Source: an uncultured Alphaproteobacteria bacterium
GTDB taxonomy: Bacteria > Pseudomonadota > Alphaproteobacteria > RF32 > CAG-239
Direction: 5' to 3'
DNA length: 64,000 bases
Assembly: GCA_944391505.1 (NCBI GenBank)
Contig: CALXTV010000001.1
Coordinates: 98,651 to 162,650 of the forward strand
The notes beneath the pieces were generated by a model. The model ran no database searches, had not been told where the DNA came from, and was given only the letters and a program-made list of their open reading frames with translations. Positions within the stretch are counted from its first letter, which is position 1. Every line of letters starts with the position of its first letter. Positions 1 to 64,000 of this stretch are shown here, in pieces. Both the position numbers and the translations under genes were made by a program.

Positions 1-656
<656 letters not shown>

Positions 657-710
657 TCAGAATTCAGTATTATTTTGTTTTTTATAACCTTATTGGTTTT
701 TGTGCAATAG

Positions 711-1637
711 CTATAATCGTTTTTTAACATCAAAAATAATATTTTCCGCCCCCTGATAACAGCTCTCCGCAACAATATCCGCTCGCAACCGGTTTTTAAA
801 CCAGGTTCGCTGCCGTTTGGCATATTGGCGGGTATGCAGTTTTGCCTGATTTACCGCCTGTTCCAAAGACATTTTACCATTCAGAAAATCAAACAGTTCC
901 GGTACGCCGAGAGCTTTCATCGCCGGCAGTGAAGCCGGCAGATTCATGGCCTTCAGCCGCTGCACTTCGTCCAAAGCACCTGCTGCCATCATCTGCTCGA
1001 AACGCAGGGAGCAACGTTCGTCCAGTTCGGACATCGGCGGCAGAAGCTTAACCGTCACAAATTCGGCTTCCGGCAATTTCTGAACCATTGGCTGTCTGTG
1101 CCAAACCGACAAAGGCGTCCCCGTCTGATAAAAAACCTCCAGCGCCCGCCTGACCCGGGTGCTGTCATTCGGGCTCAGCCGAGCCGCCGTCTCGGAATCA
1201 AGTGCGGCCAGCCGGGCATGCAATGCCGGTATTCCCTCCGCCGAAGCGGCCTCTGCAACCTTTTGCCGGATTTCCGCGTCAACCTCCGGTATCGGCGTCG
1301 TTCCGTTTATCAGATTGTCGATATAAAATCCCGTTCCACCGCAGACAATCGGCGTTTTTCCATTCTCCCAGACCTGTCGGATTTCCTCGGCTGCCAGAAT
1401 CAGCCACTCGACCACGGTTCCGTTTTTCGAACTCGGAAACACACCGTACAACCGGTGTTCTATGCCGTCCTGTTCCGACGGCGAAGGAATGGCGGATAAA
1501 ACCGGCGTATCAGGATAAAGCTGCATTGAATCGGCATTAATCACCACACCGTTACAGATACGGGCAACATCAACTGCCAGCCGGGACTTTCCCGATGCCG
1601 TCGGACCGGCAATAACGATGACTTTTCTGAATGTCAT
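711..1637 (-). CDS. miaA: tRNA dimethylallyltransferase MiaA
   Basis: MiaA transfers the dimethylallyl group from DMAPP to the N6 of A37 in tRNAs that read UNN codons. The 308-residue product is full length for the family. It begins with the P-loop GPTASGKS at residues 11-18, followed by the NADSMQLY substrate-binding segment. RVRRALEV and the C-terminal RQYAKRQRTWFK tRNA-binding stretch are also family hallmarks. An AAGGG site precedes the ATG. It lies 30 bases downstream of ddl on the same strand, so the two are probably co-transcribed. Confidence 0.97.
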   Translation of the reverse strand: MTFRKVIVIAGPTASGKSRLAVDVARICNGVVINADSMQLYPDTPVLSAIPSPSEQDGIEHRLYGVFPSSKNGTVVEWLILAAEEIRQVWENGKTPIVCGGTGFYIDNLINGTTPIPEVDAEIRQKVAEAASAEGIPALHARLAALDSETAARLSPNDSTRVRRALEVFYQTGTPLSVWHRQPMVQKLPEAEFVTVKLLPPMSELDERCSLRFEQMMAAGALDEVQRLKAMNLPASLPAMKALGVPELFDFLNGKMSLEQAVNQAKLHTRQYAKRQRTWFKNRLRADIVAESCYQGAENIIFDVKKRL

Positions 1638-1667
1638 TTCAAAGCCCTTTCACCTACGGCCAAACTT

Positions 1668-2576
1668 TTAGACAATCTTCCGACAGGCCGCCGTTTCAAC
1701 CAAACCGGAACACAGTTCCTCATAACTGATGCCGATATAACGCGCCTGCTCCGGAACCAGAGACAGGGAGGTCATTCCCGGCGCGGTGTTAATCTCCAGT
1801 AAAACAACCCCGTCTTTGGCATTATAACGGAAATCGCAGCGCGAAACCCCTTCGCAGCCCAAAGCAGCGTGCAGCTTTTCGGCATAAGCTTTGCAACAAT
1901 CCGCCGCCTCGACGGGAATTTCCGCCGGCAGAACATGCCTGGTCACACCGTCGGTATATTTGGCATGATAATCATAAAATTCGTCACTGGCACGCAATTC
2001 CGTTACCACATGGGCCTTGCCGTTCAAAACCATACAGGTCAATTCCTGTCCGTCAATAAACTCTTCGATTAGAATTTCGCGATTATCATCATACCTGACC
2101 CGTGTCAAATTCTCTGATTTTCTGATAATATACACACCGACCGACGAACCGTCGCTTACCGGTTTGACGACATAAGGCAGCGGCACCGACGTTCCCTTTT
2201 CCCGAAATTCACGAAAAGTCTTCATCTCACCGTCAGGCACCTTAATCCCGTTCAGCCGCGCCAGTTCTTTGGTCAGAAACTTATCCATGCCGATAACCGA
2301 AGCCCTCAGCCCCGAATGTGTATACGGAATTTGCAGCACGTCGAGAAAGCCCTGAATTTCGCCGTCTTCGCCCCAGTTTCCGTGCAGTGCGTTGAAAACG
2401 ACGTCCGGCTTTTCTTTTTTCAAAATTTCAACCAAAGCAAAACCATCACGCCAGTCATGATCCAAAACTTCATAACCGGCTTTTTTCAACGCGTCACAGA
2501 CACATTTTCCGGTCGCCAGCGAAACTTCGCGTTCAGCCGAAAATCCGCCTGTCAGCACCAAAACTTTTTTCGCCAT
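1668..2576 (-). CDS. ddl: D-alanine--D-alanine ligase
   Basis: An ATP-grasp ligase that joins two D-alanines for peptidoglycan precursors in the cytoplasm. The 302-residue protein has the N-terminal GGFSAEREVSLATG signature, the NALHGNWGEDGEIQG motif, the PSDGSSVGV-like loop (PVSDGSSVGVY), the ATP-grasp strand ILIEEFIDGQELT, and the magnesium-binding end LLEINTAPGMTSLSLVPEQA. The start is supported by AAGGA about nine bases upstream. In many Alphaproteobacteria ddlB sits with murB and ftsQ; here it heads a short unit with miaA and mreB and is transcribed away from the DUF3108-type gene. Confidence 0.95.
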   Translation of the reverse strand: MAKKVLVLTGGFSAEREVSLATGKCVCDALKKAGYEVLDHDWRDGFALVEILKKEKPDVVFNALHGNWGEDGEIQGFLDVLQIPYTHSGLRASVIGMDKFLTKELARLNGIKVPDGEMKTFREFREKGTSVPLPYVVKPVSDGSSVGVYIIRKSENLTRVRYDDNREILIEEFIDGQELTCMVLNGKAHVVTELRASDEFYDYHAKYTDGVTRHVLPAEIPVEAADCCKAYAEKLHAALGCEGVSRCDFRYNAKDGVVLLEINTAPGMTSLSLVPEQARYIGISYEELCSGLVETAACRKIV

Positions 2577-2648
2577 TTTAATTAGTCCTTTATTTAATTA
2601 TTTTTTGTGATAATAATAAGCGGAATTGTTTAAGAAAGACTAAAATAA

Positions 2649-3428
2649 ATGACAAAAACACCCCTGCTTTTGCTGGCAGCTCTGCTGTTTGAAACACAAT
2701 CGGCACTGGCTTTCTCAGTCAGCCACGATTTCAGCGTCCAAATCGGACCCTTCAACGCCAGCCGTACAAATTTTGAATATGCGCTTACCCCTGCCGATTA
2801 CCGGGTTGAATCCACCGTCCAAACCAACGGCCTTTTTGATACATTGTATCCTTTCCGAGCCGATTATGCCACTACGGGCAAAATCAACGGCGACAATCTG
2901 GAAACTCGCAGCTATAAATATACGTCAAAATCACGTTTTACAAGCCGCAGCCGCGAGCTGGTCTATGACCAAAACGGCAAGCCGCTGTATCGTTTAAGCA
3001 CCAAAAACGGCAAAGAAAAAAAAGTTGATATTCTGCCCGATGCCAAAAACAAAGGAACCACTGATCTCCAAACCGTGTTTGCAGAGCTTGCCCGTCAATA
3101 TAACCGGCTCAAATTCTGCGATTCCCGCATGGAGGTCTTTGACGGCAAACGCCGCTATGACGTTATCTTCAAAGACGAAGGCAAAGACCTGCTGAACGAC
3201 GAAGCGTTGCCATATAAAGGCAATGCGGTCAAATGTTCAATGTACATTGACAGTCTGGGTTCTTCCGGCGATGATCTGCTCTGGGATGTTACGCAGGACG
3301 AACCGATATATTTTTGGATTATGGAAGACAGCGTCAAAAAACTTCCGTTTATAGCCAAAATCGAAATTGAATCCACGCCTCTCGGCAAACTTCAGGTTCT
3401 GACCAAAAACGTAACCATCAGGGATTAA
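2649..3428 (+). CDS. Exported DUF3108-like protein
   Basis: The 259-residue product starts with a signal peptide (hydrophobic core LLLLAALLF, likely cleavage after SALA near residue 21). The rest is a beta-rich domain of alternating polar strands. The segments LYPFRADYATTGKINGD, LETRSYKYTSKS and the late IYFWIMEDSVKKLPFIAKIEIESTPLGKLQV fit the DUF3108 family, periplasmic proteins of unknown role related in fold to outer-membrane lipid-handling beta proteins. Assignment to DUF3108 is from pattern memory and would need a profile search. The gene is divergent from ddl and only four bases precede trhP, so the two are likely one transcript. Confidence 0.6.
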   Translation: MTKTPLLLLAALLFETQSALAFSVSHDFSVQIGPFNASRTNFEYALTPADYRVESTVQTNGLFDTLYPFRADYATTGKINGDNLETRSYKYTSKSRFTSRSRELVYDQNGKPLYRLSTKNGKEKKVDILPDAKNKGTTDLQTVFAELARQYNRLKFCDSRMEVFDGKRRYDVIFKDEGKDLLNDEALPYKGNAVKCSMYIDSLGSSGDDLLWDVTQDEPIYFWIMEDSVKKLPFIAKIEIESTPLGKLQVLTKNVTIRD

Positions 3429-3432
3429 AATC

Positions 3433-4833
3433 ATGTCCAAGTCCGAACTTCTGCTTCCCGCCGGTTCTCTGGTAAAACTCAAAACCGCTGTTCTGTATGG
3501 CGCCGACGCCGTTTATGCCGGCACGCCGGACATGTGTCTTCGTGCTCAGTCAAAATTTTCGCTGGAAGAACTTGAGGAAGGTATTGAATTCGTTCATAAA
3601 CACGGCAAAAAAATCTATCTGACCCTGAACCTTTTCATGCACAACCGCGATGTTGAAAAATTGCCGCAGTTTGTCGAAACGCTCCGCCGGCTGCAGCCGG
3701 ACGGCGTGCTGATTGCCGATCCGGGCGTTTTCATGTATGTTCGGGAACACGCGCCCGAACTTTGCCTGTTTGTATCCACACAGGCCAACATCTGTTCGGC
3801 ACAGGCCGTCAAATTCTGGCAGCAACAAGGTGCCCGGCTCTGCGTCCTCGGCCGCGAAGTAACTTTTGCCGAAATGAAAGAAATCCGCAAACAATGTCCT
3901 GACATTCTGCTTGAATGTTTCATGCACGGCGCCATGTGCATGTCCTACTCCGGCCGTTGCCTGATTTCCAACTATCTCGCTGACCGCAGCGCCAATCAAG
4001 GCAAATGCGCTCATTGCTGCCGCTGGCACTACAAACTGCATCTGCGGCTAAAAGACGGCACAATAAAGGAAATCGAAATCAATCAGGACAATAAAGATGC
4101 TTTTGAATTTCTGTTAGAGGAAGACTTCCGCCCCGGAGAATATTATGAAGTCGTCGAAGATGAGCATGGCGGCTATCTGCTCAATTCCAAGGACATGTGC
4201 CTGCTGCCGCGCCTGCCTGATTTGCTCGGCATCGGCATGGATTCGCTCAAAGTTGAAGGACGTAACAAAACCGAATATTACGCGGCCGTCGTTGCCCGGG
4301 CTTACCGACAGGCCATTGACGATTGGTATAAGGATTCGCAAAGCTGGAACTTTGAAAAATACATGCCGGATTTGAACACGCTGCAAAATCGCGGTTATTG
4401 CCTGGGTTTTCACGACGGCACCTTAACCAACATCTCCCAAAACTACGAATACACCCGCACCCTGGGCGATTGGCTCTTTGCCGGCTCCGTTGTTGAATGG
4501 CAAGGTGACGATATCATCTTTGAAATCCGCAACTACATCAACGGCGGCGAATTTATCGAATTTCTGCTTCCCGGCACACTGGACAATTTGCGCCTGACCT
4601 TAACCGAATTTAAAGACGCCGAAACCGGCGAAATCACGCCGCGCGTCTCGGCCGGACAAGGCAAAAAAATCCGCATTCCCGCTTCCGCTTTCGGCAGGCC
4701 GGCGGAAGAAGTCAAAAAACTGCTGCCGCAATATGTCGTTGCCCGCAAACCGGCCGCTTTGAATCCGGAAGACAAAATGCGCCTCGGACATAAAAAAGAC
4801 GAGTACCGACAACTGATAAACAAAAACATTTAA
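3433..4833 (+). CDS. trhP: U32-family tRNA hydroxylation protein TrhP (YegQ)
   Basis: This is a U32-family protein of the YegQ/TrhP branch, which in E. coli carries out prephenate-dependent hydroxylation of U34 in some tRNAs (5-hydroxyuridine formation). The 466 residues follow the family closely: LLLPAGSLVKLKTAVLYGADAVYAG at the N terminus, DPGVFMYVREHAPEL, STQANICSAQAVKFWQQ, and the signature FMHGAMCMSYSGRCLISNYL around residue 165. The cysteines after it (KCAHCCRW) belong to the family's cofactor-binding set. The LNSKDMCLLPRLPDL and SLKVEGRNKTEYY segments are also typical. Despite the peptidase name, proteolysis is not the expected role. A terminator follows directly. Confidence 0.9.
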   Translation: MSKSELLLPAGSLVKLKTAVLYGADAVYAGTPDMCLRAQSKFSLEELEEGIEFVHKHGKKIYLTLNLFMHNRDVEKLPQFVETLRRLQPDGVLIADPGVFMYVREHAPELCLFVSTQANICSAQAVKFWQQQGARLCVLGREVTFAEMKEIRKQCPDILLECFMHGAMCMSYSGRCLISNYLADRSANQGKCAHCCRWHYKLHLRLKDGTIKEIEINQDNKDAFEFLLEEDFRPGEYYEVVEDEHGGYLLNSKDMCLLPRLPDLLGIGMDSLKVEGRNKTEYYAAVVARAYRQAIDDWYKDSQSWNFEKYMPDLNTLQNRGYCLGFHDGTLTNISQNYEYTRTLGDWLFAGSVVEWQGDDIIFEIRNYINGGEFIEFLLPGTLDNLRLTLTEFKDAETGEITPRVSAGQGKKIRIPASAFGRPAEEVKKLLPQYVVARKPAALNPEDKMRLGHKKDEYRQLINKNI

Positions 4834-4836
4834 ACC

Positions 4837-4864
4837 AAAGGGCATCGCCCAAACGATGCCCTTT
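4837..4864. terminator. Terminator hairpin between convergent genes
   Basis: A perfect 11-base-pair stem (AAAGGGCATCG with CGATGCCCTTT) closes over the six-base loop CCCAAA. It sits four bases after the trhP stop and just before the stop of the minus-strand gene ending at 4872. The outer A and T runs let it work on both strands, though neither T run is long. Confidence 0.8.
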
Positions 4865-4871
4865 GTATAAA

Positions 4872-5288
4872 TTATGCTTCATGATTTTCCGTCTGCGGCA
4901 TATACCGCGAATCATCTCCGGTTTTGAGCTTTTCCATAACCTGTTCGACAATTTTCTTTTGTTTCACTCGCTTTTCTATTTCCCTCAAACGCTCTTTTTC
5001 CGCTTCCTCTGCAAAAATAATCTTCTTTTGGCGAGAATAGGAAAGCAGCATCACACCCAAAAAGGCAACGCCGCAAAGCAGTAAAAACAAATTACCGGTA
5101 AGCAAGCTTAAACTCAAAACAATAACAAAAGCAGAAATACCGGTCATCATAAGCCACCAATACATAAGCATTCTGTCTTTTGCCAACAGAGCTCCGGAAA
5201 TTGTAATCAAAATCGCAAAAACAAACAAATCAAGTGCTGCCAAAAAAACTTCTCTCAGCAGTTCGTCTTCAACATAAATAATTTCCAT
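4872..5288 (-). CDS. Small membrane protein with C-terminal charged coiled coil
   Basis: A 138-residue protein of no family I recognise. Four hydrophobic segments lie roughly at residues 11-35, 42-60, 62-73 and 74-84. They are followed by a highly charged helical tail (EEAEKERLREIEKRVKQKKIVEQVMEKL, about 93-121) likely to form a coiled coil in the cytoplasm. There is no signal peptidase site or lipobox. The start lacks a clear ribosome site, so it could lie slightly differently. It shares a strand with the next two unknown genes but is separated from them by about 90 bases. Confidence 0.6.
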   Translation of the reverse strand: MEIIYVEDELLREVFLAALDLFVFAILITISGALLAKDRMLMYWWLMMTGISAFVIVLSLSLLTGNLFLLLCGVAFLGVMLLSYSRQKKIIFAEEAEKERLREIEKRVKQKKIVEQVMEKLKTGDDSRYMPQTENHEA

Positions 5289-5377
5289 AAATTTTATTTT
5301 TAATTAAACCATAATAAATCTTTACCGACAGAAACTACGCCCTTTTACAAAAAAAAGCAACCTTTATCTGTTGAAGA

Positions 5378-5944
5378 TTATCTAACCATATTCTTGAGCC
5401 GCTTAAGCGTTTCCTCTCTGCGTTCGGCATCACCCGACATCTGATCTGCAAACTTCAGAGCCTCGGCATACATCTCTTTCTGTTGTTCCGTATCTGCCGT
5501 TTCCCGGGCAATATCCATATATAAGCGTGTTTTGTCTTTATCCGAAACAACCGGAACCTGTCGCAGTTTCACCTGACACCAGCGTTTTTTGTCGTCCAGA
5601 TTCCAATACATCGCCGCCGCACCGTCCAAAGAACTGAGCTTCCGTCCCGCATCCGGCGCCGTTTCCGCCGCCTTCAAATAATAGACGGCCGCCTCGGCAT
5701 AATTGCGGGAATCATACGGGTAGTCGGACTGAATCAAATTTTTCTTTTTATAAGCCCTTGCCGTTTCCCGATAAATATTATAGAGATTTTCTCCGGCAGA
5801 TTGACCGAACTTGCTCAAAAACGCCTCATTGGCTTTAATGATTGTTTCAAGCGCATCAGGGTTTTCTCTGGCAAAAGCGGCAAGTTCTTCCGCAGCCTTT
5901 CCGGCATCTGCGGTATTTTTCAAAATTTCCAGAATAGTCGTCAT
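5378..5944 (-). CDS. Small TPR-like helical protein
   Basis: A 188-residue, almost entirely helical soluble protein without signal sequence. The segment NYAEAAVYYLKAAETAPDAG (about residues 81-100) reads like a tetratricopeptide repeat. It is followed by RKLSSLDGAAAMYWNLDD, which has the same spacing of A, L and Y residues as a stretch of the neighbouring 298-residue protein (EKIDSLQRIAAVYKQIED). The two are probably distant paralogues. No catalytic motif is visible; a scaffold or adaptor role would be typical for such folds but is not shown. Confidence 0.6.
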   Translation of the reverse strand: MTTILEILKNTADAGKAAEELAAFARENPDALETIIKANEAFLSKFGQSAGENLYNIYRETARAYKKKNLIQSDYPYDSRNYAEAAVYYLKAAETAPDAGRKLSSLDGAAAMYWNLDDKKRWCQVKLRQVPVVSDKDKTRLYMDIARETADTEQQKEMYAEALKFADQMSGDAERREETLKRLKNMVR

Positions 5945-6022
5945 CTTTCTTTCCTTCGTTGTTTGGCAAATAATAAAAATCCTACATTGTAACGGCTATC
6001 CTGTCCACAAAAATAAAACGGG

Positions 6023-6919
6023 TCAGGAAGAAAGCATTTTCTTCAAAGCCTCACGCCCATACAAAATTCCATCAGCCATAACGCTTTCATTTTCTTCCAA
6101 CAGACCGGCCAAACACCCGGCCGTTTGTTTCTTCAGGCCGCGGTCACCTTTTCCGTAAACAAAAACGGTTTCAAGCATTTTTCCGTACCATTCCAATTGT
6201 CTCGTCCTTTTCTTCTCGGTGCCGGCTTTGTCTTCCATTGCCTGAATTGTCAGCAGCGCGGTTTTATGCATAAGCTTGGTTATCCGCCGTGCATTTACCT
6301 TGTCACCGGCCTCTTTATAGCTTTCGGCCAGCATTTTGCAGATTGAAAGCGTATTCTGGCATTTACCCAAAAAAGAAACTTCTTCTTTGGTAACATAAGC
6401 CAGAGCCTTTTCAAGCCACTCGGTAATCTTCGGATTTTTCAGATTGTTTTGGGCAAGCTGCATATATCCCAGTCGTTTATATTCATCGCTGAGGGAATGA
6501 ACAATAGCCTCCCTCGTCTTATTCAAATTTTCACCGTCTTCAATCTGCTTGTAAACTGCAGCGATTCTTTGCAGAGAATCTATTTTTTCCGCGGCGTCCC
6601 GGGCAACGTTTACCGCTTCCCGATACCAACCGATTGCCCGGCGCAGCGCATTTGTTCTCTTCGACGGATTCTGCCTTGTTTTGGCAACCCAGGCATCTCC
6701 CAGACCGTTATACGTCCAGTACATAACCTTGTTGCGCTTAATGCTGTTATCAGTCTGACAACAGTCAGACGAAGCACAAAAATCAACCACCTGATTAAAG
6801 GCCCTGATTTTCACGTCCGGATTTTGACTGCCGGACGCTTCGTCAAAAGCACCGCGATATACCCTGAGAATATCGCTGCACTTTTCCCTGCCGGAAAGAT
6901 TAAAACGCTGCCCGAACAT
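6023..6919 (-). CDS. TPR-like helical protein, paralogue of the gene at 5378
   Basis: A 298-residue helical protein of unknown function. Repeat-like segments are ALRRAIGWYREAVNVARDA, then KIDSLQRIAAVYKQIED, and a later SLGKCQNTLSICKMLAESYKEAGD-type helical pair, which fit degenerate TPR or Sel1-like repeats. A short cysteine cluster (CASSDCCQ, about residue 49) is unusual in such a protein. The start has GGGAG upstream of the ATG. It lies 15 bases after the stop of the cysteine-rich small gene that precedes it on the same strand, so the genes are likely co-transcribed. Confidence 0.65.
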   Translation of the reverse strand: MFGQRFNLSGREKCSDILRVYRGAFDEASGSQNPDVKIRAFNQVVDFCASSDCCQTDNSIKRNKVMYWTYNGLGDAWVAKTRQNPSKRTNALRRAIGWYREAVNVARDAAEKIDSLQRIAAVYKQIEDGENLNKTREAIVHSLSDEYKRLGYMQLAQNNLKNPKITEWLEKALAYVTKEEVSFLGKCQNTLSICKMLAESYKEAGDKVNARRITKLMHKTALLTIQAMEDKAGTEKKRTRQLEWYGKMLETVFVYGKGDRGLKKQTAGCLAGLLEENESVMADGILYGREALKKMLSS

Positions 6920-6934
6920 ATCGGCACTCCCGGC

Positions 6935-7234
6935 CTAATTTGTGCTCTTTCCATACTCCGGAATACCGCCGGAAACAATACAGTAGTCTTCACGATTCAG
7001 ATTATATGCTTTGTGCACTTCGCATTCCGAACACAAACAACCTCTGTCTTCCTTAATACACTCGCTTTTGCTGAAAGCGCAGAACATCTTCTCATAATGC
7101 TCGACTTTTTCCAAATCTTCGGCCAGCTTCAGAAGGTTCTCCGGCATTGACCGAATCTTGCAGCCCATCGTATAAGACGGACAATTCATACAAATACATT
7201 TTTTCAAATTTTCTTTGGTTTTTTCTACGCGCAT
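6935..7234 (-). CDS. Cysteine-rich DUF2769-like small protein
   Basis: A protein of 99 residues beginning MRVEKTKENLKKC. Four cysteines are packed at the start (CICMNCPSYTMGC) and four more come later (FCAF, C-IKEDRGCLCSEC). The pattern CxCxxCPSY...C followed by CxCxxC matches my memory of DUF2769, a family described mainly from methanogens with scattered bacterial members; metal or iron-sulfur binding is likely but unproven. The start was moved two codons inward because AGGAGA sits eight bases before this ATG, whereas the upstream TTG has none. It precedes the TPR-like gene by 15 bases. Confidence 0.7.
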   Translation of the reverse strand: MRVEKTKENLKKCICMNCPSYTMGCKIRSMPENLLKLAEDLEKVEHYEKMFCAFSKSECIKEDRGCLCSECEVHKAYNLNREDYCIVSGGIPEYGKSTN

Positions 7235-7318
7235 TTTCAATCTCCTAAAAAAATTACCCTTTTAGGAAATAGGCGCTGAACAGGCAAAAACAAGAACCGT
7301 CCGTTTTAGCCAAATCGG

Positions 7319-7606
7319 TTATATACGGGTAAAAACGCCTGGTGTAACTTCCGGCAGAAAATAACTCGGCGGGCGCGGCAAAAAGCGGATTTCATCCACC
7401 CGGGCCAGCATCGGACCGCTATAAGCCCGGCGGATCATCTCGTCAACCTGCTCTTCGGCACCCTGCATTCGGATTTCCACCGTACCGTCGTCAACATTGC
7501 GAACCCAGCCGGAGATACCGAGTTCCCGTCCTGTTCGCACGGCCCAGGCTCGAAAACCGATTCCCTGAACCCGGCCGTTTATCTTCAAATAGACTTCTTT
7601 TTCCAT
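7319..7606 (-). CDS. acyP: Acylphosphatase
   Basis: A small enzyme that hydrolyses acyl phosphates. The 95 residues contain both catalytic positions: Arg19 in GRVQGIGFRAW and Asn37 in GWVRNVDDGTVE. The rest matches the alpha-beta sandwich (EIRMQGAEEQVDEMI). It lies six bases after the ATP12-like gene and ends the rluC-asmA-atp12-acyP operon. The C terminus runs slightly past the usual end (PEVTPGVFTRI). Assignment is secure. Confidence 0.95.
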   Translation of the reverse strand: MEKEVYLKINGRVQGIGFRAWAVRTGRELGISGWVRNVDDGTVEIRMQGAEEQVDEMIRRAYSGPMLARVDEIRFLPRPPSYFLPEVTPGVFTRI

Positions 7607-7612
7607 CTGTCT

Positions 7613-8119
7613 TCAATTATCAGAACAATGCAAAAACGCTTCAATTTCGCAGATCTCGTTTTTAATCGTCTGCCGTCGGCTTTCCGCTTCGTCATCGGTT
7701 CCCCAGTTCTCGGCCTGCCACAACTCATCAAGAAACGCTGCCTGAAAAGCCTCTTCCGCATTTATTTTTCCTTTGATCAGCGCCGCCGCCAAAAGCACCG
7801 AACGCATTTTCAGCGCCGCCGCATAAAAAGCGGTAAGTTCCCGGTCAGAAAGGGCTTCCATAAACATTTTGAGACGATAACCGGAAGTCTTGTTTTCTTC
7901 AGGAACATCCAGTCCCTGCGTCGTAACGAACTTGGCATCAAGCTCCTCTTTTGCCCATTTCAAAATCGGTCCCCAGACTTTTGTCTGACGCTCAATCAAA
8001 TCTTTCTCCTGGCCCCAGAACAACAGCAAATCGGTCAGCGAATATTTGACCAGCCGGTCAATTACCTCGCCGCGATTTTGAGCAATTTCATTTTGGGCTT
8101 CTTCCAAATAGTTCTGCAT
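7613..8119 (-). CDS. ATP12-family F1-ATPase assembly chaperone
   Basis: ATP12 proteins bind the alpha subunit of F1 during ATP synthase assembly; they occur in mitochondria and Alphaproteobacteria. The family signature is in the second half: FQAAFLDELWQAENWGTDDEAESRRQTIKNEI, in which the DE-WQ-E-WG-D-EA-RR pattern is diagnostic. The earlier VWGPILKWAKEEL and ALKMRSVLLAAALIKGKINAEEAF also fit. At 168 residues it is shorter than typical members of about 230-260; the N-terminal beta barrel domain seems reduced or absent, which is odd. A start further upstream is limited by the asmA stop five bases away. Its position after rluC and asmA is a known alphaproteobacterial arrangement. Confidence 0.85.
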   Translation of the reverse strand: MQNYLEEAQNEIAQNRGEVIDRLVKYSLTDLLLFWGQEKDLIERQTKVWGPILKWAKEELDAKFVTTQGLDVPEENKTSGYRLKMFMEALSDRELTAFYAAALKMRSVLLAAALIKGKINAEEAFQAAFLDELWQAENWGTDDEAESRRQTIKNEICEIEAFLHCSDN

Positions 8120-8124
8120 CGTTT

Positions 8125-10305
8125 CTATTGTCCTTTAGGTTGTTTAAACATATTCAAAATATTTTTGGCCGTATTCTCCAGCTCTTTAGCCGTTCCTTTT
8201 ACCGTGTCTTTAACGGCCTTAACACTATCGTCAACCGCCTCGTCGGCTCCGTTGTAAACATCCGTGGCTGCCTTTTCTGCCGCAGTCGGTGCCGGAAACT
8301 TATTCTGATAAGTCGTCCCCTGCAAAGCCGTGTAACACGGTGCCGGATCAACATTAACCAACGTCGATCCGAGATAAGCCGGACCGCTCAAAGCGACGCC
8401 GACGACCGATTTAAGTGCCGCTTTGTCGTCAAGCGTAATTTTCGGATCTTCCAGCGTACCTTTGATCTTAATAAAAGAAGACAGCGCCTGAACCGCATTA
8501 GTGTCAACAATTTTACCGGCAGACGGACGAACGTCAAAATCAATTTTGTCGTTAACCAGATTAATGCTGCCGTTGCTGACCAGTTTCAAAATATCCGACT
8601 GCAAAGCAATACCTTTCGGGAAAACTGCCTTGCCGCCACCCAAATCTGCGCGGACAACGGCACAATTAAGCGCCAGTTTTTTGTTGCTGTCTTTCATAAA
8701 CGGCATCATATTCAAAAGCTGCGAGACAAAATTTCCGGTCAGGAAAGAAACGCTTCCGGTCTGAACAACCGATTCGTTGACAATGCCGATAACCTGACCG
8801 TTAAGCGACTGAACCAACTGCCGATAGGTATCTCCGCGGCCTGACAAACTTATTTTAATATCCGTATTACCGCCGGACAAAACGCCGAAATCTCCCGGAC
8901 CGGCGGCCTGAAATTCTTCATGCAGATTCTGCAACAGAATATTTGAGCTGGTCGCATCCAGTTTCAGTGATTGTGTGTCGGCATTAACAACCAATGTACC
9001 GGCAATATCACCCCCGCCGAAATTCAGCCGCAAAGGATTAACGTTCAAAATACCGTTTTGCAAATCCGCCTTAACCGAAACATTTTCCGCCGTCATGCCC
9101 GGATTAACAATTAATTTGCTAACATTCAGATTCAGCCGTGCATTGACCTGCTTCAAAACGTCATACGGAATTTTCGTTTCCGGAACCAGCGGACTGGCCT
9201 CTGCCGTACCAATCAAAAAAGACTGCTCAATCGCAAGATTATTGTTGGTGCTGAAATTCTGCAAATTAATTTTATCACTCGCCAATACGGCATCAATCGA
9301 AGGTATTCTGCCCGAAATATCTGCCTTGACTGTTCCCGTAATCAAATTATTGACAATATTGAGCGCGGCAATATTTGCCTCTATGTTTTCAAGCGTTCCG
9401 ACAACCGACGTTTTCAAAGTTGTTTCCGGAGCATTCATGTTTCCGGCCGGATTATAAACATTGATTTCCGCTGCATAAGTCGGGCTGCCGAACAAATCGC
9501 GAGCTGTGCCCAGCGCCGTCAAATCAATGCCGTAAGCCGTTGCCGTTATGTCAAAAGGATACGGTTCTTCGCTGTTAAACAGTGCATTAAGAGAACCTAA
9601 AACCGTTTTTCCTTTTATCGTCTGACCGTCAAAAACAACGTCAAACGATGCCTTAATGTCATCGTTCATGCTTTCTTCCGCCAAACGAAAAGCATTAATG
9701 GCAACCTGCGTCGTCTTACCCGACTTCGCATCGGCATATTGAAGAAGACCGTCCGTTACGACAACGTTTTTTGCGGCAAATCCGGCCAACAGAGCCGTCG
9801 CCGGATTCTGCTTTACCGCAGACTGATTTGCAATATATGCGGCTTTCTGATTCTGGACGGCGGTTTTCGCTGTCGCTTGAGAATTCGCTGTCGCTTGAGA
9901 AGCGGCATTGCCGAAATCCCAGTTGTTTTTTCCGTCTGCCGATGTTTCCAGATATACTTCAGGAGCAATCAGCACCACATTGTCAATAACCAACTGCTTA
10001 TGCAACAGCGGCAGCAATGAAAGTTTAATTTCCAAACGCCGGATTTTAGCCATTTGCGGCTGAGAAGCCCATTCTGCATTGGAAAGCTCGACGTCTTCGA
10101 CCACCAGCGTCGGAATCAGCGAAATCCCGACCGAAGCATTGCCGTTAATGGCCAGCTTACGTCCAAGCTGTTTGTCGACAATATCTTCCACATAAGATTT
10201 ATACTGATTCAAATCAAAATTACGGACAAACAAATACCCGCCGATAGCAATAATGATTATCAGGCTGAAAATAACCGTTCCCAAAATTTTAACCAGTCTT
10301 TTCAT
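8125..10305 (-). CDS. AsmA-family inner-membrane protein
   Basis: A 726-residue AsmA-type protein. One N-terminal membrane anchor (residues about 6-27, ILGTVIFSLIIIIAIGGYLFV) is followed by the conserved start of the periplasmic domain (NGNASVGISLIPTLVVEDVELSNAEW) and long beta-rich repeats. The C-terminal core (LSGRGDTYRQLVQSLNGQVIG, later FDVRPSAGKIVD...IKIKGTLEDPKITLD) is the AsmA-like domain. AsmA proteins are bridge-type envelope proteins linked to phospholipid traffic to the outer membrane. The last 60 residues add a helical tail (AADVYNGADEAVDDSVKAVKDTVKG). It sits between rluC and atp12 with gaps of six and five bases. Confidence 0.9.
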   Translation of the reverse strand: MKRLVKILGTVIFSLIIIIAIGGYLFVRNFDLNQYKSYVEDIVDKQLGRKLAINGNASVGISLIPTLVVEDVELSNAEWASQPQMAKIRRLEIKLSLLPLLHKQLVIDNVVLIAPEVYLETSADGKNNWDFGNAASQATANSQATAKTAVQNQKAAYIANQSAVKQNPATALLAGFAAKNVVVTDGLLQYADAKSGKTTQVAINAFRLAEESMNDDIKASFDVVFDGQTIKGKTVLGSLNALFNSEEPYPFDITATAYGIDLTALGTARDLFGSPTYAAEINVYNPAGNMNAPETTLKTSVVGTLENIEANIAALNIVNNLITGTVKADISGRIPSIDAVLASDKINLQNFSTNNNLAIEQSFLIGTAEASPLVPETKIPYDVLKQVNARLNLNVSKLIVNPGMTAENVSVKADLQNGILNVNPLRLNFGGGDIAGTLVVNADTQSLKLDATSSNILLQNLHEEFQAAGPGDFGVLSGGNTDIKISLSGRGDTYRQLVQSLNGQVIGIVNESVVQTGSVSFLTGNFVSQLLNMMPFMKDSNKKLALNCAVVRADLGGGKAVFPKGIALQSDILKLVSNGSINLVNDKIDFDVRPSAGKIVDTNAVQALSSFIKIKGTLEDPKITLDDKAALKSVVGVALSGPAYLGSTLVNVDPAPCYTALQGTTYQNKFPAPTAAEKAATDVYNGADEAVDDSVKAVKDTVKGTAKELENTAKNILNMFKQPKGQ

Positions 10306-10311
10306 TCACAT

Positions 10312-11247
10312 CTACTCCTTAAAACTAATTCCCAACGCTTCCAAATCGGCTTTGAAATAAGCCGGAAGCGGTGCCGTAAGCACAAGCTTTTTATTATATA
10401 TGACCGACAAATCGATTTTATAAGCATGCAAATGCAGTTTATCGGCAATCATTGCAAATTTCTGCCGACTTTCTCCGCCGAAATATTTGTTATCTCCGGC
10501 TATTGGCGTTCCCAAATATTCCAAATGCGCCCGAATTTGGTGAGTACGTCCCGTCAAAGGTCTGGCTTCGACCAAAGCAAAACGATCTGCGGCACTGTCC
10601 AAAACCCTGTATTCGGTTATGGCCGGTTTACCGCTTTCTGAAACCAGACTCCTCTCTCCGACCTTTTCCAGCGGAGCCTTAACAACACCGTCTTCCGGAT
10701 TCGGACAACCGACCGTCAGCGCCAGATATGTTTTTGGCAAATCATGCTCCCGAAACGCCTTGGTCAGCAAATCGGCATATTTCCGGCTCCGTGCCAAAAC
10801 CAGCAGACCGCTGGTATCTTTATCGATTCTGTGCACCAGCTTTGGCCGCTCTTCCGCTCCGAAAGTCAGCGCGTCCAGCATGCCGTCAATATGGCGGTTA
10901 GTGTTGCTGCCGCCCTGAACGGCCAAACCGGACGGCTTATTCAAAACCAGAAGGTTGTCGTCCTTATAAATAACCAGCGATTGAACAAACGCCGCATCTT
11001 TCGCCGAAACACCGGATTCGCGATACGGCGCCGCCTTTTCATCGTCCAGTGGCGGAACCCTGATTTCCTGACCGGATGTCAGCTTCAGATTCGCCTCGGC
11101 CTTTTTGCCGTCAACCTTAATCTGTTTGGTACGCAGCAGCTTTTGAAAACGCCCCAGCGACAAGCCGGGATAATATTTTAAAAACCAGCGGTTCAGGCGC
11201 ATTCCGTCATCCGCCACTTTTACCTTTACCACACTGACTCCCGGCAT
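10312..11247 (-). CDS. rluC: 23S rRNA pseudouridine synthase RluC/RluD family
   Basis: It makes pseudouridines in 23S rRNA. The 311 residues contain an N-terminal S4 RNA-binding domain (LNRWFLKYYPGLSLGRFQKLLRTKQIKVDG) and the RsuA/RluA catalytic domain with HRIDKDTSGLLVLAR, where Asp142 is the expected nucleophile. RTHQIRAHLEYLGTPIAGDNKYFGG closes the active site. Family separation between RluC and RluD is from context: the alphaproteobacterial neighbour of atp12 is usually called RluC. An AAGGGA site precedes the ATG. It is the first gene of the rluC-asmA-atp12-acyP operon. Confidence 0.9.
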   Translation of the reverse strand: MPGVSVVKVKVADDGMRLNRWFLKYYPGLSLGRFQKLLRTKQIKVDGKKAEANLKLTSGQEIRVPPLDDEKAAPYRESGVSAKDAAFVQSLVIYKDDNLLVLNKPSGLAVQGGSNTNRHIDGMLDALTFGAEERPKLVHRIDKDTSGLLVLARSRKYADLLTKAFREHDLPKTYLALTVGCPNPEDGVVKAPLEKVGERSLVSESGKPAITEYRVLDSAADRFALVEARPLTGRTHQIRAHLEYLGTPIAGDNKYFGGESRQKFAMIADKLHLHAYKIDLSVIYNKKLVLTAPLPAYFKADLEALGISFKE

Positions 11248-11353
11248 TTATTTTTCCCTTTCGCAAATTTGTGCCAGTATATATCAAAACTTCTTAATTT
11301 AGAATGAAAAAAACCGCCCGGATTTCTCATCCGCGGCAGTTCCTTACACAATT

Positions 11354-11641
11354 TCAAAACCTCTTTTTCGGTTTTGAACACACCTTGCCCATTTTCTTCG
11401 GCACAAAATAATTCCGGCTTTGTTGCTTTTTCAAAAACCGTTTTGGGCTTTCCGCTCCGCATTTGCAAACCGTTTCCTGGTTTTTACTCAAAACTTTCGG
11501 CGGAGCCGGCACAATTCCGTACTCTTCTTTCAAAACGGCTGCCAGCTGATTTATTTCGGCAGCTTTCATTTCTACCAGAGCCTTGGCAAATTCTCTCAGC
11601 GCAACGGCCCTCAGCCATGCCTCCTTTTCCTTTTTTTTCAT
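11354..11641 (-). CDS. ORF with ribosomal L7/L12 N-terminal-domain-like segment
   Basis: A 95-residue ORF. Residues about 17-44 (REFAKALVEMKAAEINQLAAVLKEEYGIVPA; shown here only as a motif) look like the dimerisation domain of ribosomal protein L7/L12, where LV-x-L-x-x-x-E-x-x-EL-x-x-x-LK-x-EYGI is conserved, and most like the Bacteroidota form. The L12 hinge and C-terminal domain are missing; the tail is lysine-rich (FLKKQQSRNYFVPKKMGK) with a CKCG element. From about 11468 a second minus-strand frame stays open for 80 codons, so a frameshift within the gene is possible. No clear ribosome site precedes the ATG. Function unknown. Confidence 0.4.
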   Translation of the reverse strand: MKKKEKEAWLRAVALREFAKALVEMKAAEINQLAAVLKEEYGIVPAPPKVLSKNQETVCKCGAESPKRFLKKQQSRNYFVPKKMGKVCSKPKKRF

Positions 11642-11691
11642 ATTTTACAGATTATTAATGATAAACAGAATTCTTAAATTCAAACTTTTCA

Positions 11692-12495
11692 TCAACGGCC
11701 GCCAAGTTCTCTTTCCAGCCTTTTAAGACGCATAACTGCATCTTCTTTTCCCGCATTCATCGCTTTTCTGACCAGTTTGCCGCAGCGTTCCAGATGTTTG
11801 TCTTTGTCACCGTCGGCAACCTCTTTGGCAAAAGTGGCAAAGTCCTCGCCCTGCCCGGTTACAAACGCCGGCTCTTTTCCGCCGGTTCGATAAACTTCGA
11901 TTTTAACCCCTTTTTTGTCTGCCTTTTCCAGAAAATCCATCATTTCCATTGACCGGATTATTGAATCGTTGCTGTCGACTTCCAGCGGATTCCCGCCCGG
12001 ATAGGCATCTCGGCCGCAGGCATATGCGGTATAATTCTCATCATATTTAAGTTTTCGTTCTTCAACATTAAGCGCACTGGCATACATATCATTAACCACC
12101 GCTTTCAGCGCTACCCCGTAACCAAGCGACTTTACGCCGCCGACCAGCCTGCCTGCATCGGACATCGACATCGCGTCATAAACAATGTCATATTTTCGCC
12201 GAACCGCCTCGGTCAAAACCGCCTGTGTTACTTTCATGGCAAAATCGCCGATTTCATGATCATAGGGATTATCTCGCGGATCAATACCGACGGCGGCGTA
12301 ATAATCCGCAACATACGCATCCGGCGAAATAACCGCCGCATTTTCAAAACGTTCCGTCAGTGACGATTTTCCGCTTCCCTGCGCACCGAGCACCAACGTA
12401 AAAGTCGGTTTTCCGGACGGCTTCAAACCGTTCAATGCTTTTCTTTTGCTGTTTTCGATAAAAATTTGTTGCTCATCTTCTGCCAGTTCCAACAT
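11692..12495 (-). CDS. Zeta-toxin-like P-loop kinase
   Basis: A 267-residue protein beginning MLELAEDEQQ. The Walker A loop GAQGSGKS lies at residues 37-44, followed by ISPDAYVADYY, which corresponds to the DxxR/xxY region of zeta toxins, and YDIVYDAMSMSDAGRLVGGVKSLGYGV, matching the zeta segment in which D/E-T-M/T is followed by a helix. Zeta toxins phosphorylate UDP-N-acetylglucosamine, but many chromosomal relatives are housekeeping or uncharacterised kinases. The start was moved six codons inward because AAGGAGA stands six bases before this ATG. No epsilon-type antitoxin gene is next to it. Toxin function is therefore only a possibility. Confidence 0.7.
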   Translation of the reverse strand: MLELAEDEQQIFIENSKRKALNGLKPSGKPTFTLVLGAQGSGKSSLTERFENAAVISPDAYVADYYAAVGIDPRDNPYDHEIGDFAMKVTQAVLTEAVRRKYDIVYDAMSMSDAGRLVGGVKSLGYGVALKAVVNDMYASALNVEERKLKYDENYTAYACGRDAYPGGNPLEVDSNDSIIRSMEMMDFLEKADKKGVKIEVYRTGGKEPAFVTGQGEDFATFAKEVADGDKDKHLERCGKLVRKAMNAGKEDAVMRLKRLERELGGR

Positions 12496-12564
12496 TCTGT
12501 TCTCCTTTGTCATATAAGTAAAGAATAGAATAATTAGACAAATTTGTCAACAAAGCTTCCGGAA

Positions 12565-13881
12565 TTATCCATTTTGTTTCTTGGCTTTCTGTTTTTCCCG
12601 GCGCAGGTTATCAAAATATTCGATTCGTTTTTTTATCTCGCGTTCAAAACCGCGGTCGACCGGAAAATAAATCTTAACCCGGCGCATGCCGTCCGGAAAA
12701 TAATTGGCGCCCGAAAATCCGTCTTCGCAATCCGGATCATATTCATAACCTTCGCTATAACCAAGCTGTTTCATCAGTTTTGTCGGCGCGTTGAGAATAT
12801 TCTTCGGCGGCATCAGCGAACCCGTTTTCCGCGCCAGTTCCCGCGCTTTGTACATTGCCTTATAAACGCCGACGGATTTCGGCGCCGTCGCCAGATAAGC
12901 CACCAGCTGCATAATTGCCAAATCACCCTCCGGAGATCCCAGACGGTCATAAACCTCCCAACAGGCAATCGCCTGCGTTACCGCGTTCGGATCGGCCAAA
13001 GAAACGTCTTCGACCGCAAAACGCGTCAGCCGCCGCAACAGATACTTCGGATCTTCGCCGGCCTCAATCATTCGTGCTGCCCAATACAAAGCCGCGTCCA
13101 CGTCAGAACCGCGCAGCGATTTATGCACCGCCGAAATCAGATTATAATGCCCGTCGCGCCCTTTGTCATATATCGGCGCCCGCGACCGCACGATTTTCAG
13201 AATGCTGTCCTTGTCAAAAACCTCGCCTTCTTTGGCATAAGTAAACACGCTTTCGCAAAGATTGAGAATATAGCGCCCGTCGCCGTCGGCAATTTCTTTC
13301 ATAAAAGCGCGCGCTTCGTCATCAACCGGCAGCCTGCGTCCCATTTCTTTTTCCGCCCGTTGCAAAAGCACCTCAAAAGCATCTGCATCCAGGCGGTTCA
13401 ATACAAAAACCTGACACCTGGACAGCAAAGCCGCGTTCAGTTCAAAAGACGGATTTTCGGTTGTCGCACCGACCAGAATAATCGTACCGTCTTCCACATA
13501 AGGAAGAAAACCGTCCTGCTGCGACTTGTTGAAGCGATGTATTTCGTCGACGAACAGCAATGTACCTTTGCCCTGCGTTGCCCTGCGCTCCTGCGCATAC
13601 TGAAAAACCCGCTTCAAATCCGCCACACCGGAAAAAACCGCCGAAATCTGTTCAAAATAAAGATTGGTATTTTCGGCAATCAGTCGTGCAATTGTTGTCT
13701 TCCCGCAGCCCGGCGGCCCCCAGAGAATAAACGAAGTAATTTTCTTTGATTTGACCATTCGTCCCAAAGGCGCATCCTCACCCACGACCTGATCTTGCCC
13801 GACGACCTCGGACAAACTCTGCGGACGAAGCCGATCGGCCAGCGGCCGTTTAACCTGCGACGAAAAAAGGGTATCTTCCAT
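12565..13881 (-). CDS. rarA: Replication-associated recombination ATPase RarA (MgsA)
   Basis: An AAA+ ATPase of the clamp-loader class that acts at stalled replication forks. The 438 residues show PLADRLRPQSLSEVVGQ, Walker A GPPGCGKT (55-62), Walker B LLFVDEIHRFNKSQQD, and sensor 1 ILVGATTENPSFELNAALLSR. The C-terminal MgsA domain follows (SLRGSDVDAALYWAARMIEAGEDPKYLLRRL, then GVYKAMYKARE, and YEYDPDCEDGFSGANYFPDGM). The lysine-rich end (LRREKQKAKKQNG) is normal. No clear ribosome site is visible upstream. Confidence 0.97.
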   Translation of the reverse strand: MEDTLFSSQVKRPLADRLRPQSLSEVVGQDQVVGEDAPLGRMVKSKKITSFILWGPPGCGKTTIARLIAENTNLYFEQISAVFSGVADLKRVFQYAQERRATQGKGTLLFVDEIHRFNKSQQDGFLPYVEDGTIILVGATTENPSFELNAALLSRCQVFVLNRLDADAFEVLLQRAEKEMGRRLPVDDEARAFMKEIADGDGRYILNLCESVFTYAKEGEVFDKDSILKIVRSRAPIYDKGRDGHYNLISAVHKSLRGSDVDAALYWAARMIEAGEDPKYLLRRLTRFAVEDVSLADPNAVTQAIACWEVYDRLGSPEGDLAIMQLVAYLATAPKSVGVYKAMYKARELARKTGSLMPPKNILNAPTKLMKQLGYSEGYEYDPDCEDGFSGANYFPDGMRRVKIYFPVDRGFEREIKKRIEYFDNLRREKQKAKKQNG

Positions 13882-13979
13882 ATCTGTGCGATTCTTTTAA
13901 TCTATCTGTATTATTCCTAAGCCGAATATAGCAGAATTTTTGCCAACCTCAAGCGTCAAAAAAACATAAAAACCAAATT

Positions 13980-16310
13980 TCAATGCTTTTCAAACGGATT
14001 TTGATTAACGTCCTTACTGACCGAAAAGGAATCTTCCTGCAGCCACCACTCATCATTATCTTCCGGCGCTTTTTCCTCATCAAAAGACCCTTCCCGGCTC
14101 CAGCGTTCGGAAATATCTTCGGCCAAAGCGCTTTTCTTATCCTGCGGTGTTTTCATCACTTCTTCGGCAACAACATCAATCTGGTCGGCAAGATAAGCGT
14201 CGACCTCCTCTTCCCGCTCAACCTGAATTCCGGCATTTTTAAGCACGTCCAACAAAGCCGGAACGTCGGCATCTTGCACACTGCGAGCCGCGGCCGCCCC
14301 CTCGTCAAGAAAATAGGCCGTTCCTGACAAAGCTTTCTCCTTAAGCCTCTCATCACGCAAAAAATACCAGGAATCGATTCGCACCGGTAAATGATAGTAG
14401 CCCTGAACCAAAAGCAGATGCTGTCCCTTGCGGACAATGCTTTCTCTGTTCCTGCGCAAAAGATCATTGGCAATCCGATGATAATACACGGCATCGGATA
14501 AGCCCTGCTTAACGTCAAAAAGCCGACCGGATCCGGGAACCGGAATCTGCACCGACTTAGCACCATAAACCGCCAGACGGTTAAAATGCTCGCTTAAACT
14601 GCGGTTGTTTTCGGCAAACATAAGTTTATACGACGTATTGGCAATAATATCTTCCAAACCGTTCCGACCGTAACGGTCATGAATATTTTTGAGATTGTCG
14701 GTCAAAAGCATAAACGACATACCCGCCGCCGGACCGTATGTCAAACCCTCATGAAGCAGATTAAACTCCGGCAAAAGCTCAAAATCGTCAAAAACAAACA
14801 ACAGCGGCGGCATTTCTTTCTTCCTTGCCCCGTCAAGACAGGTCTTGATAAGCATATCGGTAAAAAAACGGGTCATAAAAGCCGCCGGCCGATTGTCAGC
14901 CACCGTATAAATTGTCCTTATATCGGAACTTTGCCGCAAATCGGATAAAATCAAATCACTGGAAGAGGTTCTTTCCCGCACCGAATTTTTACGAAAAACC
15001 ATCAACGGTTCAAGCATTACCGCAAAAATCATCTTGCGCTGCTTCTTGGTCAGATAATAAAGATGCTGCATGACCTGATTGGCACGCGGATGATATCCGA
15101 AAAACTCCGCTTCCCGGATAAAATTGCCGAGCATGGTTTTCCAGCGCCCGTAAGTACGACCGGCATCTTCCTGACGTATGGTATAATAACGTTCAATCAG
15201 ACAGTCAACCATCATGGCAAAGCAAAATTCTTTTCCCTGCCAGGCCGGCGGAATATTATCCCAGCTTCCGATCGGCAGATAATTGTCAACGATCAGCTTG
15301 TTGTTCTGCAGATTCTCGATAGCCTGCGAAGAATATGCCTCCGGCATTAACGCATAATAGCTGAGCAGAATATCTTTGTCTTCCGGGTTCAGCCTGCCAT
15401 GATCCAAAAGTTTGCCGAGAAAATAGTCGTTTGCCAGCGCCTGTTCCGTTTTTGAAACATAAAATTGCAGCAAGCCTTCCAAAGCAATCCCGGCCAGTTT
15501 TCCCCAATAATTGTCCTCTTTCTCGCCGGTAATATAACGTGCAATCCATAACAGATAATGATCCCGCGCCAATCCCTTGGGCGGCATGTTTCCTTCCGAA
15601 AACGGATTCCAGCGCGGCCACACTTCGCCGCTTTCCGGCTTGTCCAGCATATTCCAGTTAAAATAATAAACCTTGCCGAGCCGCGCGCGGTACCCGCTGG
15701 TATACTTAACCAAAGAACCTTTGCAGTCTGCCGCGACAATGCTTACATCGTCGCTTTCCAAAATACTCGGCACCGCAACCGTCGATGTTTTGCCAAGTCC
15801 CGGCGAACCCCAGCCAAAAACGGACAAAGGTTTTCCCAAATATAAAACCCGGCCGAAAAACCGGCCGAAGACACCGAAACCCTTTTCAAAAAGCCCCATT
15901 TTTTCAATATCTTCTTCCGTTGCAAAACGATTGTTCAACCGATACCACAGACGGAAGAAATAGGGGCTTTTGATAAAAACCATAATTGTCAAAAACAAAA
16001 ACGCCAGCGGAGCCAAAGACGGAATAAAAGAAGCGGTACTAAGCCGTCTAGCCAAAAAAGCCTGCTCAAAGACACTCAGCCATTCGCCGTAAGCCTCAAA
16101 CAAATACTCGGGATTCTGCCGGAGCTTCAAAAGAAATCCGCTTATATCTTTCAGCGATTTTTCATTAATGCCGTTCTGAACCAAATGCGCCGCCGACAAA
16201 CATGCCGCACCGCTGACATATAAAAACAAAAAAGACATCACCAGCCACAGGCAGCCGCGCAGCCATACCCTGCCGGTTATTTTTTCTCCGCCGGCCTTTT
16301 CATCGCTCAT
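13980..16310 (-). CDS. VirD4/TraG-type coupling-protein-like ATPase
   Basis: A 776-residue membrane ATPase of the type IV secretion coupling-protein family. Two hydrophobic segments (about residues 19-43 and 98-117) come before the ATPase domain. Walker A is GSPGLGKTS (168-176) and the next strand is VSIVAADCKGSLVKYTSGYR, as in VirD4. Walker B LLFVFDDFELLPEF (about 503-516) has D-D-F where VirD4 has D-E-F. The all-alpha insertion lies around 250-360. A charged acidic tail of about 100 residues follows. The start with GAGG five bases upstream overlaps the pentapeptide gene by 11 bases, so translation is coupled. No relaxase, VirB or other T4SS gene is nearby, so its partner machine is unknown. 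Confidence 0.8.
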   Translation of the reverse strand: MSDEKAGGEKITGRVWLRGCLWLVMSFLFLYVSGAACLSAAHLVQNGINEKSLKDISGFLLKLRQNPEYLFEAYGEWLSVFEQAFLARRLSTASFIPSLAPLAFLFLTIMVFIKSPYFFRLWYRLNNRFATEEDIEKMGLFEKGFGVFGRFFGRVLYLGKPLSVFGWGSPGLGKTSTVAVPSILESDDVSIVAADCKGSLVKYTSGYRARLGKVYYFNWNMLDKPESGEVWPRWNPFSEGNMPPKGLARDHYLLWIARYITGEKEDNYWGKLAGIALEGLLQFYVSKTEQALANDYFLGKLLDHGRLNPEDKDILLSYYALMPEAYSSQAIENLQNNKLIVDNYLPIGSWDNIPPAWQGKEFCFAMMVDCLIERYYTIRQEDAGRTYGRWKTMLGNFIREAEFFGYHPRANQVMQHLYYLTKKQRKMIFAVMLEPLMVFRKNSVRERTSSSDLILSDLRQSSDIRTIYTVADNRPAAFMTRFFTDMLIKTCLDGARKKEMPPLLFVFDDFELLPEFNLLHEGLTYGPAAGMSFMLLTDNLKNIHDRYGRNGLEDIIANTSYKLMFAENNRSLSEHFNRLAVYGAKSVQIPVPGSGRLFDVKQGLSDAVYYHRIANDLLRRNRESIVRKGQHLLLVQGYYHLPVRIDSWYFLRDERLKEKALSGTAYFLDEGAAAARSVQDADVPALLDVLKNAGIQVEREEEVDAYLADQIDVVAEEVMKTPQDKKSALAEDISERWSREGSFDEEKAPEDNDEWWLQEDSFSVSKDVNQNPFEKH

Positions 16311-17487
16311 TGCCGCCTCGGGATAAAATACGAACGTCAATCGACCGTTCTGCCGTCTTTTCTTCCCGGCGTTCCTCTTTCACCGCCTCTTCGCGTCTGA
16401 CTTCCTGTTCAAGCTCCTGCTTCTTGCTGCGGCGGTTTTCCAGTTCCTGCCGTTTATGCTCTTCTATCTGACGCCGCAAAGCAGCCTTGTTTTCATCAGC
16501 AGCTTTTTGCTGGGCGGATTTCACTTCTTCCAGAACCTTGCCGTCTTTAACCGGAGGCCGCTTGGCATTGCGCCGAAAAACTTTTTTGCCGACTTCCAGT
16601 ATTTGCTCAATACTGATACCCTCCTGATGGATTGTATCCCAAACGCCGAACTCCTTGCCGTCACCGAGCAGCAGGCTTGTCATATCAATACCGACACTGC
16701 CTTTTCCGTCTTTTTTCTTTTTGGGAGCCAGCAGCATCTTCATTTCTTCCGGCGTCGGCACACGCCCCAATGCCTGAGCAATCTGCTGAGGTGTAATGAT
16801 ACACTCGCTCAGGTCAAGCTCCATAATATTTACGCCGGTAAAATCGACGCCGGTAAAATCAACGCCGCGCAAATCCAGATTTTTCAAATCGATTTTCGTC
16901 AAATCGAGCAGCATCAGGTTTATTTTGCTGAGCTGAAGTTTGTGCGGATAATATTTGGCCAGATATTCCACCAGTTCCTGCAAATCCTCCCGCGTAATAT
17001 CGTCCATTTCGATATCCAGCAGAATGGCATTTTCAATATCGACGTCCGTCAGTTTGACATTATTCAGCTTGGCCCCGGTCAAATCGGCGCCGGAAAGCTG
17101 CGCACCGGACAAAATCGCACCGGTCAGATCGGCGCCGCGCAGATTGGCTCCGGTCAAATCAGCGCCGGAAAGATCAACACCGCGCAGATTGGCTCCGGAA
17201 AAATCGACACCTTTCAAATTGGCAACCGAAAAATTGGCATTTTCCAGATTTTCATTGGCAAACCGGCCGCCCTCAAGATTTTTACCGACAAAATCAATTT
17301 TAAAGGAAAGAAAATTATCCAAACCATCGACACGCTGAGCCGCTTCATCGACTTTGGAAACCGCTCTCCATGAACATTCGGTATCTTTTCCGGAATCCGG
17401 CTTCTGGCGCATCCGCTGTTCCTTGTAGGCGCGGGCTTTGTCTCGTAAAGAATTTATTTCCAAATCTTTTTTGCTGTCTTCTGCCAT
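16300..17487 (-). CDS. Pentapeptide-repeat protein with C-terminal coiled coil
   Basis: A 395-residue cytoplasmic-looking protein. Residues about 66-160 and 187-228 are made of pentapeptide units A(D/N)LxG, such as ANLRG, ADLTG, VDFSG and AQLSG, which form a right-handed quadrilateral beta helix. The region between has a helical break (EDLQELVEYLAKYYP). After 228 come a lysine stretch (KKKKDG), a middle domain of unknown type (about 255-305), and a strongly charged coiled coil (about 315-385). DNA mimicry as in Qnr is possible but the coiled coil suggests a scaffold. It follows the TolC-like lipoprotein by 97 bases and overlaps the VirD4-like gene, so the three probably work together. Confidence 0.8.
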   Translation of the reverse strand: MAEDSKKDLEINSLRDKARAYKEQRMRQKPDSGKDTECSWRAVSKVDEAAQRVDGLDNFLSFKIDFVGKNLEGGRFANENLENANFSVANLKGVDFSGANLRGVDLSGADLTGANLRGADLTGAILSGAQLSGADLTGAKLNNVKLTDVDIENAILLDIEMDDITREDLQELVEYLAKYYPHKLQLSKINLMLLDLTKIDLKNLDLRGVDFTGVDFTGVNIMELDLSECIITPQQIAQALGRVPTPEEMKMLLAPKKKKDGKGSVGIDMTSLLLGDGKEFGVWDTIHQEGISIEQILEVGKKVFRRNAKRPPVKDGKVLEEVKSAQQKAADENKAALRRQIEEHKRQELENRRSKKQELEQEVRREEAVKEERREEKTAERSIDVRILSRGGNER

Positions 17488-17583
17488 TGTCCGTCCGGAT
17501 AGTTTAATTCATTTCTCCGATAATAGCGCAAATTTCGATTTTTGACAAATATTTTTATAATAAAAACCTGCCGTCAAAAAATC

Positions 17584-19377
17584 CTAACGAAGCAAACACT
17601 GGACTCTGTCCCCTCTCAACTTGTTGCACAATGCCATAAAACCTCCGGATTCGGAATGAAGAACCAGACGATAAAAAATCTGTCCGTTAATCCGCGTGCG
17701 GATAACCTCGGGCTTTTTGGCCTTAAGTTCGGGATACAGCTCCTGAAGCATTTTCCATTCCAAATCCGCATTTGCACGTTCGACATAAGAACCGAGCTGC
17801 ATAATTTTTTTACGGTCATACGCCGGATCCGTATACGGGGCAAAAATATCTTCGTCATAAACAACCGGTCTCGAAACGGCAACAGATTGCGCAACCGGTA
17901 CCGTGTTTCTGTTTTCCATCAGGTCTTCCAGCCAGTTTTCCTTCTTGGCCCAGCCGTTGCTGATTTTTTCGTCATAGGCCTCTTCCGCGGGAACCGCCGC
18001 CAGCATTTCGACCATGTCTTTATTAAAGGCGGCGCGCAGTGAAACTACAATATCTTTAATTTCATTCTTAAGCAGCACACGGGTAAACGGCGAAAAACCG
18101 GCATAAAAATACAAAGCCCGCAAAGCCAAAGCTTTTTCGGCGGCAATCTGACTTTGTTCGTTTTCCAAAGTAAGCAGTTTTATCTTATCATTCAGCAGAT
18201 TAATTTCTCCGTCCATCGAAAGACGACCGCGTTCGCGCTGTTTAATGTCTTTTTTCAAATCTTTTGCCTGCTCACTGACAACGGCATAGTCTGTTTCGCT
18301 GAGCCGCACCAGATTATAAGCGACCTCGACCTGCGTAAACACCGCAATTCCCAGTTCGTCAAAAGCCGCCGTTCTGAGCCGGTCCCTGTCGGCTTCCTTA
18401 GCCTTTTTATAGGCTTCGGTTTTTTTCACAAGACCCAAGGCCAGCGTATAAGCCCGTTTTTCCAGATTCTCGGCATAAACCTTATCTTCAACGTTATAAC
18501 CGTTTATGTTCAGCCGTTCCACCTCCGGATATTTTTTCAGCAAATTATATTCGACTTCACGAAAACGGTACGAACGTCCCATTTCTCTGGCAATATCAAA
18601 TTCCGAACGATTGCTGAATGCCGAACGTTGAAAAGCCTGCACGGTCAATTTCCGATCCAAATCGTCAAGCTCGTAAAAAGTCCGTCCTTCCAGTTTCAAA
18701 TTCTTGGCCTCAGCTTTAATCAGATAAGCATATTCGGCCATTGCAAAAGCCTGTGCCTCATACATTTCTTTCAACTTAAGCAGGGCAACTTCCAAACCTT
18801 TCTTATAGCTTAGCTCCGCAGGCGTCAACCGGCCGGTACGCTCTTCTTTTTTGACAATATCGTTAAGCTTTTTCTGTTCTTTGTCCGTCAGCCGTGCGAT
18901 TTCCTTGAGCTGCTTGCTTGCAAACAATGCATCTTTATGCGTCTTTATTGAAGCAAGTGCCAAATTCTGCGAAACCTTAACAAAGATGCTGTTGTCAATA
19001 TACGAACGATTGCCGCTTAGATTGACGGTCGCATATATTACGGCATAATCCAGTGCCCGCAGACTGTCATACAGCGGATTATCTCGGCCGCTTTTAACAT
19101 TCATCATATTCTGAATAATGTCCTGCGGAGACATATTCTGATTTTGGGCAAACAGCTTTTTGTTCATCTCCTGTGCGGCAATGTCCACATTATATTTCAC
19201 GCCACGCGCCATTGACGCATAAACGTCCAGTTTGCTTCTGACCGGTTCCGGGCTTTGCGCAAAAACAAGCTCTTCAACTTCCACTTTGTTTCCGATATTG
19301 TCGGTTTCCGCCGAAGAACAACCGCCGACAATGCCCAGCACCGTTAAGACAAAAACAAACTTTTCGAACTTATTCAT
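17584..19377 (-). CDS. TolC-like lipoprotein with C-terminal SPOR-like domain
   Basis: A 597-residue lipoprotein: lipobox IVGGC with Cys20 after the hydrophobic signal. The first half has the two-repeat helical pattern of outer-membrane factor proteins: LDVYASMARGVKYNVDIAAQEM resembles the A-x-ALxxNxDLxxA start of TolC, and RALDYAVIYATVNLSG with VKVSQNLALASIKTHKDALFA resembles its strand-helix section. The same pattern recurs near residues 320-370. The last 40 residues (NGQIFYRLVLHSES...ALCNKLRGDRVQCLL) read as a SPOR peptidoglycan-binding domain. The combination is unusual. A channel or periplasmic adaptor for the cluster is plausible; the TolC assignment is by pattern only. Confidence 0.6.
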   Translation of the reverse strand: MNKFEKFVFVLTVLGIVGGCSSAETDNIGNKVEVEELVFAQSPEPVRSKLDVYASMARGVKYNVDIAAQEMNKKLFAQNQNMSPQDIIQNMMNVKSGRDNPLYDSLRALDYAVIYATVNLSGNRSYIDNSIFVKVSQNLALASIKTHKDALFASKQLKEIARLTDKEQKKLNDIVKKEERTGRLTPAELSYKKGLEVALLKLKEMYEAQAFAMAEYAYLIKAEAKNLKLEGRTFYELDDLDRKLTVQAFQRSAFSNRSEFDIAREMGRSYRFREVEYNLLKKYPEVERLNINGYNVEDKVYAENLEKRAYTLALGLVKKTEAYKKAKEADRDRLRTAAFDELGIAVFTQVEVAYNLVRLSETDYAVVSEQAKDLKKDIKQRERGRLSMDGEINLLNDKIKLLTLENEQSQIAAEKALALRALYFYAGFSPFTRVLLKNEIKDIVVSLRAAFNKDMVEMLAAVPAEEAYDEKISNGWAKKENWLEDLMENRNTVPVAQSVAVSRPVVYDEDIFAPYTDPAYDRKKIMQLGSYVERANADLEWKMLQELYPELKAKKPEVIRTRINGQIFYRLVLHSESGGFMALCNKLRGDRVQCLLR

Positions 19378-19520
19378 AGGAAAACCCCGCAGAATATAAA
19401 GAATTCCGGCTTATTACCGAACTGTAACATTATGTAACAACTTGTTAAAAGCTTTTTAGCAAGAAATTTGTTATAAGTAAACTAAATTTAGCAGCATTCC
19501 AACTTCAGAGGTAAAATCTT

Positions 19521-20537
19521 ATGACTAAAAACATTAAAGTTGCCGTCATCGGCGCCGGCATGATGGGCAAAAACCACATGAAAACTTACAAAAGCCTGAA
19601 CGGTGTCGATCTGGTCGGCGTTTATGACATTTTCCCGGAAGCCGCCCAAAAGGCTGCCGAAACCTTTGGTATCAAAGCATTCTCTTCCATGGAAGAAGTC
19701 GCCAAACACGTTGACGCCGTCAGTGTCGTTACAACTTCCGTAACCCATGCCGACGTCGGCGAATTTTTCCTCAACAAAGGTATCCACTGCATGATAGAAA
19801 AACCGCTGGCCTGCACCGAAGCAGAATGTCAGCGTCTGATTAACGCCGCCGCCAAAAACAATGTTGTTTTGCTGGTCGGACACATTGAGCGTTTTAACCC
19901 GGCTGTCGAGCAGATGGGCAAACTCCTCTCCGATACATCAAAAATCCGTTCGCTGACCGCACAGAGAATGTCTGCCGCCAGCGGCCGCATTACCGACGTT
20001 GATGTTTCCATGGATCTGATGATTCATGACGTCGAAGTCATTCAGTCTTTGGTCAAATCACCGGTTGTCAACATTCAGGCTGCCTCGGTCAAAACCAAAG
20101 AAAGTCCGATGGGCAAAGACTACATTACCGCCCTGCTCGAATTTGAAAACGGTGCTACCGCCAACATTACGGCCAGTCGCATTACTCAGGCCCGTGTCCG
20201 CACTCTGACGGTCACCACCGACACCAACTATATTGACATGGACTTCATCAACCAGAGCATTAATGTTCATTCGCAGGGACGTATGCCCTACGTCAACCCG
20301 GAAAGCATTCCCGAATGGATGAACTACGGTCTGAAAGGCAGCGTCGAGCAGTTGTTCATTCCGACCAACCAGCCGCTTTCCGCCGAATTAAACCATTTTC
20401 TGAGCTGTGTCCGCGGCGAAGCGACACCGCGCATTACCGGCCAGAACGCACTTGATGCTCTGCGCGTCATCTGGAAAATTCAGGAAAAACTCGGTTTTTT
20501 TAACGTTTCCGCCAACAATGCAGTCGCGGCTGCATAA
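19521..20537 (+). CDS. Gfo/Idh/MocA-family NAD-dependent sugar oxidoreductase
   Basis: A 338-residue dehydrogenase. The Rossmann loop VIGAGMMGKNH lies at about residues 9-19, CMIEKPLACTEAE carries the catalytic Lys of the EKP motif, and GHIERFNPAV is typical of sugar-nucleotide members. The C-terminal half (MDLMIHDVEVIQSLV and the substrate sheet) matches the family. The GHIERFNPAV type occurs in enzymes that oxidise UDP-GlcNAc at C3 (GnnA/WbpB-like), which some Alphaproteobacteria use for lipid A with amide-linked chains. No gnnB-like transaminase is in the window, so the substrate is unknown. GAGGT precedes the ATG and a strong terminator follows the gene. Confidence 0.85.
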   Translation: MTKNIKVAVIGAGMMGKNHMKTYKSLNGVDLVGVYDIFPEAAQKAAETFGIKAFSSMEEVAKHVDAVSVVTTSVTHADVGEFFLNKGIHCMIEKPLACTEAECQRLINAAAKNNVVLLVGHIERFNPAVEQMGKLLSDTSKIRSLTAQRMSAASGRITDVDVSMDLMIHDVEVIQSLVKSPVVNIQAASVKTKESPMGKDYITALLEFENGATANITASRITQARVRTLTVTTDTNYIDMDFINQSINVHSQGRMPYVNPESIPEWMNYGLKGSVEQLFIPTNQPLSAELNHFLSCVRGEATPRITGQNALDALRVIWKIQEKLGFFNVSANNAVAAA

Positions 20538-20567
20538 AGATTGCAAAATAAAATGTTTTGAGATAGT

Positions 20568-20591
20568 TTAAGGGGCAGAAATGCCCCTTAA
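20568..20591 (+). terminator. Terminator after the oxidoreductase gene
   Basis: A perfect ten-base-pair stem TTAAGGGGCA/TGCCCCTTAA with a GAAA tetraloop, followed by TTTG. It lies 31 bases after the stop and before truA, so truA needs its own promoter or read-through. Confidence 0.8.
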
Positions 20592-20608
20592 TTTGTAAAC
20601 GAAAACCC

Positions 20609-21394
20609 ATGCGCTATAAGATTACCATTGAATACGACGGCACAGACCTTCTCGGCTGGCAGGAACAATTGGACGGCCCGTCCGTGCAGGATTATCTGCA
20701 AAAATCTCTTGAATGCTTTACACCGGTTTCAGAAGAAGAGACAAATGCCGAAGAACGTTTGCAGATAACCGATAAAATCGTTGTCTACGGCGCAGGACGA
20801 ACGGACGCGGGCGTCCACGCCACGGCCCAGGTTGCACATTTTGACCTAAAAGAAGATATGGAAGACTGGAAGCTGCGCGAAGCAATGAACGCGCGCCTGC
20901 GGGATATGCAAGCACCGGTCGGTGTCATTTCGGTTGAAAAAACAAACCAAAATTTTCATGCCCGTTTCAGTGCCAAAGGCCGTGGTTATCTGTATCGGAT
21001 TCTCAACCGCCGTGCACCGGCCATAATTGAAAAAAATCGGGTTTGGTGGGTTCCTGTTCCCTTGGATGTTGAAAAAATGCGCCAAGGAGCCAAATATCTG
21101 CTCGGTCATCATGATTTTAGTTCTTTCAGAGCTGCCGCTTGCCAAGCAAAATCGCCCATAAAGACTTTGGATAAGTTGGATATTGAAGTTTGCGGCGAAG
21201 AGATTCGTTTTATTGTTGAGGCACGTTCTTTTCTGCACCATCAGGTTCGCAATATGGTCGGAACTTTAAAGATGGTCGGCGACGGACACCTTCGGCCGGA
21301 AGACGTAAAACGGATTCTTGAAGCCCGTGACCGCAAAGCCGCCGGTGTTAACGCTCCGGCCTGCGGCCTGTATTTAAACAAAGTAATTTATTAG
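20609..21394 (+). CDS. truA: tRNA pseudouridine(38-40) synthase TruA
   Basis: TruA isomerises uridines 38, 39 and 40 in tRNA anticodon arms. The 261 residues show KITIEYDGTDLLGWQ at the start, the catalytic motif GAGRTDAGVHA with Asp66, and FHARFSAKGRGYLYRI. LHHQVRNMVGTL is the conserved C-terminal core. A short acidic insertion (EEETNAEERLQITDK) places the catalytic Asp slightly later than in E. coli. The last 47 bases overlap the convergent 452-codon reading frame on the other strand. The start has no obvious ribosome site. Confidence 0.97.
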   Translation: MRYKITIEYDGTDLLGWQEQLDGPSVQDYLQKSLECFTPVSEEETNAEERLQITDKIVVYGAGRTDAGVHATAQVAHFDLKEDMEDWKLREAMNARLRDMQAPVGVISVEKTNQNFHARFSAKGRGYLYRILNRRAPAIIEKNRVWWVPVPLDVEKMRQGAKYLLGHHDFSSFRAAACQAKSPIKTLDKLDIEVCGEEIRFIVEARSFLHHQVRNMVGTLKMVGDGHLRPEDVKRILEARDRKAAGVNAPACGLYLNKVIY

Positions 21395-22658
21395 GCTCTT
21401 TATGCGGCTCCGCAACAAACGCCGCATAATTCATCCGCTCCAGATCCCGGTCATAATACGAATTCAAAATCCGGACAAAATTCGGGCTGTCCATGCCGAA
21501 AAACTTCTCCGGTCGCGGACGAATAATATTCAAATCCAGCAAACCTCGGTTAACCCCTCCCAGATTCCGGGTATTTTCCAAAATCATTTTGGTAATCAGC
21601 CGCTGCCCGTTCATCCAGTGTCCGGCATCGGCCACGGTTTCGACATAATTGTTCATGACTTGCTCGTCAAACCGACGGCGGGTAAAAGTCGTCATAAAAG
21701 AAAACTTCATCAGCTCTTTTCCCGCGTCACTCTTATAAAACCCGAACTGAGCGGCATAATCCAATCCGGCAAAATATTGAGAAGAACGTTCAATCAGCAT
21801 GGCTGCTGCGTCAAAATCCCCGTTTCCGATGGGATTGCCGCCATTCAAAGCTTCAACCAGACGACGGTTTAAAAGAGTTATCGCTTTCACAAACTTCGGA
21901 GCAGATAACATCGTCTCGTCATAAATCTCTCCGCAAACTTTGTCCAGAGCACCATCACCCGTATGCGGCCGTTTGTAATTGGCCATCTTCCGACATGCCG
22001 CCGTCTTACGCAAAATGTCAATCACCGTCGCACCCGCATATTTGCGCTGCGGAAACGGCGCCGAAAACAAATCCTTGACTTCCATGGTCTGAGGTTTGTC
22101 ATAAAGCGACAAATCCAACCAACGGCTCTCCCTGTCAGAATCATCAAAAAGAGTATACGGCATTTTGTTTTCATAGATGGTAATCGGCCGGGTCTCATCG
22201 ACAACATAATGACCATCCCGGTTATAATAAAAAAATTCGCCGTAATATTTGGCAAAAATGGCTGCTTTTTCATAAGTTTGATCGTCAGACCAAAAATCAT
22301 CGGGGCTTACGACCGAAGCCTCGGCCAGCCGCCTCATAATTTCCAGTTCTTCACGGCTCGGCTGAGATTTGTTCCGGTTTTTGTCCTCCTGACGCTCTCT
22401 GCGAAATCCGACAAAAGGATAATCAAGCCTGATTTCCTCCATTCTGCCAATCAACCGCTCTTTGTCATGAGACTCATAATAATCGATTAAGGCATGCAAA
22501 ACCGCATCAGAGGCCGCCGGCACACCCCGATGAATCAGATTGCGCATGGTTTCGCCATCACCCATTGCACGGCTCAGGAACAAGGCGTTCAACCGATACG
22601 GCGACCAAAACCGCCGGTCTATGCCTGCGGCAATATCCTGTATGGAAAATTCAGACAT
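21348..22658 (-). CDS. Uncharacterised helical protein
   Basis: A 436-residue protein from an ATG (MSEFSIQDIAAGIDRRF) with GAGAG upstream; 16 further codons are open upstream but have no ribosome site. I recognise no family. The sequence is soluble, mixed in charge and mainly helical, without signal or membrane segment, and with ankyrin-like or Sel1-like helix pairs near the N terminus (NALFLSRAMGDGETMRNLIHRGV) that are too weak to call. Conserved-looking aromatic segments are KYYGEFFYYNRDGHYVVDE and RSSQYFAGLDYAAQFGFYK. Its 3' end runs 47 bases into truA on the opposite strand. Base use looks like that of the neighbours. Confidence 0.6.
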   Translation of the reverse strand: MSEFSIQDIAAGIDRRFWSPYRLNALFLSRAMGDGETMRNLIHRGVPAASDAVLHALIDYYESHDKERLIGRMEEIRLDYPFVGFRRERQEDKNRNKSQPSREELEIMRRLAEASVVSPDDFWSDDQTYEKAAIFAKYYGEFFYYNRDGHYVVDETRPITIYENKMPYTLFDDSDRESRWLDLSLYDKPQTMEVKDLFSAPFPQRKYAGATVIDILRKTAACRKMANYKRPHTGDGALDKVCGEIYDETMLSAPKFVKAITLLNRRLVEALNGGNPIGNGDFDAAAMLIERSSQYFAGLDYAAQFGFYKSDAGKELMKFSFMTTFTRRRFDEQVMNNYVETVADAGHWMNGQRLITKMILENTRNLGGVNRGLLDLNIIRPRPEKFFGMDSPNFVRILNSYYDRDLERMNYAAFVAEPHKEPNKLLCLNTGRRPER

Positions 22659-22712
22659 AAAAAAACTCTCTGCAAAAAACTGCTGAAAGTTTACAATTTT
22701 AGACAAATTTTG

Positions 22713-23267
22713 TCAAGACTCGCGAAAAGGTACCAAAGACATAACTTTTTGCGCCGTATCGTAGCCAAAACCGGCGCGCACCAAAACTGCCAAATCTTTT
22801 TGCCTGTATTCTCGGCGGCTTTCTTCATCTGCACGAAAAGGACCGATTCGTTTTTTCTTTGCCAACCGCAGGGCCGCTTCATATTCATCATAATCCTGCG
22901 CCTCCAAAAGCGAATCAACCATTCTTTCGTCAATTCCTTTAAGCTGCAGTTTGCCCTTGATATAACGAACCGATTTACCGGCCGCCAGATAGTCCTTGAT
23001 TTTCATTTCGGCAAAACGGGCGTCGTTAACATAACCATACCCTTCGAATTGGGAAACAATTTCATCAATCCAGCCGACGGCCTCTTCCTGATTCCAGCCT
23101 GGATTTTGATAAGCGTAATCGCTGACTCTGCGCATCAGTACCGATTTCAAATTTTCAGAAGACGTCTCAAACCGCTGCAGATAATACAGCGCAATGTTTT
23201 TCAAACGTTGTTTGGTAATCTTCCGCGCCGGCTTTCGTCCTTTTCTCTGTACATCGTCTTCCGACAC
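22713..23267 (-). CDS. recX: RecX-family regulatory protein
   Basis: RecX inhibits or tunes RecA filaments. The protein of 184 residues contains the three-helix repeats of RecX: ITKQRLKNIALYYLQRFETSSENLKSVLMRRV, then YGYVNDARFAEMKIKDYLAAGKSVRYIKGKLQLKGID, and a C-terminal repeat with KDLAVLVRAGFGYDTAQKVM. The start is taken as GTG at 23267 because GAGGA is eight bases upstream, while the GTG seven codons earlier has none. No recA is nearby. It is divergent from hslO, with 64 bases between the starts. Confidence 0.85.
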   Translation of the reverse strand: MSEDDVQRKGRKPARKITKQRLKNIALYYLQRFETSSENLKSVLMRRVSDYAYQNPGWNQEEAVGWIDEIVSQFEGYGYVNDARFAEMKIKDYLAAGKSVRYIKGKLQLKGIDERMVDSLLEAQDYDEYEAALRLAKKKRIGPFRADEESRREYRQKDLAVLVRAGFGYDTAQKVMSLVPFRES

Positions 23268-23331
23268 TTGCAAAATCCTCAAAAACACATTACATAAAAC
23301 TAAACAAGAACATTATACAAAGGAAAAATCA

Positions 23332-24252
23332 TTGGTTAACAAAAATTTCGACAACTGTGTATCTTTTCATATTGAAGACGGCGCGTTTATGGGCAGACTG
23401 GTTCGGCTTGACGAAGTCGTCAACACCATTGTCGGCAAACACTGCTATCCCAAACCCGTATCGGCCGTTGTTGCCGAAAGCGCGGCCCTCGGCGCCCTGC
23501 TTGCCAGCGCCCTGAAATATGACGGCTTGTTCACCCTCCAAACCAAAAGCAACGGACCGGTTTCCATGGTTGTTGTCGATGTCTCTTCCGACGGCACGAT
23601 TCGCGCCTGCGCGACTTTTGATGAAAAACGAATTCAAAAAGCGCAGGAACTCCGCAAAACCGAAGGCGAAATAGAAGCCGCGCCGCATTTGATGGGCGAG
23701 GGTTATCTGGCTTTTACGGTTGATCAGGGCAAAGATACGGATCTGTATCAGGGCGTTGTCGACTTACAGGGCAAAAACCTGACCGAATGTGCACTGCGCT
23801 ACTTCAAACAGTCCGAACAAATTGAAACGGCGCTCCGCCTTTTCCTTAAAGTTCCGAATGATGAAAACGACCATTGGAAAGCCGGCGGTATCATGTTGCA
23901 GAAACTGCCGGCAACCGGTGGCAAGGTTAAGGAAGGAACCGACTTGGACGAAGCCTGGAACGAAGCGGTTACTTTTATGCAAAGCCTCAAAGAGGAAGAA
24001 ATTTTTGATGACGCTTTGAGTTCTGAGGAAATCTTGCATCGGCTCTATCACTCCAGCAAACTGACCATCGCCAAAAATAAGGAATACCGCTTCGGCTGCC
24101 GTTGCAGTCGTGACAAACTGCTCAACACGCTGATTTCGTTCGGAGAAGAGGAAATCAATAATCTGGCCGACGATCACAATCAGATTTCCGCCACCTGCAA
24201 CTTCTGTTCCGAAAAATATGTTTTTGACAAAGGCGAGCTGATTCGCCATTAA
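23332..24252 (+). CDS. hslO: Hsp33 redox-regulated chaperone
   Basis: Hsp33 is a holdase switched on by oxidation of a zinc centre. The 306-residue protein has the N-terminal fold (FHIEDGAFMGRLVRLDEVVNTI, ALLASALKYDGLFTLQTKSNGP) and the zinc motif near the C terminus, CRC (about residues 258-260) and CNFC about 30 residues later. The start is best placed at TTG 23332: AAGGA lies seven bases upstream and the sequence before it has no homology, although the frame stays open back to 23194 across recX. A terminator stem follows the stop. Hsp33 followed by a small lipoprotein and apaG is a familiar alphaproteobacterial order. Confidence 0.93.
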   Translation: MVNKNFDNCVSFHIEDGAFMGRLVRLDEVVNTIVGKHCYPKPVSAVVAESAALGALLASALKYDGLFTLQTKSNGPVSMVVVDVSSDGTIRACATFDEKRIQKAQELRKTEGEIEAAPHLMGEGYLAFTVDQGKDTDLYQGVVDLQGKNLTECALRYFKQSEQIETALRLFLKVPNDENDHWKAGGIMLQKLPATGGKVKEGTDLDEAWNEAVTFMQSLKEEEIFDDALSSEEILHRLYHSSKLTIAKNKEYRFGCRCSRDKLLNTLISFGEEEINNLADDHNQISATCNFCSEKYVFDKGELIRH

Positions 24253-24280
24253 GCTTATATTAAACAATATCCAATATTCT

Positions 24281-24313
24281 GAAAAGGCTCTTAAAGAATT
24301 TAAGGGCCTTTTC
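24281..24313 (+). terminator. Terminator after hslO
   Basis: A 15-base-pair stem (GAAAAGGCTCTTAAA with TTTAAGGGCCTTTTC, one G-U pair) and a three-base loop, 28 bases after the hslO stop. The downstream T tract is short. Confidence 0.7.
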
Positions 24314-24339
24314 AGGATAAATAACAACAGGTTACGACA

Positions 24340-24951
24340 ATGATTAATCTTAAAAGACTTTCCGCATTTCTGATGGTTCTGGCTTTTACTGCCGGCTGCG
24401 CCAACAACAACGAAGCAGAGCCCAAACGCTACCATGAACCGCGTTTTACGGATCAGGCGCCGATTGACCTGAAAGTCAACCGGGTAGAAGTCATTTCTGA
24501 ATTTACACCGACTTTCACCCGTCCGAACGTTGAACACCTGTTTCCGATTTCGATTGAAAAAACCGCCCGTCTCTGGGCCAAAGACCGTCTGAAAGCCGAT
24601 GACTATGCTTCCGACAAAGTTGCCGAATTTATCATTAAAGACGCCAGCGTTACCGAAGAAATTGAAAAATCCGAAAAGGTTTTTTACAAAGACCGTATCA
24701 AATATCGTGCAACACTGTATGTTGTCATCAAAGTAACCGATCCCAAAAACCTCTCCAGCGCCGAAACCTCAATCGAAGCCTGGCGGGAACTGGCAATTCC
24801 GGCAGATACGGATATTGAAGAAAAAGAAAGATACTGGAACGGTATGGTATACAAGCTCTTTGACGAGTTCAACAAGCGCATGGAGCAAAACATCTACCAA
24901 TACCTGAACATGTATGTTGCCAACAACAGCATCATTCAGGAATACAACTAA
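24340..24951 (+). CDS. Small outer-membrane-type lipoprotein
   Basis: A 203-residue lipoprotein with lipobox FTAGC (Cys20) after the hydrophobic helix FLMVLAFT. The mature part starts with a flexible stretch and continues with beta strands and helices (VNRVEVISEFTPTFTRPNVEHLFPISIEKTARLWAKDRL; then RATLYVVIKVTD and WNGMVYKLFDEFNKRMEQNIYQYL). The pattern is known from alphaproteobacterial genomes as an unnamed lipoprotein beside hslO and apaG. The residue after Cys is Ala, consistent with outer-membrane sorting. Function unknown. It ends convergently with apaG, overlapping by four bases. Confidence 0.75.
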   Translation: MINLKRLSAFLMVLAFTAGCANNNEAEPKRYHEPRFTDQAPIDLKVNRVEVISEFTPTFTRPNVEHLFPISIEKTARLWAKDRLKADDYASDKVAEFIIKDASVTEEIEKSEKVFYKDRIKYRATLYVVIKVTDPKNLSSAETSIEAWRELAIPADTDIEEKERYWNGMVYKLFDEFNKRMEQNIYQYLNMYVANNSIIQEYN

Positions 24952-25358
24952 TTCAATGAAGCTGTCGGTTTCAAACCGGCAGAAAGAGAAAACGTCGGAA
25001 TTTTGATTTCCTTAACCGTTTTTTGCCCCGCCTCCTGAATTTTACAGCTGCCGTAAAAAACAGCATCCGAGGCGTTCAGCGGCATCATTGAACTGAACTC
25101 AAAATATTCCCCGGGCTCAAGTTCGGGAAGTTCTCCCTTAAAACCGGCAGAATCATCACAAAAACGATTTCCTTTGCTGTCGGTAACATTCCAGTTTTTG
25201 CCCAACAGTTGAATTTTCTTAGCCGAGTTGTTTTCAATCCGCAGATAATACCCCCACAAAAAAGCCTGTGTGCGGCGATTCTCTTCAACCAGCACCGGAC
25301 AAGCCGAAATCACGATGTCATCTGTCTGCGAAGTAATATATTCCGGCTCATCAAACAT
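24948..25358 (-). CDS. apaG: ApaG-domain protein
   Basis: A 136-residue single-domain ApaG protein, an immunoglobulin-like fold whose bacterial role is still unclear and which was once linked to cobalt or magnesium efflux. Family features are ENRRTQAFLWGYYLRIENNSAKKIQLLGKNWNVTDSKGN, then the GEFPELEPGEYFEFSS-type proline-glutamate turn, and the late strand YGSCKIQEA. Length is normal. It is convergent with the lipoprotein gene; the stops interlock. Confidence 0.9.
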   Translation of the reverse strand: MFDEPEYITSQTDDIVISACPVLVEENRRTQAFLWGYYLRIENNSAKKIQLLGKNWNVTDSKGNRFCDDSAGFKGELPELEPGEYFEFSSMMPLNASDAVFYGSCKIQEAGQKTVKEIKIPTFSLSAGLKPTASLN

Positions 25359-25539
25359 ATCTCAATCCTTAAAAAATTAACTTATGGTTAACTTTTAAAG
25401 AACCGCGGATTGATTCGCAACGGCACTTTTTTCTTGTTCACAAGCTTATACACAACAAAATGAAAACGAAATTTTCCGCTTGCCAACATAAAAAAGGTAC
25501 CGATTTCGGAGTCTCACTAAAAAACCCGCGGAGTCAAAA

Positions 25540-25568
25540 AAAGACTTCCGCTAAACGGAAGTCTTTTT
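25540..25568 (-). terminator. Terminator of carD
   Basis: A perfect stem AAAGACTTCCG/CGGAAGTCTTT with a five-base loop. On the minus strand it is followed by a run of seven T, which fits termination just after carD. Confidence 0.85.
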
Positions 25569-25589
25569 CGGCAGATATTTCAAAAAAAA

Positions 25590-26096
25590 TTATTTTGCCA
25601 GAATATCAAGCAGCTTTTTCGTTGCATCGGCGGAAGAAATATTTTCGCAAACGGCAACCTCATTTGCCAGCCGATCCAACGCCTGCTCATAAATCTGGCG
25701 TTCGCTGTAAGACTGTTCGGCCAGATTTTCGCTGCGATACAAATCGCGGACAACTTCAGCAATCGCCACCGGATTTCCGGAGTTAATCTTATTTTCGTAT
25801 TCCTGCGCGCGCCGCGACCACATAATTTTCTTAACCTTGGCCTTGCCTTTCAAAACACCGAGGGCTTCATTCATCGTATCCGCACCGGAAATTTTGCGCA
25901 GACCGATATTTTCGGCCTTAGCCATCGGAATCCGCAGTGTCATTTTGTCCTTGTCAAAATTGACCACAATCAGTTCCAGCTCCGAACCGGCTATTTTCTG
26001 CTTGGCAATATCGGCAATTTTACCGACACCGTGCGCCGGATAAACTACAAAATCACCGGAATTAAACGCAAAAGCGGAAGAACTCTTTTTATTCAT
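25590..26096 (-). CDS. carD: CarD-family transcription regulator
   Basis: CarD proteins bind the RNA polymerase beta subunit and stabilise open promoter complexes, notably at rRNA promoters. The 168 residues show the N-terminal Tudor-like RNAP-interaction domain (FNSGDFVVYPAHGVGKI, YIV-type strand LELIVVNF), then RIPMAKAENIGLRKI, and a C-terminal helical DNA-binding domain (IMWSRRAQEYENKINSGNPVAIAEVVRDLYR with the basic and aromatic residues of the CarD helix). The start was set at the internal ATG (MNKKSSS) because GGGAA precedes it; six more codons are open upstream. Its own terminator follows. Confidence 0.93.
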   Translation of the reverse strand: MNKKSSSAFAFNSGDFVVYPAHGVGKIADIAKQKIAGSELELIVVNFDKDKMTLRIPMAKAENIGLRKISGADTMNEALGVLKGKAKVKKIMWSRRAQEYENKINSGNPVAIAEVVRDLYRSENLAEQSYSERQIYEQALDRLANEVAVCENISSADATKKLLDILAK

Positions 26097-26250
26097 AAAT
26101 CTGTTCCCATTCATTTTTAATGATTAGTAAAATACCCATCTGGGCTCAAGACGACGTTAACATACCACATTTTTCGACTCAAATCCAGCCCAAAAATAAA
26201 AAATTTTGTCAAAAAGAGCCTAACAACATGAAAAGGAACAGAAAACCGGG

Positions 26251-26727
26251 TCAAATTTCCAACGAAGGAAACATTCCCGTCTGGCGCAGACATTCCCCCA
26301 CCACCATTACGGCCGACAACGCGACATTAATCGAACGCGCGTTTTTGTTCATTGGAATCAACAGCCGCGCATCGGCTTTCTGATGAACATCTTCCGGAAC
26401 TCCGGCCGATTCCCGCCCCATTAGAATAATATCGTTTTTCCGAAATTCAAATTCAGTATAAGGCCGGCTGGCATGAGTCGTTAACAAAACGATTCGCCCA
26501 TATTCTTCCGGATGTTCTTCGCGATACTGTAGAAAATCCACCCAGGAATTGTGCCTGCGATAAGATACCATGTCCAAATAATCCATTCCCGCACGGCGCA
26601 TGGCCTTCTCATTAAAAATAAAACCGCAAGGCTCAATAATGTCCAACGGCACGTCCAGACATGCACCCAAACGCAACAAAGTACCAGTGTTCTGCGGAAT
26701 ATCAGGCTGAAATAAAGCCAAACGCAT
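26251..26727 (-). CDS. trmL: tRNA (cytidine/uridine-34 2'-O) methyltransferase TrmL
   Basis: A SPOUT-fold methyltransferase that methylates the wobble nucleotide of tRNA-Leu. The 158 residues cover the whole fold: LALFQPDIPQNTGTLLRLGACL, LDIIEPCGF, RAGMDYLDMV, the knot strand DIILMGRESAGVPEDVH, and LLIPMNKNARSINVALSAVMVVGECLRQT, in which the conserved Arg-Ser-x-Asn forms the cofactor pocket. A strong AAGGAG site precedes the ATG. Length is exact for the family. Confidence 0.96.
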   Translation of the reverse strand: MRLALFQPDIPQNTGTLLRLGACLDVPLDIIEPCGFIFNEKAMRRAGMDYLDMVSYRRHNSWVDFLQYREEHPEEYGRIVLLTTHASRPYTEFEFRKNDIILMGRESAGVPEDVHQKADARLLIPMNKNARSINVALSAVMVVGECLRQTGMFPSLEI

Positions 26728-26796
26728 TTCCTTTTCTCCTTTTTATCCTGTTTTCTGATACTCCGAAACCATAAACGATGCAAGTTTTAAAAAACC

Positions 26797-26826
26797 AAAG
26801 GGGCGTCTTCGCAAGACACCCCCTTT
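26797..26826 (-). terminator. Terminator of the gene at 26831
   Basis: AAAGGGG-GTCT paired with AAGAC-CCCCTTT around a TCGC loop, with one internal mismatch. On the minus strand it is followed by GGTTTTTT, so it ends the transcript of the 26831-27337 gene before trmL. Confidence 0.75.
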
Positions 26827-26830
26827 TAAA

Positions 26831-27337
26831 TCAAAAACGCCCCCGACGATAATAAAGATCAATCATCTCCCGCAGCGTCCGACAGCTTTCCAACTGCGAA
26901 ACCGGCGGATAATATCCCGCGCGACCATCAAGCCCCTTAGACAAAGCCGAATAAACCTTGTTTGCTTGGATAAAATAACGACATTGCTCCGATAGATACG
27001 TGCGTTCTTCTCCTGACGGTCTGAGTTCCGGATATAAGTCATCGTCAAAAGACAATTTCTCGTTTCCGGTTACATCGCGGATAATCTGCAAACCCTTGTC
27101 AAAAAACGCCTTTTTCTTCTTTTCGGCCTTTTCGATATAGTCTGCAAAATCAGCAACCGTAACCAGACCGAGGGAACTGTAAATCCGCAAATCAGGCAAA
27201 ACTGATCGCAGCAACTGCTTAAGAGCCTCTCGCTTTTGCGGAAACACTTCAAAATTCATAACCTGATTTTCCGAAGCATTTACGCCGGTCAGTTTTTCAA
27301 ACTGATTAACCACAAGTCTTTCAATTCTTTCAAACAT
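26831..27337 (-). CDS. Uncharacterised protein with acyl-carrier-like N-terminal half
   Basis: A 168-residue protein starting MFERIERLVV. The first 75 residues have the helix spacing of an acyl carrier protein: a first helix LVVNQFEKLTGV, a loop, then SSLGLVTVADFADYIEKAEKKK, which resembles helices III-IV of ACPs (I-x-TVGDLVDYIE). The serine that would carry phosphopantetheine (DSL motif) is absent, so it cannot be an active carrier if the likeness is real. The second half has no recognised features. Seven upstream codons are open but start with GTG without a ribosome site. Family assignment is speculative. Confidence 0.5.
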   Translation of the reverse strand: MFERIERLVVNQFEKLTGVNASENQVMNFEVFPQKREALKQLLRSVLPDLRIYSSLGLVTVADFADYIEKAEKKKKAFFDKGLQIIRDVTGNEKLSFDDDLYPELRPSGEERTYLSEQCRYFIQANKVYSALSKGLDGRAGYYPPVSQLESCRTLREMIDLYYRRGRF

Positions 27338-27448
27338 AATGATAAAATTTAGTGACACAATTTATTTAAAATCTCTTATTTTCCGGTTTTGGAAAATACC
27401 ACAAAAACCATATTGTGTCAACTTTTCTGTCAAAAGCCGATTCGCGTG

Positions 27449-28561
27449 TCATACATTGAAAAGAAACAGCATAACATCGCCGTCCTGCACAACATATTCC
27501 TTTCCTTCGGAACGCATCTTGCCGGCCTCTTTGCAGGCCTGCTCGCCGCCAAAAGCAACGAAATCATCATAAGAAATGGTTTCCGCGCGAATAAATCCTC
27601 GCTCAAAATCGGAATGAATAATACCTGCACATTGCGGCGCCTTGGAACCCTTCAAAAAAGTCCAGGCCCGAACCTCTTTGGGACCGCAGGTAAAATAAGT
27701 CTGCAACCCGAGAAGCTCATACCCGGCACGAATAATTTTCGACAAACCGGTTTCCTCCAACCCCAAAGCCGACAAAAACTCTTTTTTTTCCGCTTCGCTG
27801 TCCAGTTGAGCAACTTCCGATTCGATAGCAGCCGAGATAATAACCGCTTTGGCACCTTCGGCTTCCGCCTTGGCAAAAACCTTCTGCGAAAACGCATTGC
27901 CGGTCGCCGCGGAATCCTCGTCAACATTACAGACATACAGCACCGGTTTGGAAGTCAGCAGCTGCAGCATTTTATATTCTTTATAAGCATCCTTATTGTC
28001 TTTGGACGGAGCCGCAGAGCGAGCCGGTTTACCTTCACGCAAGGCTTTGATAATAGGCTCCATAACCTCGACCTTGATTTTAGCGTCCTTGTCCCCGCCG
28101 GTTTTGGCTTTTTTGGCCAGTTGATCAAACCGCTTTTCCAGAGAATCCAGATCAGCAATCATCAGCTCGGTTTCAACGATTTCCGCATCGCGTATCGGAT
28201 CAACCGTCCCCTCGACATGAGTGATGTTGTCATCCTCAAAACAGCGCAGCACATGAATAATCGCGTCTACCTCGCGAATATTGGCCAAAAACTGGTTACC
28301 CAGCCCCTCGCCCTTGGACGCCCCCTTAACCAACCCGGCAATATCGACAAATTCCAACTGCGTCGGCGTAACCGTCTTCGGTTTGACCATCTCCGCCAGC
28401 TTGTCCAAACGCGCGTCCGGCACCGCCACGCGGCCGGTATTCGGTTCAATGGTACAAAACGGAAAATTGGCAGCCTGTGCGGCAATTGTCTGCGTCAGAG
28501 CATTAAACAACGTCGATTTTCCGACATTCGGCAAACCGACGATTCCGCAATTAAATCCCAT
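27449..28561 (-). CDS. ychF: Ribosome-binding ATPase YchF
   Basis: An Obg-related P-loop protein that prefers ATP and binds the 70S ribosome. The 370-residue protein is complete: [17 protein letters not shown] (loop at 9-16), [32 protein letters not shown], the coiled-coil insertion, [10 protein letters not shown] in place of NKxD, and the C-terminal TGS domain ([29 protein letters not shown] and [14 protein letters not shown]). GAGGAG precedes the start. It is followed, 76 bases on, by pth and the glycosyltransferase in the same strand group. Confidence 0.97.
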
Positions 28562-28632
28562 GACAAAAACTCCTCAAATACAAAAAATTATTCTTCTTAT
28601 AACGGAAAGCTTCTTTCTTTTCAAGGAGAGAT

Positions 28633-29610
28633 TCAGTGCTTTTTCTGCCGGTTTATCAGATAAATTCCGCAAATACGCAAAATGCCCTTCTTTTTGTCGG
28701 CGGTAAACAGCCAGTGCCTGATTTTTCGGTTCCGTTGTTTGCGCAAAACATCTTTCAGACCAAACTTTTTAATGTAGAAACGCATTCGTTTGATAAATTC
28801 CTTGCGCGATTTGATAATATCATTCGCACTGCAGAAAAAATTCATGTTGCGGTCAATAATCCTTTTGACGCTGATACCGTCGGCCTTGCACTTGGCCGCA
28901 GCACTTTCAATGGTCTTAAAAACGTCAAAATACATATCCGTATTCTGATTGCTTGAACCCGTAATCGAATTGGCAAACAGGCGGTGATGATAAAGGATCT
29001 CGTCAACAAAAGCAAAACGACAGGCATATTCGTTCAGAAAAATATGAAACAAAACGTCGTCAAAATGGTTTCCGTCTTCCGCAAACGCCAGATTATGTTT
29101 TTTAATAACTTCCATTCTAACCAGCTTTGCCCAGGGAGCAAAAAAAACACTGGCCATTTTATCCCGAAAAGCATCGTCCAAATCAACCGCCTCAAAGCCG
29201 AAATGAGGTGCGGCCAGTTCGTGAAAAGCGCCTTCCTCCTCCACATATTCGTCCGCATAACAAAAAGCGGCATCGGCCTGATTACGCACAATCGATTCGT
29301 AAAGCTTTTTCAGCCAGTCTTTTTCAACCCAGTCGTCATGATCCATAAAAATCACAAATTCGCCTTGCGCTTTGCTCAAGCCGAAATTGCGCGATTTTCC
29401 GGGTCCCTGGTTGAAATTATGAAAAACCGTAACTCTCTTGTCCGTAGCCGCCAACGCATCACAAACCGCCGCCGTTTCCCGGTTGGAGCCGTCATCAACA
29501 ATCAGCAGTTCAAAATCTTCAAAACTCTGCGCCAAAACACTGTTAACCGCTTTGGTCAGATACGCTTCTTTAATATTGTAAACCGGAAGAATAACCGAAA
29601 TCTGTGGCAT
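28633..29610 (-). CDS. Family 2 glycosyltransferase
   Basis: A 325-residue GT-A enzyme starting MPQISVILPVYN. The nucleotide-binding aspartates are in LLIVDDGSNRE (Asp39/40) and the DxD-like motif is FMDHDDW (Asp90, Asp92, Asp93). GKSRNFGLSKAQGEF is also standard. The C-terminal half is helical and basic, without a membrane segment. GAGGAG five bases before the ATG favours this start; six earlier codons are open. It has no sugar-pathway neighbours, sitting between pth and ychF. It likely decorates a surface polysaccharide or lipid, but the sugar cannot be told. Confidence 0.88.
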   Translation of the reverse strand: MPQISVILPVYNIKEAYLTKAVNSVLAQSFEDFELLIVDDGSNRETAAVCDALAATDKRVTVFHNFNQGPGKSRNFGLSKAQGEFVIFMDHDDWVEKDWLKKLYESIVRNQADAAFCYADEYVEEEGAFHELAAPHFGFEAVDLDDAFRDKMASVFFAPWAKLVRMEVIKKHNLAFAEDGNHFDDVLFHIFLNEYACRFAFVDEILYHHRLFANSITGSSNQNTDMYFDVFKTIESAAAKCKADGISVKRIIDRNMNFFCSANDIIKSRKEFIKRMRFYIKKFGLKDVLRKQRNRKIRHWLFTADKKKGILRICGIYLINRQKKH

Positions 29611-29690
29611 ATTAAAACTCCTCTGCAAATATGCACCAGAATAACCGATTCGATAATTATTACAAGCAAAAGCTGCCCGAAGAAAAGTAC

Positions 29691-30272
29691 TTATACTTTT
29701 TTATTTTTCATAAGCAAGCCAAAACGATTAGCCAGAGCCGCGGCGCCATCGGAAAGCAGGACCGGAATATTTTCCGCAATCAGCCGGATTTCTTCGTTCA
29801 ACAGCTCTTTGTCGGCCCGTGAAAAACGCGATAACACATGACTGACCACAGCTTCTCCGCGTCCCTGTGGATGGCCGACACCTATACGGATTCGGTTATA
29901 ATCGGAACCGATATGGGCATCAATGCTCTTCAAACCATTATGTCCTCCCGAACCACCGCCTCTTTTAACCTTTATCTGACCCGGCAGGAGGTCCATATCA
30001 TCATGAATCACCACAATCTCCTGCGGCATGATTTTATAATAAGATGCGGCCTTAATTACCGAGTTTCCGGACAAATTCATATAAGTCTGCGGTTTAAGAA
30101 GCAAAGCCTTTTCGCCGTCAATACTGCCGTCGGCAATCAAACCGTCAAACTTGGCCCTAAAAGGTGAAAAGCCATACTTTTCAGCCAGATAATCAGTTGC
30201 CATAAAACCGACGTTATGCCGGGTTTCGGCATACTCGCTTCCCGGATTTCCCAAACCGACAATCAGAAACAT
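29691..30272 (-). CDS. pth: Peptidyl-tRNA hydrolase
   Basis: It frees tRNAs from peptidyl-tRNAs that drop off ribosomes. The 193 residues show MFLIVGLGNPGSEYAETRHNVGFMATDYL with Asn9 and the catalytic His19, then KPQTYMNLSG, VVIHDDMDLLPGQIKVKRGGGSGGHNGLKSIDAHIGSDYNRIRIGVGHP. The start is placed at the MFLIVGLGNP ATG, which has GGAAGAGGAAGAG upstream; 20 extra codons upstream lack homology. pth and rplY (88 bases upstream) form the usual rplY-pth pair, followed here by the glycosyltransferase and ychF. Confidence 0.97.
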   Translation of the reverse strand: MFLIVGLGNPGSEYAETRHNVGFMATDYLAEKYGFSPFRAKFDGLIADGSIDGEKALLLKPQTYMNLSGNSVIKAASYYKIMPQEIVVIHDDMDLLPGQIKVKRGGGSGGHNGLKSIDAHIGSDYNRIRIGVGHPQGRGEAVVSHVLSRFSRADKELLNEEIRLIAENIPVLLSDGAAALANRFGLLMKNKKV

Positions 30273-30359
30273 CTCTTCCTCTTCCCGCCATGATAAAAAT
30301 AAAGCGGCTTCTGACGATAAATCATATCGCACAGAGCCGCCTTAAAACACCAGTAAAAA

Positions 30360-30650
30360 CTACTTTCTCAGAAAATCGACATGCAGCGGCGCATCAGATA
30401 CCGGATGGAACTGAACGTCCTGGCAGACGACTTTGTGTTTTTTGCCGTCGACGACAACTTCAATATCGGCGTCATAAAAACCAAACATATCCAAAGCCTT
30501 GGTCAGTTCGACCGGGTTCAGGCTGATGAGCTCGGGTTCTTTGTTTCCGCCATAGATAACGGCAGGAATACGCCCCTCACGACGACATGCGCGAGCTGCC
30601 CCCTTACCTGCTTTCTCACGTTTTACGGCATTAAAAGTAACATTAGTCAT
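30360..30650 (-). CDS. rplY: Ribosomal protein bL25 (short form)
   Basis: bL25 binds 5S rRNA. The 96 residues (start MTNVTFNAVKREKAGKG, AAGGA eight bases upstream) cover only the 5S-binding domain: ARACRREGRIPAVIYGG, then VVVDGKKHKVVCQDVQFHPVSDAPLHVDFLRK. Most Alphaproteobacteria have the long CTC-type form of about 200 residues; this one ends right after the L25 domain, like E. coli L25. No trace of the missing domain lies downstream before pth. Confidence 0.92.
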   Translation of the reverse strand: MTNVTFNAVKREKAGKGAARACRREGRIPAVIYGGNKEPELISLNPVELTKALDMFGFYDADIEVVVDGKKHKVVCQDVQFHPVSDAPLHVDFLRK

Positions 30651-30681
30651 TTTCAAATTCCTTAATCATTATTAAAACACC

Positions 30682-30703
30682 GCAGACCTCCAGGGGTGTC
30701 TGC
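30682..30703 (-). promoter_or_regulatory. Leader hairpin upstream of rplY
   Basis: A stem GCAGAC/GTCTGC with a ten-base loop, followed on the minus strand by GGTGTTTTAAT, 32 bases before the rplY start. It resembles a weak terminator or a protein-binding leader. The regulation is conjecture. Confidence 0.3.
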
Positions 30704-30760
30704 AGACAAGGAGACTCATACAACTTTATTTTATATATTTCAAGGACTTTTTAAAACAAA

Positions 30761-30790
30761 AAAGGAACGGCTCTCCCGAGTCATTCCTTT
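30761..30790 (-). terminator. Terminator of the small membrane-protein operon
   Basis: An imperfect stem of AAAGGAA-GGCTC against GAGTCATTCCTTT with a short TCCC loop. On the minus strand it runs into TTTTTTGTTTT. It is 16 bases past the stop at 30806. Confidence 0.75.
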
Positions 30791-30805
30791 CGAACTGATC
30801 ATTAA

Positions 30806-31312
30806 TCAAATCCTGACAACAACAAACTCGCCGTCAGGTTTTCCCGAACAGACAACCGCTGCCATCTGTTGGTTTTCTTCATAATTTTCCGATGTTCCGT
30901 GAGCAATCATAGTTTTTCCGGGAAGCCAGTTGCCGTCCAAAATGACATAACCGTGCAATTCGTCGTCAAAAACATTGGCCACGACAAAAAAACACTTCTT
31001 TCCCTCAACAACATGCTCCTGATAATTTTTAACCAGCACCTCCCGGCACATAATACCCAAAACAACCGAAACGACTATCGGTATAAGGGCATAATATCCG
31101 TTAAACCCACCGCCCTGAAAATCCAAGGCGATTCCGTTAAGCAGAAGCGCCACCGTCAAAATCAGTGCCTGAATCCAGGAAAATGTCAGGACATTTCTCT
31201 GAACATATCCGGGCTTAATGCGTTTCCAGGCTGACCAACGGATAAAATAAGCCGTTAATATCAGACAGATAATGATCGAAACAACCATTATCACAGAGTT
31301 AATTGTTTCCAT
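30806..31312 (-). CDS. Membrane protein with C-terminal OB-like soluble domain
   Basis: A 168-residue protein starting METINSVIMV. Three membrane segments are visible (about residues 5-26, 44-64 and 74-92), then a soluble beta-rich domain (about 93-168) with strands KKCFFVVANVFDDELHGYVIL, WLPGKTMIAHG and AAVVCSGKPDGEFVVVRI. This resembles the small beta barrel found at the end of NfeD or similar proteins, but I cannot assign it. It lies 11 bases after a second membrane gene of the same plan, and a terminator follows. Function unknown. Confidence 0.65.
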   Translation of the reverse strand: METINSVIMVVSIIICLILTAYFIRWSAWKRIKPGYVQRNVLTFSWIQALILTVALLLNGIALDFQGGGFNGYYALIPIVVSVVLGIMCREVLVKNYQEHVVEGKKCFFVVANVFDDELHGYVILDGNWLPGKTMIAHGTSENYEENQQMAAVVCSGKPDGEFVVVRI

Positions 31313-31323
31313 ATGCAAATATT

Positions 31324-31626
31324 TTAAGGGTTATTTACTGAATCTGCCAAAACAAAAGTTTCCAGCAATTCCTTGCCTTCCGGCTCAACGTCTATCTCTT
31401 CTCCGACAAAATGGCCTTCTTCCGGAAGAGAGACAAATCCGCGCCCGTCATACCCTCCGTAATCAATACGACAATACCAGACATCTTCGTCAAAGAACAA
31501 CAGTTTCGCCCGATACACAATTTTTTGCGGCGGATGCTTCTTCGTAAAAAAGCGATGTACCAGATAAATGCAAAACACAATGGCAACAATTAACACGACC
31601 ATTGAATAATAATTATTTTCTTCCAT
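31324..31626 (-). CDS. Small membrane protein with beta-rich tail
   Basis: A 100-residue protein with one N-terminal membrane helix (about residues 8-25, MVVLIVAIVFCIYLV) and a beta-rich domain (RAKLLFFDEDVWYCRIDYGGYDGRGFVSLPEEGHFVGEEIDVEP). The design, one or more membrane helices followed by a compact beta barrel, is the same as in the next gene, suggesting they are partners or distant relatives. AAGG is very close to the ATG. Function unknown. Confidence 0.6.
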   Translation of the reverse strand: MEENNYYSMVVLIVAIVFCIYLVHRFFTKKHPPQKIVYRAKLLFFDEDVWYCRIDYGGYDGRGFVSLPEEGHFVGEEIDVEPEGKELLETFVLADSVNNP

Positions 31627-31869
31627 AACCTTAATTTTTTAATAATACAATAATATTAAATCGTCATCAACATAGACAAAAAATCGTCTTCTGTCAAGTT
31701 TCTTTTAGCGGACAACTCCGATTTATGCAGATGGACAATTTGCCCCAATCCAAAGGCTCACCCGTTTTTGCAGACCATACCCTCGGTCAGCGGATTTTAA
31801 AAACTTGACTTTTAAGCAATATTCTTTAAATCTGAACTTCGATATTTTAATAATATGAAAGTTTATTTA

Positions 31870-32814
31870 ATGAAATATGCATTTGTATTTCCCGGACAAG
31901 GTTCTCAATTTGTCGGCATGGGAAAAGAACTGGCAGAAAACTTTAAAACTGCCAAAGAAGTATTTCAGGAAGTCAACAACGCCCTCTCTCAGGATTTGTT
32001 CAAGCTGATGATCGAAGGACCGGAAAACGAACTAACACTTACGGCTAATGCCCAGCCCGCACTGATGGCCAATTCAATGGCCGTCGTACGCGTTCTTGAA
32101 AAAGATTTCGGCATCAGCCTCAAAGACAAAGTTTCGTTTGTCGCCGGCCATTCGCTGGGTGAATATTCAGCCGCCTGCGCCGCCGGAGTCTTTTCGCTTG
32201 AAGATACGGCAAAACTCCTGCGCATCCGGGGTGACGCCATGCAGAAAGCCGTTCCTGTCGGTGTCGGCGGTATGGCTGCGGTTATGGGCGTCTCGTTCAA
32301 AGACGTTCAGGCTTTGGCCGAGGCTTGTGCCGACGAAGACAATGTCTGCGTTGCCGCCAATGACAATGCCGACGGCCAGGTTGTTCTGTCCGGACATATC
32401 AAAGCCATTGAAAAAGCTGTCGAAATTGCATCTGAATTTGGCGCCAAAAGATGTATCAAACTTCCGGTAAGCGCACCGTTCCACAGTCCGTTGATGCAAC
32501 CGGCCGCCGAGGTTATGGCCCGGGCGCTGATGCAGGTTGAAGCGCACGACGCTCAGATTCCGCTGATCGCCAATGTTTTGGCCGAAGCAATTACCGACCG
32601 CAAAGAAATCGTCAAACGTCTGGTTGAACAGGTAACGGGGTCCGTCCGCTGGCGCGAAAGCGTTATTTACATGAAAGAACAGGGCGTTACCGATGTCGCC
32701 GAACTCGGTGCCGGAAAGGTTCTTACCAATATCATTAAAAGAAGCGACAAGGAAATGAACGCCTTTTCAGTCGGTTCTGCCGCTGAAATCGAAGAATTAG
32801 CCAAAAATTTATAA
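31870..32814 (+). CDS. fabD: Malonyl-CoA:ACP transacylase FabD
   Basis: FabD moves malonyl groups from CoA to acyl carrier protein for fatty-acid synthesis. The protein of 314 residues begins MKYAFVFPGQGSQFVGMGKELA. The active-site serine is in AGHSLGEYSA (about residue 94), the arginine segment follows (LLRIRGDAMQKA), and the His of VSAPFHSPLMQPA completes the set. Another in-frame ATG lies five codons earlier; neither has a strong ribosome site, so this start is chosen by homology. fabG follows 11 bases later, but the usual acpP and fabF are not next. Confidence 0.95.
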   Translation: MKYAFVFPGQGSQFVGMGKELAENFKTAKEVFQEVNNALSQDLFKLMIEGPENELTLTANAQPALMANSMAVVRVLEKDFGISLKDKVSFVAGHSLGEYSAACAAGVFSLEDTAKLLRIRGDAMQKAVPVGVGGMAAVMGVSFKDVQALAEACADEDNVCVAANDNADGQVVLSGHIKAIEKAVEIASEFGAKRCIKLPVSAPFHSPLMQPAAEVMARALMQVEAHDAQIPLIANVLAEAITDRKEIVKRLVEQVTGSVRWRESVIYMKEQGVTDVAELGAGKVLTNIIKRSDKEMNAFSVGSAAEIEELAKNL

Positions 32815-32825
32815 GGAGATTAAAT

Positions 32826-33563
32826 ATGTTCGAATTACATGATAAAGTAGCTCTCATTACCGGCGCCGCCGGCGGTTTGGGCGACAAAATCGCCCGCACG
32901 CTGCACAAACAGGGAGCAACCCTGGCCTTAACCGATATGCGTGCCGAACCGATGGAAAAACTGAAAGCGGAACTCGGTGACCGTGTCGAAATTTTCACAG
33001 CCAACCTGACAAACCCCGACGATGTCAAAAATCTGGTTTCACAGGTTGAAGCCAAACTCGGACGCATCGACATTCTGGTCAACAACGCCGGTCTGACCCG
33101 CGACAATTTGTTCATCCGCATGAGTGACGAAGATTGGCAGCTGGTTTTGGACGTTAACCTCTCTGCAGGCTTCAAACTGGCCAAAGCGGCCGTCCGCGGC
33201 ATGATGAAACGCCGTTTCGGCCGTATCATCGGTATTGCTTCCGTTGTCGGCGTTACCGGAAATGCCGGCCAAGCCAACTATTCTGCTTCCAAAGCCGGCA
33301 TGATAGCCATGAACAAATGCCTGGCTCAGGAAGTCGGCTCCCGCGGCATTACCGTCAACTCCATTGCTCCGGGATTCATCAGAACGCCGATGACCGACGT
33401 TTTGCCTGATGATGTTAAAGCGGCGTTGCTGGCCAAAATCCCGGAAGGAAAGCTCGGCGAAGCGCAGGATATTGCCAATGTTGTCGCCTTCCTGGCCTCT
33501 GATGAAGCTCAGTACATCACCGGTCAGACCATCAATATCAACGGCGGCATGGCAATGATTTAA
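32826..33563 (+). CDS. fabG: 3-oxoacyl-ACP reductase FabG
   Basis: An NADPH-dependent short-chain dehydrogenase reducing 3-oxoacyl-ACP. The 245 residues show the cofactor loop TGAAGGLG, NNAGLTRDN, ASVVGVTGNAGQANYSASKAG with Tyr and Lys near residues 152-156, and the end ITGQTININGGMAM. A strong AAGGAG site precedes the start. It is co-transcribed with fabD and ends at a strong terminator. Confidence 0.97.
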   Translation: MFELHDKVALITGAAGGLGDKIARTLHKQGATLALTDMRAEPMEKLKAELGDRVEIFTANLTNPDDVKNLVSQVEAKLGRIDILVNNAGLTRDNLFIRMSDEDWQLVLDVNLSAGFKLAKAAVRGMMKRRFGRIIGIASVVGVTGNAGQANYSASKAGMIAMNKCLAQEVGSRGITVNSIAPGFIRTPMTDVLPDDVKAALLAKIPEGKLGEAQDIANVVAFLASDEAQYITGQTININGGMAMI

Positions 33564-33580
33564 TTTCACAAAAAAAACCG

Positions 33581-33617
33581 ATTAAAGAGCCTTTTCCGAA
33601 AGAAATGGCTCTTTAAT
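33581..33617 (+). terminator. Terminator of fabD-fabG
   Basis: A perfect eleven-base-pair stem ATTAAAGAGCC/GGCTCTTTAAT with a 15-base loop, followed by TTTT, just after the fabG stop. Because acpP is not downstream, the fab transcript appears to end here. Confidence 0.85.
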
Positions 33618-33669
33618 TTTAAAAATTCTTTCGCATAACAAAAAAAATACTGGATTTTTTTCGATTGTG

Positions 33670-33678
33670 TGTTATAGA
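33670..33678 (+). promoter_or_regulatory. Possible extended -10 promoter of the rimP operon
   Basis: TGTTATAGA fits an extended -10 element (TGn then TATAGA), but no good -35 box stands 17 bases upstream. It would start transcription near 33685, before the attenuator hairpin. Confidence 0.35.
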
Positions 33679-33708
33679 TATTGACAATATCGGAAAAAAT
33701 TATTGGAA

Positions 33709-33734
33709 AGTGGGGTCAAAAACCCCGCTTTTTT
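33709..33734 (+). promoter_or_regulatory. Terminator-like attenuator in the rimP leader
   Basis: An eight-pair stem AGTGGGGT/ACCCCGCT (one G-U) with a CAAAA loop is followed by a six-T run, 15 bases before the rimP start and just before its AAGGAA site. Its place in front of nusA's operon suggests antitermination or NusA-dependent control, as in other bacteria where nusA autoregulates, but that is inference. Confidence 0.6.
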
Positions 33735-33749
33735 GTTAAGGAAACAAAA

Positions 33750-34253
33750 ATGCAGAACAAACACCCTTTGCAGGATATGCTGGAACCGGAAATCAACCGT
33801 TTGGGATTTGACGTTGTCCGCATTATGACCATCGGACAAAAAAATCCGACCCTGCAGATTATGATTGAACGCAAAGACCGCAGCGACATCGTCGTTGAAG
33901 ACTGCGCAACGGTCAGCCGCGCGGTGTCGGAAATTTTAGACGAGAAAGACCCGATTAAAGACCGTTATAATCTGGAAGTCAGCTCTCCCGGACTTGATCG
34001 TCCGCTGACGTCTTTGGAACACTTCCGCCGTTTTGCCGGATACGATGCCAAAATCGAAACTTCGGTTGAAATAGACACGCGTAAACGTTTCAAAGGAAAA
34101 ATCATTTCCGTTGATGACAAGGAAAACATCCGTTTCGACATGGACGGCAAAGAATGGCTCATTCCTTTTGATGCCGTATCAAAAGCCAAATTATTGATAA
34201 CCGACGAGCTTCTGGCCAAATACGCGGAAACTCACCCGGAAATTGAACTGTAA
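33750..34253 (+). CDS. rimP: Ribosome maturation factor RimP
   Basis: RimP is needed for 30S subunit maturation. The protein of 167 residues from the AAGGAA-preceded ATG begins MQNKHPLQDMLEPEINRLGFDVVRIM and includes the family segments LQIMIERKD, SRAVSEILDEKDPIKDRYNLEVSSPGLDRPL and the C-terminal Sm-like domain. The frame stays open 23 codons earlier through the attenuator, where no homology is expected. First gene of the nusA-infB operon. Confidence 0.95.
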   Translation: MQNKHPLQDMLEPEINRLGFDVVRIMTIGQKNPTLQIMIERKDRSDIVVEDCATVSRAVSEILDEKDPIKDRYNLEVSSPGLDRPLTSLEHFRRFAGYDAKIETSVEIDTRKRFKGKIISVDDKENIRFDMDGKEWLIPFDAVSKAKLLITDELLAKYAETHPEIEL

Positions 34254-34284
34254 CCAACAAACGACTAAACTCTAAGAGGATAAA

Positions 34285-35805
34285 ATGCAAAACATCGAAA
34301 ATATGCCCAGACCCGAAATCATTCTTGTAGCCGATACCGTTGCCAGAGAAAAGAATATCGACAAAGAAGACGTCTTTACCGCTATGGAAGTGGCCATTCA
34401 AAAGGCGGGACGTTCCAAATACGGTTTTGAGCATGATATTCGCGCCAACATTGATCGTAAAACAGGAGCCATTTCGCTGGCTCGCTACCGCGAAGTCGTC
34501 GAAGGACCGGAAAATATCGAAAACGAAGTTACCCAACTGACGTTAGAAGACGCCAAAATGTACGATGCCAATGCCAAAGTCGGCGATTTCATCATCGACC
34601 AGCTGCCGCCGATTGATTTCGGCCGTATTGCCGCTCAAACCGCCAAGCAGGTTATTGTTCAAAAAGTACGCGACGCCGAACGCAACAAACAGTTCGAAGA
34701 ATACAAGGAAAAAATCGGCACAATTGTCAACGGCACTGTCAAAAGAATTGAGTTCGGCAATGTTATTTTGGACATCGGCAAAACCGAAGCCATTCTGCGC
34801 CGCGACGAAATTATTCCGCGGGAAAAATTCAAAAACGGCGACCGTATCCGCGCTTATGTTTTGGATGTCCGCCGCGAAAATAAAGGCCCGCAGGTTTTCC
34901 TTTCCCGTACCTGTCCGGAATTTATGGCCAAATTGTTCACGCAGGAAGTTCCCGAAATTTATGACGGCATAGTCAAAATCATGGGTGTTGCCCGCGATCC
35001 GGGTTCAAAAGCCAAAATTGCCGTCAAAACCGATGACATGACCGTCGATCCGGTCGGTGCCTGCGTCGGCCTGCGCGGTATCCGCGTACAGGCGGTTGTC
35101 ACCGAACTCCAGGGCGAAAAAATCGATATTGTTCCCTACTCTGAAGACAAAGCACAGTATATTGTCAGCGCCCTGTCGCCGGCAGAAGTTACCAAGGTTG
35201 TCATCGACGAAGAAAACAACCGGATTGAGGCTGTTGTTCCGCAGGAACAGTTTTCGCTGGCCATCGGCCGCCGCGGCCAAAACGTCAAACTGGCTTCCCA
35301 GCTGCTCGGCTGCGACATCGACGTTTTGACCGAAGAGCAGGAACAGGAACGTCGTTCCAATGAAAACAAAGTCCGTTCACAGCGGTTTATCGAGGCCTTG
35401 GACGTTGACGAAATGATTGCGCATTTGCTGATCGCCGAAGGCTTCTCAACCGTTGACGAAGTTGCTTTGGTTCCGTTGAGCGAACTTTCCGAAATCGAAG
35501 GTTTTGACGAGGACGTTGCCGCCGAACTGCAAAAACGTGCCAAAGACTTCATCGCCAAACGCAACGAAGAATTCGCCGAAAAGAGCAAATCTCTGGGTAT
35601 TGATGAACAGTTAAAAACTGTTGACGGTCTTGATCAGGACATGATTTTGACTTTGGCTGGCAAAGGCATCAAAACACTCGACGATTTGGCCGATCTTGCT
35701 GCCGATGAGTTAATGGAACTTCTCGGCGAAAACGTTCTTTCCGAGGTTGAGGCCAATAAGATTATCATGAAAGCCAGAGAACACTGGTTCACTGAGGAAA
35801 AATAA
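34285..35805 (+). CDS. nusA: Transcription termination/antitermination factor NusA
   Basis: NusA binds RNA polymerase and nascent RNA at pauses. The 506 residues have the N-terminal RNAP-binding domain (to about 130), an S1 domain (about 145-205, GTIVNGTVKRIEFGNVILDIG), two KH domains (about 235-350, with GLRGIRVQAVVTELQGEKIDIVPY and AIGRRGQNVKLASQLLG), and C-terminal helix-hairpin-helix acidic repeats (DEMIAHLLIAEGFSTVDEVA and QDMILTLAGKGIKTLDDLADLA). AGAGGA lies upstream of the start. The acidic C-terminal repeats are typical of Alphaproteobacteria and E. coli. Confidence 0.98.
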   Translation: MQNIENMPRPEIILVADTVAREKNIDKEDVFTAMEVAIQKAGRSKYGFEHDIRANIDRKTGAISLARYREVVEGPENIENEVTQLTLEDAKMYDANAKVGDFIIDQLPPIDFGRIAAQTAKQVIVQKVRDAERNKQFEEYKEKIGTIVNGTVKRIEFGNVILDIGKTEAILRRDEIIPREKFKNGDRIRAYVLDVRRENKGPQVFLSRTCPEFMAKLFTQEVPEIYDGIVKIMGVARDPGSKAKIAVKTDDMTVDPVGACVGLRGIRVQAVVTELQGEKIDIVPYSEDKAQYIVSALSPAEVTKVVIDEENNRIEAVVPQEQFSLAIGRRGQNVKLASQLLGCDIDVLTEEQEQERRSNENKVRSQRFIEALDVDEMIAHLLIAEGFSTVDEVALVPLSELSEIEGFDEDVAAELQKRAKDFIAKRNEEFAEKSKSLGIDEQLKTVDGLDQDMILTLAGKGIKTLDDLADLAADELMELLGENVLSEVEANKIIMKAREHWFTEEK

Positions 35806-35861
35806 TTTTTCAGCGGCAACGGCGGAAACCAAAAACTTCCGCCCGCTGCCTGAAAAAAGAA

Positions 35862-36446
35862 ATGGCAAAAGAAATGAAACAGACAACCGAAAACCGCAAA
35901 TGTATTGTCTGCGGAGAAGTAAAAGAAAAAGAACAGCTTCTGCGCTTCACGCTGACACCGGACAATCGGATTATTCCCGACTTTAAGAAAAAATTGCCGG
36001 GAAAAGGCATTTACGTCTCGGTTTCTCAAGCAGCCCTGCAAAAGGCCGTTGACAAAAACCTCTTTGCAAAAGCTGTGAAAAAAAATGTCAAAGTTAATGC
36101 GGAATTAACCCAAACGGTGGAAAATATCCTCAGAAAAAAAGGATTAGAATCAATCTGTTTGGCCAAAAAAGCCGGCGTTTTAATTACCGGTTTTGAAAAA
36201 GTAAGCGAACAAATCAAACGCGGTAAAATCGCTTTCTTGCTTGAGGCCGCCGATGCCGGCGCAGACGGTCACCAAAAGATTACAAATCTGGCCGCCGGTC
36301 TGGAGATTTTTACGATATACGATGTTGAGGAGTTGGATAAGGCATTAGACAAGGTTAATACGGTTCACGCAGCGTTGCTGAAAAGCGATATGGCAAAACT
36401 GGTTCATACCGATTTGGTTCGGCTGCAAAAGTTTTTGAATTCATAA
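35862..36446 (+). CDS. YlxR (DUF448) RNA-binding protein fused to an L7Ae-like domain
   Basis: A 194-residue protein. Residues about 10-85 are a YlxR domain (RKCIVCGEVKEKEQLLRFTLTPDNRIIPDFKKKLPGKGIYVS, with the CxxC pair). Residues about 100-190 look like an L7Ae/YlxQ fold (ICLAKKAGVLITGFEKVSEQIKRGKIAFLLEAADAG). In Firmicutes these are separate genes (ylxR, ylxQ) in the same operon position between nusA and infB; a fusion is common in Alphaproteobacteria. A role in rRNA or RNase P RNA binding is likely. There are 56 bases after nusA and 32 before infB. Confidence 0.9.
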   Translation: MAKEMKQTTENRKCIVCGEVKEKEQLLRFTLTPDNRIIPDFKKKLPGKGIYVSVSQAALQKAVDKNLFAKAVKKNVKVNAELTQTVENILRKKGLESICLAKKAGVLITGFEKVSEQIKRGKIAFLLEAADAGADGHQKITNLAAGLEIFTIYDVEELDKALDKVNTVHAALLKSDMAKLVHTDLVRLQKFLNS

Positions 36447-36478
36447 ATGACGAAAAAAAGTATGGAGATACAAACTAA

Positions 36479-38947
36479 ATGACACAAGATAATGCAAATA
36501 ATAAACTCACATTATCGGGAAAATCGACGCTTACATTAAAAAATCTCGGCGACACGACAAAGTCGCACAGCCATGACGGCAAAAAATTCGTACAGGTTGA
36601 GGTTCGCAAAAAGAGAGTTATCAACCCGGCGGCAGCTCCTGAACCCAAAGTCGAAATTGACGAAGTAACGGCTCAAAAACTCCGCCTGATTGCCGAAGCC
36701 AAAGAACATGAAGCACGCCGCCGTCAGGAAGAAGAAGAACGCGCCAAAGAACGTGCCCGTCAAAAAGAATTGGAAGAGCAGGAACGTCTTAAGCGCGAAC
36801 AGGAAGAAGCCGAGCGCAAAACGGCCGAAGCAAAAGCTTCCGTCAAAACGGAAAGAAAAGATGAGGTTATCACAGAAGATCGTTTCAAAGTCAGAAAGTC
36901 CAAAGACTACGAAGATGACGAAGACGATGACGAAGATGAGTACCGCGGCAAAAAATTCAAAAAACCGCTCACTGCCGAAAAGCCGTTAAGCCGCGAAGAA
37001 ACTTTCGAGCAGGAACGCAAAAAAATCATGAAGCGCAGCTTTGAACCGCAGCGTCGCGGCGGCAAAGTCAATCTGCACAGCATCGGTTCCGTCGACGATG
37101 ACGATGACGATTACGGATTCGGAGCACCGAGGCGCCGGTTCAAAAAGAAACAACCCAAACCGGTTCAACCGCAGCAGCCGCAGGAAAAAATCATCAAAGA
37201 CGTTGTCGTGCCCGAAATTATTACCGTTCAGGAACTGGCAAACCGTATGGCCGAAAAAGGCGCCGACGTTATCAAAAAACTGATGTCCCTGGGCGTCATG
37301 GCAACCATCAACCAGCCGATTGACGGCGACACCGCGCAGATTGTCGTCGAAGAAATGGGACACCGCGTCAAACGCGTTTCGGACAGCGATGTTGAGCTCG
37401 GCCTTAAAGGTGAAGAAGATAAGCCTGAAGAAATGCAGCCGAGAGCCCCTGTCGTCACGGTTATGGGCCACGTCGACCACGGTAAAACCTCCCTGTTGGA
37501 CGCCCTGCGCGAAACCAATGTGGCATCACATGAAGCCGGCGGAATTACCCAACATATCGGCGCATATCAGATTACGGTCAAAACCGGTGACAAGATTACC
37601 TTTATTGATACTCCGGGTCATGAAGCTTTTTCCGAGATGCGTGCTCGCGGCGCCAAGGTAACCGATATCGTCGTGCTGGTTGTTGCTGCCAATGACGGTA
37701 TCATGCCGCAGACAATTGAAGCAATTCGTCATGCTCAGGCCGCTGAAGTGCCGATTGTGGTAGCCATTAACAAAATTGATCTGCCCGGCGCCGATCCGAT
37801 GAAAGTCAAAACCGCTTTGCTGCAACACGGCATTGCCGTTGAAGAACTTGGCGGTGAAAGCTTATGCGCGGAAGTTTCCGCCAAAAAGCGGATTAACATC
37901 GACAAACTGGTTGAAGCCATCCTGCTGCAGGCCGAAATTCTGGATCTGAAAGCTAATCCGAACCGCAAAGCGGAAGGTGCGGTCATTGAGGCCAAAATGG
38001 AAAAGGGCCGCGGTTCCGTTGCAACGGTTTTGGTTCAGAAAGGCACCCTGCATATCGGCGATATTGTAATTGCCGGCAAAGAATGGGGCCGTGTCCGTGC
38101 CATGTTTAATGAAATGGGCAAAAAGATGACCGAAGCCGGCCCAGCAACGCCGGTTGAAGTTCTCGGCCTGCAGGGAACGCCTGCAGCCGGCGATGACTTC
38201 ATTGTCGTTGCCGATGAAAATCAGGCAAAAGAAGTCACAAATTACCGCATCCGCAAAGAACGTGACGCCAAACTGGTTAAGAGCGCAAAATCGGCCATGG
38301 AACAGATGTTGGATAAAATCAAGTCCGGCGAGGTCAAACACCTGCCCGTCATCATTAAAGCCGACGTTCAGGGCTCGATTGAAGCGATTGAAGGCACAAT
38401 TACCAAGCTTTCAAACGATGAAGTCAGCGTTCAGATTTTGCATTCGGCCGTCGGTCCGATTTCCGATTCTGACGTAACCCTGGCCAAAGCTTCAAACGCT
38501 TTCATCATCGGCTTCAACGTCCGCGCCATTCCGCATGCCCGTGACATGGCACGTCAGGACGGTGTTGATATTCGTTATTATTCAATAATCTACGATGTTG
38601 CCGACGATATTAAGAAAGCGCTGGAAGGCATGTTGTCGCCGGAGCTGAAAGAAAAGATTCTCGGTTATGCCGAAATCCGCAATGTCTTCAACATTACCGG
38701 CGTCGGCAAAGTTGCCGGCTGCATGGTTACCGAAGGTCTGGTCAAACGCGGCGCCAAAGTTCGTCTGCTGCGGGACAACGTTGTCATTCACGACGGCTCG
38801 CTCGGACAGCTTAAACGCTTTAAGGACGATGTCAAAGAAGTTAAAGAAGGCTATGAATGCGGCATGAGTTTTGAAAACTACAACGACATCCAGGTCGGCG
38901 ATTTCATCGAATGTTATGAAATCGAAACAATTGCTGCAAAACTGTAA
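36479..38947 (+). CDS. infB: Translation initiation factor IF-2
   Basis: IF-2 brings initiator tRNA to the 30S subunit. The 822 residues start with a short IF2-associated region ([15 protein letters not shown]), a long charged helical segment ([20 protein letters not shown]...), two aspartate-rich clusters (near residues 146-156 and 205-212), and an IF2_N domain ([23 protein letters not shown]). The G domain follows with [12 protein letters not shown] (about 329), DTPGHEAF and [10 protein letters not shown], then domains II, III and IV. Length is normal for Alphaproteobacteria. GGAGA precedes the ATG. Confidence 0.98.
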
Positions 38948-38961
38948 AAAAGGATAAAATT

Positions 38962-39342
38962 ATGGCAGAAAAAGAACCGTCACAAAGGCAGTTGCGCGTC
39001 GGACAGGAAATCAAGAAAATATTGGCCGGCGAAATTGAACGTGGTTTGGTCCGCAATCTGGAAGGGATTGACGCCTTGGTCACGATTATGGAAGCCCGGG
39101 TGTCGCCGGATTTAAAATATGCCAACGTCTATTTCATAACTTCCGACAATGAAAAAAACGAAACCGTCCGCGAAGCCTTGCAGTTGGCCGCCAATCATTT
39201 CCGCAAACTCATCGGCGCCAAAATGGAACTGCGTTACGTGCCGGAACTGAACTTCCGGATTGATACCAGCTTTGCCGAAGTCGACAAAATGGAACGGTTG
39301 CTGCGGGATCCGCGCGTTGCGCAGGATTTGAAAAAAATATAA
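38962..39342 (+). CDS. rbfA: 30S ribosome-binding factor RbfA
   Basis: A small KH-type protein needed for 16S rRNA 5' end maturation and cold adaptation. The 126 residues show QRQLRVGQEIKKILAGEIERG, VTIMEARVSPDLKYANVYF, and VPELNFRIDTSFAEVDKMERLL. It begins 14 bases after infB with AAAAGGA upstream. Confidence 0.96.
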   Translation: MAEKEPSQRQLRVGQEIKKILAGEIERGLVRNLEGIDALVTIMEARVSPDLKYANVYFITSDNEKNETVREALQLAANHFRKLIGAKMELRYVPELNFRIDTSFAEVDKMERLLRDPRVAQDLKKI

Positions 39343-39398
39343 TTGCAAAAACAATCGGCAGATTTTCCTTTTGCCGGACTTTTGACGAGGATAAAACG

Positions 39399-40310
39399 AT
39401 GGGACGGCATAAAAAAGGTGAAAATGTCAACGGCTGGCTGATTATCGACAAGCCGCGCGACATGGGCTCGACCGATGTCGTCAATTTTACCAGACGTCTT
39501 TTCAACGCCTGCAAAAACGGTCACGGCGGAACCCTGGATCCTTTTGCGACCGGCGTCCTGCCGATAGCTTTCGGCGAAGCGACAAAGCTGCTTTCTTACC
39601 TGACCGATGCAAAAAAAGAATACGAATTTACCATCCAATGGGGCAAGGCGACTTCAACCGGCGATACCGAGGGAAACATAATCGCAGAAAAAGAAAAAAT
39701 CCCGTCCCGGGATGAAATTCTGTCGATTCTGCCGGAATTTAAAGGAATCATAGAACAGGTTCCACCAGCTTATTCTGCAATAAAAATTAACGGCCGGCGC
39801 GCTTATGACCTTGCGCGAAAAGGCGAAAAAATAGAAATGCCTTCCCGTCGGGTGGAAATTTACGATTTGGAGCTTTTAAAAGAACTCCCCGAAAATCAGG
39901 CCGTTTTCCGCGTCGCCTGTTCCAAGGGAACATATGTACGAACACTCGGACAGGACATTGCACTCCGTCTCGGAACGGTCGGACATCTGAAAGAACTGCG
40001 GCGGACAAAATGCGGCAATTTTAGCTTAAGCGACGCAATAAAGCTTGAAACTTTGAAAAATATAGTGCATATTGACAGCCTGACGAAAGTTTTGCTTCCG
40101 ATAGAAACATATCTGCGCGACATCGCGGTTATTGCTGTTTCGGAAGCAGATGCAGCCAAACTCCGGCTTGGACAGGGGCTTTCACCCCGTACTTACGAAA
40201 CAGAGCTTCCGACAACTGGCGACGCGATAGCTCTTTGTAACGGAAAAATGGTTGCTGTAGTGCGAGTCGACAATAGAAAAATTGCGCCGATTCGCGTGTT
40301 TAATCTCTAG
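39399..40310 (+). CDS. truB: tRNA pseudouridine(55) synthase TruB
   Basis: It makes pseudouridine 55 in the T loop. The 303 residues have [18 protein letters not shown], the catalytic [13 protein letters not shown] with Asp47, [22 protein letters not shown], and [14 protein letters not shown]. The C-terminal PUA-like part ([14 protein letters not shown]) is present. GAGGA precedes the start. Its end runs within 16 bases of rpsO. Confidence 0.97.
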
Positions 40311-40326
40311 AAACAAGGAAAATATG

Positions 40327-40596
40327 ATGTCGATTACAAACGAACAAAAACAGGAAATTATCAAAACTTATGCCACCAAACCGGGCGATACCGGTTCGGC
40401 CGAAGTTCAGATTGCCATCTGGACGACCAGAATCAACAATTTGATTGAACATTTCAATACGCATAAAAAAGATTTGCATTCCCGTCTGGGTCTGATGAAA
40501 ATGGTCGGTAAACGCCGCCACCTCCTGGATCATCTGAAATCCAAGAGCGAAGAAAGATATCAGAACATCATCGAGAAGCTGAATCTGCGTAAGTAA
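40327..40596 (+). CDS. rpsO: Ribosomal protein uS15
   Basis: uS15 is a primary 16S rRNA-binding protein. The 89 residues are exact for the family: [30 protein letters not shown], then [36 protein letters not shown]. Two adjacent ATGs occur; the second is used because AAGGA stands seven bases before it. A terminator hairpin follows. Confidence 0.98.
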
Positions 40597-40616
40597 AAGT
40601 GCAACAAATTTTGGGT

Positions 40617-40648
40617 ATGCGGGGCAATGAGGCTCCGCATTCCTTTTA
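40617..40648 (+). terminator. Terminator between rpsO and pnp
   Basis: A nine-pair stem ATGCGGGGC/GCTCCGCAT (one G-U) with a six-base loop, followed by TTCCTTTT. It lies 20 bases after the rpsO stop, as in the known rpsO-pnp terminator of other bacteria. Confidence 0.75.
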
Positions 40649-40698
40649 TGCCGGAAATTCCGGCATTCGGTAGAACTTCCGTTTCATGGGGAAACGGA
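40648..40698 (+). promoter_or_regulatory. pnp leader with two stable hairpins
   Basis: Two perfect stems stand between the terminator and pnp: ATGCCGGA/TCCGGCAT (40648-40666) and TCCGTTTC/GAAACGGA (40678-40698). E. coli pnp is autoregulated through an RNase III-cut leader stem that PNPase then degrades; the same position and double-stranded character make this a candidate for similar control. The sequence itself is not conserved as far as I can see. Confidence 0.45.
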
Positions 40699-40732
40699 TT
40701 GAGGATAAGAGAATAGATGAAAGGAAGATTTT

Positions 40733-42853
40733 ATGATCGATTTTAAAGTGTGCCGCAAAGAGATGGAATGGGGCGGACGCAAGTTAGTTTTGGAAACAGG
40801 AAAAATAGCGCGGCAGGCTGAAGGAGCCGTTGTTGTCACTTATGGCGAAACTGAAGTTTTGGCAACCGTTTGTGCCGCAAAAGAGGTAAAGGCAGATCAG
40901 GATTTCTTCCCTTTGACCGTCAACTATCAGGAAAAATACTATGCAACCGGTAAGGTTCCCGGCGGCTTTATGAAACGCGAAGGCAAACCCTCTGAACGCG
41001 AAGTTCTGATTTCACGCCTGATTGACCGTCCGATTCGTCCTCTGTTTCCGGACGCTTTCAAAAACGAAGTTCAGGTCATCTGCACGGTTCTGTCTCATGA
41101 TCAGAACACCGATTCTGACATTCCGGCCATGATTGCCGCTTCTGCCGCTCTGACAATCTCGGGCATTCCGTTCTTGGGTCCCATCGGTGCCGCAAAAGTC
41201 GGTTATATCAACGGACAGTTCGTTCTGAACCCGACGCTTGAACAGATGCCGGACACCCAGCTTGAACTTTCCGTTGCCGGTACGTCCGAGGGTGTTTTGA
41301 TGGTCGAATCCGAAGCCAACGAACTTTCCGAAGAAACCATGTTGAACGCGGTTATGTTTGGTTTTGAAAGCTTCCAGCCGGTCATCAAAATGATAAACGA
41401 ATTGAAAGCCGAAGCCGGTAAACCGGCTTGGGAAGCCCCCGCCTTTCCGCCGGAATTTGACGCTTTATATGCCCGTATTGAAAAAGAATTTATCGGCAAA
41501 TATGAAGAAGCTTTCAAAGAAACCGACAAGCTGAAAAGAGGCGAACTGGTCGGTAAAGCTTCCGAAGAAGTCAAAGCGACGATTGATCCGGAAAATGAAC
41601 TGGAAATGCGTTACGTCGGCGACGCGATTGAAAAACTGATGCACAAAGTTGTCCGCGAAAAGGTTTTAACAACCGGTCATCGTATTGACGGACGTGACAC
41701 CAAAACCGTTCGTCCGATTCAGTGCGAAGTCGACGTTCTGCCCTGCGCCCACGGCTCAGCCCTGTTTACACGCGGTGAAACTCAGGCAATGGTGGTTACG
41801 ACGCTGGGCACCGGCGAAGACGCCCAGATTGTTGACGGCTTGATGAGCGAGTATAAAGAAGACTTTATGCTGAACTATAACTTCCCGCCGTTCTCGGTTG
41901 GCGAATGCGGCAGAATGGGCAGCCCGGGACGTCGCGAAATCGGCCACGGCAAACTGGCATGGCGCGCCATTCATCCGATGCTGCCGAAAAACAAGGACAC
42001 TTTCCCTTACACTATCCGTGTCGTTTCGGAAATCATGGAATCAAACGGTTCTTCTTCAATGGCAACGGTTTGCGGAACAACCATGTCTTTGATGGCCGCC
42101 GGCGTTCCGATGGAAAAACCGGTTGCCGGTATTGCCATGGGACTGATTAAGGAAGACGACGGCCGTGTTGCCGTTCTGACCGATATCCTCGGCGACGAAG
42201 ACCACCTCGGCGATATGGACTTTAAGGTTGCCGGTACCAAAGACGGCGTTACCGCTCTGCAAATGGATATTAAAATTACATCCATAACCAAAGAAATCAT
42301 GCAGACGGCTCTGGCTCAGGCACATGAAGGACGTATTCATATTCTTGGCGAGATGGCCAAAGCCATTGCCGAACCGCGTCCGCATGTTTCTGACCGCGCC
42401 CCGCGCATTATCGCAATTAAGATTCCGGTTGATAAAATCCGTGAAGTCATCGGTTCGGGCGGCAAGGTTATTCGTGAAATTACCGAAAAGACCAACACCA
42501 AAATCGATATTGCCGACGATGGCGTCATTAAAATCGCTTCGGTTAAGAAAGAAGATGGCGAAGCCGCTTTGGAATGGATTATGGGCATTGTTGCCGAACC
42601 CGAAGAAGGCAAAATCTACCATGGTGTCATTACCAAGATTATGGATTTCGGCGCTTTCGTCCGCTTCCTGGGAACAACCGAAGGTCTGGTTCACATTTCC
42701 GAGGTCAAGAATGAGCGCATTGCTTCGGTTTCCGACTTCTACAAAGAAGGAGATTCAATCTGGGTTAAATGCCTGGGTACCGACAACCGCGGTAAAATCA
42801 AACTATCGGCCAAAAGGGTTAATCAGGAAAACGGCGAAGACTTGGAAAAATAG
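40733..42853 (+). CDS. pnp: Polyribonucleotide nucleotidyltransferase (PNPase)
   Basis: A phosphorolytic 3' to 5' exoribonuclease of the degradosome. The 706 residues hold two RNase PH-like domains (first with [41 protein letters not shown], second with [11 protein letters not shown] and [18 protein letters not shown]), the helical linker, a KH domain (about 560-615, [12 protein letters not shown]) and an S1 domain (about 620-690). AAGGA lies upstream. Tandem terminator hairpins follow. Confidence 0.98.
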
Positions 42854-42866
42854 TCTGCTCCGGACA

Positions 42867-42915
42867 ATAACCCTGTTAACCGGGTTATTTGAAAAGGCAC
42901 CTTAAGGTGCCTTTT
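42867..42915 (+). terminator. Tandem terminator hairpins after pnp
   Basis: Two stems in series: ATAACCC/GGGTTAT (42867-42888) and AAAAGGCACC/GGTGCCTTTT with a TTAA loop (42892-42915), the latter followed by CTTAT. The second is the effective one. Confidence 0.8.
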
Positions 42916-43007
42916 CTTATAGCCGATCAGAAATTCCTGACATTAATAGTTTCTTGATGATTTCCTGCTAAAATCACAGCAAATTCGGACGATTTTCAGG
43001 TGAAATT

Positions 43008-45302
43008 ATGGCTAAAAAATCAAATCGCAAAAAAGAAAAAAGCTTTTTGAACAAAGTATTGTGGCGTTTGTTCGGCGCTTTCATCATAACTTTTTCATTG
43101 GCGGTCTTTGTCAGCCTTATCGGTTATGACACCGCCGACGCTTCGGGCAGCGTTGCAACTTCCCGGCAGATTCACAATTATCTTGGCGGCTTCGGCGCTA
43201 ATCTTGCCGACTTCATTGTTACCTACTGGGGAATTTCTCTGGCTGTTTTTCTGATTGCTCCGATATCCTGGGGATACGATTGTCTGCGTCTGCGGGAATT
43301 TTTACACCCCTACACCCGCATACTGGCCTTTTTTCTCGGCTCCATTTTCTTTGCCGTTTTTCTCGGCTTGCTGCCTTCCGAATATTTCGGACAATACCGG
43401 CTCGGCGGCAGTATTGGTCGGTTGTTTGCCTCTCTCAGCATGAATTCGGCCAATATCTTCAATTTTCCGTACCGCCGCGAAATTCTGCTGACCGCAAGCT
43501 TTTGCCTGAGTCTGCTCTCTTTCAACTTTGCCGTCGGCATAACTTATAAAACCTGGTATCACGGATTCCGCAGCTTTGTCATTTGCATCTGGAAAGTTCT
43601 CCGCCTCTGCGGACGGATTATCGCTTTGTTGTTCAAACGCCGGACACCGAAAACCAAAGAAGAGGGACTGGTCGTCAAAGACAAAAAAGAAAAGGCTCCC
43701 AAAGAACGCAAAGAACCGAAAGTCAAAACAGACAAAGAAACCGAAGCGACAACGGAAAAACGCAATGTTCCGGCGGCTACCACAACAAAGAAAAAAGAAA
43801 TTGACGACGGTTACCAGTATCCTGACATCAACCTGCTGTCCCGTCCAAAAGACAAAGGCGGTAACCAAATCAGCGAAAAAGAACTGGAAAGCATTGCCCG
43901 CGATCTTGAAAACGTTCTGCAGGAATTCGGCGTCAACGGCAAAATCGTCAAAGTCCGCCCCGGCCCGGTCGTTACCCTTTACGAACTTGAACCTGCTCCA
44001 GGCACAAAAACCGCCCGCGTCATCGGCCTTGCCGACGATATTGCCCGCTCCATGTCCGCGGTTTCGGTGCGCATTGCCGTTGTTCCCGGCTCCAATACCA
44101 TCGGTATCGAAATGCCGAACAAAAACCGCGAAACCGTCTGGTTCAAAGATCTGCTGGAAGATCCGGCATTCCGTGAAACTAAAAACACGCTCAATGTCGT
44201 TCTCGGCAAAGACATCGGCGGACGCAACGTCTATGCCGACCTTGCCAAGATGCCGCACTTGTTGGTCGCCGGTACCACCGGTTCCGGTAAGTCCGTCGGC
44301 GTCAACACCATGATTTTGTCCTTGCTCTACCGCATGCGACCCGAAGAATGCAAATTGATTATGATTGACCCGAAAATGCTGGAGTTTTCAATGTACAACG
44401 GCATTCCGCACCTGTTGACGCCGGTTATTACCGATCCGGCCAAAGCCGTCATCGGCCTCAAATGGGCAGTTAAGGAAATGGAAGACCGTTACCGCGCCAT
44501 GGCGCAGCTCAACGTCCGCAACATTGCCGGTTACAACCAGAAACTTCAGGAACTGAAAGCCAGCGGCGAAAAAATCGAACGCACCGTTCAAACCGGTTTT
44601 GACGCCGAAACCGGCAAGCCGATTTTCGAAAAACAGGAACTTGACCTCACGCCGCTCCCGTATATTGTAATTGTCGTCGATGAAATGGCCGACCTTATGC
44701 TGGTTGCCGGCAAAGACGTCGAAGCCGCAATCCAGCGCCTGGCGCAAATGGCACGTGCCGCAGGCCTGCACTTGATTATGTCCACCCAAAGACCGTCCGT
44801 CGACGTCATTACCGGTACGATTAAAGCCAACTTCCCGACCCGCATCAGCTTCCAGGTCACTTCCAAAATCGACAGCCGTACCATTCTGGGCGAACAGGGC
44901 GCCGAACAACTGCTCGGCATGGGCGATATGCTGTACATGCCGGCCGGACAACGTCCGATTCGCGTTCACGGTTCTTTTGTTAAAGACAGCGAGGTTGAAA
45001 AAGTGGTCGAATTTCTGAAATCCCAGCGCGAGCCCGAATATGTTTCCGGCGTAACCGAAGGCGAACTCTCCGAAAAAGACAGCGGATCCGTCTTTGACAA
45101 AGGCGATTTTGCCGCCGGTTCCGACGAGGATTTGTACACACAGGCCGTCGCCATCGTCCAAAACGACAAAAAAGCTTCCACCAGCTACATTCAGCGCAAA
45201 CTCCGCATCGGCTACAACCGCGCTGCCTCGCTGATAGACAGAATGGAAGAAGAAGGCATTATCTCCGCTGCCGATCATGTCGGCCGCCGCGAAGTTTTAT
45301 AA
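43008..45302 (+). CDS. ftsK: DNA translocase FtsK
   Basis: FtsK is anchored in the septum and pumps chromosome termini apart. The 764 residues contain four N-terminal membrane helices (to about 170), a basic linker (KDKKEKAPKERKEPKVK and following), an alpha and a RecA-like beta domain with Walker A AGTTGSGKSVGVN (about 420-432) and Walker B YIVIVVDEMADLM, and the C-terminal gamma winged helix (about 700-764, ASTSYIQRKLRIGYNRAASLIDRMEEEGI) that reads KOPS sites. The linker is short compared with E. coli. AGGTG precedes the ATG. Confidence 0.97.
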   Translation: MAKKSNRKKEKSFLNKVLWRLFGAFIITFSLAVFVSLIGYDTADASGSVATSRQIHNYLGGFGANLADFIVTYWGISLAVFLIAPISWGYDCLRLREFLHPYTRILAFFLGSIFFAVFLGLLPSEYFGQYRLGGSIGRLFASLSMNSANIFNFPYRREILLTASFCLSLLSFNFAVGITYKTWYHGFRSFVICIWKVLRLCGRIIALLFKRRTPKTKEEGLVVKDKKEKAPKERKEPKVKTDKETEATTEKRNVPAATTTKKKEIDDGYQYPDINLLSRPKDKGGNQISEKELESIARDLENVLQEFGVNGKIVKVRPGPVVTLYELEPAPGTKTARVIGLADDIARSMSAVSVRIAVVPGSNTIGIEMPNKNRETVWFKDLLEDPAFRETKNTLNVVLGKDIGGRNVYADLAKMPHLLVAGTTGSGKSVGVNTMILSLLYRMRPEECKLIMIDPKMLEFSMYNGIPHLLTPVITDPAKAVIGLKWAVKEMEDRYRAMAQLNVRNIAGYNQKLQELKASGEKIERTVQTGFDAETGKPIFEKQELDLTPLPYIVIVVDEMADLMLVAGKDVEAAIQRLAQMARAAGLHLIMSTQRPSVDVITGTIKANFPTRISFQVTSKIDSRTILGEQGAEQLLGMGDMLYMPAGQRPIRVHGSFVKDSEVEKVVEFLKSQREPEYVSGVTEGELSEKDSGSVFDKGDFAAGSDEDLYTQAVAIVQNDKKASTSYIQRKLRIGYNRAASLIDRMEEEGIISAADHVGRREVL

Positions 45303-45308
45303 AAACTT

Positions 45309-45441
45309 ATATCGCCTATAGATATCCCCCAGTAAACTGGGGGTTCTATAACAGCTACAAACCTTACGGTTTGACCACGCTCGTTGGCGTGGAGCGGTGT
45401 TGTTCCAACACCTTGGCATTCAGCCCCGAGTAAACTCGGGG
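45309..45441. repeat. Array of six short perfect hairpins (unknown element)
   Basis: Between ftsK and the shared terminator lie six short stems in a row: ATATC/GATAT (45309-45325); CCCCCAG-TAAA-CTGGGGG (45326-45343); CAAACC-TTAC-GGTTTG (45358-45373); CCACGC-TCGTTG-GCGTGG (45375-45392); GGTGTTG-TTC-CAACACC (45396-45412); CCCCGAG-TAAA-CTCGGGG (45424-45441). The second and sixth share the core GTAAAC loop and are followed by T-rich tails, so they bracket the element. No ORF fits it. Options are a non-autonomous element of the IS200/IS605 kind (palindrome-bearing ends), a structured RNA, or protein-binding sites. It is not a CRISPR array. Confidence 0.6.
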
Positions 45442-45461
45442 TTTTCTGTAAGGCAACTAAT

Positions 45462-45493
45462 AAAAAAGACCGGCTTTTCAGCCGGCCTTTTTT
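45462..45493. terminator. Shared terminator of ftsK and rplI
   Basis: A stem of AAAAAAG-CCGGC against GCCGG-CTTTTTT with a TTTTCA loop and T runs on both strands. It lies between ftsK and the convergent rplI, so it can end both transcripts. Confidence 0.85.
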
Positions 45494-45511
45494 ATTTCAT
45501 AGTCTATAAAA

Positions 45512-45997
45512 CTATTCTTTGTTGTAAGCCTTTTCCTGCTTCTTGGCATCGTCTTCGGTTCTGGCAACGTTAACCAAAATCGTCTGCGATACTTCCGGAT
45601 GCAGATTCAGTTTTACCTGATAAATGCCGAGATCTTTAATCGGCTTTTCCAGATAAACGCAGCGGCGTTCAACATCGAAACCGGCAGCCTTGATGGCAGC
45701 GGCAATGTCACGAATGGTAACGGAACCGTACAACTGACCGGTTTCGGCAGCCTGACGAACCAATACGGCGCTGTAACCCTGAAGAGCTTCGGCCTTTTTG
45801 GAAGCTTCGTCAAACAAAGCCTTGTTGTGGGCTTCCAGCTCGGCTTTTTTCTTTTCATAAAAAGCAACGTTAGCCTCGGTTGCGCGCAGAGCTTTGTTCT
45901 GAGGCAGGAGGTAGTTACGGGCATAACCGTTCTTAACGGTTACCTTGTCTCCCATTTTACCCAGTTTTTCAACATGTTCTAAAAGGATAACTTCCAT
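45512..45997 (-). CDS. rplI: Ribosomal protein bL9
   Basis: bL9 spans the 50S subunit. The 161 residues show MEVILLEHVEKLGKMGDKVTVKNGYARNYLLPQNKA, a long connecting helix (NVAFYEKKKAELEAHNKAL), and a C-terminal domain (YGSVTIRDIAAAIKAAGFDVERRCVYLEKPIKDLGIYQVKLNLHPEV). It is the last gene of rpsF-rpsR-rplI, 12 bases after rpsR. AAGGAG is upstream. Confidence 0.97.
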   Translation of the reverse strand: MEVILLEHVEKLGKMGDKVTVKNGYARNYLLPQNKALRATEANVAFYEKKKAELEAHNKALFDEASKKAEALQGYSAVLVRQAAETGQLYGSVTIRDIAAAIKAAGFDVERRCVYLEKPIKDLGIYQVKLNLHPEVSQTILVNVARTEDDAKKQEKAYNKE

Positions 45998-46008
45998 CGT
46001 ATTTCTCC

Positions 46009-46236
46009 TTAAGCCGCAACATAGGGAAGCAGAGCCAGATAGCGGGCGCGTTTGATGGCGCGGGCCAGTTCTCTCTGTTTTTTCGCGGAAACGGCCGTAA
46101 TACGGCTGGGAATAATCTTGCCTTTTTCCGAAATATAACGGGAAAGCAGCTTAACATCCTTATAGTCGATTTTCAGACCGTCTTCACCGGAAAACGGACA
46201 TGCTTTTTTTCTTCTGAAAAATACCTGTTTAGCCAT
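46009..46236 (-). CDS. rpsR: Ribosomal protein bS18
   Basis: bS18 pairs with bS6 on the 30S platform. The 75 residues include [67 protein letters not shown], which is the full family sequence. It lies between rpsF and rplI with gaps of 10 and 11 bases. Confidence 0.98.
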
Positions 46237-46246
46237 TATATTTCTC

Positions 46247-46579
46247 CTATTCTTCTACGGTTTCTCTGTCTTCGGAAGAAGAAAGATCGTTAAATTCTTC
46301 GACCTTAACCGTCATATAGCGGATGATATCTTCGTTGAATCTCATGATTCTTTCAAATTCTGCAATGGCGTTTGCCGGAGCAGTGATATTCATCAGAACA
46401 TAGTGGCCTTTGCGGTTTTTCTTAATGCGGTAAGCCAGGTTTTTCAGACCCCAGTTATCGACTTTGACAACCTCGCCGCCTTCTTTCTTAATAACATCGC
46501 TCAGTTCCGAAACAATGTTGTTGACCTGAGAAGTGCCGAGGTCCTGACGTGCAATCAGCACGCTTTCGTAATTAGACAT
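46247..46579 (-). CDS. rpsF: Ribosomal protein bS6
   Basis: bS6 of the 30S platform. The protein of 110 residues begins [95 protein letters not shown], trimmed here to the segments that mark it. The start was moved nine codons inward because AAGGAG precedes this ATG. A leader with two hairpins stands upstream. Confidence 0.97.
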
Positions 46580-46601
46580 ACATATCTCCTTATGGATTCT
46601 C

Positions 46602-46675
46602 AACAAATGGCTCCGAAGAGCCGGGTTCTTGTATAGCCGCAGACGCTTTGTTCCTTATGTTCGGAGTCCTGCGGC
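46602..46675 (-). promoter_or_regulatory. Candidate S6:S18-binding leader RNA of rpsF
   Basis: On the minus strand the rpsF 5' leader has two stems: GCCGCAG/CTGCGGC (46675-46636) and, next to the gene, GGCTC-TTCG-GAGCC (46622-46609) with a flanking outer pair ACAA/TTGT around an unpaired ...CCCG bulge. The known S6:S18 leader motif has a stem with a bulged CCG trinucleotide that mimics the 16S site and lets the S6:S18 dimer repress its own operon. The match here is in layout, not proved. Confidence 0.5.
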
Positions 46676-46795
46676 AAGGGACGTTTGCGAATATACTCTA
46701 AAACTTTATTTTTGCAAGCATTTTATTTGCCGATAAGACAATTTTAACCATTTTGCGGCTATAGTAACGGCATATACTCGGGGGATCAGGTTTAA

Positions 46796-47155
46796 ATGTT
46801 AAAAAAATTTACAATCAATATATTGATATTAGCCGCTTTTTTAAGCGGATGTGCAAAGCTGTCCCCGTCGCCGGACGAAAGCGCATCTAAACAAAACGCT
46901 CCCGTTCCGCCGCCGAAAGAAACTTATGTCAACGATTCGGCCAGCATAAAACTTCAAAACCTCAAAACCCGCATTATTGTCGTCTGTCGCGAAAGCTATT
47001 ACGAAACGGCCGAGACCTGCGCGCGTTTTTACGAAAAAAGGAATTATGTCCGACTGACCGATATTCCCTATAAAGTCGCCAAATATGACCGGTTGACCAA
47101 AGACACCTTTCCCACCCGCCGCTGGCGCAACGGTGAAAGAACCCCCCGCTGGTAG
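46796..47155 (+). CDS. Small lipoprotein
   Basis: A 119-residue lipoprotein with lipobox LSGC (Cys19) after the hydrophobic segment ILILAAF. The mature part begins with a Pro/Ser-rich linker (KLSPSPDESASKQNAPVPPP) and has a compact domain with two cysteines (VVCRESYYETAETCARFYEKRNYVRLTDIPYKVAKYDRL) and a basic, aromatic end (FPTRRWRNGERTPRW). I recognise no family. It ends six bases before comM. Confidence 0.7.
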   Translation: MLKKFTINILILAAFLSGCAKLSPSPDESASKQNAPVPPPKETYVNDSASIKLQNLKTRIIVVCRESYYETAETCARFYEKRNYVRLTDIPYKVAKYDRLTKDTFPTRRWRNGERTPRW

Positions 47156-47161
47156 TGTCTC

Positions 47162-48685
47162 ATGCTGTCCCGGGTCAATACAGTCGCTTTCAACGGGTTG
47201 GAAATCCTTGACGTCGATTTGCAAGTGCAGATTTCTTCCGGTTTGCCGGCTTTTACCATCGTCGGCCTGCCGGACAAGGCCGTTGCCGAAAGCCGCGAAC
47301 GGGTGCGTGCTGCACTCCAGTCTCTGGGTTTAAGCCTGCCGGCCAAACGCATTACGCTTAACCTTGCCCCGGCAGATCTTCTCAAAGAAGGCTCCCACTT
47401 TGATTTACCCGTTGCCCTCGGACTGCTCGCCGGCATGGGAATAATTCCGCAGGAAGACTTGGCTGACTACATTGTACTGGGAGAATTGGGCCTTGACGGG
47501 TCGCTGCTGCCCGTCAACGGCATTTTGCCGACTGCCGTCAAAGCCAACCGCTGCAACAAAGGCCTCATCTGCCCCGCTGCCAACGGTTCGGAAGCCGTCT
47601 GGTCCGGATTGCAAAGCATTATCGCTCCCGACAGCCTGCTGGCACTGGTTAACCATTTCAAGGGCACACAGCTCATTCCTTTTCCGGTTGCACAAAAAAC
47701 CGAAAAGAAAAGCACCCTCTTGGACATGAGCGATGTCAAAGGTCAGGAATCTGCCAAAAGAGCTCTTGAAATAGCTGCAGCCGGCGCGCACAATCTCCTT
47801 ATGATAGGGCCGCCCGGCGCCGGAAAATCCATGTTAGCCGCGCGCCTGCCATCAATACTGCCACCGCTGACGGCTGCAGAAGCTCTGGAAACCAGCATGA
47901 TTCATTCCGTTGCCGGCGAACTCAAAAACGGCAGCATTTGTTTTGAGCGGCCGTTCCGCGATCCGCATCATTCCGCATCTACGCCGGCTTTGGTCGGCGG
48001 CGGACGCAAAGCCAGCCCCGGCGAAATCTCGCTGGCACACAACGGCATACTGTTTCTCGACGAACTTCCCGAATTCAGCCGTGCCGCATTGGAAGCCTTG
48101 CGCCAGCCACTTGAAAACGGCCGCGTTTCCATCTCCCGCGTCAATGCACATACGGTTTATCCGGCAAGATTCCAACTGATTGCCGCCATGAATCCCTGCC
48201 GCTGCGGACATCTCGGCGACCCGGCACTGGCCTGCAGCCGCGCGCCCAAATGCGCCGAAGAATACCAGTCGCGGATTTCCGGCCCGCTTCTGGATCGTAT
48301 AGACATTCACATAGAAGTTCCTGCCGTCAGCCCCTGGGAAATGAATGACGTAAAAAAAGGCGAAAGTTCCGCCGCAATCAGGGAAAGAGTTATCCGCGCG
48401 CGTGAAATTCAGGCCGCCCGTTTTCGGCAATTAGGACACCCCGAACTCAATACCAATTCACAGCTTCGGGGCGATATGCTCGAAACGGTTGCCGCACTGG
48501 ACAACGACGCTTCCGCCCTGCTGATAAGCTTTGCCGAAAAAGCCAGACTCTCTGCCCGGGCTTACCATCGAACTTTGCGGTTAGCAAGAACGATTGCAGA
48601 CTTGCAAAATATGCCGAAAGTTCTTAAAATGCACATAGCTGAAGCTTTGGCGCTGCGCAGCCGTCTGCCCGGCCGATCAGTTTAG
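47162..48685 (+). CDS. comM: YifB/ComM-family Mg-chelatase-like AAA+ ATPase
   Basis: ComM is a hexameric helicase used in branch migration during natural transformation; the YifB family is nearly universal even in bacteria not known to be competent. The 507 residues show the N-terminal Lon-like part (NTVAFNGLEILDVDLQVQISSGLPAFTIVGLPDKAVAESRERVRAAL), Walker A GPPGAGKSMLA (about 217-227), FRDPHHSASTPALVGGG, and FLDELPEFSRAALEALRQPLE as Walker B. AAMNPCRCGH lies in the cysteine segment CxCG that ends with the C-x8-C cluster. Length is normal. Confidence 0.95.
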   Translation: MLSRVNTVAFNGLEILDVDLQVQISSGLPAFTIVGLPDKAVAESRERVRAALQSLGLSLPAKRITLNLAPADLLKEGSHFDLPVALGLLAGMGIIPQEDLADYIVLGELGLDGSLLPVNGILPTAVKANRCNKGLICPAANGSEAVWSGLQSIIAPDSLLALVNHFKGTQLIPFPVAQKTEKKSTLLDMSDVKGQESAKRALEIAAAGAHNLLMIGPPGAGKSMLAARLPSILPPLTAAEALETSMIHSVAGELKNGSICFERPFRDPHHSASTPALVGGGRKASPGEISLAHNGILFLDELPEFSRAALEALRQPLENGRVSISRVNAHTVYPARFQLIAAMNPCRCGHLGDPALACSRAPKCAEEYQSRISGPLLDRIDIHIEVPAVSPWEMNDVKKGESSAAIRERVIRAREIQAARFRQLGHPELNTNSQLRGDMLETVAALDNDASALLISFAEKARLSARAYHRTLRLARTIADLQNMPKVLKMHIAEALALRSRLPGRSV

Positions 48686-48698
48686 GAGATAAAAAATA

Positions 48699-51014
48699 AT
48701 GAAAATTCAAAAGGCTGTTAGAACTACTCTTCTGGGAACCGCTCTGCTCTGCGGCATAATCTCCTTTGGGCACGAAGCCTCGGCCGCCCGAAATGTCAAA
48801 AGCTTCTTCAGACCGGAAACGACAACTTCCGACAAAGACGGCAGCATTTTTCCGGGCGGCGAATGCACCAGTTGCAACCCAAAAGACAAAGATGGCAGCA
48901 TTTTTCCGGGCGGAAGCTGCGTAAACTGCCCGACAACCAGATGCGTTAACTGCGAAACAAAAAAACCGGCCGTCAAAAACTATGAAATCGCTTATGACGA
49001 TGAAATCTACAAGTCCGTTTACCGTGATTGCAAAAACTTTGCGCCGATAACCCTTGAATACGTCGATTTCCGCATCAAAAAAGGCCACCAGTATACGCCT
49101 TACTCTACCAAGCTCGGACAATACCGCTTTCGCATTTTCGGCTGCCGTCGCTTTGAAAAGGATGCTATCCTCAATCAGGGGCGGATTATGCAGAAAGACA
49201 TGAAATTTATCCCCATTTTCAACGAAATAGTCGGTAACTGCTATCCGATCAGAAAAATGCCCTCCAGCCTGTGTCTGGAAACCAACCCCTCGCCGCTGCC
49301 CGAATATATTCTGACCGCAGAAATCACGGACTATTACATGAATCTCTGCGACGGCTATGATTGGGACAATGCGGACAAAACCGATAAACGCACCGGCTCT
49401 TCGGAAATGACCGTTACCTGGCGACTGATGGACATAACCAAAACCAACGTCTACTGGAAAGGAACCTCAACCGGATACGGAGAAGTCAGCGACGGCGAAT
49501 ATAATGCGGAAATCCGTCTGGTAGAAGAAGCTTTCGCCGACGCCGTTTCCAATCTGCGCAACCTTCCGGGGTTTGAAAAACAGCTTGCTGCCCGCGTTCA
49601 TCCCGACGAGCTGGAAGCCGAAAGACAGGCCTTGATTGAGGCGGAACGGATTTCCGACCCCGTCAGATGCAAATTTGAACCGGAAATCAAGAAAGCCGAA
49701 GCCTCCGAATTTAATACTCTGCAGGAAATAATCGAAGAAAACGTCTTGCCCGCCGATGAAAACTACAACATCTGCGCTATGACGCCCGGCCAGGTAGATG
49801 AGCAGGGACGGCCTTTGCCGATGTGCCAAATGATTCCGGTCACTCAGGAAGTTTTGGAAATACCGGCCGACGACACTGTTCAAATAGTTTCCGACACGGT
49901 TCAAACAGTCGCCGAAACACCTGCCGATGTTGTACTCCTCGACACCGTTGATGTCGTCGAAGCTCCGGTAACCGAAATTGTTGAAGATTCGGGAGTTATA
50001 TCCAACGGCGGCGTTACCAAAATGCTGCCTGAAATCGGTACCGAAACATTGGTTATGCCGCCGGAAACCGGCACAATAGAAGAAGACGCCGGCGTTATCA
50101 TTGACGGCAGCGACGTCATTTCCGTTTCCGAGTTCGAACCGGAAAAACCGCAGATAGAAGAAGCCTCAGGCATTATTGACAGCGGTTCGGGCAGCAAAGA
50201 TACGATTGCCGTCGTCGACGATTCGTGGATAGACATCGATTCCGAACAACGCGAAGCCGCCGAACAGGCATTCTTTGCAAGCGGCAATTCGCTCTGCATC
50301 ATCGACCGCAACCCGTATGACAAACTAACGCCCGAAAATTTGTACAAAGTCAGGGCTTCCATCGTCAGCGTTACCAACGGCAACGGAAAACGCGGCGCAG
50401 GTCTGATTGTCTCCGAACAATTTGTCTTAACTTCTGCCGATCTGATTGTCAGAGACAATAACCGCTACGACCTTGAAACGATTAACGGCGGCAAACTGAA
50501 AGCAACGGCCTTCCGTATCAACCCGAGCAAAAACACGGCATTGCTGGTTCTCGACGAAAAGACCAAGTATACGCCTTTGTCACTTAACCTGGATCTTCCC
50601 GACGTCGGTCAGAGCGGTTTTCTGGCTCTGGGACTGCTGGATATTGAAGGAAGCTTTGAAAACGGCGAAGGATATCTGGATAACGCCGGCACCATCAGCG
50701 GCTATCGCTATTCTGACGAAAAGGGCGCCCAGATTATCATCGATACCTTTGTTCAAACCGTTACGATTGGCGGCGCATTAATTGATGAACACGGCACCAT
50801 TACCGGTTTTGCAGCCGACGGCAAAAAAACCGACGACAGTCCGGATCTGTTCATTCCGACCGAAACGGCCTTGCGTTCGCTTGGTCTGTCCATCTGCGGC
50901 AAGCCCTTCACGGATAAAAGCCCGTGGCAGAAATACAAACCGCTGACGGAAGCCATTTTGAAAAACAGCGGACCGAAAGATCCGGCCGTAATGGATGTCA
51001 ACGAAAGGAAATAA
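48699..51014 (+). CDS. Exported multidomain protein ending in an HtrA-like pseudoprotease domain
   Basis: A 771-residue protein. A signal peptide (to about residue 29) is followed by two Cys-rich copies of DKDGSIFPGG. Residues about 95-300 resemble CsgG/LpoB-type envelope proteins (LPEYILTAEITDYYM, MDITKTNVYWKGTSTGYGE, LVEEAFADAVSNLRNLPGFE). A negatively charged linker rich in V, E and D then leads to a trypsin-like fold (about 560-725). The motif GAGLIVSEQFVLTSADLI matches the HtrA first strand but has Asp581 for His, NPSKNTALLVLD has Asn612 for Asp, and TIGGAL has Ile690 in the place of the nucleophilic Ser. All three catalytic residues are therefore lost. AGGAGA precedes the start. Confidence 0.7.
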   Translation: MKIQKAVRTTLLGTALLCGIISFGHEASAARNVKSFFRPETTTSDKDGSIFPGGECTSCNPKDKDGSIFPGGSCVNCPTTRCVNCETKKPAVKNYEIAYDDEIYKSVYRDCKNFAPITLEYVDFRIKKGHQYTPYSTKLGQYRFRIFGCRRFEKDAILNQGRIMQKDMKFIPIFNEIVGNCYPIRKMPSSLCLETNPSPLPEYILTAEITDYYMNLCDGYDWDNADKTDKRTGSSEMTVTWRLMDITKTNVYWKGTSTGYGEVSDGEYNAEIRLVEEAFADAVSNLRNLPGFEKQLAARVHPDELEAERQALIEAERISDPVRCKFEPEIKKAEASEFNTLQEIIEENVLPADENYNICAMTPGQVDEQGRPLPMCQMIPVTQEVLEIPADDTVQIVSDTVQTVAETPADVVLLDTVDVVEAPVTEIVEDSGVISNGGVTKMLPEIGTETLVMPPETGTIEEDAGVIIDGSDVISVSEFEPEKPQIEEASGIIDSGSGSKDTIAVVDDSWIDIDSEQREAAEQAFFASGNSLCIIDRNPYDKLTPENLYKVRASIVSVTNGNGKRGAGLIVSEQFVLTSADLIVRDNNRYDLETINGGKLKATAFRINPSKNTALLVLDEKTKYTPLSLNLDLPDVGQSGFLALGLLDIEGSFENGEGYLDNAGTISGYRYSDEKGAQIIIDTFVQTVTIGGALIDEHGTITGFAADGKKTDDSPDLFIPTETALRSLGLSICGKPFTDKSPWQKYKPLTEAILKNSGPKDPAVMDVNERK
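48831..48914 (+). repeat. Two direct copies of a ten-codon repeat
   Basis: Bases 48831-48860 and 48885-48914 encode the same ten residues, DKDGSIFPGG, within the N-terminal region of the pseudoprotease-like protein; the DNA copies differ at only a few positions. Each is followed by a cysteine pair, CTSC and CVNC. A recent tandem duplication or a metal-binding or disulfide module is possible. Confidence 0.8.
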
Positions 51015-51020
51015 AAGACC

Positions 51021-51047
51021 AAACCCCGCGACAGGCGGGGTTTTTCT
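51021..51047 (+). terminator. Terminator after the 48699 gene
   Basis: A perfect stem AAACCCCGC/GCGGGGTTT with a GACAG loop and a TTTTTCTT tail, six bases after the stop. Confidence 0.9.
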
Positions 51048-51116
51048 TCTGGCGGCTTGCAAAAGTATTTTTTCAAACCTACATAAAAACAAAGCAACAA
51101 TAACAGGAATTCAGTC

Positions 51117-51638
51117 ATGACCACAATTTTATGCGTCCGCAAAGGAAACGAAGTCGTTATGGCCGGCGACGGACAGGCGACCCTGGGTGAAACCGTTATT
51201 TTTAAATCCAAATCTGTCAAAGTCCGCCGTATCGGTAACGGCAAAATTATTGCCGGTTTTGCCGGCGCTGCTGCCGATGGCATAACTTTGATTGAAAGAT
51301 TGGAAGGAAAACTTGAAAAACATGCCAATCAGCTCAAAAGAGCCGCCGTCGAACTGGCTAAAGACTGGCGAATGGACAAATATCTGCGCCAGCTTCAGGC
51401 CTTCATGATTGTGGCCGACCGCGATACTTCCCTGGTTATTTCCGGCACTGGCGAAGTCATGGAACCCGATGACGGCATCATCGGTATCGGTTCCGGCGGC
51501 AACTATGCCATGGCGGCGGCCAAAGCCTTGTACGACACAGACATGAGTCCTGAGGATATTGCCCGCAAAGCAATGAAAATTGCCGGTGACATTGATGTTT
51601 ATACCAACCACAACGTAATTATAGAAAAGGTAGATTAA
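51117..51638 (+). CDS. hslV: HslV protease subunit of HslUV
   Basis: HslV forms two hexameric rings with an N-terminal threonine nucleophile. The 173 residues start [30 protein letters not shown]; removal of Met exposes Thr2, the catalytic residue, as in E. coli. Family segments [16 protein letters not shown] and [28 protein letters not shown] follow. It lies one base before hslU; AGGA is upstream. Confidence 0.98.
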
Positions 51639-51639
51639 T

Positions 51640-52950
51640 ATGGCCAACTTCAGTCCTCGCGAAATCGTTTCGGAACTCGACCGCTACATCGTCGGTCAGA
51701 ACGAAGCCAAAAAAGCCGTTGCCGTTGCTCTGCGCAACCGCTGGCGGCGCATGCAGGTTTCCGAACACCTGCGGGAAGAAATCGTGCCGAAAAATATTCT
51801 GATGGTCGGCCCGACCGGCGTCGGCAAAACCGAAATATCCCGTCGGCTTGCAAAACTGGCCAAAGCCCCGTTTATTAAGGTCGAAGCAACCAAATTTACC
51901 GAAATCGGCTATGTCGGTCGCGATGTCGAATCCATTATCCGCGACCTATTGGAAATAGCCATTGCCGCAACCAAAAAAGAACTCCGCAAAAGTGTTGCCG
52001 CCAAAGCCGAAGTCGGCGCCGAAGAACGTGTTCTTGAGGCATTGGTCGGTCCTTCCGCAAGAGAAGAAACCAAGGAAAAATTCCGCAAACTTCTGCGGGA
52101 AAACCAACTCAATGACCGAGAAATCGAAATTGCCGTCATTGACAATTCCGGATCATCAATGCCGACCATTGACATTCCCGGTATGCCCGGAGCCCAGATG
52201 GGCATGTTAAATCTCGGCGACTTGCTCGGCAAACCTTTCGGCGACAAATACAAAAACCGCAAAATGACTGTCGGCGACGCTTACAAAGTTCTGATGGAAG
52301 AAGAATGCGACAAGCTTCTTGATAACGACACCATCATTCAGGAAGCAATCAAAACAGTCGAAAACGACGGCATTGTCTTTATTGACGAAATCGATAAAAT
52401 AGCCGGCAAAGACGATCGCCGCGGCAGCGATGTTTCCCGCGAAGGCGTGCAGCGCGACCTGCTTCCCCTGATAGAAGGGACGACCGTAACAACCAAATAC
52501 GGCATGGTCAAAACCGATCACATTCTGTTTATCTGTTCCGGTGCCTTTCACCTTTCCAAACCTTCCGACCTGCTGCCCGAACTGCAGGGACGCCTGCCCA
52601 TACGTGTCGAGCTCAAAGCTCTGACGCATGAAGACTTCGTCCGTATTCTTACCGAACCGGAAGCTAACCTGATTGAACAGTACGTTGCTCTGATGAAAAC
52701 CGAAAACTTCGATTTGGAATTTGAAAAAAAGGCCATCGACAAGATTGCTGACATTGCCGTTACCATCAACGAAAACGTTGAAAACATCGGGGCCAGACGA
52801 CTGCATACGGTTTTGGAAATTCTGCTGGAAGACATCAGTTTCACGGCTTCCGACCGCAGCGGTGAAAAAGAAATCATTACCGCTCAGATGGTCGAAGAAA
52901 AACTGGCCAAATATACCGAAGCTTCCGACCTGTCAAAATTCATTTTGTAA
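51640..52950 (+). CDS. hslU: HslU ATPase subunit of HslUV
   Basis: The AAA+ unfoldase that feeds HslV. The 436 residues hold [34 protein letters not shown], Walker [18 protein letters not shown] (about 57), the I domain (with [17 protein letters not shown]), Walker [13 protein letters not shown], and the C-terminal [29 protein letters not shown], whose last residues dock into HslV. The start is 51640, just after hslV. Confidence 0.98.
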
Positions 52951-52959
52951 GAAAAACAA

Positions 52960-54195
52960 ATGAAAACGACACCGTCGGAGCCATTGCCTGCCGCAGATGC
53001 AAAAAACGCGCTTAGTGAGGAAAATGCGCCGGATAACACGGAGCACAGTACCGGAGTGTACATGGGCGTACATGAGGATACGAGCACCGGATTATCCAAG
53101 CAGTTGCCCGCTAAGCGCGTTTTTCCCTTTGGCATTTATATCCATTGGCCTTTCTGCAAAAGCAAATGTCCCTATTGCGATTTTTACAAAGAAGTGCGCA
53201 AAAATGTGCCGCAGGAAGAAATCGTCAACGGCTACCTGAAAGATTTGGACTTTTACCACCGTCTGACAGAAACAAAAACCGTAACCAGCATTTTTTTCGG
53301 CGGCGGCACACCCTCATTGCTGGAACCACAGCATATTGAAAAAATTATCAATCATATTTCCAAAAAATGGAAAATCGGCACCGACGTCGAAATCAGCCTG
53401 GAAGCCAACCCGAATACGGATCGGCCGAATTTATTCGCAGATTTGCACCATGCCGGAATCAACCGTCTTTCGCTGGGAATTCAGGCGCTGAATGACCGGG
53501 ATTTAAAATTTCTCGGCCGCACACATACTCTGGCTCAGGCGCTGACGGCCGCCGACGAGGTTCTGCACAATTTTGATAATCATTCCGTCGATCTGATTTA
53601 TGCCCGACCCGTTCAAAAACTTTCCGATTGGGAAAAAGAACTGGCACAAACCGTCAAGCTCGGATTTCGCCATATTTCGCTGTATCAGCTGACTATTGAA
53701 GAAGGAACCGTCTTTGCCGCCAAAGGGATTCGTCCGCTTGCCGAAAACGCAGCCGTAAAAATGTATGACTTTACCAACGATTATCTGCATCACCACGGCT
53801 ACCCGCAGTATGAAGTATCCAACTACGGTTTTCCCTGCCGCCATAATCTACTCTACTGGCAGGGTGATGACTATATCGGCATCGGCAAATCGGCACACGG
53901 ACGTTTTCGCGTTAAAGACAAAATTTATGCCTCAACCCACCCCCGAAATATCGAAGAACTGACGCCGGCAGAACGTGCCGAAGAACTGGTCATTATGGGC
54001 CTGCGCCTTAACCGCGGCATTGACAAACAACATTTTAAGGATTGCTGCGGTCTCAATTTCACCGACGCCGTAAACCCGCACCGCCTTTCCGAACTTGTTA
54101 AAAAAGGATACCTTGAGGAAACATCGGATAACATCTGCGCTACCCCGAAAGGCTTTCCTGTTCTAAACCGGTTAATAGAAGAACTTTGCTGTTAA
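52960..54195 (+). CDS. hemW: HemW-like radical-SAM heme chaperone
   Basis: HemW binds heme and an iron-sulfur cluster and is related to the coproporphyrinogen III oxidase HemN. The 411 residues contain the radical-SAM motif CKSKCPYC (Cys66, Cys70, Cys73), FFGGGTPSLLEPQHIEKI, and ISLEANPNTDRP. The HemW-type C terminus follows. About 45 residues before YIHWPFCKSKC are not part of the usual protein (the family begins about 15 residues before the first Cys); they look acidic and disordered, so a downstream ATG near 53062 may be the true start. It ends overlapping the convergent transporter gene by four bases. Confidence 0.9.
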   Translation: MKTTPSEPLPAADAKNALSEENAPDNTEHSTGVYMGVHEDTSTGLSKQLPAKRVFPFGIYIHWPFCKSKCPYCDFYKEVRKNVPQEEIVNGYLKDLDFYHRLTETKTVTSIFFGGGTPSLLEPQHIEKIINHISKKWKIGTDVEISLEANPNTDRPNLFADLHHAGINRLSLGIQALNDRDLKFLGRTHTLAQALTAADEVLHNFDNHSVDLIYARPVQKLSDWEKELAQTVKLGFRHISLYQLTIEEGTVFAAKGIRPLAENAAVKMYDFTNDYLHHHGYPQYEVSNYGFPCRHNLLYWQGDDYIGIGKSAHGRFRVKDKIYASTHPRNIEELTPAERAEELVIMGLRLNRGIDKQHFKDCCGLNFTDAVNPHRLSELVKKGYLEETSDNICATPKGFPVLNRLIEELCC

Positions 54196-55100
54196 TCAGT
54201 AATTCCGTAATTCCCATTGACCAGCAAAATCAACAACAGCAAAAAGAAAATCATCGAAAAACCGGCTTTGACAGATACGTTATCGGGAACTTTGCCCGTC
54301 CGGTTCAGAACATATACAAAAATCGGCGCCACCAACAGCAATGCGGTGACATAACCTGGATTCGGCGCCACGCGCAATGCCAGCGTTTTGGCCGTAATCA
54401 GTGCAGCACTGAAAGCCACCATATAAATTCCCGGCCGCACTGTCCGACGGTTGAAAATATCGGCAGCCGCTCGCTTAAGGCTTCCGGGTTTCTGCGTCCG
54501 CAGATAAAAGAAAAGATTATAACAGCCGCTTACAAACAAAGAAACCGCCAGATAATACGTTATCGCGCCCCACACACCTGATTTTGAATGAACGGCAATT
54601 TCTTTGGTTGCAATACTCATTCCGGCTAAAGCAAAAACCGCCGGCAGAATATAAGCAGCCACTTTTTGCGATACCGGACTTTGCACCATCTGCCAATAAC
54701 TGACCGTAAAACCGAACAAGACCAGAATCAGGCTTATAAATACCGTTCCGTTGTCAAGCAGATGCCTGAATTGTTCCGGCGTCAGAAACCACCACAAAAA
54801 AGTCGTAACCAAAGCCGTAATTGCCATAAAACGCGACGTCGGCCCGGCGCCGAAATCAGCCGAGGCAAAAAACAAATGAGAATCATAAATGCCGATTAAC
54901 AACCCCTGAAAAATCAGCAGAAACCAATAGTCAACCTCGGAAGGAACCGGAAAAAACAGCAAAAAAGGCAAAAAAAACAACGAAATTCCGAAACCTCGCC
55001 AGATTCCGAGCACATAGCCGTTCAGCCTGTAATGTTGATTAAACAGCGTATAAACTGCTGTAAAAAACCCGTAAACCAGCCCGTCAATTACCCAAAGCAT
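54192..55100 (-). CDS. EamA-like membrane transporter
   Basis: A 302-residue protein with about ten hydrophobic helices in two similar halves, matching the drug/metabolite transporter (EamA) type. The segments MLWVIDGLVYGFFTAVYTLFNQHY, LLVAPIFVYVLN and FFLLLLILLV are typical membrane helices. The likely start is the internal ATG (MLWVIDG) preceded by GCGGGA; the TTG five codons earlier has no site. The substrate cannot be told. It is convergent with hemW. Confidence 0.7.
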   Translation of the reverse strand: MLWVIDGLVYGFFTAVYTLFNQHYRLNGYVLGIWRGFGISLFFLPFLLFFPVPSEVDYWFLLIFQGLLIGIYDSHLFFASADFGAGPTSRFMAITALVTTFLWWFLTPEQFRHLLDNGTVFISLILVLFGFTVSYWQMVQSPVSQKVAAYILPAVFALAGMSIATKEIAVHSKSGVWGAITYYLAVSLFVSGCYNLFFYLRTQKPGSLKRAAADIFNRRTVRPGIYMVAFSAALITAKTLALRVAPNPGYVTALLLVAPIFVYVLNRTGKVPDNVSVKAGFSMIFFLLLLILLVNGNYGITD

Positions 55101-55160
55101 AATATTATCCCGCAAAATTTTCTACAAGATAATATAATTGCTTACTAACCGGATAAAAGA

Positions 55161-55388
55161 TTAAACAGAAATTTTTTTATAAAAATCAAGAATCTTAAGC
55201 AGACTTTCTATGGTTACCTCAGCCCTGCCGCTTTCAATATCCGCCAGAACATTTTCATCAAGACCGGCCTTTTCAGAAAGCTGCGCAACCGAAAGATTTT
55301 CTCTGTTTCTCAACATAACCAGATATTCCCGGATATGCTGCTGAATAATATCAAAAATCTCTGAGGTCTGTACGTCACGCGTTTTCAT
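55161..55388 (-). CDS. Xre-type helix-turn-helix regulator
   Basis: A 75-residue DNA-binding protein. LSVAQLSEKAGLDENVLADIESGRAEVTIESLLKIL (residues about 33-68) is a classic HTH-3 domain: helix, AG-turn, recognition helix, and the E-x-G-R end. The preceding helix (FDIIQQHIREYLVMLRNREN) is its first helix. The first 25 codons of the larger open frame look non-coding, so the start is placed at MKTRDV; no ribosome site is clear. It faces away from the structured region at 55411. Confidence 0.75.
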   Translation of the reverse strand: MKTRDVQTSEIFDIIQQHIREYLVMLRNRENLSVAQLSEKAGLDENVLADIESGRAEVTIESLLKILDFYKKISV

Positions 55389-55780
55389 GGTTCTGCAAGC
55401 AAAAGGTGGAAAATCGTGGCGTGTAAGAGTACTAAGCAGCGCTAGTTCTGATATTAAAGGCAATCTGCCTTATATTACAGAAACACCACGATTTCCCGCA
55501 GAAATCGCAGAAATAACCGATCTATGTATACCAGCAACGGTATTGATACGACAAAATCGACATCAATACCGCCCGCTGCTTGTAAAAGCCTCTTACCGCT
55601 TCGATTCTCGCGTTTGAGAATACTGAAAGTTCTTTGTAGAACCTCCATACACCTTAATATAAACATATCTGCGGTTATTATGCAACCTTTTGTTGACAAA
55701 AACTATAATATAAAAAAACCTTAAAAGCAACTATATTTATCATATTTTCAACAAAGATACATTTTTAATTGAGTAAGTTC
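55389..55780. other. Non-coding region with several perfect hairpins
   Basis: Nearly 400 bases with no supported gene. Five stems fill 55411-55642: AAATCGTGG/CCACGATTT (55411-55494) enclosing AGGCA-ATC-TGCCT (55458-55470); CGGTATTGAT/ATCAATACCG (55538-55571); ATTCTC-GCGTTT-GAGAAT (55604-55621); GTTCT-TTGT-AGAAC (55629-55642). The rest to the trxA terminator is AT-rich. Such a set suggests a structured RNA or a group of protein-binding palindromes. Open frames of 60-76 codons cross it on both strands but resemble nothing. Confidence 0.5.
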
Positions 55781-55809
55781 AAAAAAAACAGGCAGTTTTA
55801 TACTGCCTG
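55781..55809 (-). terminator. Terminator of trxA
   Basis: A stem CAGGCAGT/ACTGCCTG (55789-55809) with a five-base loop and, on the minus strand, eight T right after it. It begins 20 bases after the trxA stop. Confidence 0.9.
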
Positions 55810-55828
55810 CTTAAACAATCATCAAAGT

Positions 55829-56143
55829 TTATTTATGAGATTCAATCCAGGAAACCAGCGAAGCCTGTGAATTTAATCCGACCTTAACATCAACCTGCTT
55901 GCCGTCCTTAAACAAAAACATTGTTGGAATGCTGCGGATTCCGTATTGAGCAGCCGTATTCGGAGATTCATCGACATTCATCTTGCAAATGGTAACTTTG
56001 TCGCCCATTTCCTTGGAAACTTCTTCCAAAACCGGACCGAGCTGACGGCAGGGGCCGCACCACTCAGCCCAAAAGTCAACCAAGACCAGACCTTTTGAAT
56101 TAAGAACCTCGGATTCAAACTGGCTGTCAGTAATTTGCTTCAT
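55829..56143 (-). CDS. trxA: Thioredoxin
   Basis: The general cytoplasmic thiol reductant. The 104 residues start MKQITDSQFESEVL and contain FWAEWCGPCRQLGP with Cys29 and Cys32. YGIRSIPTMFLFKDGKQVD holds the cis-proline. AAAGGG precedes the ATG chosen; five extra codons are open upstream. Its own terminator follows. It lies downstream of addA. Confidence 0.97.
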   Translation of the reverse strand: MKQITDSQFESEVLNSKGLVLVDFWAEWCGPCRQLGPVLEEVSKEMGDKVTICKMNVDESPNTAAQYGIRSIPTMFLFKDGKQVDVKVGLNSQASLVSWIESHK

Positions 56144-56236
56144 CTTATTCCCTTTCAATTTTTGTGGTAACGATAAATGTTATATAAGTTATGATTTATT
56201 TATATTAAAGGCTAATAAAATAAAAACAACCAAAAT

Positions 56237-59200
56237 TTATGCAATTTCCATCAATCTTGCCGTGTCGGTCCACAAAATACAGGTCTCGATTTTTCGTCCC
56301 GGATAAACCTCCGCCAACAGCTTTCGATAGGCCTGCAACTGCCGGACATAAACCGGCGGAACATCTGCTGCCGTCTCGGCTGCCGGTCGGTTAGTCTTAA
56401 AATCAACAATAACCACCCTGTCTTCAAACACGGCCAGACGATCCACCTGCGCGGAAATAATCCGCCCGTCGACAACACCCATAATCGGCACTTCCGCTTT
56501 GGATTCCGAACCGAACAATACAGAGAATTTCGGATTTTCAAGCAGATTCATTACTTCGACACAAATACGTTCAATTTCACTTTCCTGCAATCCGTAAGCT
56601 TCTTTAGTCAGAAAATCGTAAATAACCTGCCGTTTATCTGCCGTGCGGACATCAGGCAAAAACTGCAGAAGTTTATGAATAAGACGCCCACGTCGATAAC
56701 GGCTGTTTCCGTTGTCGCCAATCGGCGACGTCAACGGCTGCTCTTCATCATCGGGCCTGGAAGGTGTATAAGGTTTTGACAAAGCGCCTTCTTCCGGAGC
56801 CGGCTCGTTAATCCATCCGAACACAGGCCGTTGCAGTTCCTTGACGACGGCTTCATTTTTACGCTCTGCCGGCAACCTCTGTGCCGTTTCGTAAACCAAA
56901 GTACCGTCGCTTTTTTCTTCACTGATGCCCGTAAAGCAGCGCCGACAAAGTTCATACCAGGATTCCTCCGACACTTTGCTCTTTTTGCGATAACCGCAAA
57001 TGCAGAGCCTGTCTTCGGCACGGGTCAGCGCCACATAAAGCAGCCGACGGTACTCTTCCAATGCCAGCTCGGATTCTTTCGTCTTGATCCGCGTACAGTT
57101 TTTTTCATAATCACGGGCAGTCAGCGGATAATAAAAAATATCATCCCAAAGCAGACCGGCTTCTTTTTTTGTACTGACGACCCGCACCGTATCCGGAAGG
57201 ATTACGATCGGCGCCTGCAGTCCCTTGGAACCGTGCACGGTCATAATCCGCACCACATTGGCATCGCCCTGCTCCAGTTCACGCTTAATTTCAACTTCGT
57301 CTTGCTTAATTCGGGCGATAAATCCCTGCAAGGTCGGAACATGTTCCTGCTCGTAAGCTAACGTCAGATTGACAAACTCGTCCAGGCCGTCCTCAACCTC
57401 ATATCCCATCCGCTCCACAAATTTTTTACGGCCGCCGAGCTTATTTAAGACATAGCCATAAAGTTCAAACGGACGAACATAATCGGCCTTATCCGACAAA
57501 TCCTGCAAAGTATGATAAATTTCTGCATATTTTTCATCTTTTCCAAGCCTTGTCCAAACTGTTGTTTTGCCTCGGTCATAGCAAAGCCGGAACAAATCGT
57601 CGTCATCAAGACCGAATAACGGTGATTTCAAAACCGTCGCCAAAGTCAAATCATCGGTCGGCAACAGCAGAAACTGCCCCAACGCAATCAAATCCTGAAT
57701 GGCGATCTGCTCCAGCAAACGTATCTTATCAATACCCGCCACGTTAACGCCGACGTTCTTGCACTCGCGCACCATTTCTTCCACAAAGGCATTGCGGCGC
57801 TGCACCAAAATCATAAAATCGCCGTATTGCACAGACCGATCTTGCGAAACCAGCATTTCTCCGGATTCGACCATGTTTTTTATACGCCTGGCAATCTGCC
57901 GCGCCAGCCTGGCACTGGTCGATTCGCTGCCCCGGCGTTCAACCGGCGGCAGCCATATATCCTTGTTTTCACCTTCTTCAGCCTCAATCAGCGGCCAAAG
58001 CTCAACCTTGCCGCCGACACCTGCCCGAAACGGAATATGCGTAATGTCTTCACCCTCGCCGACAACGCCCTTGGCCGCCGCGGCATCGCGAAAAAGAACA
58101 TTCACCGTATCCAAAACCGCTGCCGTCGAGCGAAACGAAACATCAAGATGAATCTGGTCAAAATTCGTCGACTGTGCGGCAAAATATTTCCGCATTTCCT
58201 CAAAGCCGCGCGGATCTGCTCCCTGAAAGCTGTAAATTGACTGTTTCCGGTCACCGACGGCAAATACCGTCCGTACAACTTCGCCGACGCTTTCTCCGGC
58301 AAAAAAATCTGCAGTCAGCGCTTTGACAATCGCCCATTGATCCGGCGATGTATCCTGCGCTTCGTCAATCAGCACATGGTCAATGCCGCCGTCCAATTTA
58401 AACAAAACCCAGTCGGCCACTGCCCTGTCTTCCAATAAAGAGCGGGTCAGCACGATTAAATCTTCATAATCCATCTTTGAATGAATTTTCTTAAACCGAT
58501 TATATCCGCCGATTAAATCTTCCGCCAAAAACAAAACCGCCCTCGTCGAAGCCAGCAGCCGAACCGCCATAAGTTTTTCCTCCAGGGCAAGTATCCGCTC
58601 CGCTTCCGCCGATGCACGCTCGGGAAGCGCCGCATAATGTTTGAGCGATTCTTTGTCTCCGGCTTTGGCATACGGCTCGCCTTTCTGCGTCAGAAACACC
58701 GATTTATAATCTTCATACATCACCGAAGGAAAACCGGCCTCCGAAACGGCCGCCAGCCGGTCTGCCTTTGCCTTGTCCTTAACGCCGCCCTGCCGCCAGG
58801 CCTCAATCAACTTCAATGTTTCCGCCCGGTCAATCTGCATCATAAACGCTGCGGTCAGGCTCTCCGCCGTATCTTCTTCCCCGACCTTCAACCTCCTGCT
58901 CAACTCGCTCAGTACCGCTTCGGCATTGCCGTATGCTGCAAACAAACGAACAATTTTGTTTCGTCCCGCGGCAATCGAATTCATTATGTTCGGAAACTGA
59001 AATTCGCTCACGTTCCGGGTCAGATATGCCAAAGCCTTTCCTGCACGACTTTCCGGTGCCGTTTCAATTTTCTGCAACAGCGCTTTTTTCACATCTTCCA
59101 TCGCTTCTGCGGCCGTTCGGTCGTCCATAACCTCAAAATACGGCGATACTTTTGCCTCCAAGGGAAACCGCTTCAACACTTCCTGACAAAAGCTGTGAAT

Positions 59201-59608
59201 GGTTTGAATTTTCATTCCGCCGGGCGTATCCAGCAAAACGGCAAACAACTTACGGGCCTGTGCTTCCAAACGGGCATAGTCTTTCGAATTATCCGGCAGT
59301 TTTCCGAGCAGCTTAAATAACTCTTCATGCAGCTCGTCTCCGCCAGCAACCGCCCAGCGGCTCAAGCGCCCGGCAATACGCGAACTCATCTCCACGGCCG
59401 CCGCTTTGGTATAAGTCAGACACAAAATTTTTCCCGGCGGCACTCCGTTTAGTAGCAAACGCAGCACCCGATCGGACAAAACCTTGGTTTTGCCGGTACC
59501 GGCCGAGGCCTCCACCCAGACCGAACGGGTCGGATCCGCCGCCCGCCGCTGCTGAATCGTTGCTCTTTCGCCCAGTTGTTTTCGTGCTGTAATAATATCG
59601 TCAGTCAT
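56237..59608 (-). CDS. addA: Double-strand break repair helicase-nuclease AddA
   Basis: AddA with AddB processes DNA ends for RecA loading, the alphaproteobacterial counterpart of RecBCD. The 1123 residues show a UvrD-type helicase: VEASAGTGKTKVLSDRVLRLLL (about 32-54), LCLTYTKAAAVEMSSRI, LIDEAQDTSPDQW, VGDRKQSIYSFQGADP, HGSKGLQAPIVILPDT, LYVALTRAEDRL. The C-terminal PD-(D/E)XK nuclease has RRGRLIHKLLQFLP and VVIVDFKTNRP (about 1065). The start is the ATG after the addB stop (GAGGAG lies in the end of addB). Confidence 0.97.
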   Translation of the reverse strand: MTDDIITARKQLGERATIQQRRAADPTRSVWVEASAGTGKTKVLSDRVLRLLLNGVPPGKILCLTYTKAAAVEMSSRIAGRLSRWAVAGGDELHEELFKLLGKLPDNSKDYARLEAQARKLFAVLLDTPGGMKIQTIHSFCQEVLKRFPLEAKVSPYFEVMDDRTAAEAMEDVKKALLQKIETAPESRAGKALAYLTRNVSEFQFPNIMNSIAAGRNKIVRLFAAYGNAEAVLSELSRRLKVGEEDTAESLTAAFMMQIDRAETLKLIEAWRQGGVKDKAKADRLAAVSEAGFPSVMYEDYKSVFLTQKGEPYAKAGDKESLKHYAALPERASAEAERILALEEKLMAVRLLASTRAVLFLAEDLIGGYNRFKKIHSKMDYEDLIVLTRSLLEDRAVADWVLFKLDGGIDHVLIDEAQDTSPDQWAIVKALTADFFAGESVGEVVRTVFAVGDRKQSIYSFQGADPRGFEEMRKYFAAQSTNFDQIHLDVSFRSTAAVLDTVNVLFRDAAAAKGVVGEGEDITHIPFRAGVGGKVELWPLIEAEEGENKDIWLPPVERRGSESTSARLARQIARRIKNMVESGEMLVSQDRSVQYGDFMILVQRRNAFVEEMVRECKNVGVNVAGIDKIRLLEQIAIQDLIALGQFLLLPTDDLTLATVLKSPLFGLDDDDLFRLCYDRGKTTVWTRLGKDEKYAEIYHTLQDLSDKADYVRPFELYGYVLNKLGGRKKFVERMGYEVEDGLDEFVNLTLAYEQEHVPTLQGFIARIKQDEVEIKRELEQGDANVVRIMTVHGSKGLQAPIVILPDTVRVVSTKKEAGLLWDDIFYYPLTARDYEKNCTRIKTKESELALEEYRRLLYVALTRAEDRLCICGYRKKSKVSEESWYELCRRCFTGISEEKSDGTLVYETAQRLPAERKNEAVVKELQRPVFGWINEPAPEEGALSKPYTPSRPDDEEQPLTSPIGDNGNSRYRRGRLIHKLLQFLPDVRTADKRQVIYDFLTKEAYGLQESEIERICVEVMNLLENPKFSVLFGSESKAEVPIMGVVDGRIISAQVDRLAVFEDRVVIVDFKTNRPAAETAADVPPVYVRQLQAYRKLLAEVYPGRKIETCILWTDTARLMEIA

Positions 59609-59617
59609 CAACCGGCG

Positions 59618-62497
59618 TCACTCCTCTTTTTCCACAACCGACCATTCGCGAACCCGTGCCAGATGTTCATAATCCGAATATTTCGGCGCCTGTTTTGGAT
59701 TCGGCTGGCAGATATAAGCCGTTTTTTCAAAATCAAATACCGAGGCCAACGTCACAATCCGCTCGTAGCTTTTGTCCAACAGCTCGTCCATATTGTTTTC
59801 GACCACAATTTCCTGACGCCCGAGCTGCCAGTAAATCAACTTGTCGACTTCCGCTGCCGGAATATTCTGAAAGCCGCCAAACTTGGCAATCAGACCCTCT
59901 ATCGGCAACTGCGGTGCATAACCACCCTCCACTTCTTTCACGCTGCGGGCATAGCCGGTTTTATAATCGATGATGTTGATTTTTCCGTCTTTGGTTTCAT
60001 CAACCCGGTCGGCCTTTGCGGTAATTGTAAACTTGCCGGCCGGTGCCTCAAAGCTGAAACTGCCTTCGACTTCGCTGTGAACTTCTTTTATCTGCGGCCG
60101 GTAATTTCGTTCGGCACCGACCAGCCAATCGACCGTCTTTTCAAATGCCGGCCACCAGAAAGCCCGCGTCTCCATCGCAATCTTGTTTTCCGCAAAATAT
60201 CCTCTCCCGAGCGCCAGCAGCTCGGCTTTTGCATTTTCCGGAAAATCCGCCGGATGCAGATTATTGAACTTTTCCAAAACGGCATGGATAATCGTACCGT
60301 AATCTTTCAGGCTCAAATCCTGTTCCGGTTCGTCCAGCTTTTTCAACTTCAGAATATATTTGGCATAAATAATATACGGATCACGCATCCAGTTTTCGAC
60401 CGCACTCGCCGACATCACACGCGGCCGCGCCTCAACCGGCGGCCTCGGCTCCGGCGGCAGCAGACGTTTGAAAACCTCCGCCCGGTCAAGAAACGCCGCC
60501 CACGATTTAAAAGCCTCGTCTTCCAGACCGGAAATCTCAACACCCAAAGCCTTAAGCACCGTTTCCAGACGCATCCACCAGCGCGACTTGACCATCGGCG
60601 TTCCCTGCACACGTTCCGCCCGGGTCAGATAGACGCGATCCGCCGCCAGAAACTGACAAAAATCATGCGCCAAAACGCCGATTGCTTTCTCCGGCAACGG
60701 AAAACCAAAGTCTTTTTTCATCGGCCGCGACATCCACGGATCCGCTCCGGCGGCTTTGGGAAAAGCGCCTTCATTGACCTCGCCGACAATTATCGTGTCA
60801 AAATGCGTCAGCCGTGCTTCTATCGGACCGAGAATACGCAGACGCGGATGCGTACCGTACTTCGGTCGCACCGTCACACCCGCCATCAGGGCTTCGAACA
60901 ACCCTTCGTATTCGGCCGTGTCAATCTCGCCCAAAACCCCGGCGCTCTGATACAAATCGGCAATAAAACCGGCCGCGGCTTCTCCGGCATCGCCTTTCCA
61001 CAAAACGGACGTACCGCTCACGCCCGGCAACGACGCCAGTTTTTCCGCCGTCCGGATATGAACCTCCAGCAAAGCCTTAAAATCTGCTTTCGGCTGCTGC
61101 AACAACGCGGAAAATTCCTGCATCTGTACTTTTATGCCATCAATTTTCTTTTCCAGCGTCTCATCACTGCCGCCGCCGCGCAAAATTTGTTTTTCATAAT
61201 CTCGAACCAGACGACGGATATCGGCATATTCATAACCCGCAGCCAAAAGCGGCAGCTTCAACAAGCTCAAAAATTCAATCGGCGCAAAATTGCTCCTAAC
61301 CGCCGCCGAAAGCTGCCGCAGATAAATGCCCGCCGGTGTTCGCGCCAGCGGCTGACCGGCTGAATCGTCGACTTTAATATTCCAGCGCTGCAGTTCGGAA
61401 GCCACCCGCCGCGCCAAATTCCGGTCGGTTGTTACCAACGCCGCCGTTTTTTCCGGATGTTCCAGCGTTTCGCGCATGATCAGCGCGATTGTCAGCGCCT
61501 CGCTTCTGATATCGTCACAATCGACCAAACTGATGCCGTCATAAGCTTCATGATAAATTTTCGCCGCCGCAATGTCCCGCCATTTATCGGTTGTTTTCGC
61601 CGGCCGCATAATCTCGGAAACAAACTTCTCCCTCTGCGAGTTGGCCGGCGGCACAAAATCGGCAATTCCATGCCGGTCGACCTGCAGATATTCAAGCAAC
61701 TCTTTCAGCTCAAATTGCGGATGCGTTTCGTCAACCGCGTTCCAGCTTTCCTCATCCAGATTTTTATCCAACCCGGGCAGATAAACCTCGCCCCGCGGCA
61801 ATTCCGAAATAACCTTAACCAATTCTTTCATAACCGGAAAAGTTGCCGTTGTTCCGACGGCGGCAATTCTTTTTGCAGGCGGCCGTGCTTTCCATATTTC
61901 CGTCTGTGCGGCAATCAACCTGTTTCGGCGCTCGCCCGGATCAATCAACCCGCGTTCTTTCAATATATCCGGCCAATAACGGGTAATGATTTCCAAAAAC
62001 TTCAGGGTTTCCTGCCAATGCGCGGCATACTCCGCCGGAACCAGATCGGCCAGCCGTTCAAACGACAATTTTTCATTATGCGCCGTATCAATCAGATCAG
62101 CCAGTTCCTGCGCCAGATAACAGGCCTGATTAGCCGTCAGTTTTTCAAGGCCGAACTCGGCCGGCTTGCTTAGAATAATTTTGGTAAACAGCAGCAGCCG
62201 CTCGTTGCGCTCGATTGCCGGAGCCAGAGTTGTCAAACTGTCCGCAAAATCAAAACCTGTCAAAAACAGTTCGTCTTCTTCAACATCGCCGATCGGCACC
62301 ATCTTCGGCAGCAGCGTCGGCGTCAGTCCTCTCTGCCGAACGAAAGCATCGGCCAAAGCCTTGGCCGCCCGCCGATTCGGCAGCAAAAACAACACATCGG
62401 CCAATTCCAGCGGTTTTTGCGCATACTCCGTCAAAAAGCTTTCGGCCAAAACGTCGACGGCCGATAAACTTGCCGGAATATTGTAAATGCTGCCCAT
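59618..62497 (-). CDS. addB: Double-strand break repair protein AddB
   Basis: The partner of AddA. The 959 residues begin with an inactivated helicase-like part (LLPNRRAAKALADAFV where Walker A would be) and end in a nuclease domain with SASAVENWMRDPYIIYAKYILKL, GTIIHAVLEKFN and INIIDYKTGYARSVKEVE (about 838-850), which carries Asp-x-Lys. No four-cysteine iron-sulfur set is visible, unlike the Firmicutes AddB. The stop lies nine bases before addA; the pair is one operon. rdgB ends 15 bases upstream. Confidence 0.95.
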   Translation of the reverse strand: MGSIYNIPASLSAVDVLAESFLTEYAQKPLELADVLFLLPNRRAAKALADAFVRQRGLTPTLLPKMVPIGDVEEDELFLTGFDFADSLTTLAPAIERNERLLLFTKIILSKPAEFGLEKLTANQACYLAQELADLIDTAHNEKLSFERLADLVPAEYAAHWQETLKFLEIITRYWPDILKERGLIDPGERRNRLIAAQTEIWKARPPAKRIAAVGTTATFPVMKELVKVISELPRGEVYLPGLDKNLDEESWNAVDETHPQFELKELLEYLQVDRHGIADFVPPANSQREKFVSEIMRPAKTTDKWRDIAAAKIYHEAYDGISLVDCDDIRSEALTIALIMRETLEHPEKTAALVTTDRNLARRVASELQRWNIKVDDSAGQPLARTPAGIYLRQLSAAVRSNFAPIEFLSLLKLPLLAAGYEYADIRRLVRDYEKQILRGGGSDETLEKKIDGIKVQMQEFSALLQQPKADFKALLEVHIRTAEKLASLPGVSGTSVLWKGDAGEAAAGFIADLYQSAGVLGEIDTAEYEGLFEALMAGVTVRPKYGTHPRLRILGPIEARLTHFDTIIVGEVNEGAFPKAAGADPWMSRPMKKDFGFPLPEKAIGVLAHDFCQFLAADRVYLTRAERVQGTPMVKSRWWMRLETVLKALGVEISGLEDEAFKSWAAFLDRAEVFKRLLPPEPRPPVEARPRVMSASAVENWMRDPYIIYAKYILKLKKLDEPEQDLSLKDYGTIIHAVLEKFNNLHPADFPENAKAELLALGRGYFAENKIAMETRAFWWPAFEKTVDWLVGAERNYRPQIKEVHSEVEGSFSFEAPAGKFTITAKADRVDETKDGKINIIDYKTGYARSVKEVEGGYAPQLPIEGLIAKFGGFQNIPAAEVDKLIYWQLGRQEIVVENNMDELLDKSYERIVTLASVFDFEKTAYICQPNPKQAPKYSDYEHLARVREWSVVEKEE

Positions 62498-62511
62498 TTA
62501 GCCGCCGTATT

Positions 62512-63102
62512 TCAGTTATTCAAACAGTCCAAAAATTTCTTTAAAGCCCTGCCCCGATGAGAAATCGCATTTTTTTCCTCTTTGCCGAACTCTCCGAAAC
62601 TCCGTCCGTCACCCTCGTCGGGAATAAACAGGGGATCATAGCCGAAACCGCCGCTCCCGTGTTTTTCGTTTGCAATCCGACCGTCAACCCGTCCCTCGAA
62701 AATTTTTGTTTCCGAACCGGGAACCGCAAAAGCCAGCACACAGGAAAAATGCGCCTTGCGTGCTTTGTCGCCGGTTGCCGACAATTCACCGAGCAGCATT
62801 TCCATACCCTTGTCAAAATTCCGGTCAGGGGCATAGCGGGCCGAATAAACGCCGGGTCTCCCGCCGAGCGCATCAACGCACAAACCGGAATCATCGGCCA
62901 GACACGGCAAGCCGCACAGTTTTGAAAGCCCTTCGGCCTTCAGGCGTGCATTTTCTTCAAAAGTCGTGCCGGTTTCTTCCACATCGGGAAGTTCCAGATC
63001 GGCCGCCGCCAAAACCGTAATTTCCAAAGGTTTCAGCATATCTCTGATTTCTTTGATTTTGCCCTGATTATGACTGGCAACCACAAGTTTTTCAATTTTC
63101 AT
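62512..63102 (-). CDS. rdgB: dITP/XTP pyrophosphatase RdgB
   Basis: It clears non-canonical purine nucleotides (dITP, XTP). The 196 residues show VVASHNQGKIKEIRDML, FEENARLKAEGLSKLCGLPCLADDSGLCVDALGGRPGVYSARYA and GSGGFGYDPLFIPDEG. The start is placed at ATG 63102, preceded by GGGA; GTG two codons earlier would overlap rph by four bases. It follows rph immediately, the usual alphaproteobacterial order. Confidence 0.96.
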   Translation of the reverse strand: MKIEKLVVASHNQGKIKEIRDMLKPLEITVLAAADLELPDVEETGTTFEENARLKAEGLSKLCGLPCLADDSGLCVDALGGRPGVYSARYAPDRNFDKGMEMLLGELSATGDKARKAHFSCVLAFAVPGSETKIFEGRVDGRIANEKHGSGGFGYDPLFIPDEGDGRSFGEFGKEEKNAISHRGRALKKFLDCLNN

Positions 63103-63104
63103 GC

Positions 63105-63815
63105 TCACATTCCCAACGCTTTTCGCTGCTCTTCAATCAGTTTGGCAATACCACCGCGCGCCAGCCTCAAAAGCTCCTTAAACGCATCTTCCTCAAACGG
63201 ATTTCCCTCCGCGGTACCCTGAATTTCGACAATTTTGCCGCTTTCGGTCAGCACAAAGTTCATGTCGGCCTGCGCATGTGAGTCCTCTTCATAATCGACG
63301 TCGACGATTTTTTCGCCCTCGTGAATGGCACAGGAAATCGCCGCCACATATTCGCGTATCGGATTTGTTTTCAGCTTCTTTTCCAGCAGTAGTTTGCGAA
63401 TACACAGATATAAGGCTACAAAACCGCCGGTAATCGAAGCCGTGCGCGTTCCTCCGTCCGCCTGTATTACGTCGCAGTCAATGCAAATGGAAATATCCTT
63501 CATTTTTTCCAAATCGACCACAGCCCTTAACGAACGGCCGATAAGCCGCTGAATTTCCTGCGTGCGCCCGGAGGGCTTTTTGCTCTCACGGGGTACGCGA
63601 ACCTGCGTTGCCCGCGGCAGCATGGCATATTCGGCGGTAATCCAGCCTTTGTTCTGCCCTTTCAGCCAGGCCGGCACTTTTTCCTCCACACTGGCCGTAC
63701 AGACAACATGGGTGCCGCCGCACTTAATCAGGCAGGAACCTTCGGCATAAGGGTTAAAATTCGGAATAATTTCAATTTCTCTGATTTCATCTTTTAAACG
63801 GTTTGAGTGACGCAT
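63105..63815 (-). CDS. rph: Ribonuclease PH
   Basis: RNase PH trims tRNA 3' ends. The 236 residues start MRHSNRLKDEIREIEIIPNFNPYAEGSCLIKCGGTHVVCTASVEE, trimmed here as marker, and include GQNKGWITAEYAMLPRATQVR, GRTQEIQRLIGRSLRAVVDLEKM, IDCDVIQADGGTRTASITG and the end DVDYEEDSHAQADMNFVLTESGKIVEIQGTAEG. Twenty-two earlier codons are open but lack homology; AAGAGAAAAG precedes the chosen ATG. First gene of rph-rdgB-addB-addA. Confidence 0.97.
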   Translation of the reverse strand: MRHSNRLKDEIREIEIIPNFNPYAEGSCLIKCGGTHVVCTASVEEKVPAWLKGQNKGWITAEYAMLPRATQVRVPRESKKPSGRTQEIQRLIGRSLRAVVDLEKMKDISICIDCDVIQADGGTRTASITGGFVALYLCIRKLLLEKKLKTNPIREYVAAISCAIHEGEKIVDVDYEEDSHAQADMNFVLTESGKIVEIQGTAEGNPFEEDAFKELLRLARGGIAKLIEEQRKALGM

Positions 63816-63921
63816 TTTCTTTTCTCTTATAAAAAACAACCTACGGGCAACATACGCCAAAACCGCAAACTCGGCAAGCATAATCTTCCTGTTCTAAAAA
63901 AATACCTACCGCCTTATACAC

Positions 63922-63951
63922 AAAAACCGGAGCTGCCGCCCCGGTTTTTTT
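63922..63951 (-). terminator. Terminator of the gene beyond the right edge
   Basis: A stem AAAAACCGG/CCGGTTTTT around a ten-base loop, with T runs on both sides. It lies 21 bases after the apparent stop at 63972 of a minus-strand gene, and upstream of rph. Confidence 0.75.
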
Positions 63952-63971
63952 ACTTGTCGTAAACAAATAAT

Positions 63972-64000
63972 TTAAGCCGGCTTTCCGCCTTTGGTAACCA
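63972..64000 (-). CDS. 3' end of an unidentified gene (partial)
   Basis: In one minus-strand frame the last bases of the window read VTKGGKPA and stop (TAA at 63972), directly before a terminator. The eight residues are too few to name the gene; the terminator makes a real gene end likely. Confidence 0.3.

Follow-up and report, generated by a model that had tools for sequence, protein, structure and literature searches.

Three consecutive genes found in a 64,000-nucleotide window of the 1.74 Mb chromosome of a gut alphaproteobacterium of the family CAG-239, which is not known to have a cultured member, encode a TolC-derived lipoprotein ending in a SPOR domain (LIPO), a pentapeptide-repeat protein (PPR), and a VirD4-like ATPase. 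We propose, tentatively and with slightly less than an even chance of being right, that this trio forms a conserved scaffold in the cell envelope whose components derive from export and secretion systems, that it has ceased to be an exporter, and that it most likely positions or regulates a type IV secretion system (T4SS). The anatomy described in the initial annotation (VirD4-like, TolC-like, SPOR-like, and pentapeptide parts with a long helix, encoded by linked genes) was borne out, whereas the roles of outer export part, motor, and machine scaffold were not.

The three tandem genes are real and were correctly placed: they all lie on the minus strand, LIPO at 17584..19377 (identified by homology and fold), PPR at 16300..17487 (identified by Pfam, an AF2 model, a fold search, and its presence across the order), and the ATPase at 13980..16310. 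The reading frame of the ATPase is open up to a TTG at 16340, and its likely start is the ATG at 16310, which encodes a methionine (M11) kept in at least 90% of the orthologues; provided this start is used, the 11-base overlap with PPR (ATGAGCGATGA) is exact. The intergenic region between LIPO and a divergent oxidoreductase gene (19378..19520) presumably carries the promoter of the trio, given its position, and a weak match to the promoter consensus is all that it contains (19448-19421). In line with the initial annotation, a Pfam scan of the larger neighboring ORFs gave no VirB, Tra, or relaxase hit, the neighbors scanned being housekeeping genes. The order and strand LIPO-PPR-ATPase are identical in more than 50 named loci. 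Since flanking genes (gfo, truA, rarA, and rluC) are likewise syntenic inside CAG-239, this conservation is weaker evidence than it appears, and gene order alone was dropped as proof of a unit. An antisense ORF lying over PPR (16456-17373, plus strand) was taken to be a by-product of the PPR repeat codons, and a comparison with PHROGs gave no informative match.

The VirD4-like assignment of the ATPase is supported by a match to Pfam T4SS-DNA_transf (PF02534, 7e-23), and the nucleotide-binding domain of type IV coupling proteins (T4CPs) is present. With the coupling proteins VirD4 and TrwB, it shares the fold family, the N-terminal membrane segments (two, with hydropathy peaks near residues 25-54 and 101-129), the Walker A motif, and a match to the TraG-D C-terminal domain. 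Walker A reads GSPGLGKT (residues 178-185, 15786..15809), and Lys184 is present in 54/54 orthologues. Walker B (D518-D519, 14784..14789) does read D-D-F, as first noted: its first aspartate is retained in 53 of the 54 paralogues, whereas the catalytic glutamate, present in all 24 canonical VirD4 sequences, is found in none of them, the second position being occupied by Asp (49), Asn (4), or Gly (1). The arginine-finger residue is likewise present in 24/24 canonical VirD4 proteins vs. 1/20 CAG-239 paralogues, the position corresponding to TrwB Arg375 according to an alignment of weak score (E 0.89) and to PMC9886983; outside a single sister-family genome, the arginine-finger and glutamine positions are lost nearly always. 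These losses speak against the motor role assigned initially. Hydrolysis of ATP may still be possible, since an active T4CP, Cag-beta, lacks the trans arginine finger (PMC9886983) and since aspartate can sometimes stand in for the catalytic glutamate. The C-terminal tail carries the motif WW..ED.F...NPF (residues 765-783, 13992..14048), of which WW..E/D is conserved in 53/54 orthologues; the motif occurs in the sister-family ATPase as well. When the window ATPase alone was compared with PDB sequences, nothing useful came up, and a search with the ATPase profile reached Cag-beta at 0.001.

The initial annotation had called for a search for VirB genes elsewhere in the genome, and a T4SS was indeed found there, comprising VirB4, VirB2/VirB3-like genes, VirB8, a VirB9 with a SPOR tail, and a separate, canonical VirD4, whose presence is one of the differences between the trio ATPase and the VirD4/TrwB coupling proteins. 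This VirD4 shares 32% identity with the window ATPase, and in a quick T4CP tree the paralogues are split from the canonical copies by a branch with a support of 100, their own branches being longer; on these sequence grounds, the two are paralogues, and the trio copy is the one that evolves fast. The SPOR-VirB9 was present in the 8/8 genomes of the order that were read and in neither of two outgroup T4SSs. The trio is tied to the T4SS only indirectly: the two share no operon, and canonical VirD4 and VirB9-SPOR also occur in genomes without the trio. A comparable case is that of Rickettsia, where the rvh T4SS has degenerate duplicates, virB4b, virB8a, and virB9b, one copy per pair retaining the conserved features (PMC2653234), as is the case here with the ATPase and VirD4; the duplicated gene here is virD4, and it has been joined to non-T4SS genes. 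This precedent and the VirD4-like architecture, N-terminal membrane segments included, are compatible with the idea that the ATPase and the canonical VirD4 might assemble into mixed rings which retune the choice of T4SS substrate; PPR would then act as the adaptor for the substrate, and LIPO would supply the periplasmic part. The identity of only about 32% to the canonical VirD4 and the much faster evolution of the paralogue argue against such rings, which we consider improbable, although they are the best of the alternatives.

The pentapeptide repeats and the long helix of PPR were both recovered (Pfam 2e-50). The beta-helix (residues 60-160, 17008..17310) was modeled with an AF2 pLDDT of about 87-93 for most of its length and matches HetL and MfpA with a VIA-align Z of 18, and the AF2 model ends in a 72-residue helix (residues 316-387, 16327..16542) which is a candidate coiled coil. 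The right-handed beta-helix is common to HetL, MfpA, and Qnr, whereas the conserved middle region and the 72-residue helix are additions of PPR; no evidence of gyrase binding emerged. PPR belongs to the core genes of the order, with a copy in 136 of the 153 genomes. In 64 genomes it persists without LIPO and the ATPase, and was then found beside an MFS permease, which suggests that its main partner may lie outside the trio. The view of PPR as exclusive to a trio complex was dropped after this count, and the same figures tell against its having been the scaffold of this particular machine. In the loci read, the PPR gene adjoins rarA or other non-T4SS genes and never T4SS genes.

The SPOR-like end of LIPO, which the initial annotation had noted, corresponds by fold to the SPOR domain of RlpA (residues 523-597, 17587..17811; VIA-align Z 8.2, rmsd 2.4 over 71 residues), the matched structure being one that binds denuded glycan. 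Pfam detects SPOR in 32/62 orthologues at a cut-off of E 0.01, which the window LIPO just misses (E 0.012), and there are invariant SPOR residues in the orthologues. LIPO resembles the RlpA-type proteins in this C-terminal fold and differs from them in that the domain is fused to a TolC trunk. This fold and the non-T4SS neighbors of PPR could point to a device of the septum or the peptidoglycan that has no connection with the T4SS, in which a ring derived from VirD4 would serve as organizer or membrane anchor. The VirB9 of the T4SS in the same order carries a SPOR domain too, however, which makes a link to the T4SS at least as natural, and we regard the septal device as unlikely, marginally more so than mixed rings.

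The TolC likeness of LIPO is supported by both homology and fold. Its lipobox cysteine (Cys20, 19318..19320) is invariant in 62 orthologues, and residues 50-452 (18022..19230) adopt the periplasmic trunk fold of TolC in the AF2 model (VIA-align Z 14-15; up to 15.3 in the trunk match), the best 29 matches being outer membrane factors. A profile built only from the CAG-239 lipoproteins matched the TolC lipoproteins of the giant-protein exporter, a TolC, HlyD, GAF-HlyD, and M50-HlyD system of Pseudomonas and alphaproteobacteria, with E values between 8e-15 and 1e-24, as well as the TolC of the sister family (E 6e-51); LIPO is thus, by profile comparison, a homolog of the exporter TolC. No credible relative was found when the LIPO profile was searched against the PDB by sequence, where the fold search alone found any. 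LIPO and the exporter lipoproteins share the lipobox, the MARAVKYN motif, and the helical trunk; LIPO differs by its SPOR domain and by the lack of barrel strands, none of which appear at residues 49-460 of the AF2 model, that of a monomer. Hairpin 1 is 22 residues long in seven sequences sampled across genera, vs. 47-53 in the exporter TolCs; for hairpin 2, a helical structure is predicted. Because both barrel segments of TolC are missing, LIPO should not form a pore, and the reading of it as the outer-envelope part of an export machine does not hold.

Among the 153 genomes of the order, all three genes are present in 64, PPR and LIPO in 8, PPR alone in 64, PPR and the ATPase in 1, the ATPase alone in 1 (a genome which is 59% complete), and none in 15. 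The presence is thus nested: LIPO occurs only alongside PPR, and the ATPase almost only alongside LIPO. Both the ATPase and LIPO have been lost repeatedly within CAG-239. The single sister-family genome carries a six-gene version of the cluster, encoding a full TolC, HlyD, GAF-HlyD, M50-HlyD, PPR, and an ATPase which retains the arginine and the glutamine. The M50/HlyD component is present only there, being absent from the other 152 genomes, the source genome included, and the trio differs from the giant-protein exporter in that the order has no adaptor genes outside this one genome. An active export or translocation machine, in which the ATPase would drive a PPR-bound substrate across the envelope with LIPO as its outer part, would fit this sister-family set, with its two HlyD-type adaptors, as well as the invariant Walker A lysine and the retained Walker B aspartate. 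We find it quite improbable, however, given the barrel-less LIPO of CAG-239, the missing M50 adaptor, and the missing catalytic glutamate.

All three genes are under purifying selection, with dN/dS values of 0.04-0.1 for each of them in unsaturated pairs, which sets them far from chance ORFs. That the barrel, the catalytic residues, and the adaptor genes were lost in parallel, and that the ATPase and LIPO were lost repeatedly within the family, might suggest an old exporter in decay which now serves no function, but this is very unlikely in view of these dN/dS values, the invariant lipobox and SPOR residues, and the open frames in the aligned orthologues.

An ATPase in which catalytic residues have been lost, a LIPO without a pore but with a peptidoglycan-binding tail, and PPR as a core scaffold make a structural or regulatory envelope device probable. 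As regards the protein contacts, the behavior toward nucleotides, the localization, and the link with the T4SS, we infer the following arrangement. LIPO would be lipid-anchored in a membrane, its barrel-less helical trunk would span the periplasm, and its SPOR domain would bind glycan-stripped peptidoglycan at septal or remodeling sites. The duplicated VirD4 would sit in the inner membrane, probably still binding nucleotides with poor or no hydrolysis, and may offer a platform for docking or regulation, where the conserved tail at its C-terminus would provide a binding site. PPR, the older core partner, would lie in the cytosol with its beta-helix and long helical tail. The complex would most likely position or regulate the T4SS encoded in the same genome, in which VirB9 has a SPOR end as well. 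A more specific version, which we advance as a conjecture unlikely in its full form, is that of a new envelope complex in which a non-catalytic coupling-protein ring, a pore-less TolC, and PPR make up a peptidoglycan-tethered, non-motor scaffold, the SPOR domains common to this complex and to the SPOR-type T4SS placing both at the same cell-wall sites.

No paper combining type IV secretion, the SPOR domain, and VirB9 was found among the open-access papers searched, and nothing direct was found on the CAG-239 T4SS, the M50/HlyD/GAF exporter, a gut-alphaproteobacterial VirD4 paralogue, or SPOR with TolC. Two classic export parts, VirD4 and TolC, have here lost their defining features together and yet stay conserved as neighbors. 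The SPOR-tailed VirB9 points to peptidoglycan-anchored T4SSs in an order of gut bacteria that has received little study, and the trio, if the present reading is confirmed, would illustrate how secretion machinery can be reused as an envelope scaffold.

The three ORFs of the trio were found to lie on the (-) strand where the initial annotation had placed them: the VirD4-like ATPase at 13980-16340 (likely start 16310), the pentapeptide-repeat protein (PPR) at 16300-17487 and the SPOR lipoprotein (LIPO) at 17584-19377. The reported 11-base overlap between the ATPase and PPR genes is exact, provided that the ATPase starts at ATG 16310, the Met of which is kept in at least 90% of the orthologues. 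The surroundings are those of chromosomal housekeeping genes (rarA, gfo, AsmA, nusA, infB, pnp, ftsK, and others) in a 1.74 Mb genome of 36 contigs, most of the named relatives of which, including Azospirillum sp. CAG:239, are gut MAGs; the family is called CAG-239 here after that presumed member. Near rarA, a zeta-toxin-like kinase gene (window 11692-12513; PF06414, 7e-11) is present at the same site in some relatives and absent in others. Some genera carry a 409-445 aa accessory gene between the ATPase (or PPR) gene and rarA (loci L032:6529-7800, L037:9097-10434, and L036:9204-10478), in which nothing was matched by Pfam and HExxH-like motifs (YHEACH, YHEMSH, and YHEAGH) were seen by eye.

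Based on a tally compiled by hand from the listed matches, 64 of the 153 genomes of the order carry all three genes, 64 PPR only, eight PPR and LIPO, one PPR and ATPase, one ATPase only, and 15 none, counting the divergent PPR of the sister family, which falls below the search cut-off and was seen in its locus; in one of the eight PPR and LIPO genomes (G110), the VirD4 matches are fragmented and the ATPase may be there. The trio is probably a conserved functional unit. In G079, a 100% complete genome, the order searches matched neither VirD4 copy, LIPO nor PPR.

PPR occurs as a single copy in 136/153 genomes and was modeled (mean pLDDT 70, pTM 0.46) as a pentapeptide beta-helix with an extended helix at the C-terminus. 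Where LIPO and ATPase are absent, it immediately precedes rarA in four of the five loci read and adjoins an MFS permease, AmpG-like by eye (L186:10480-11823, L187:9522-10820, L188:9931-11205, and L189:2669-3928); in the fifth genome (G009), PPR is on a different contig.

The likeness of LIPO to TolC was borne out, since a profile built solely from CAG-239 members matched TolC lipoproteins from exporters of Pseudomonas and other bacteria. In the AF2 model (pLDDT 82.9, pTM 0.69), the TolC part is helical, the predicted SPOR-like end adopts a C-terminal SPOR fold, and among solved structures it is outer membrane factors that score highest (Z up to 15.3); Foldseek alone was weaker (best E 9e-5). 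Both TolC barrel segments are altered: hairpin 1 has 22 residues in all seven LIPO sequences aligned, as against 47-53 in exporter TolCs, and hairpin 2 is of unchanged length and predicted to be helical. LIPO is thus very probably pore-less.

Pfam placed the ATPase among the type IV coupling proteins (T4CPs), in line with its proposed VirD4 identity. A second, canonical VirD4 is encoded on another contig (C31); among the relatives drawn first, almost all genomes of the family had the canonical copy and about two-thirds also had the paralogue. In a quick tree the two fall on opposite sides of a branch with support 100, the paralogue branches being longer than the canonical ones and the tool warning of long-branch effects. 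The Walker A Lys is kept in all 54 paralogues, 53 of which also show the WW..E/D portion of a C-terminal motif, WW..ED.F..NPF. All 24 canonical proteins have the Walker B Glu as well as an Arg and a Gln at two other positions, whereas the paralogues have Asp (49), Asn (4), or Gly (1) at the Glu position; the Arg is found in one and the Gln in none of the 20 CAG-239 paralogues, and the sister-family ATPase retains both. The Arg position corresponds to TrwB Arg375, via a weak alignment and PMC9886983. Since Cag-beta is without the trans arginine (PMC9886983), the loss of Arg favors lost hydrolysis and does not prove it; a hydrolysis-impaired enzyme is fairly likely.

In the only sister-family genome (G033, 79% complete), gfo is followed on a single 59 kb contig by six genes (L044:5864-16869) encoding a TolC with a SPOR-like tail (the start of its gene being masked), HlyD, GAF-HlyD, M50/HlyD, PPR, and the ATPase. 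Outside G033, the M50 gene is absent from all 152 remaining genomes of the order; it was found in 23 of the 385 sampled across the class, where the T4CP profile matched nothing beside it at 16 of these loci. In a quick tree, LIPO and the G033 TolC fall together on the same side of a branch of support 98. A six-gene ancestor from which CAG-239 lost the three adaptors may be envisaged, a reconstruction that is not secure, coming as it does from one genome.

Genes of a type IV secretion system (T4SS) are located on contig C10: VirB2 (TrbC), a VirB3-like gene, VirB4, two VirB8, and VirB9 (CagX), the latter ending in a C-terminal SPOR domain (L206:3385-5046). Type IVb pilus genes (PilO, PilN secretin, and TcpQ; L080:660-4245) adjoin the T4SS genes. 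In both families, a second TolC-like lipoprotein of about 640 aa with a He_PIG domain adjoins a VirB8-like gene (L179:9151-11991; L180-L184), a pairing that persists where the remaining flanks differ. Judging from aligned C-termini, Pfam having been applied to the window's genome only, VirB9 has a SPOR-like tail in all eight genomes of the order read, whether the trio is present or absent, and in neither of two outgroup systems. The LIPO and VirB9 tails are 28% identical, their likeness being at the level of the SPOR domain only. We tentatively suggest that the trio might be an accessory to the T4SS.
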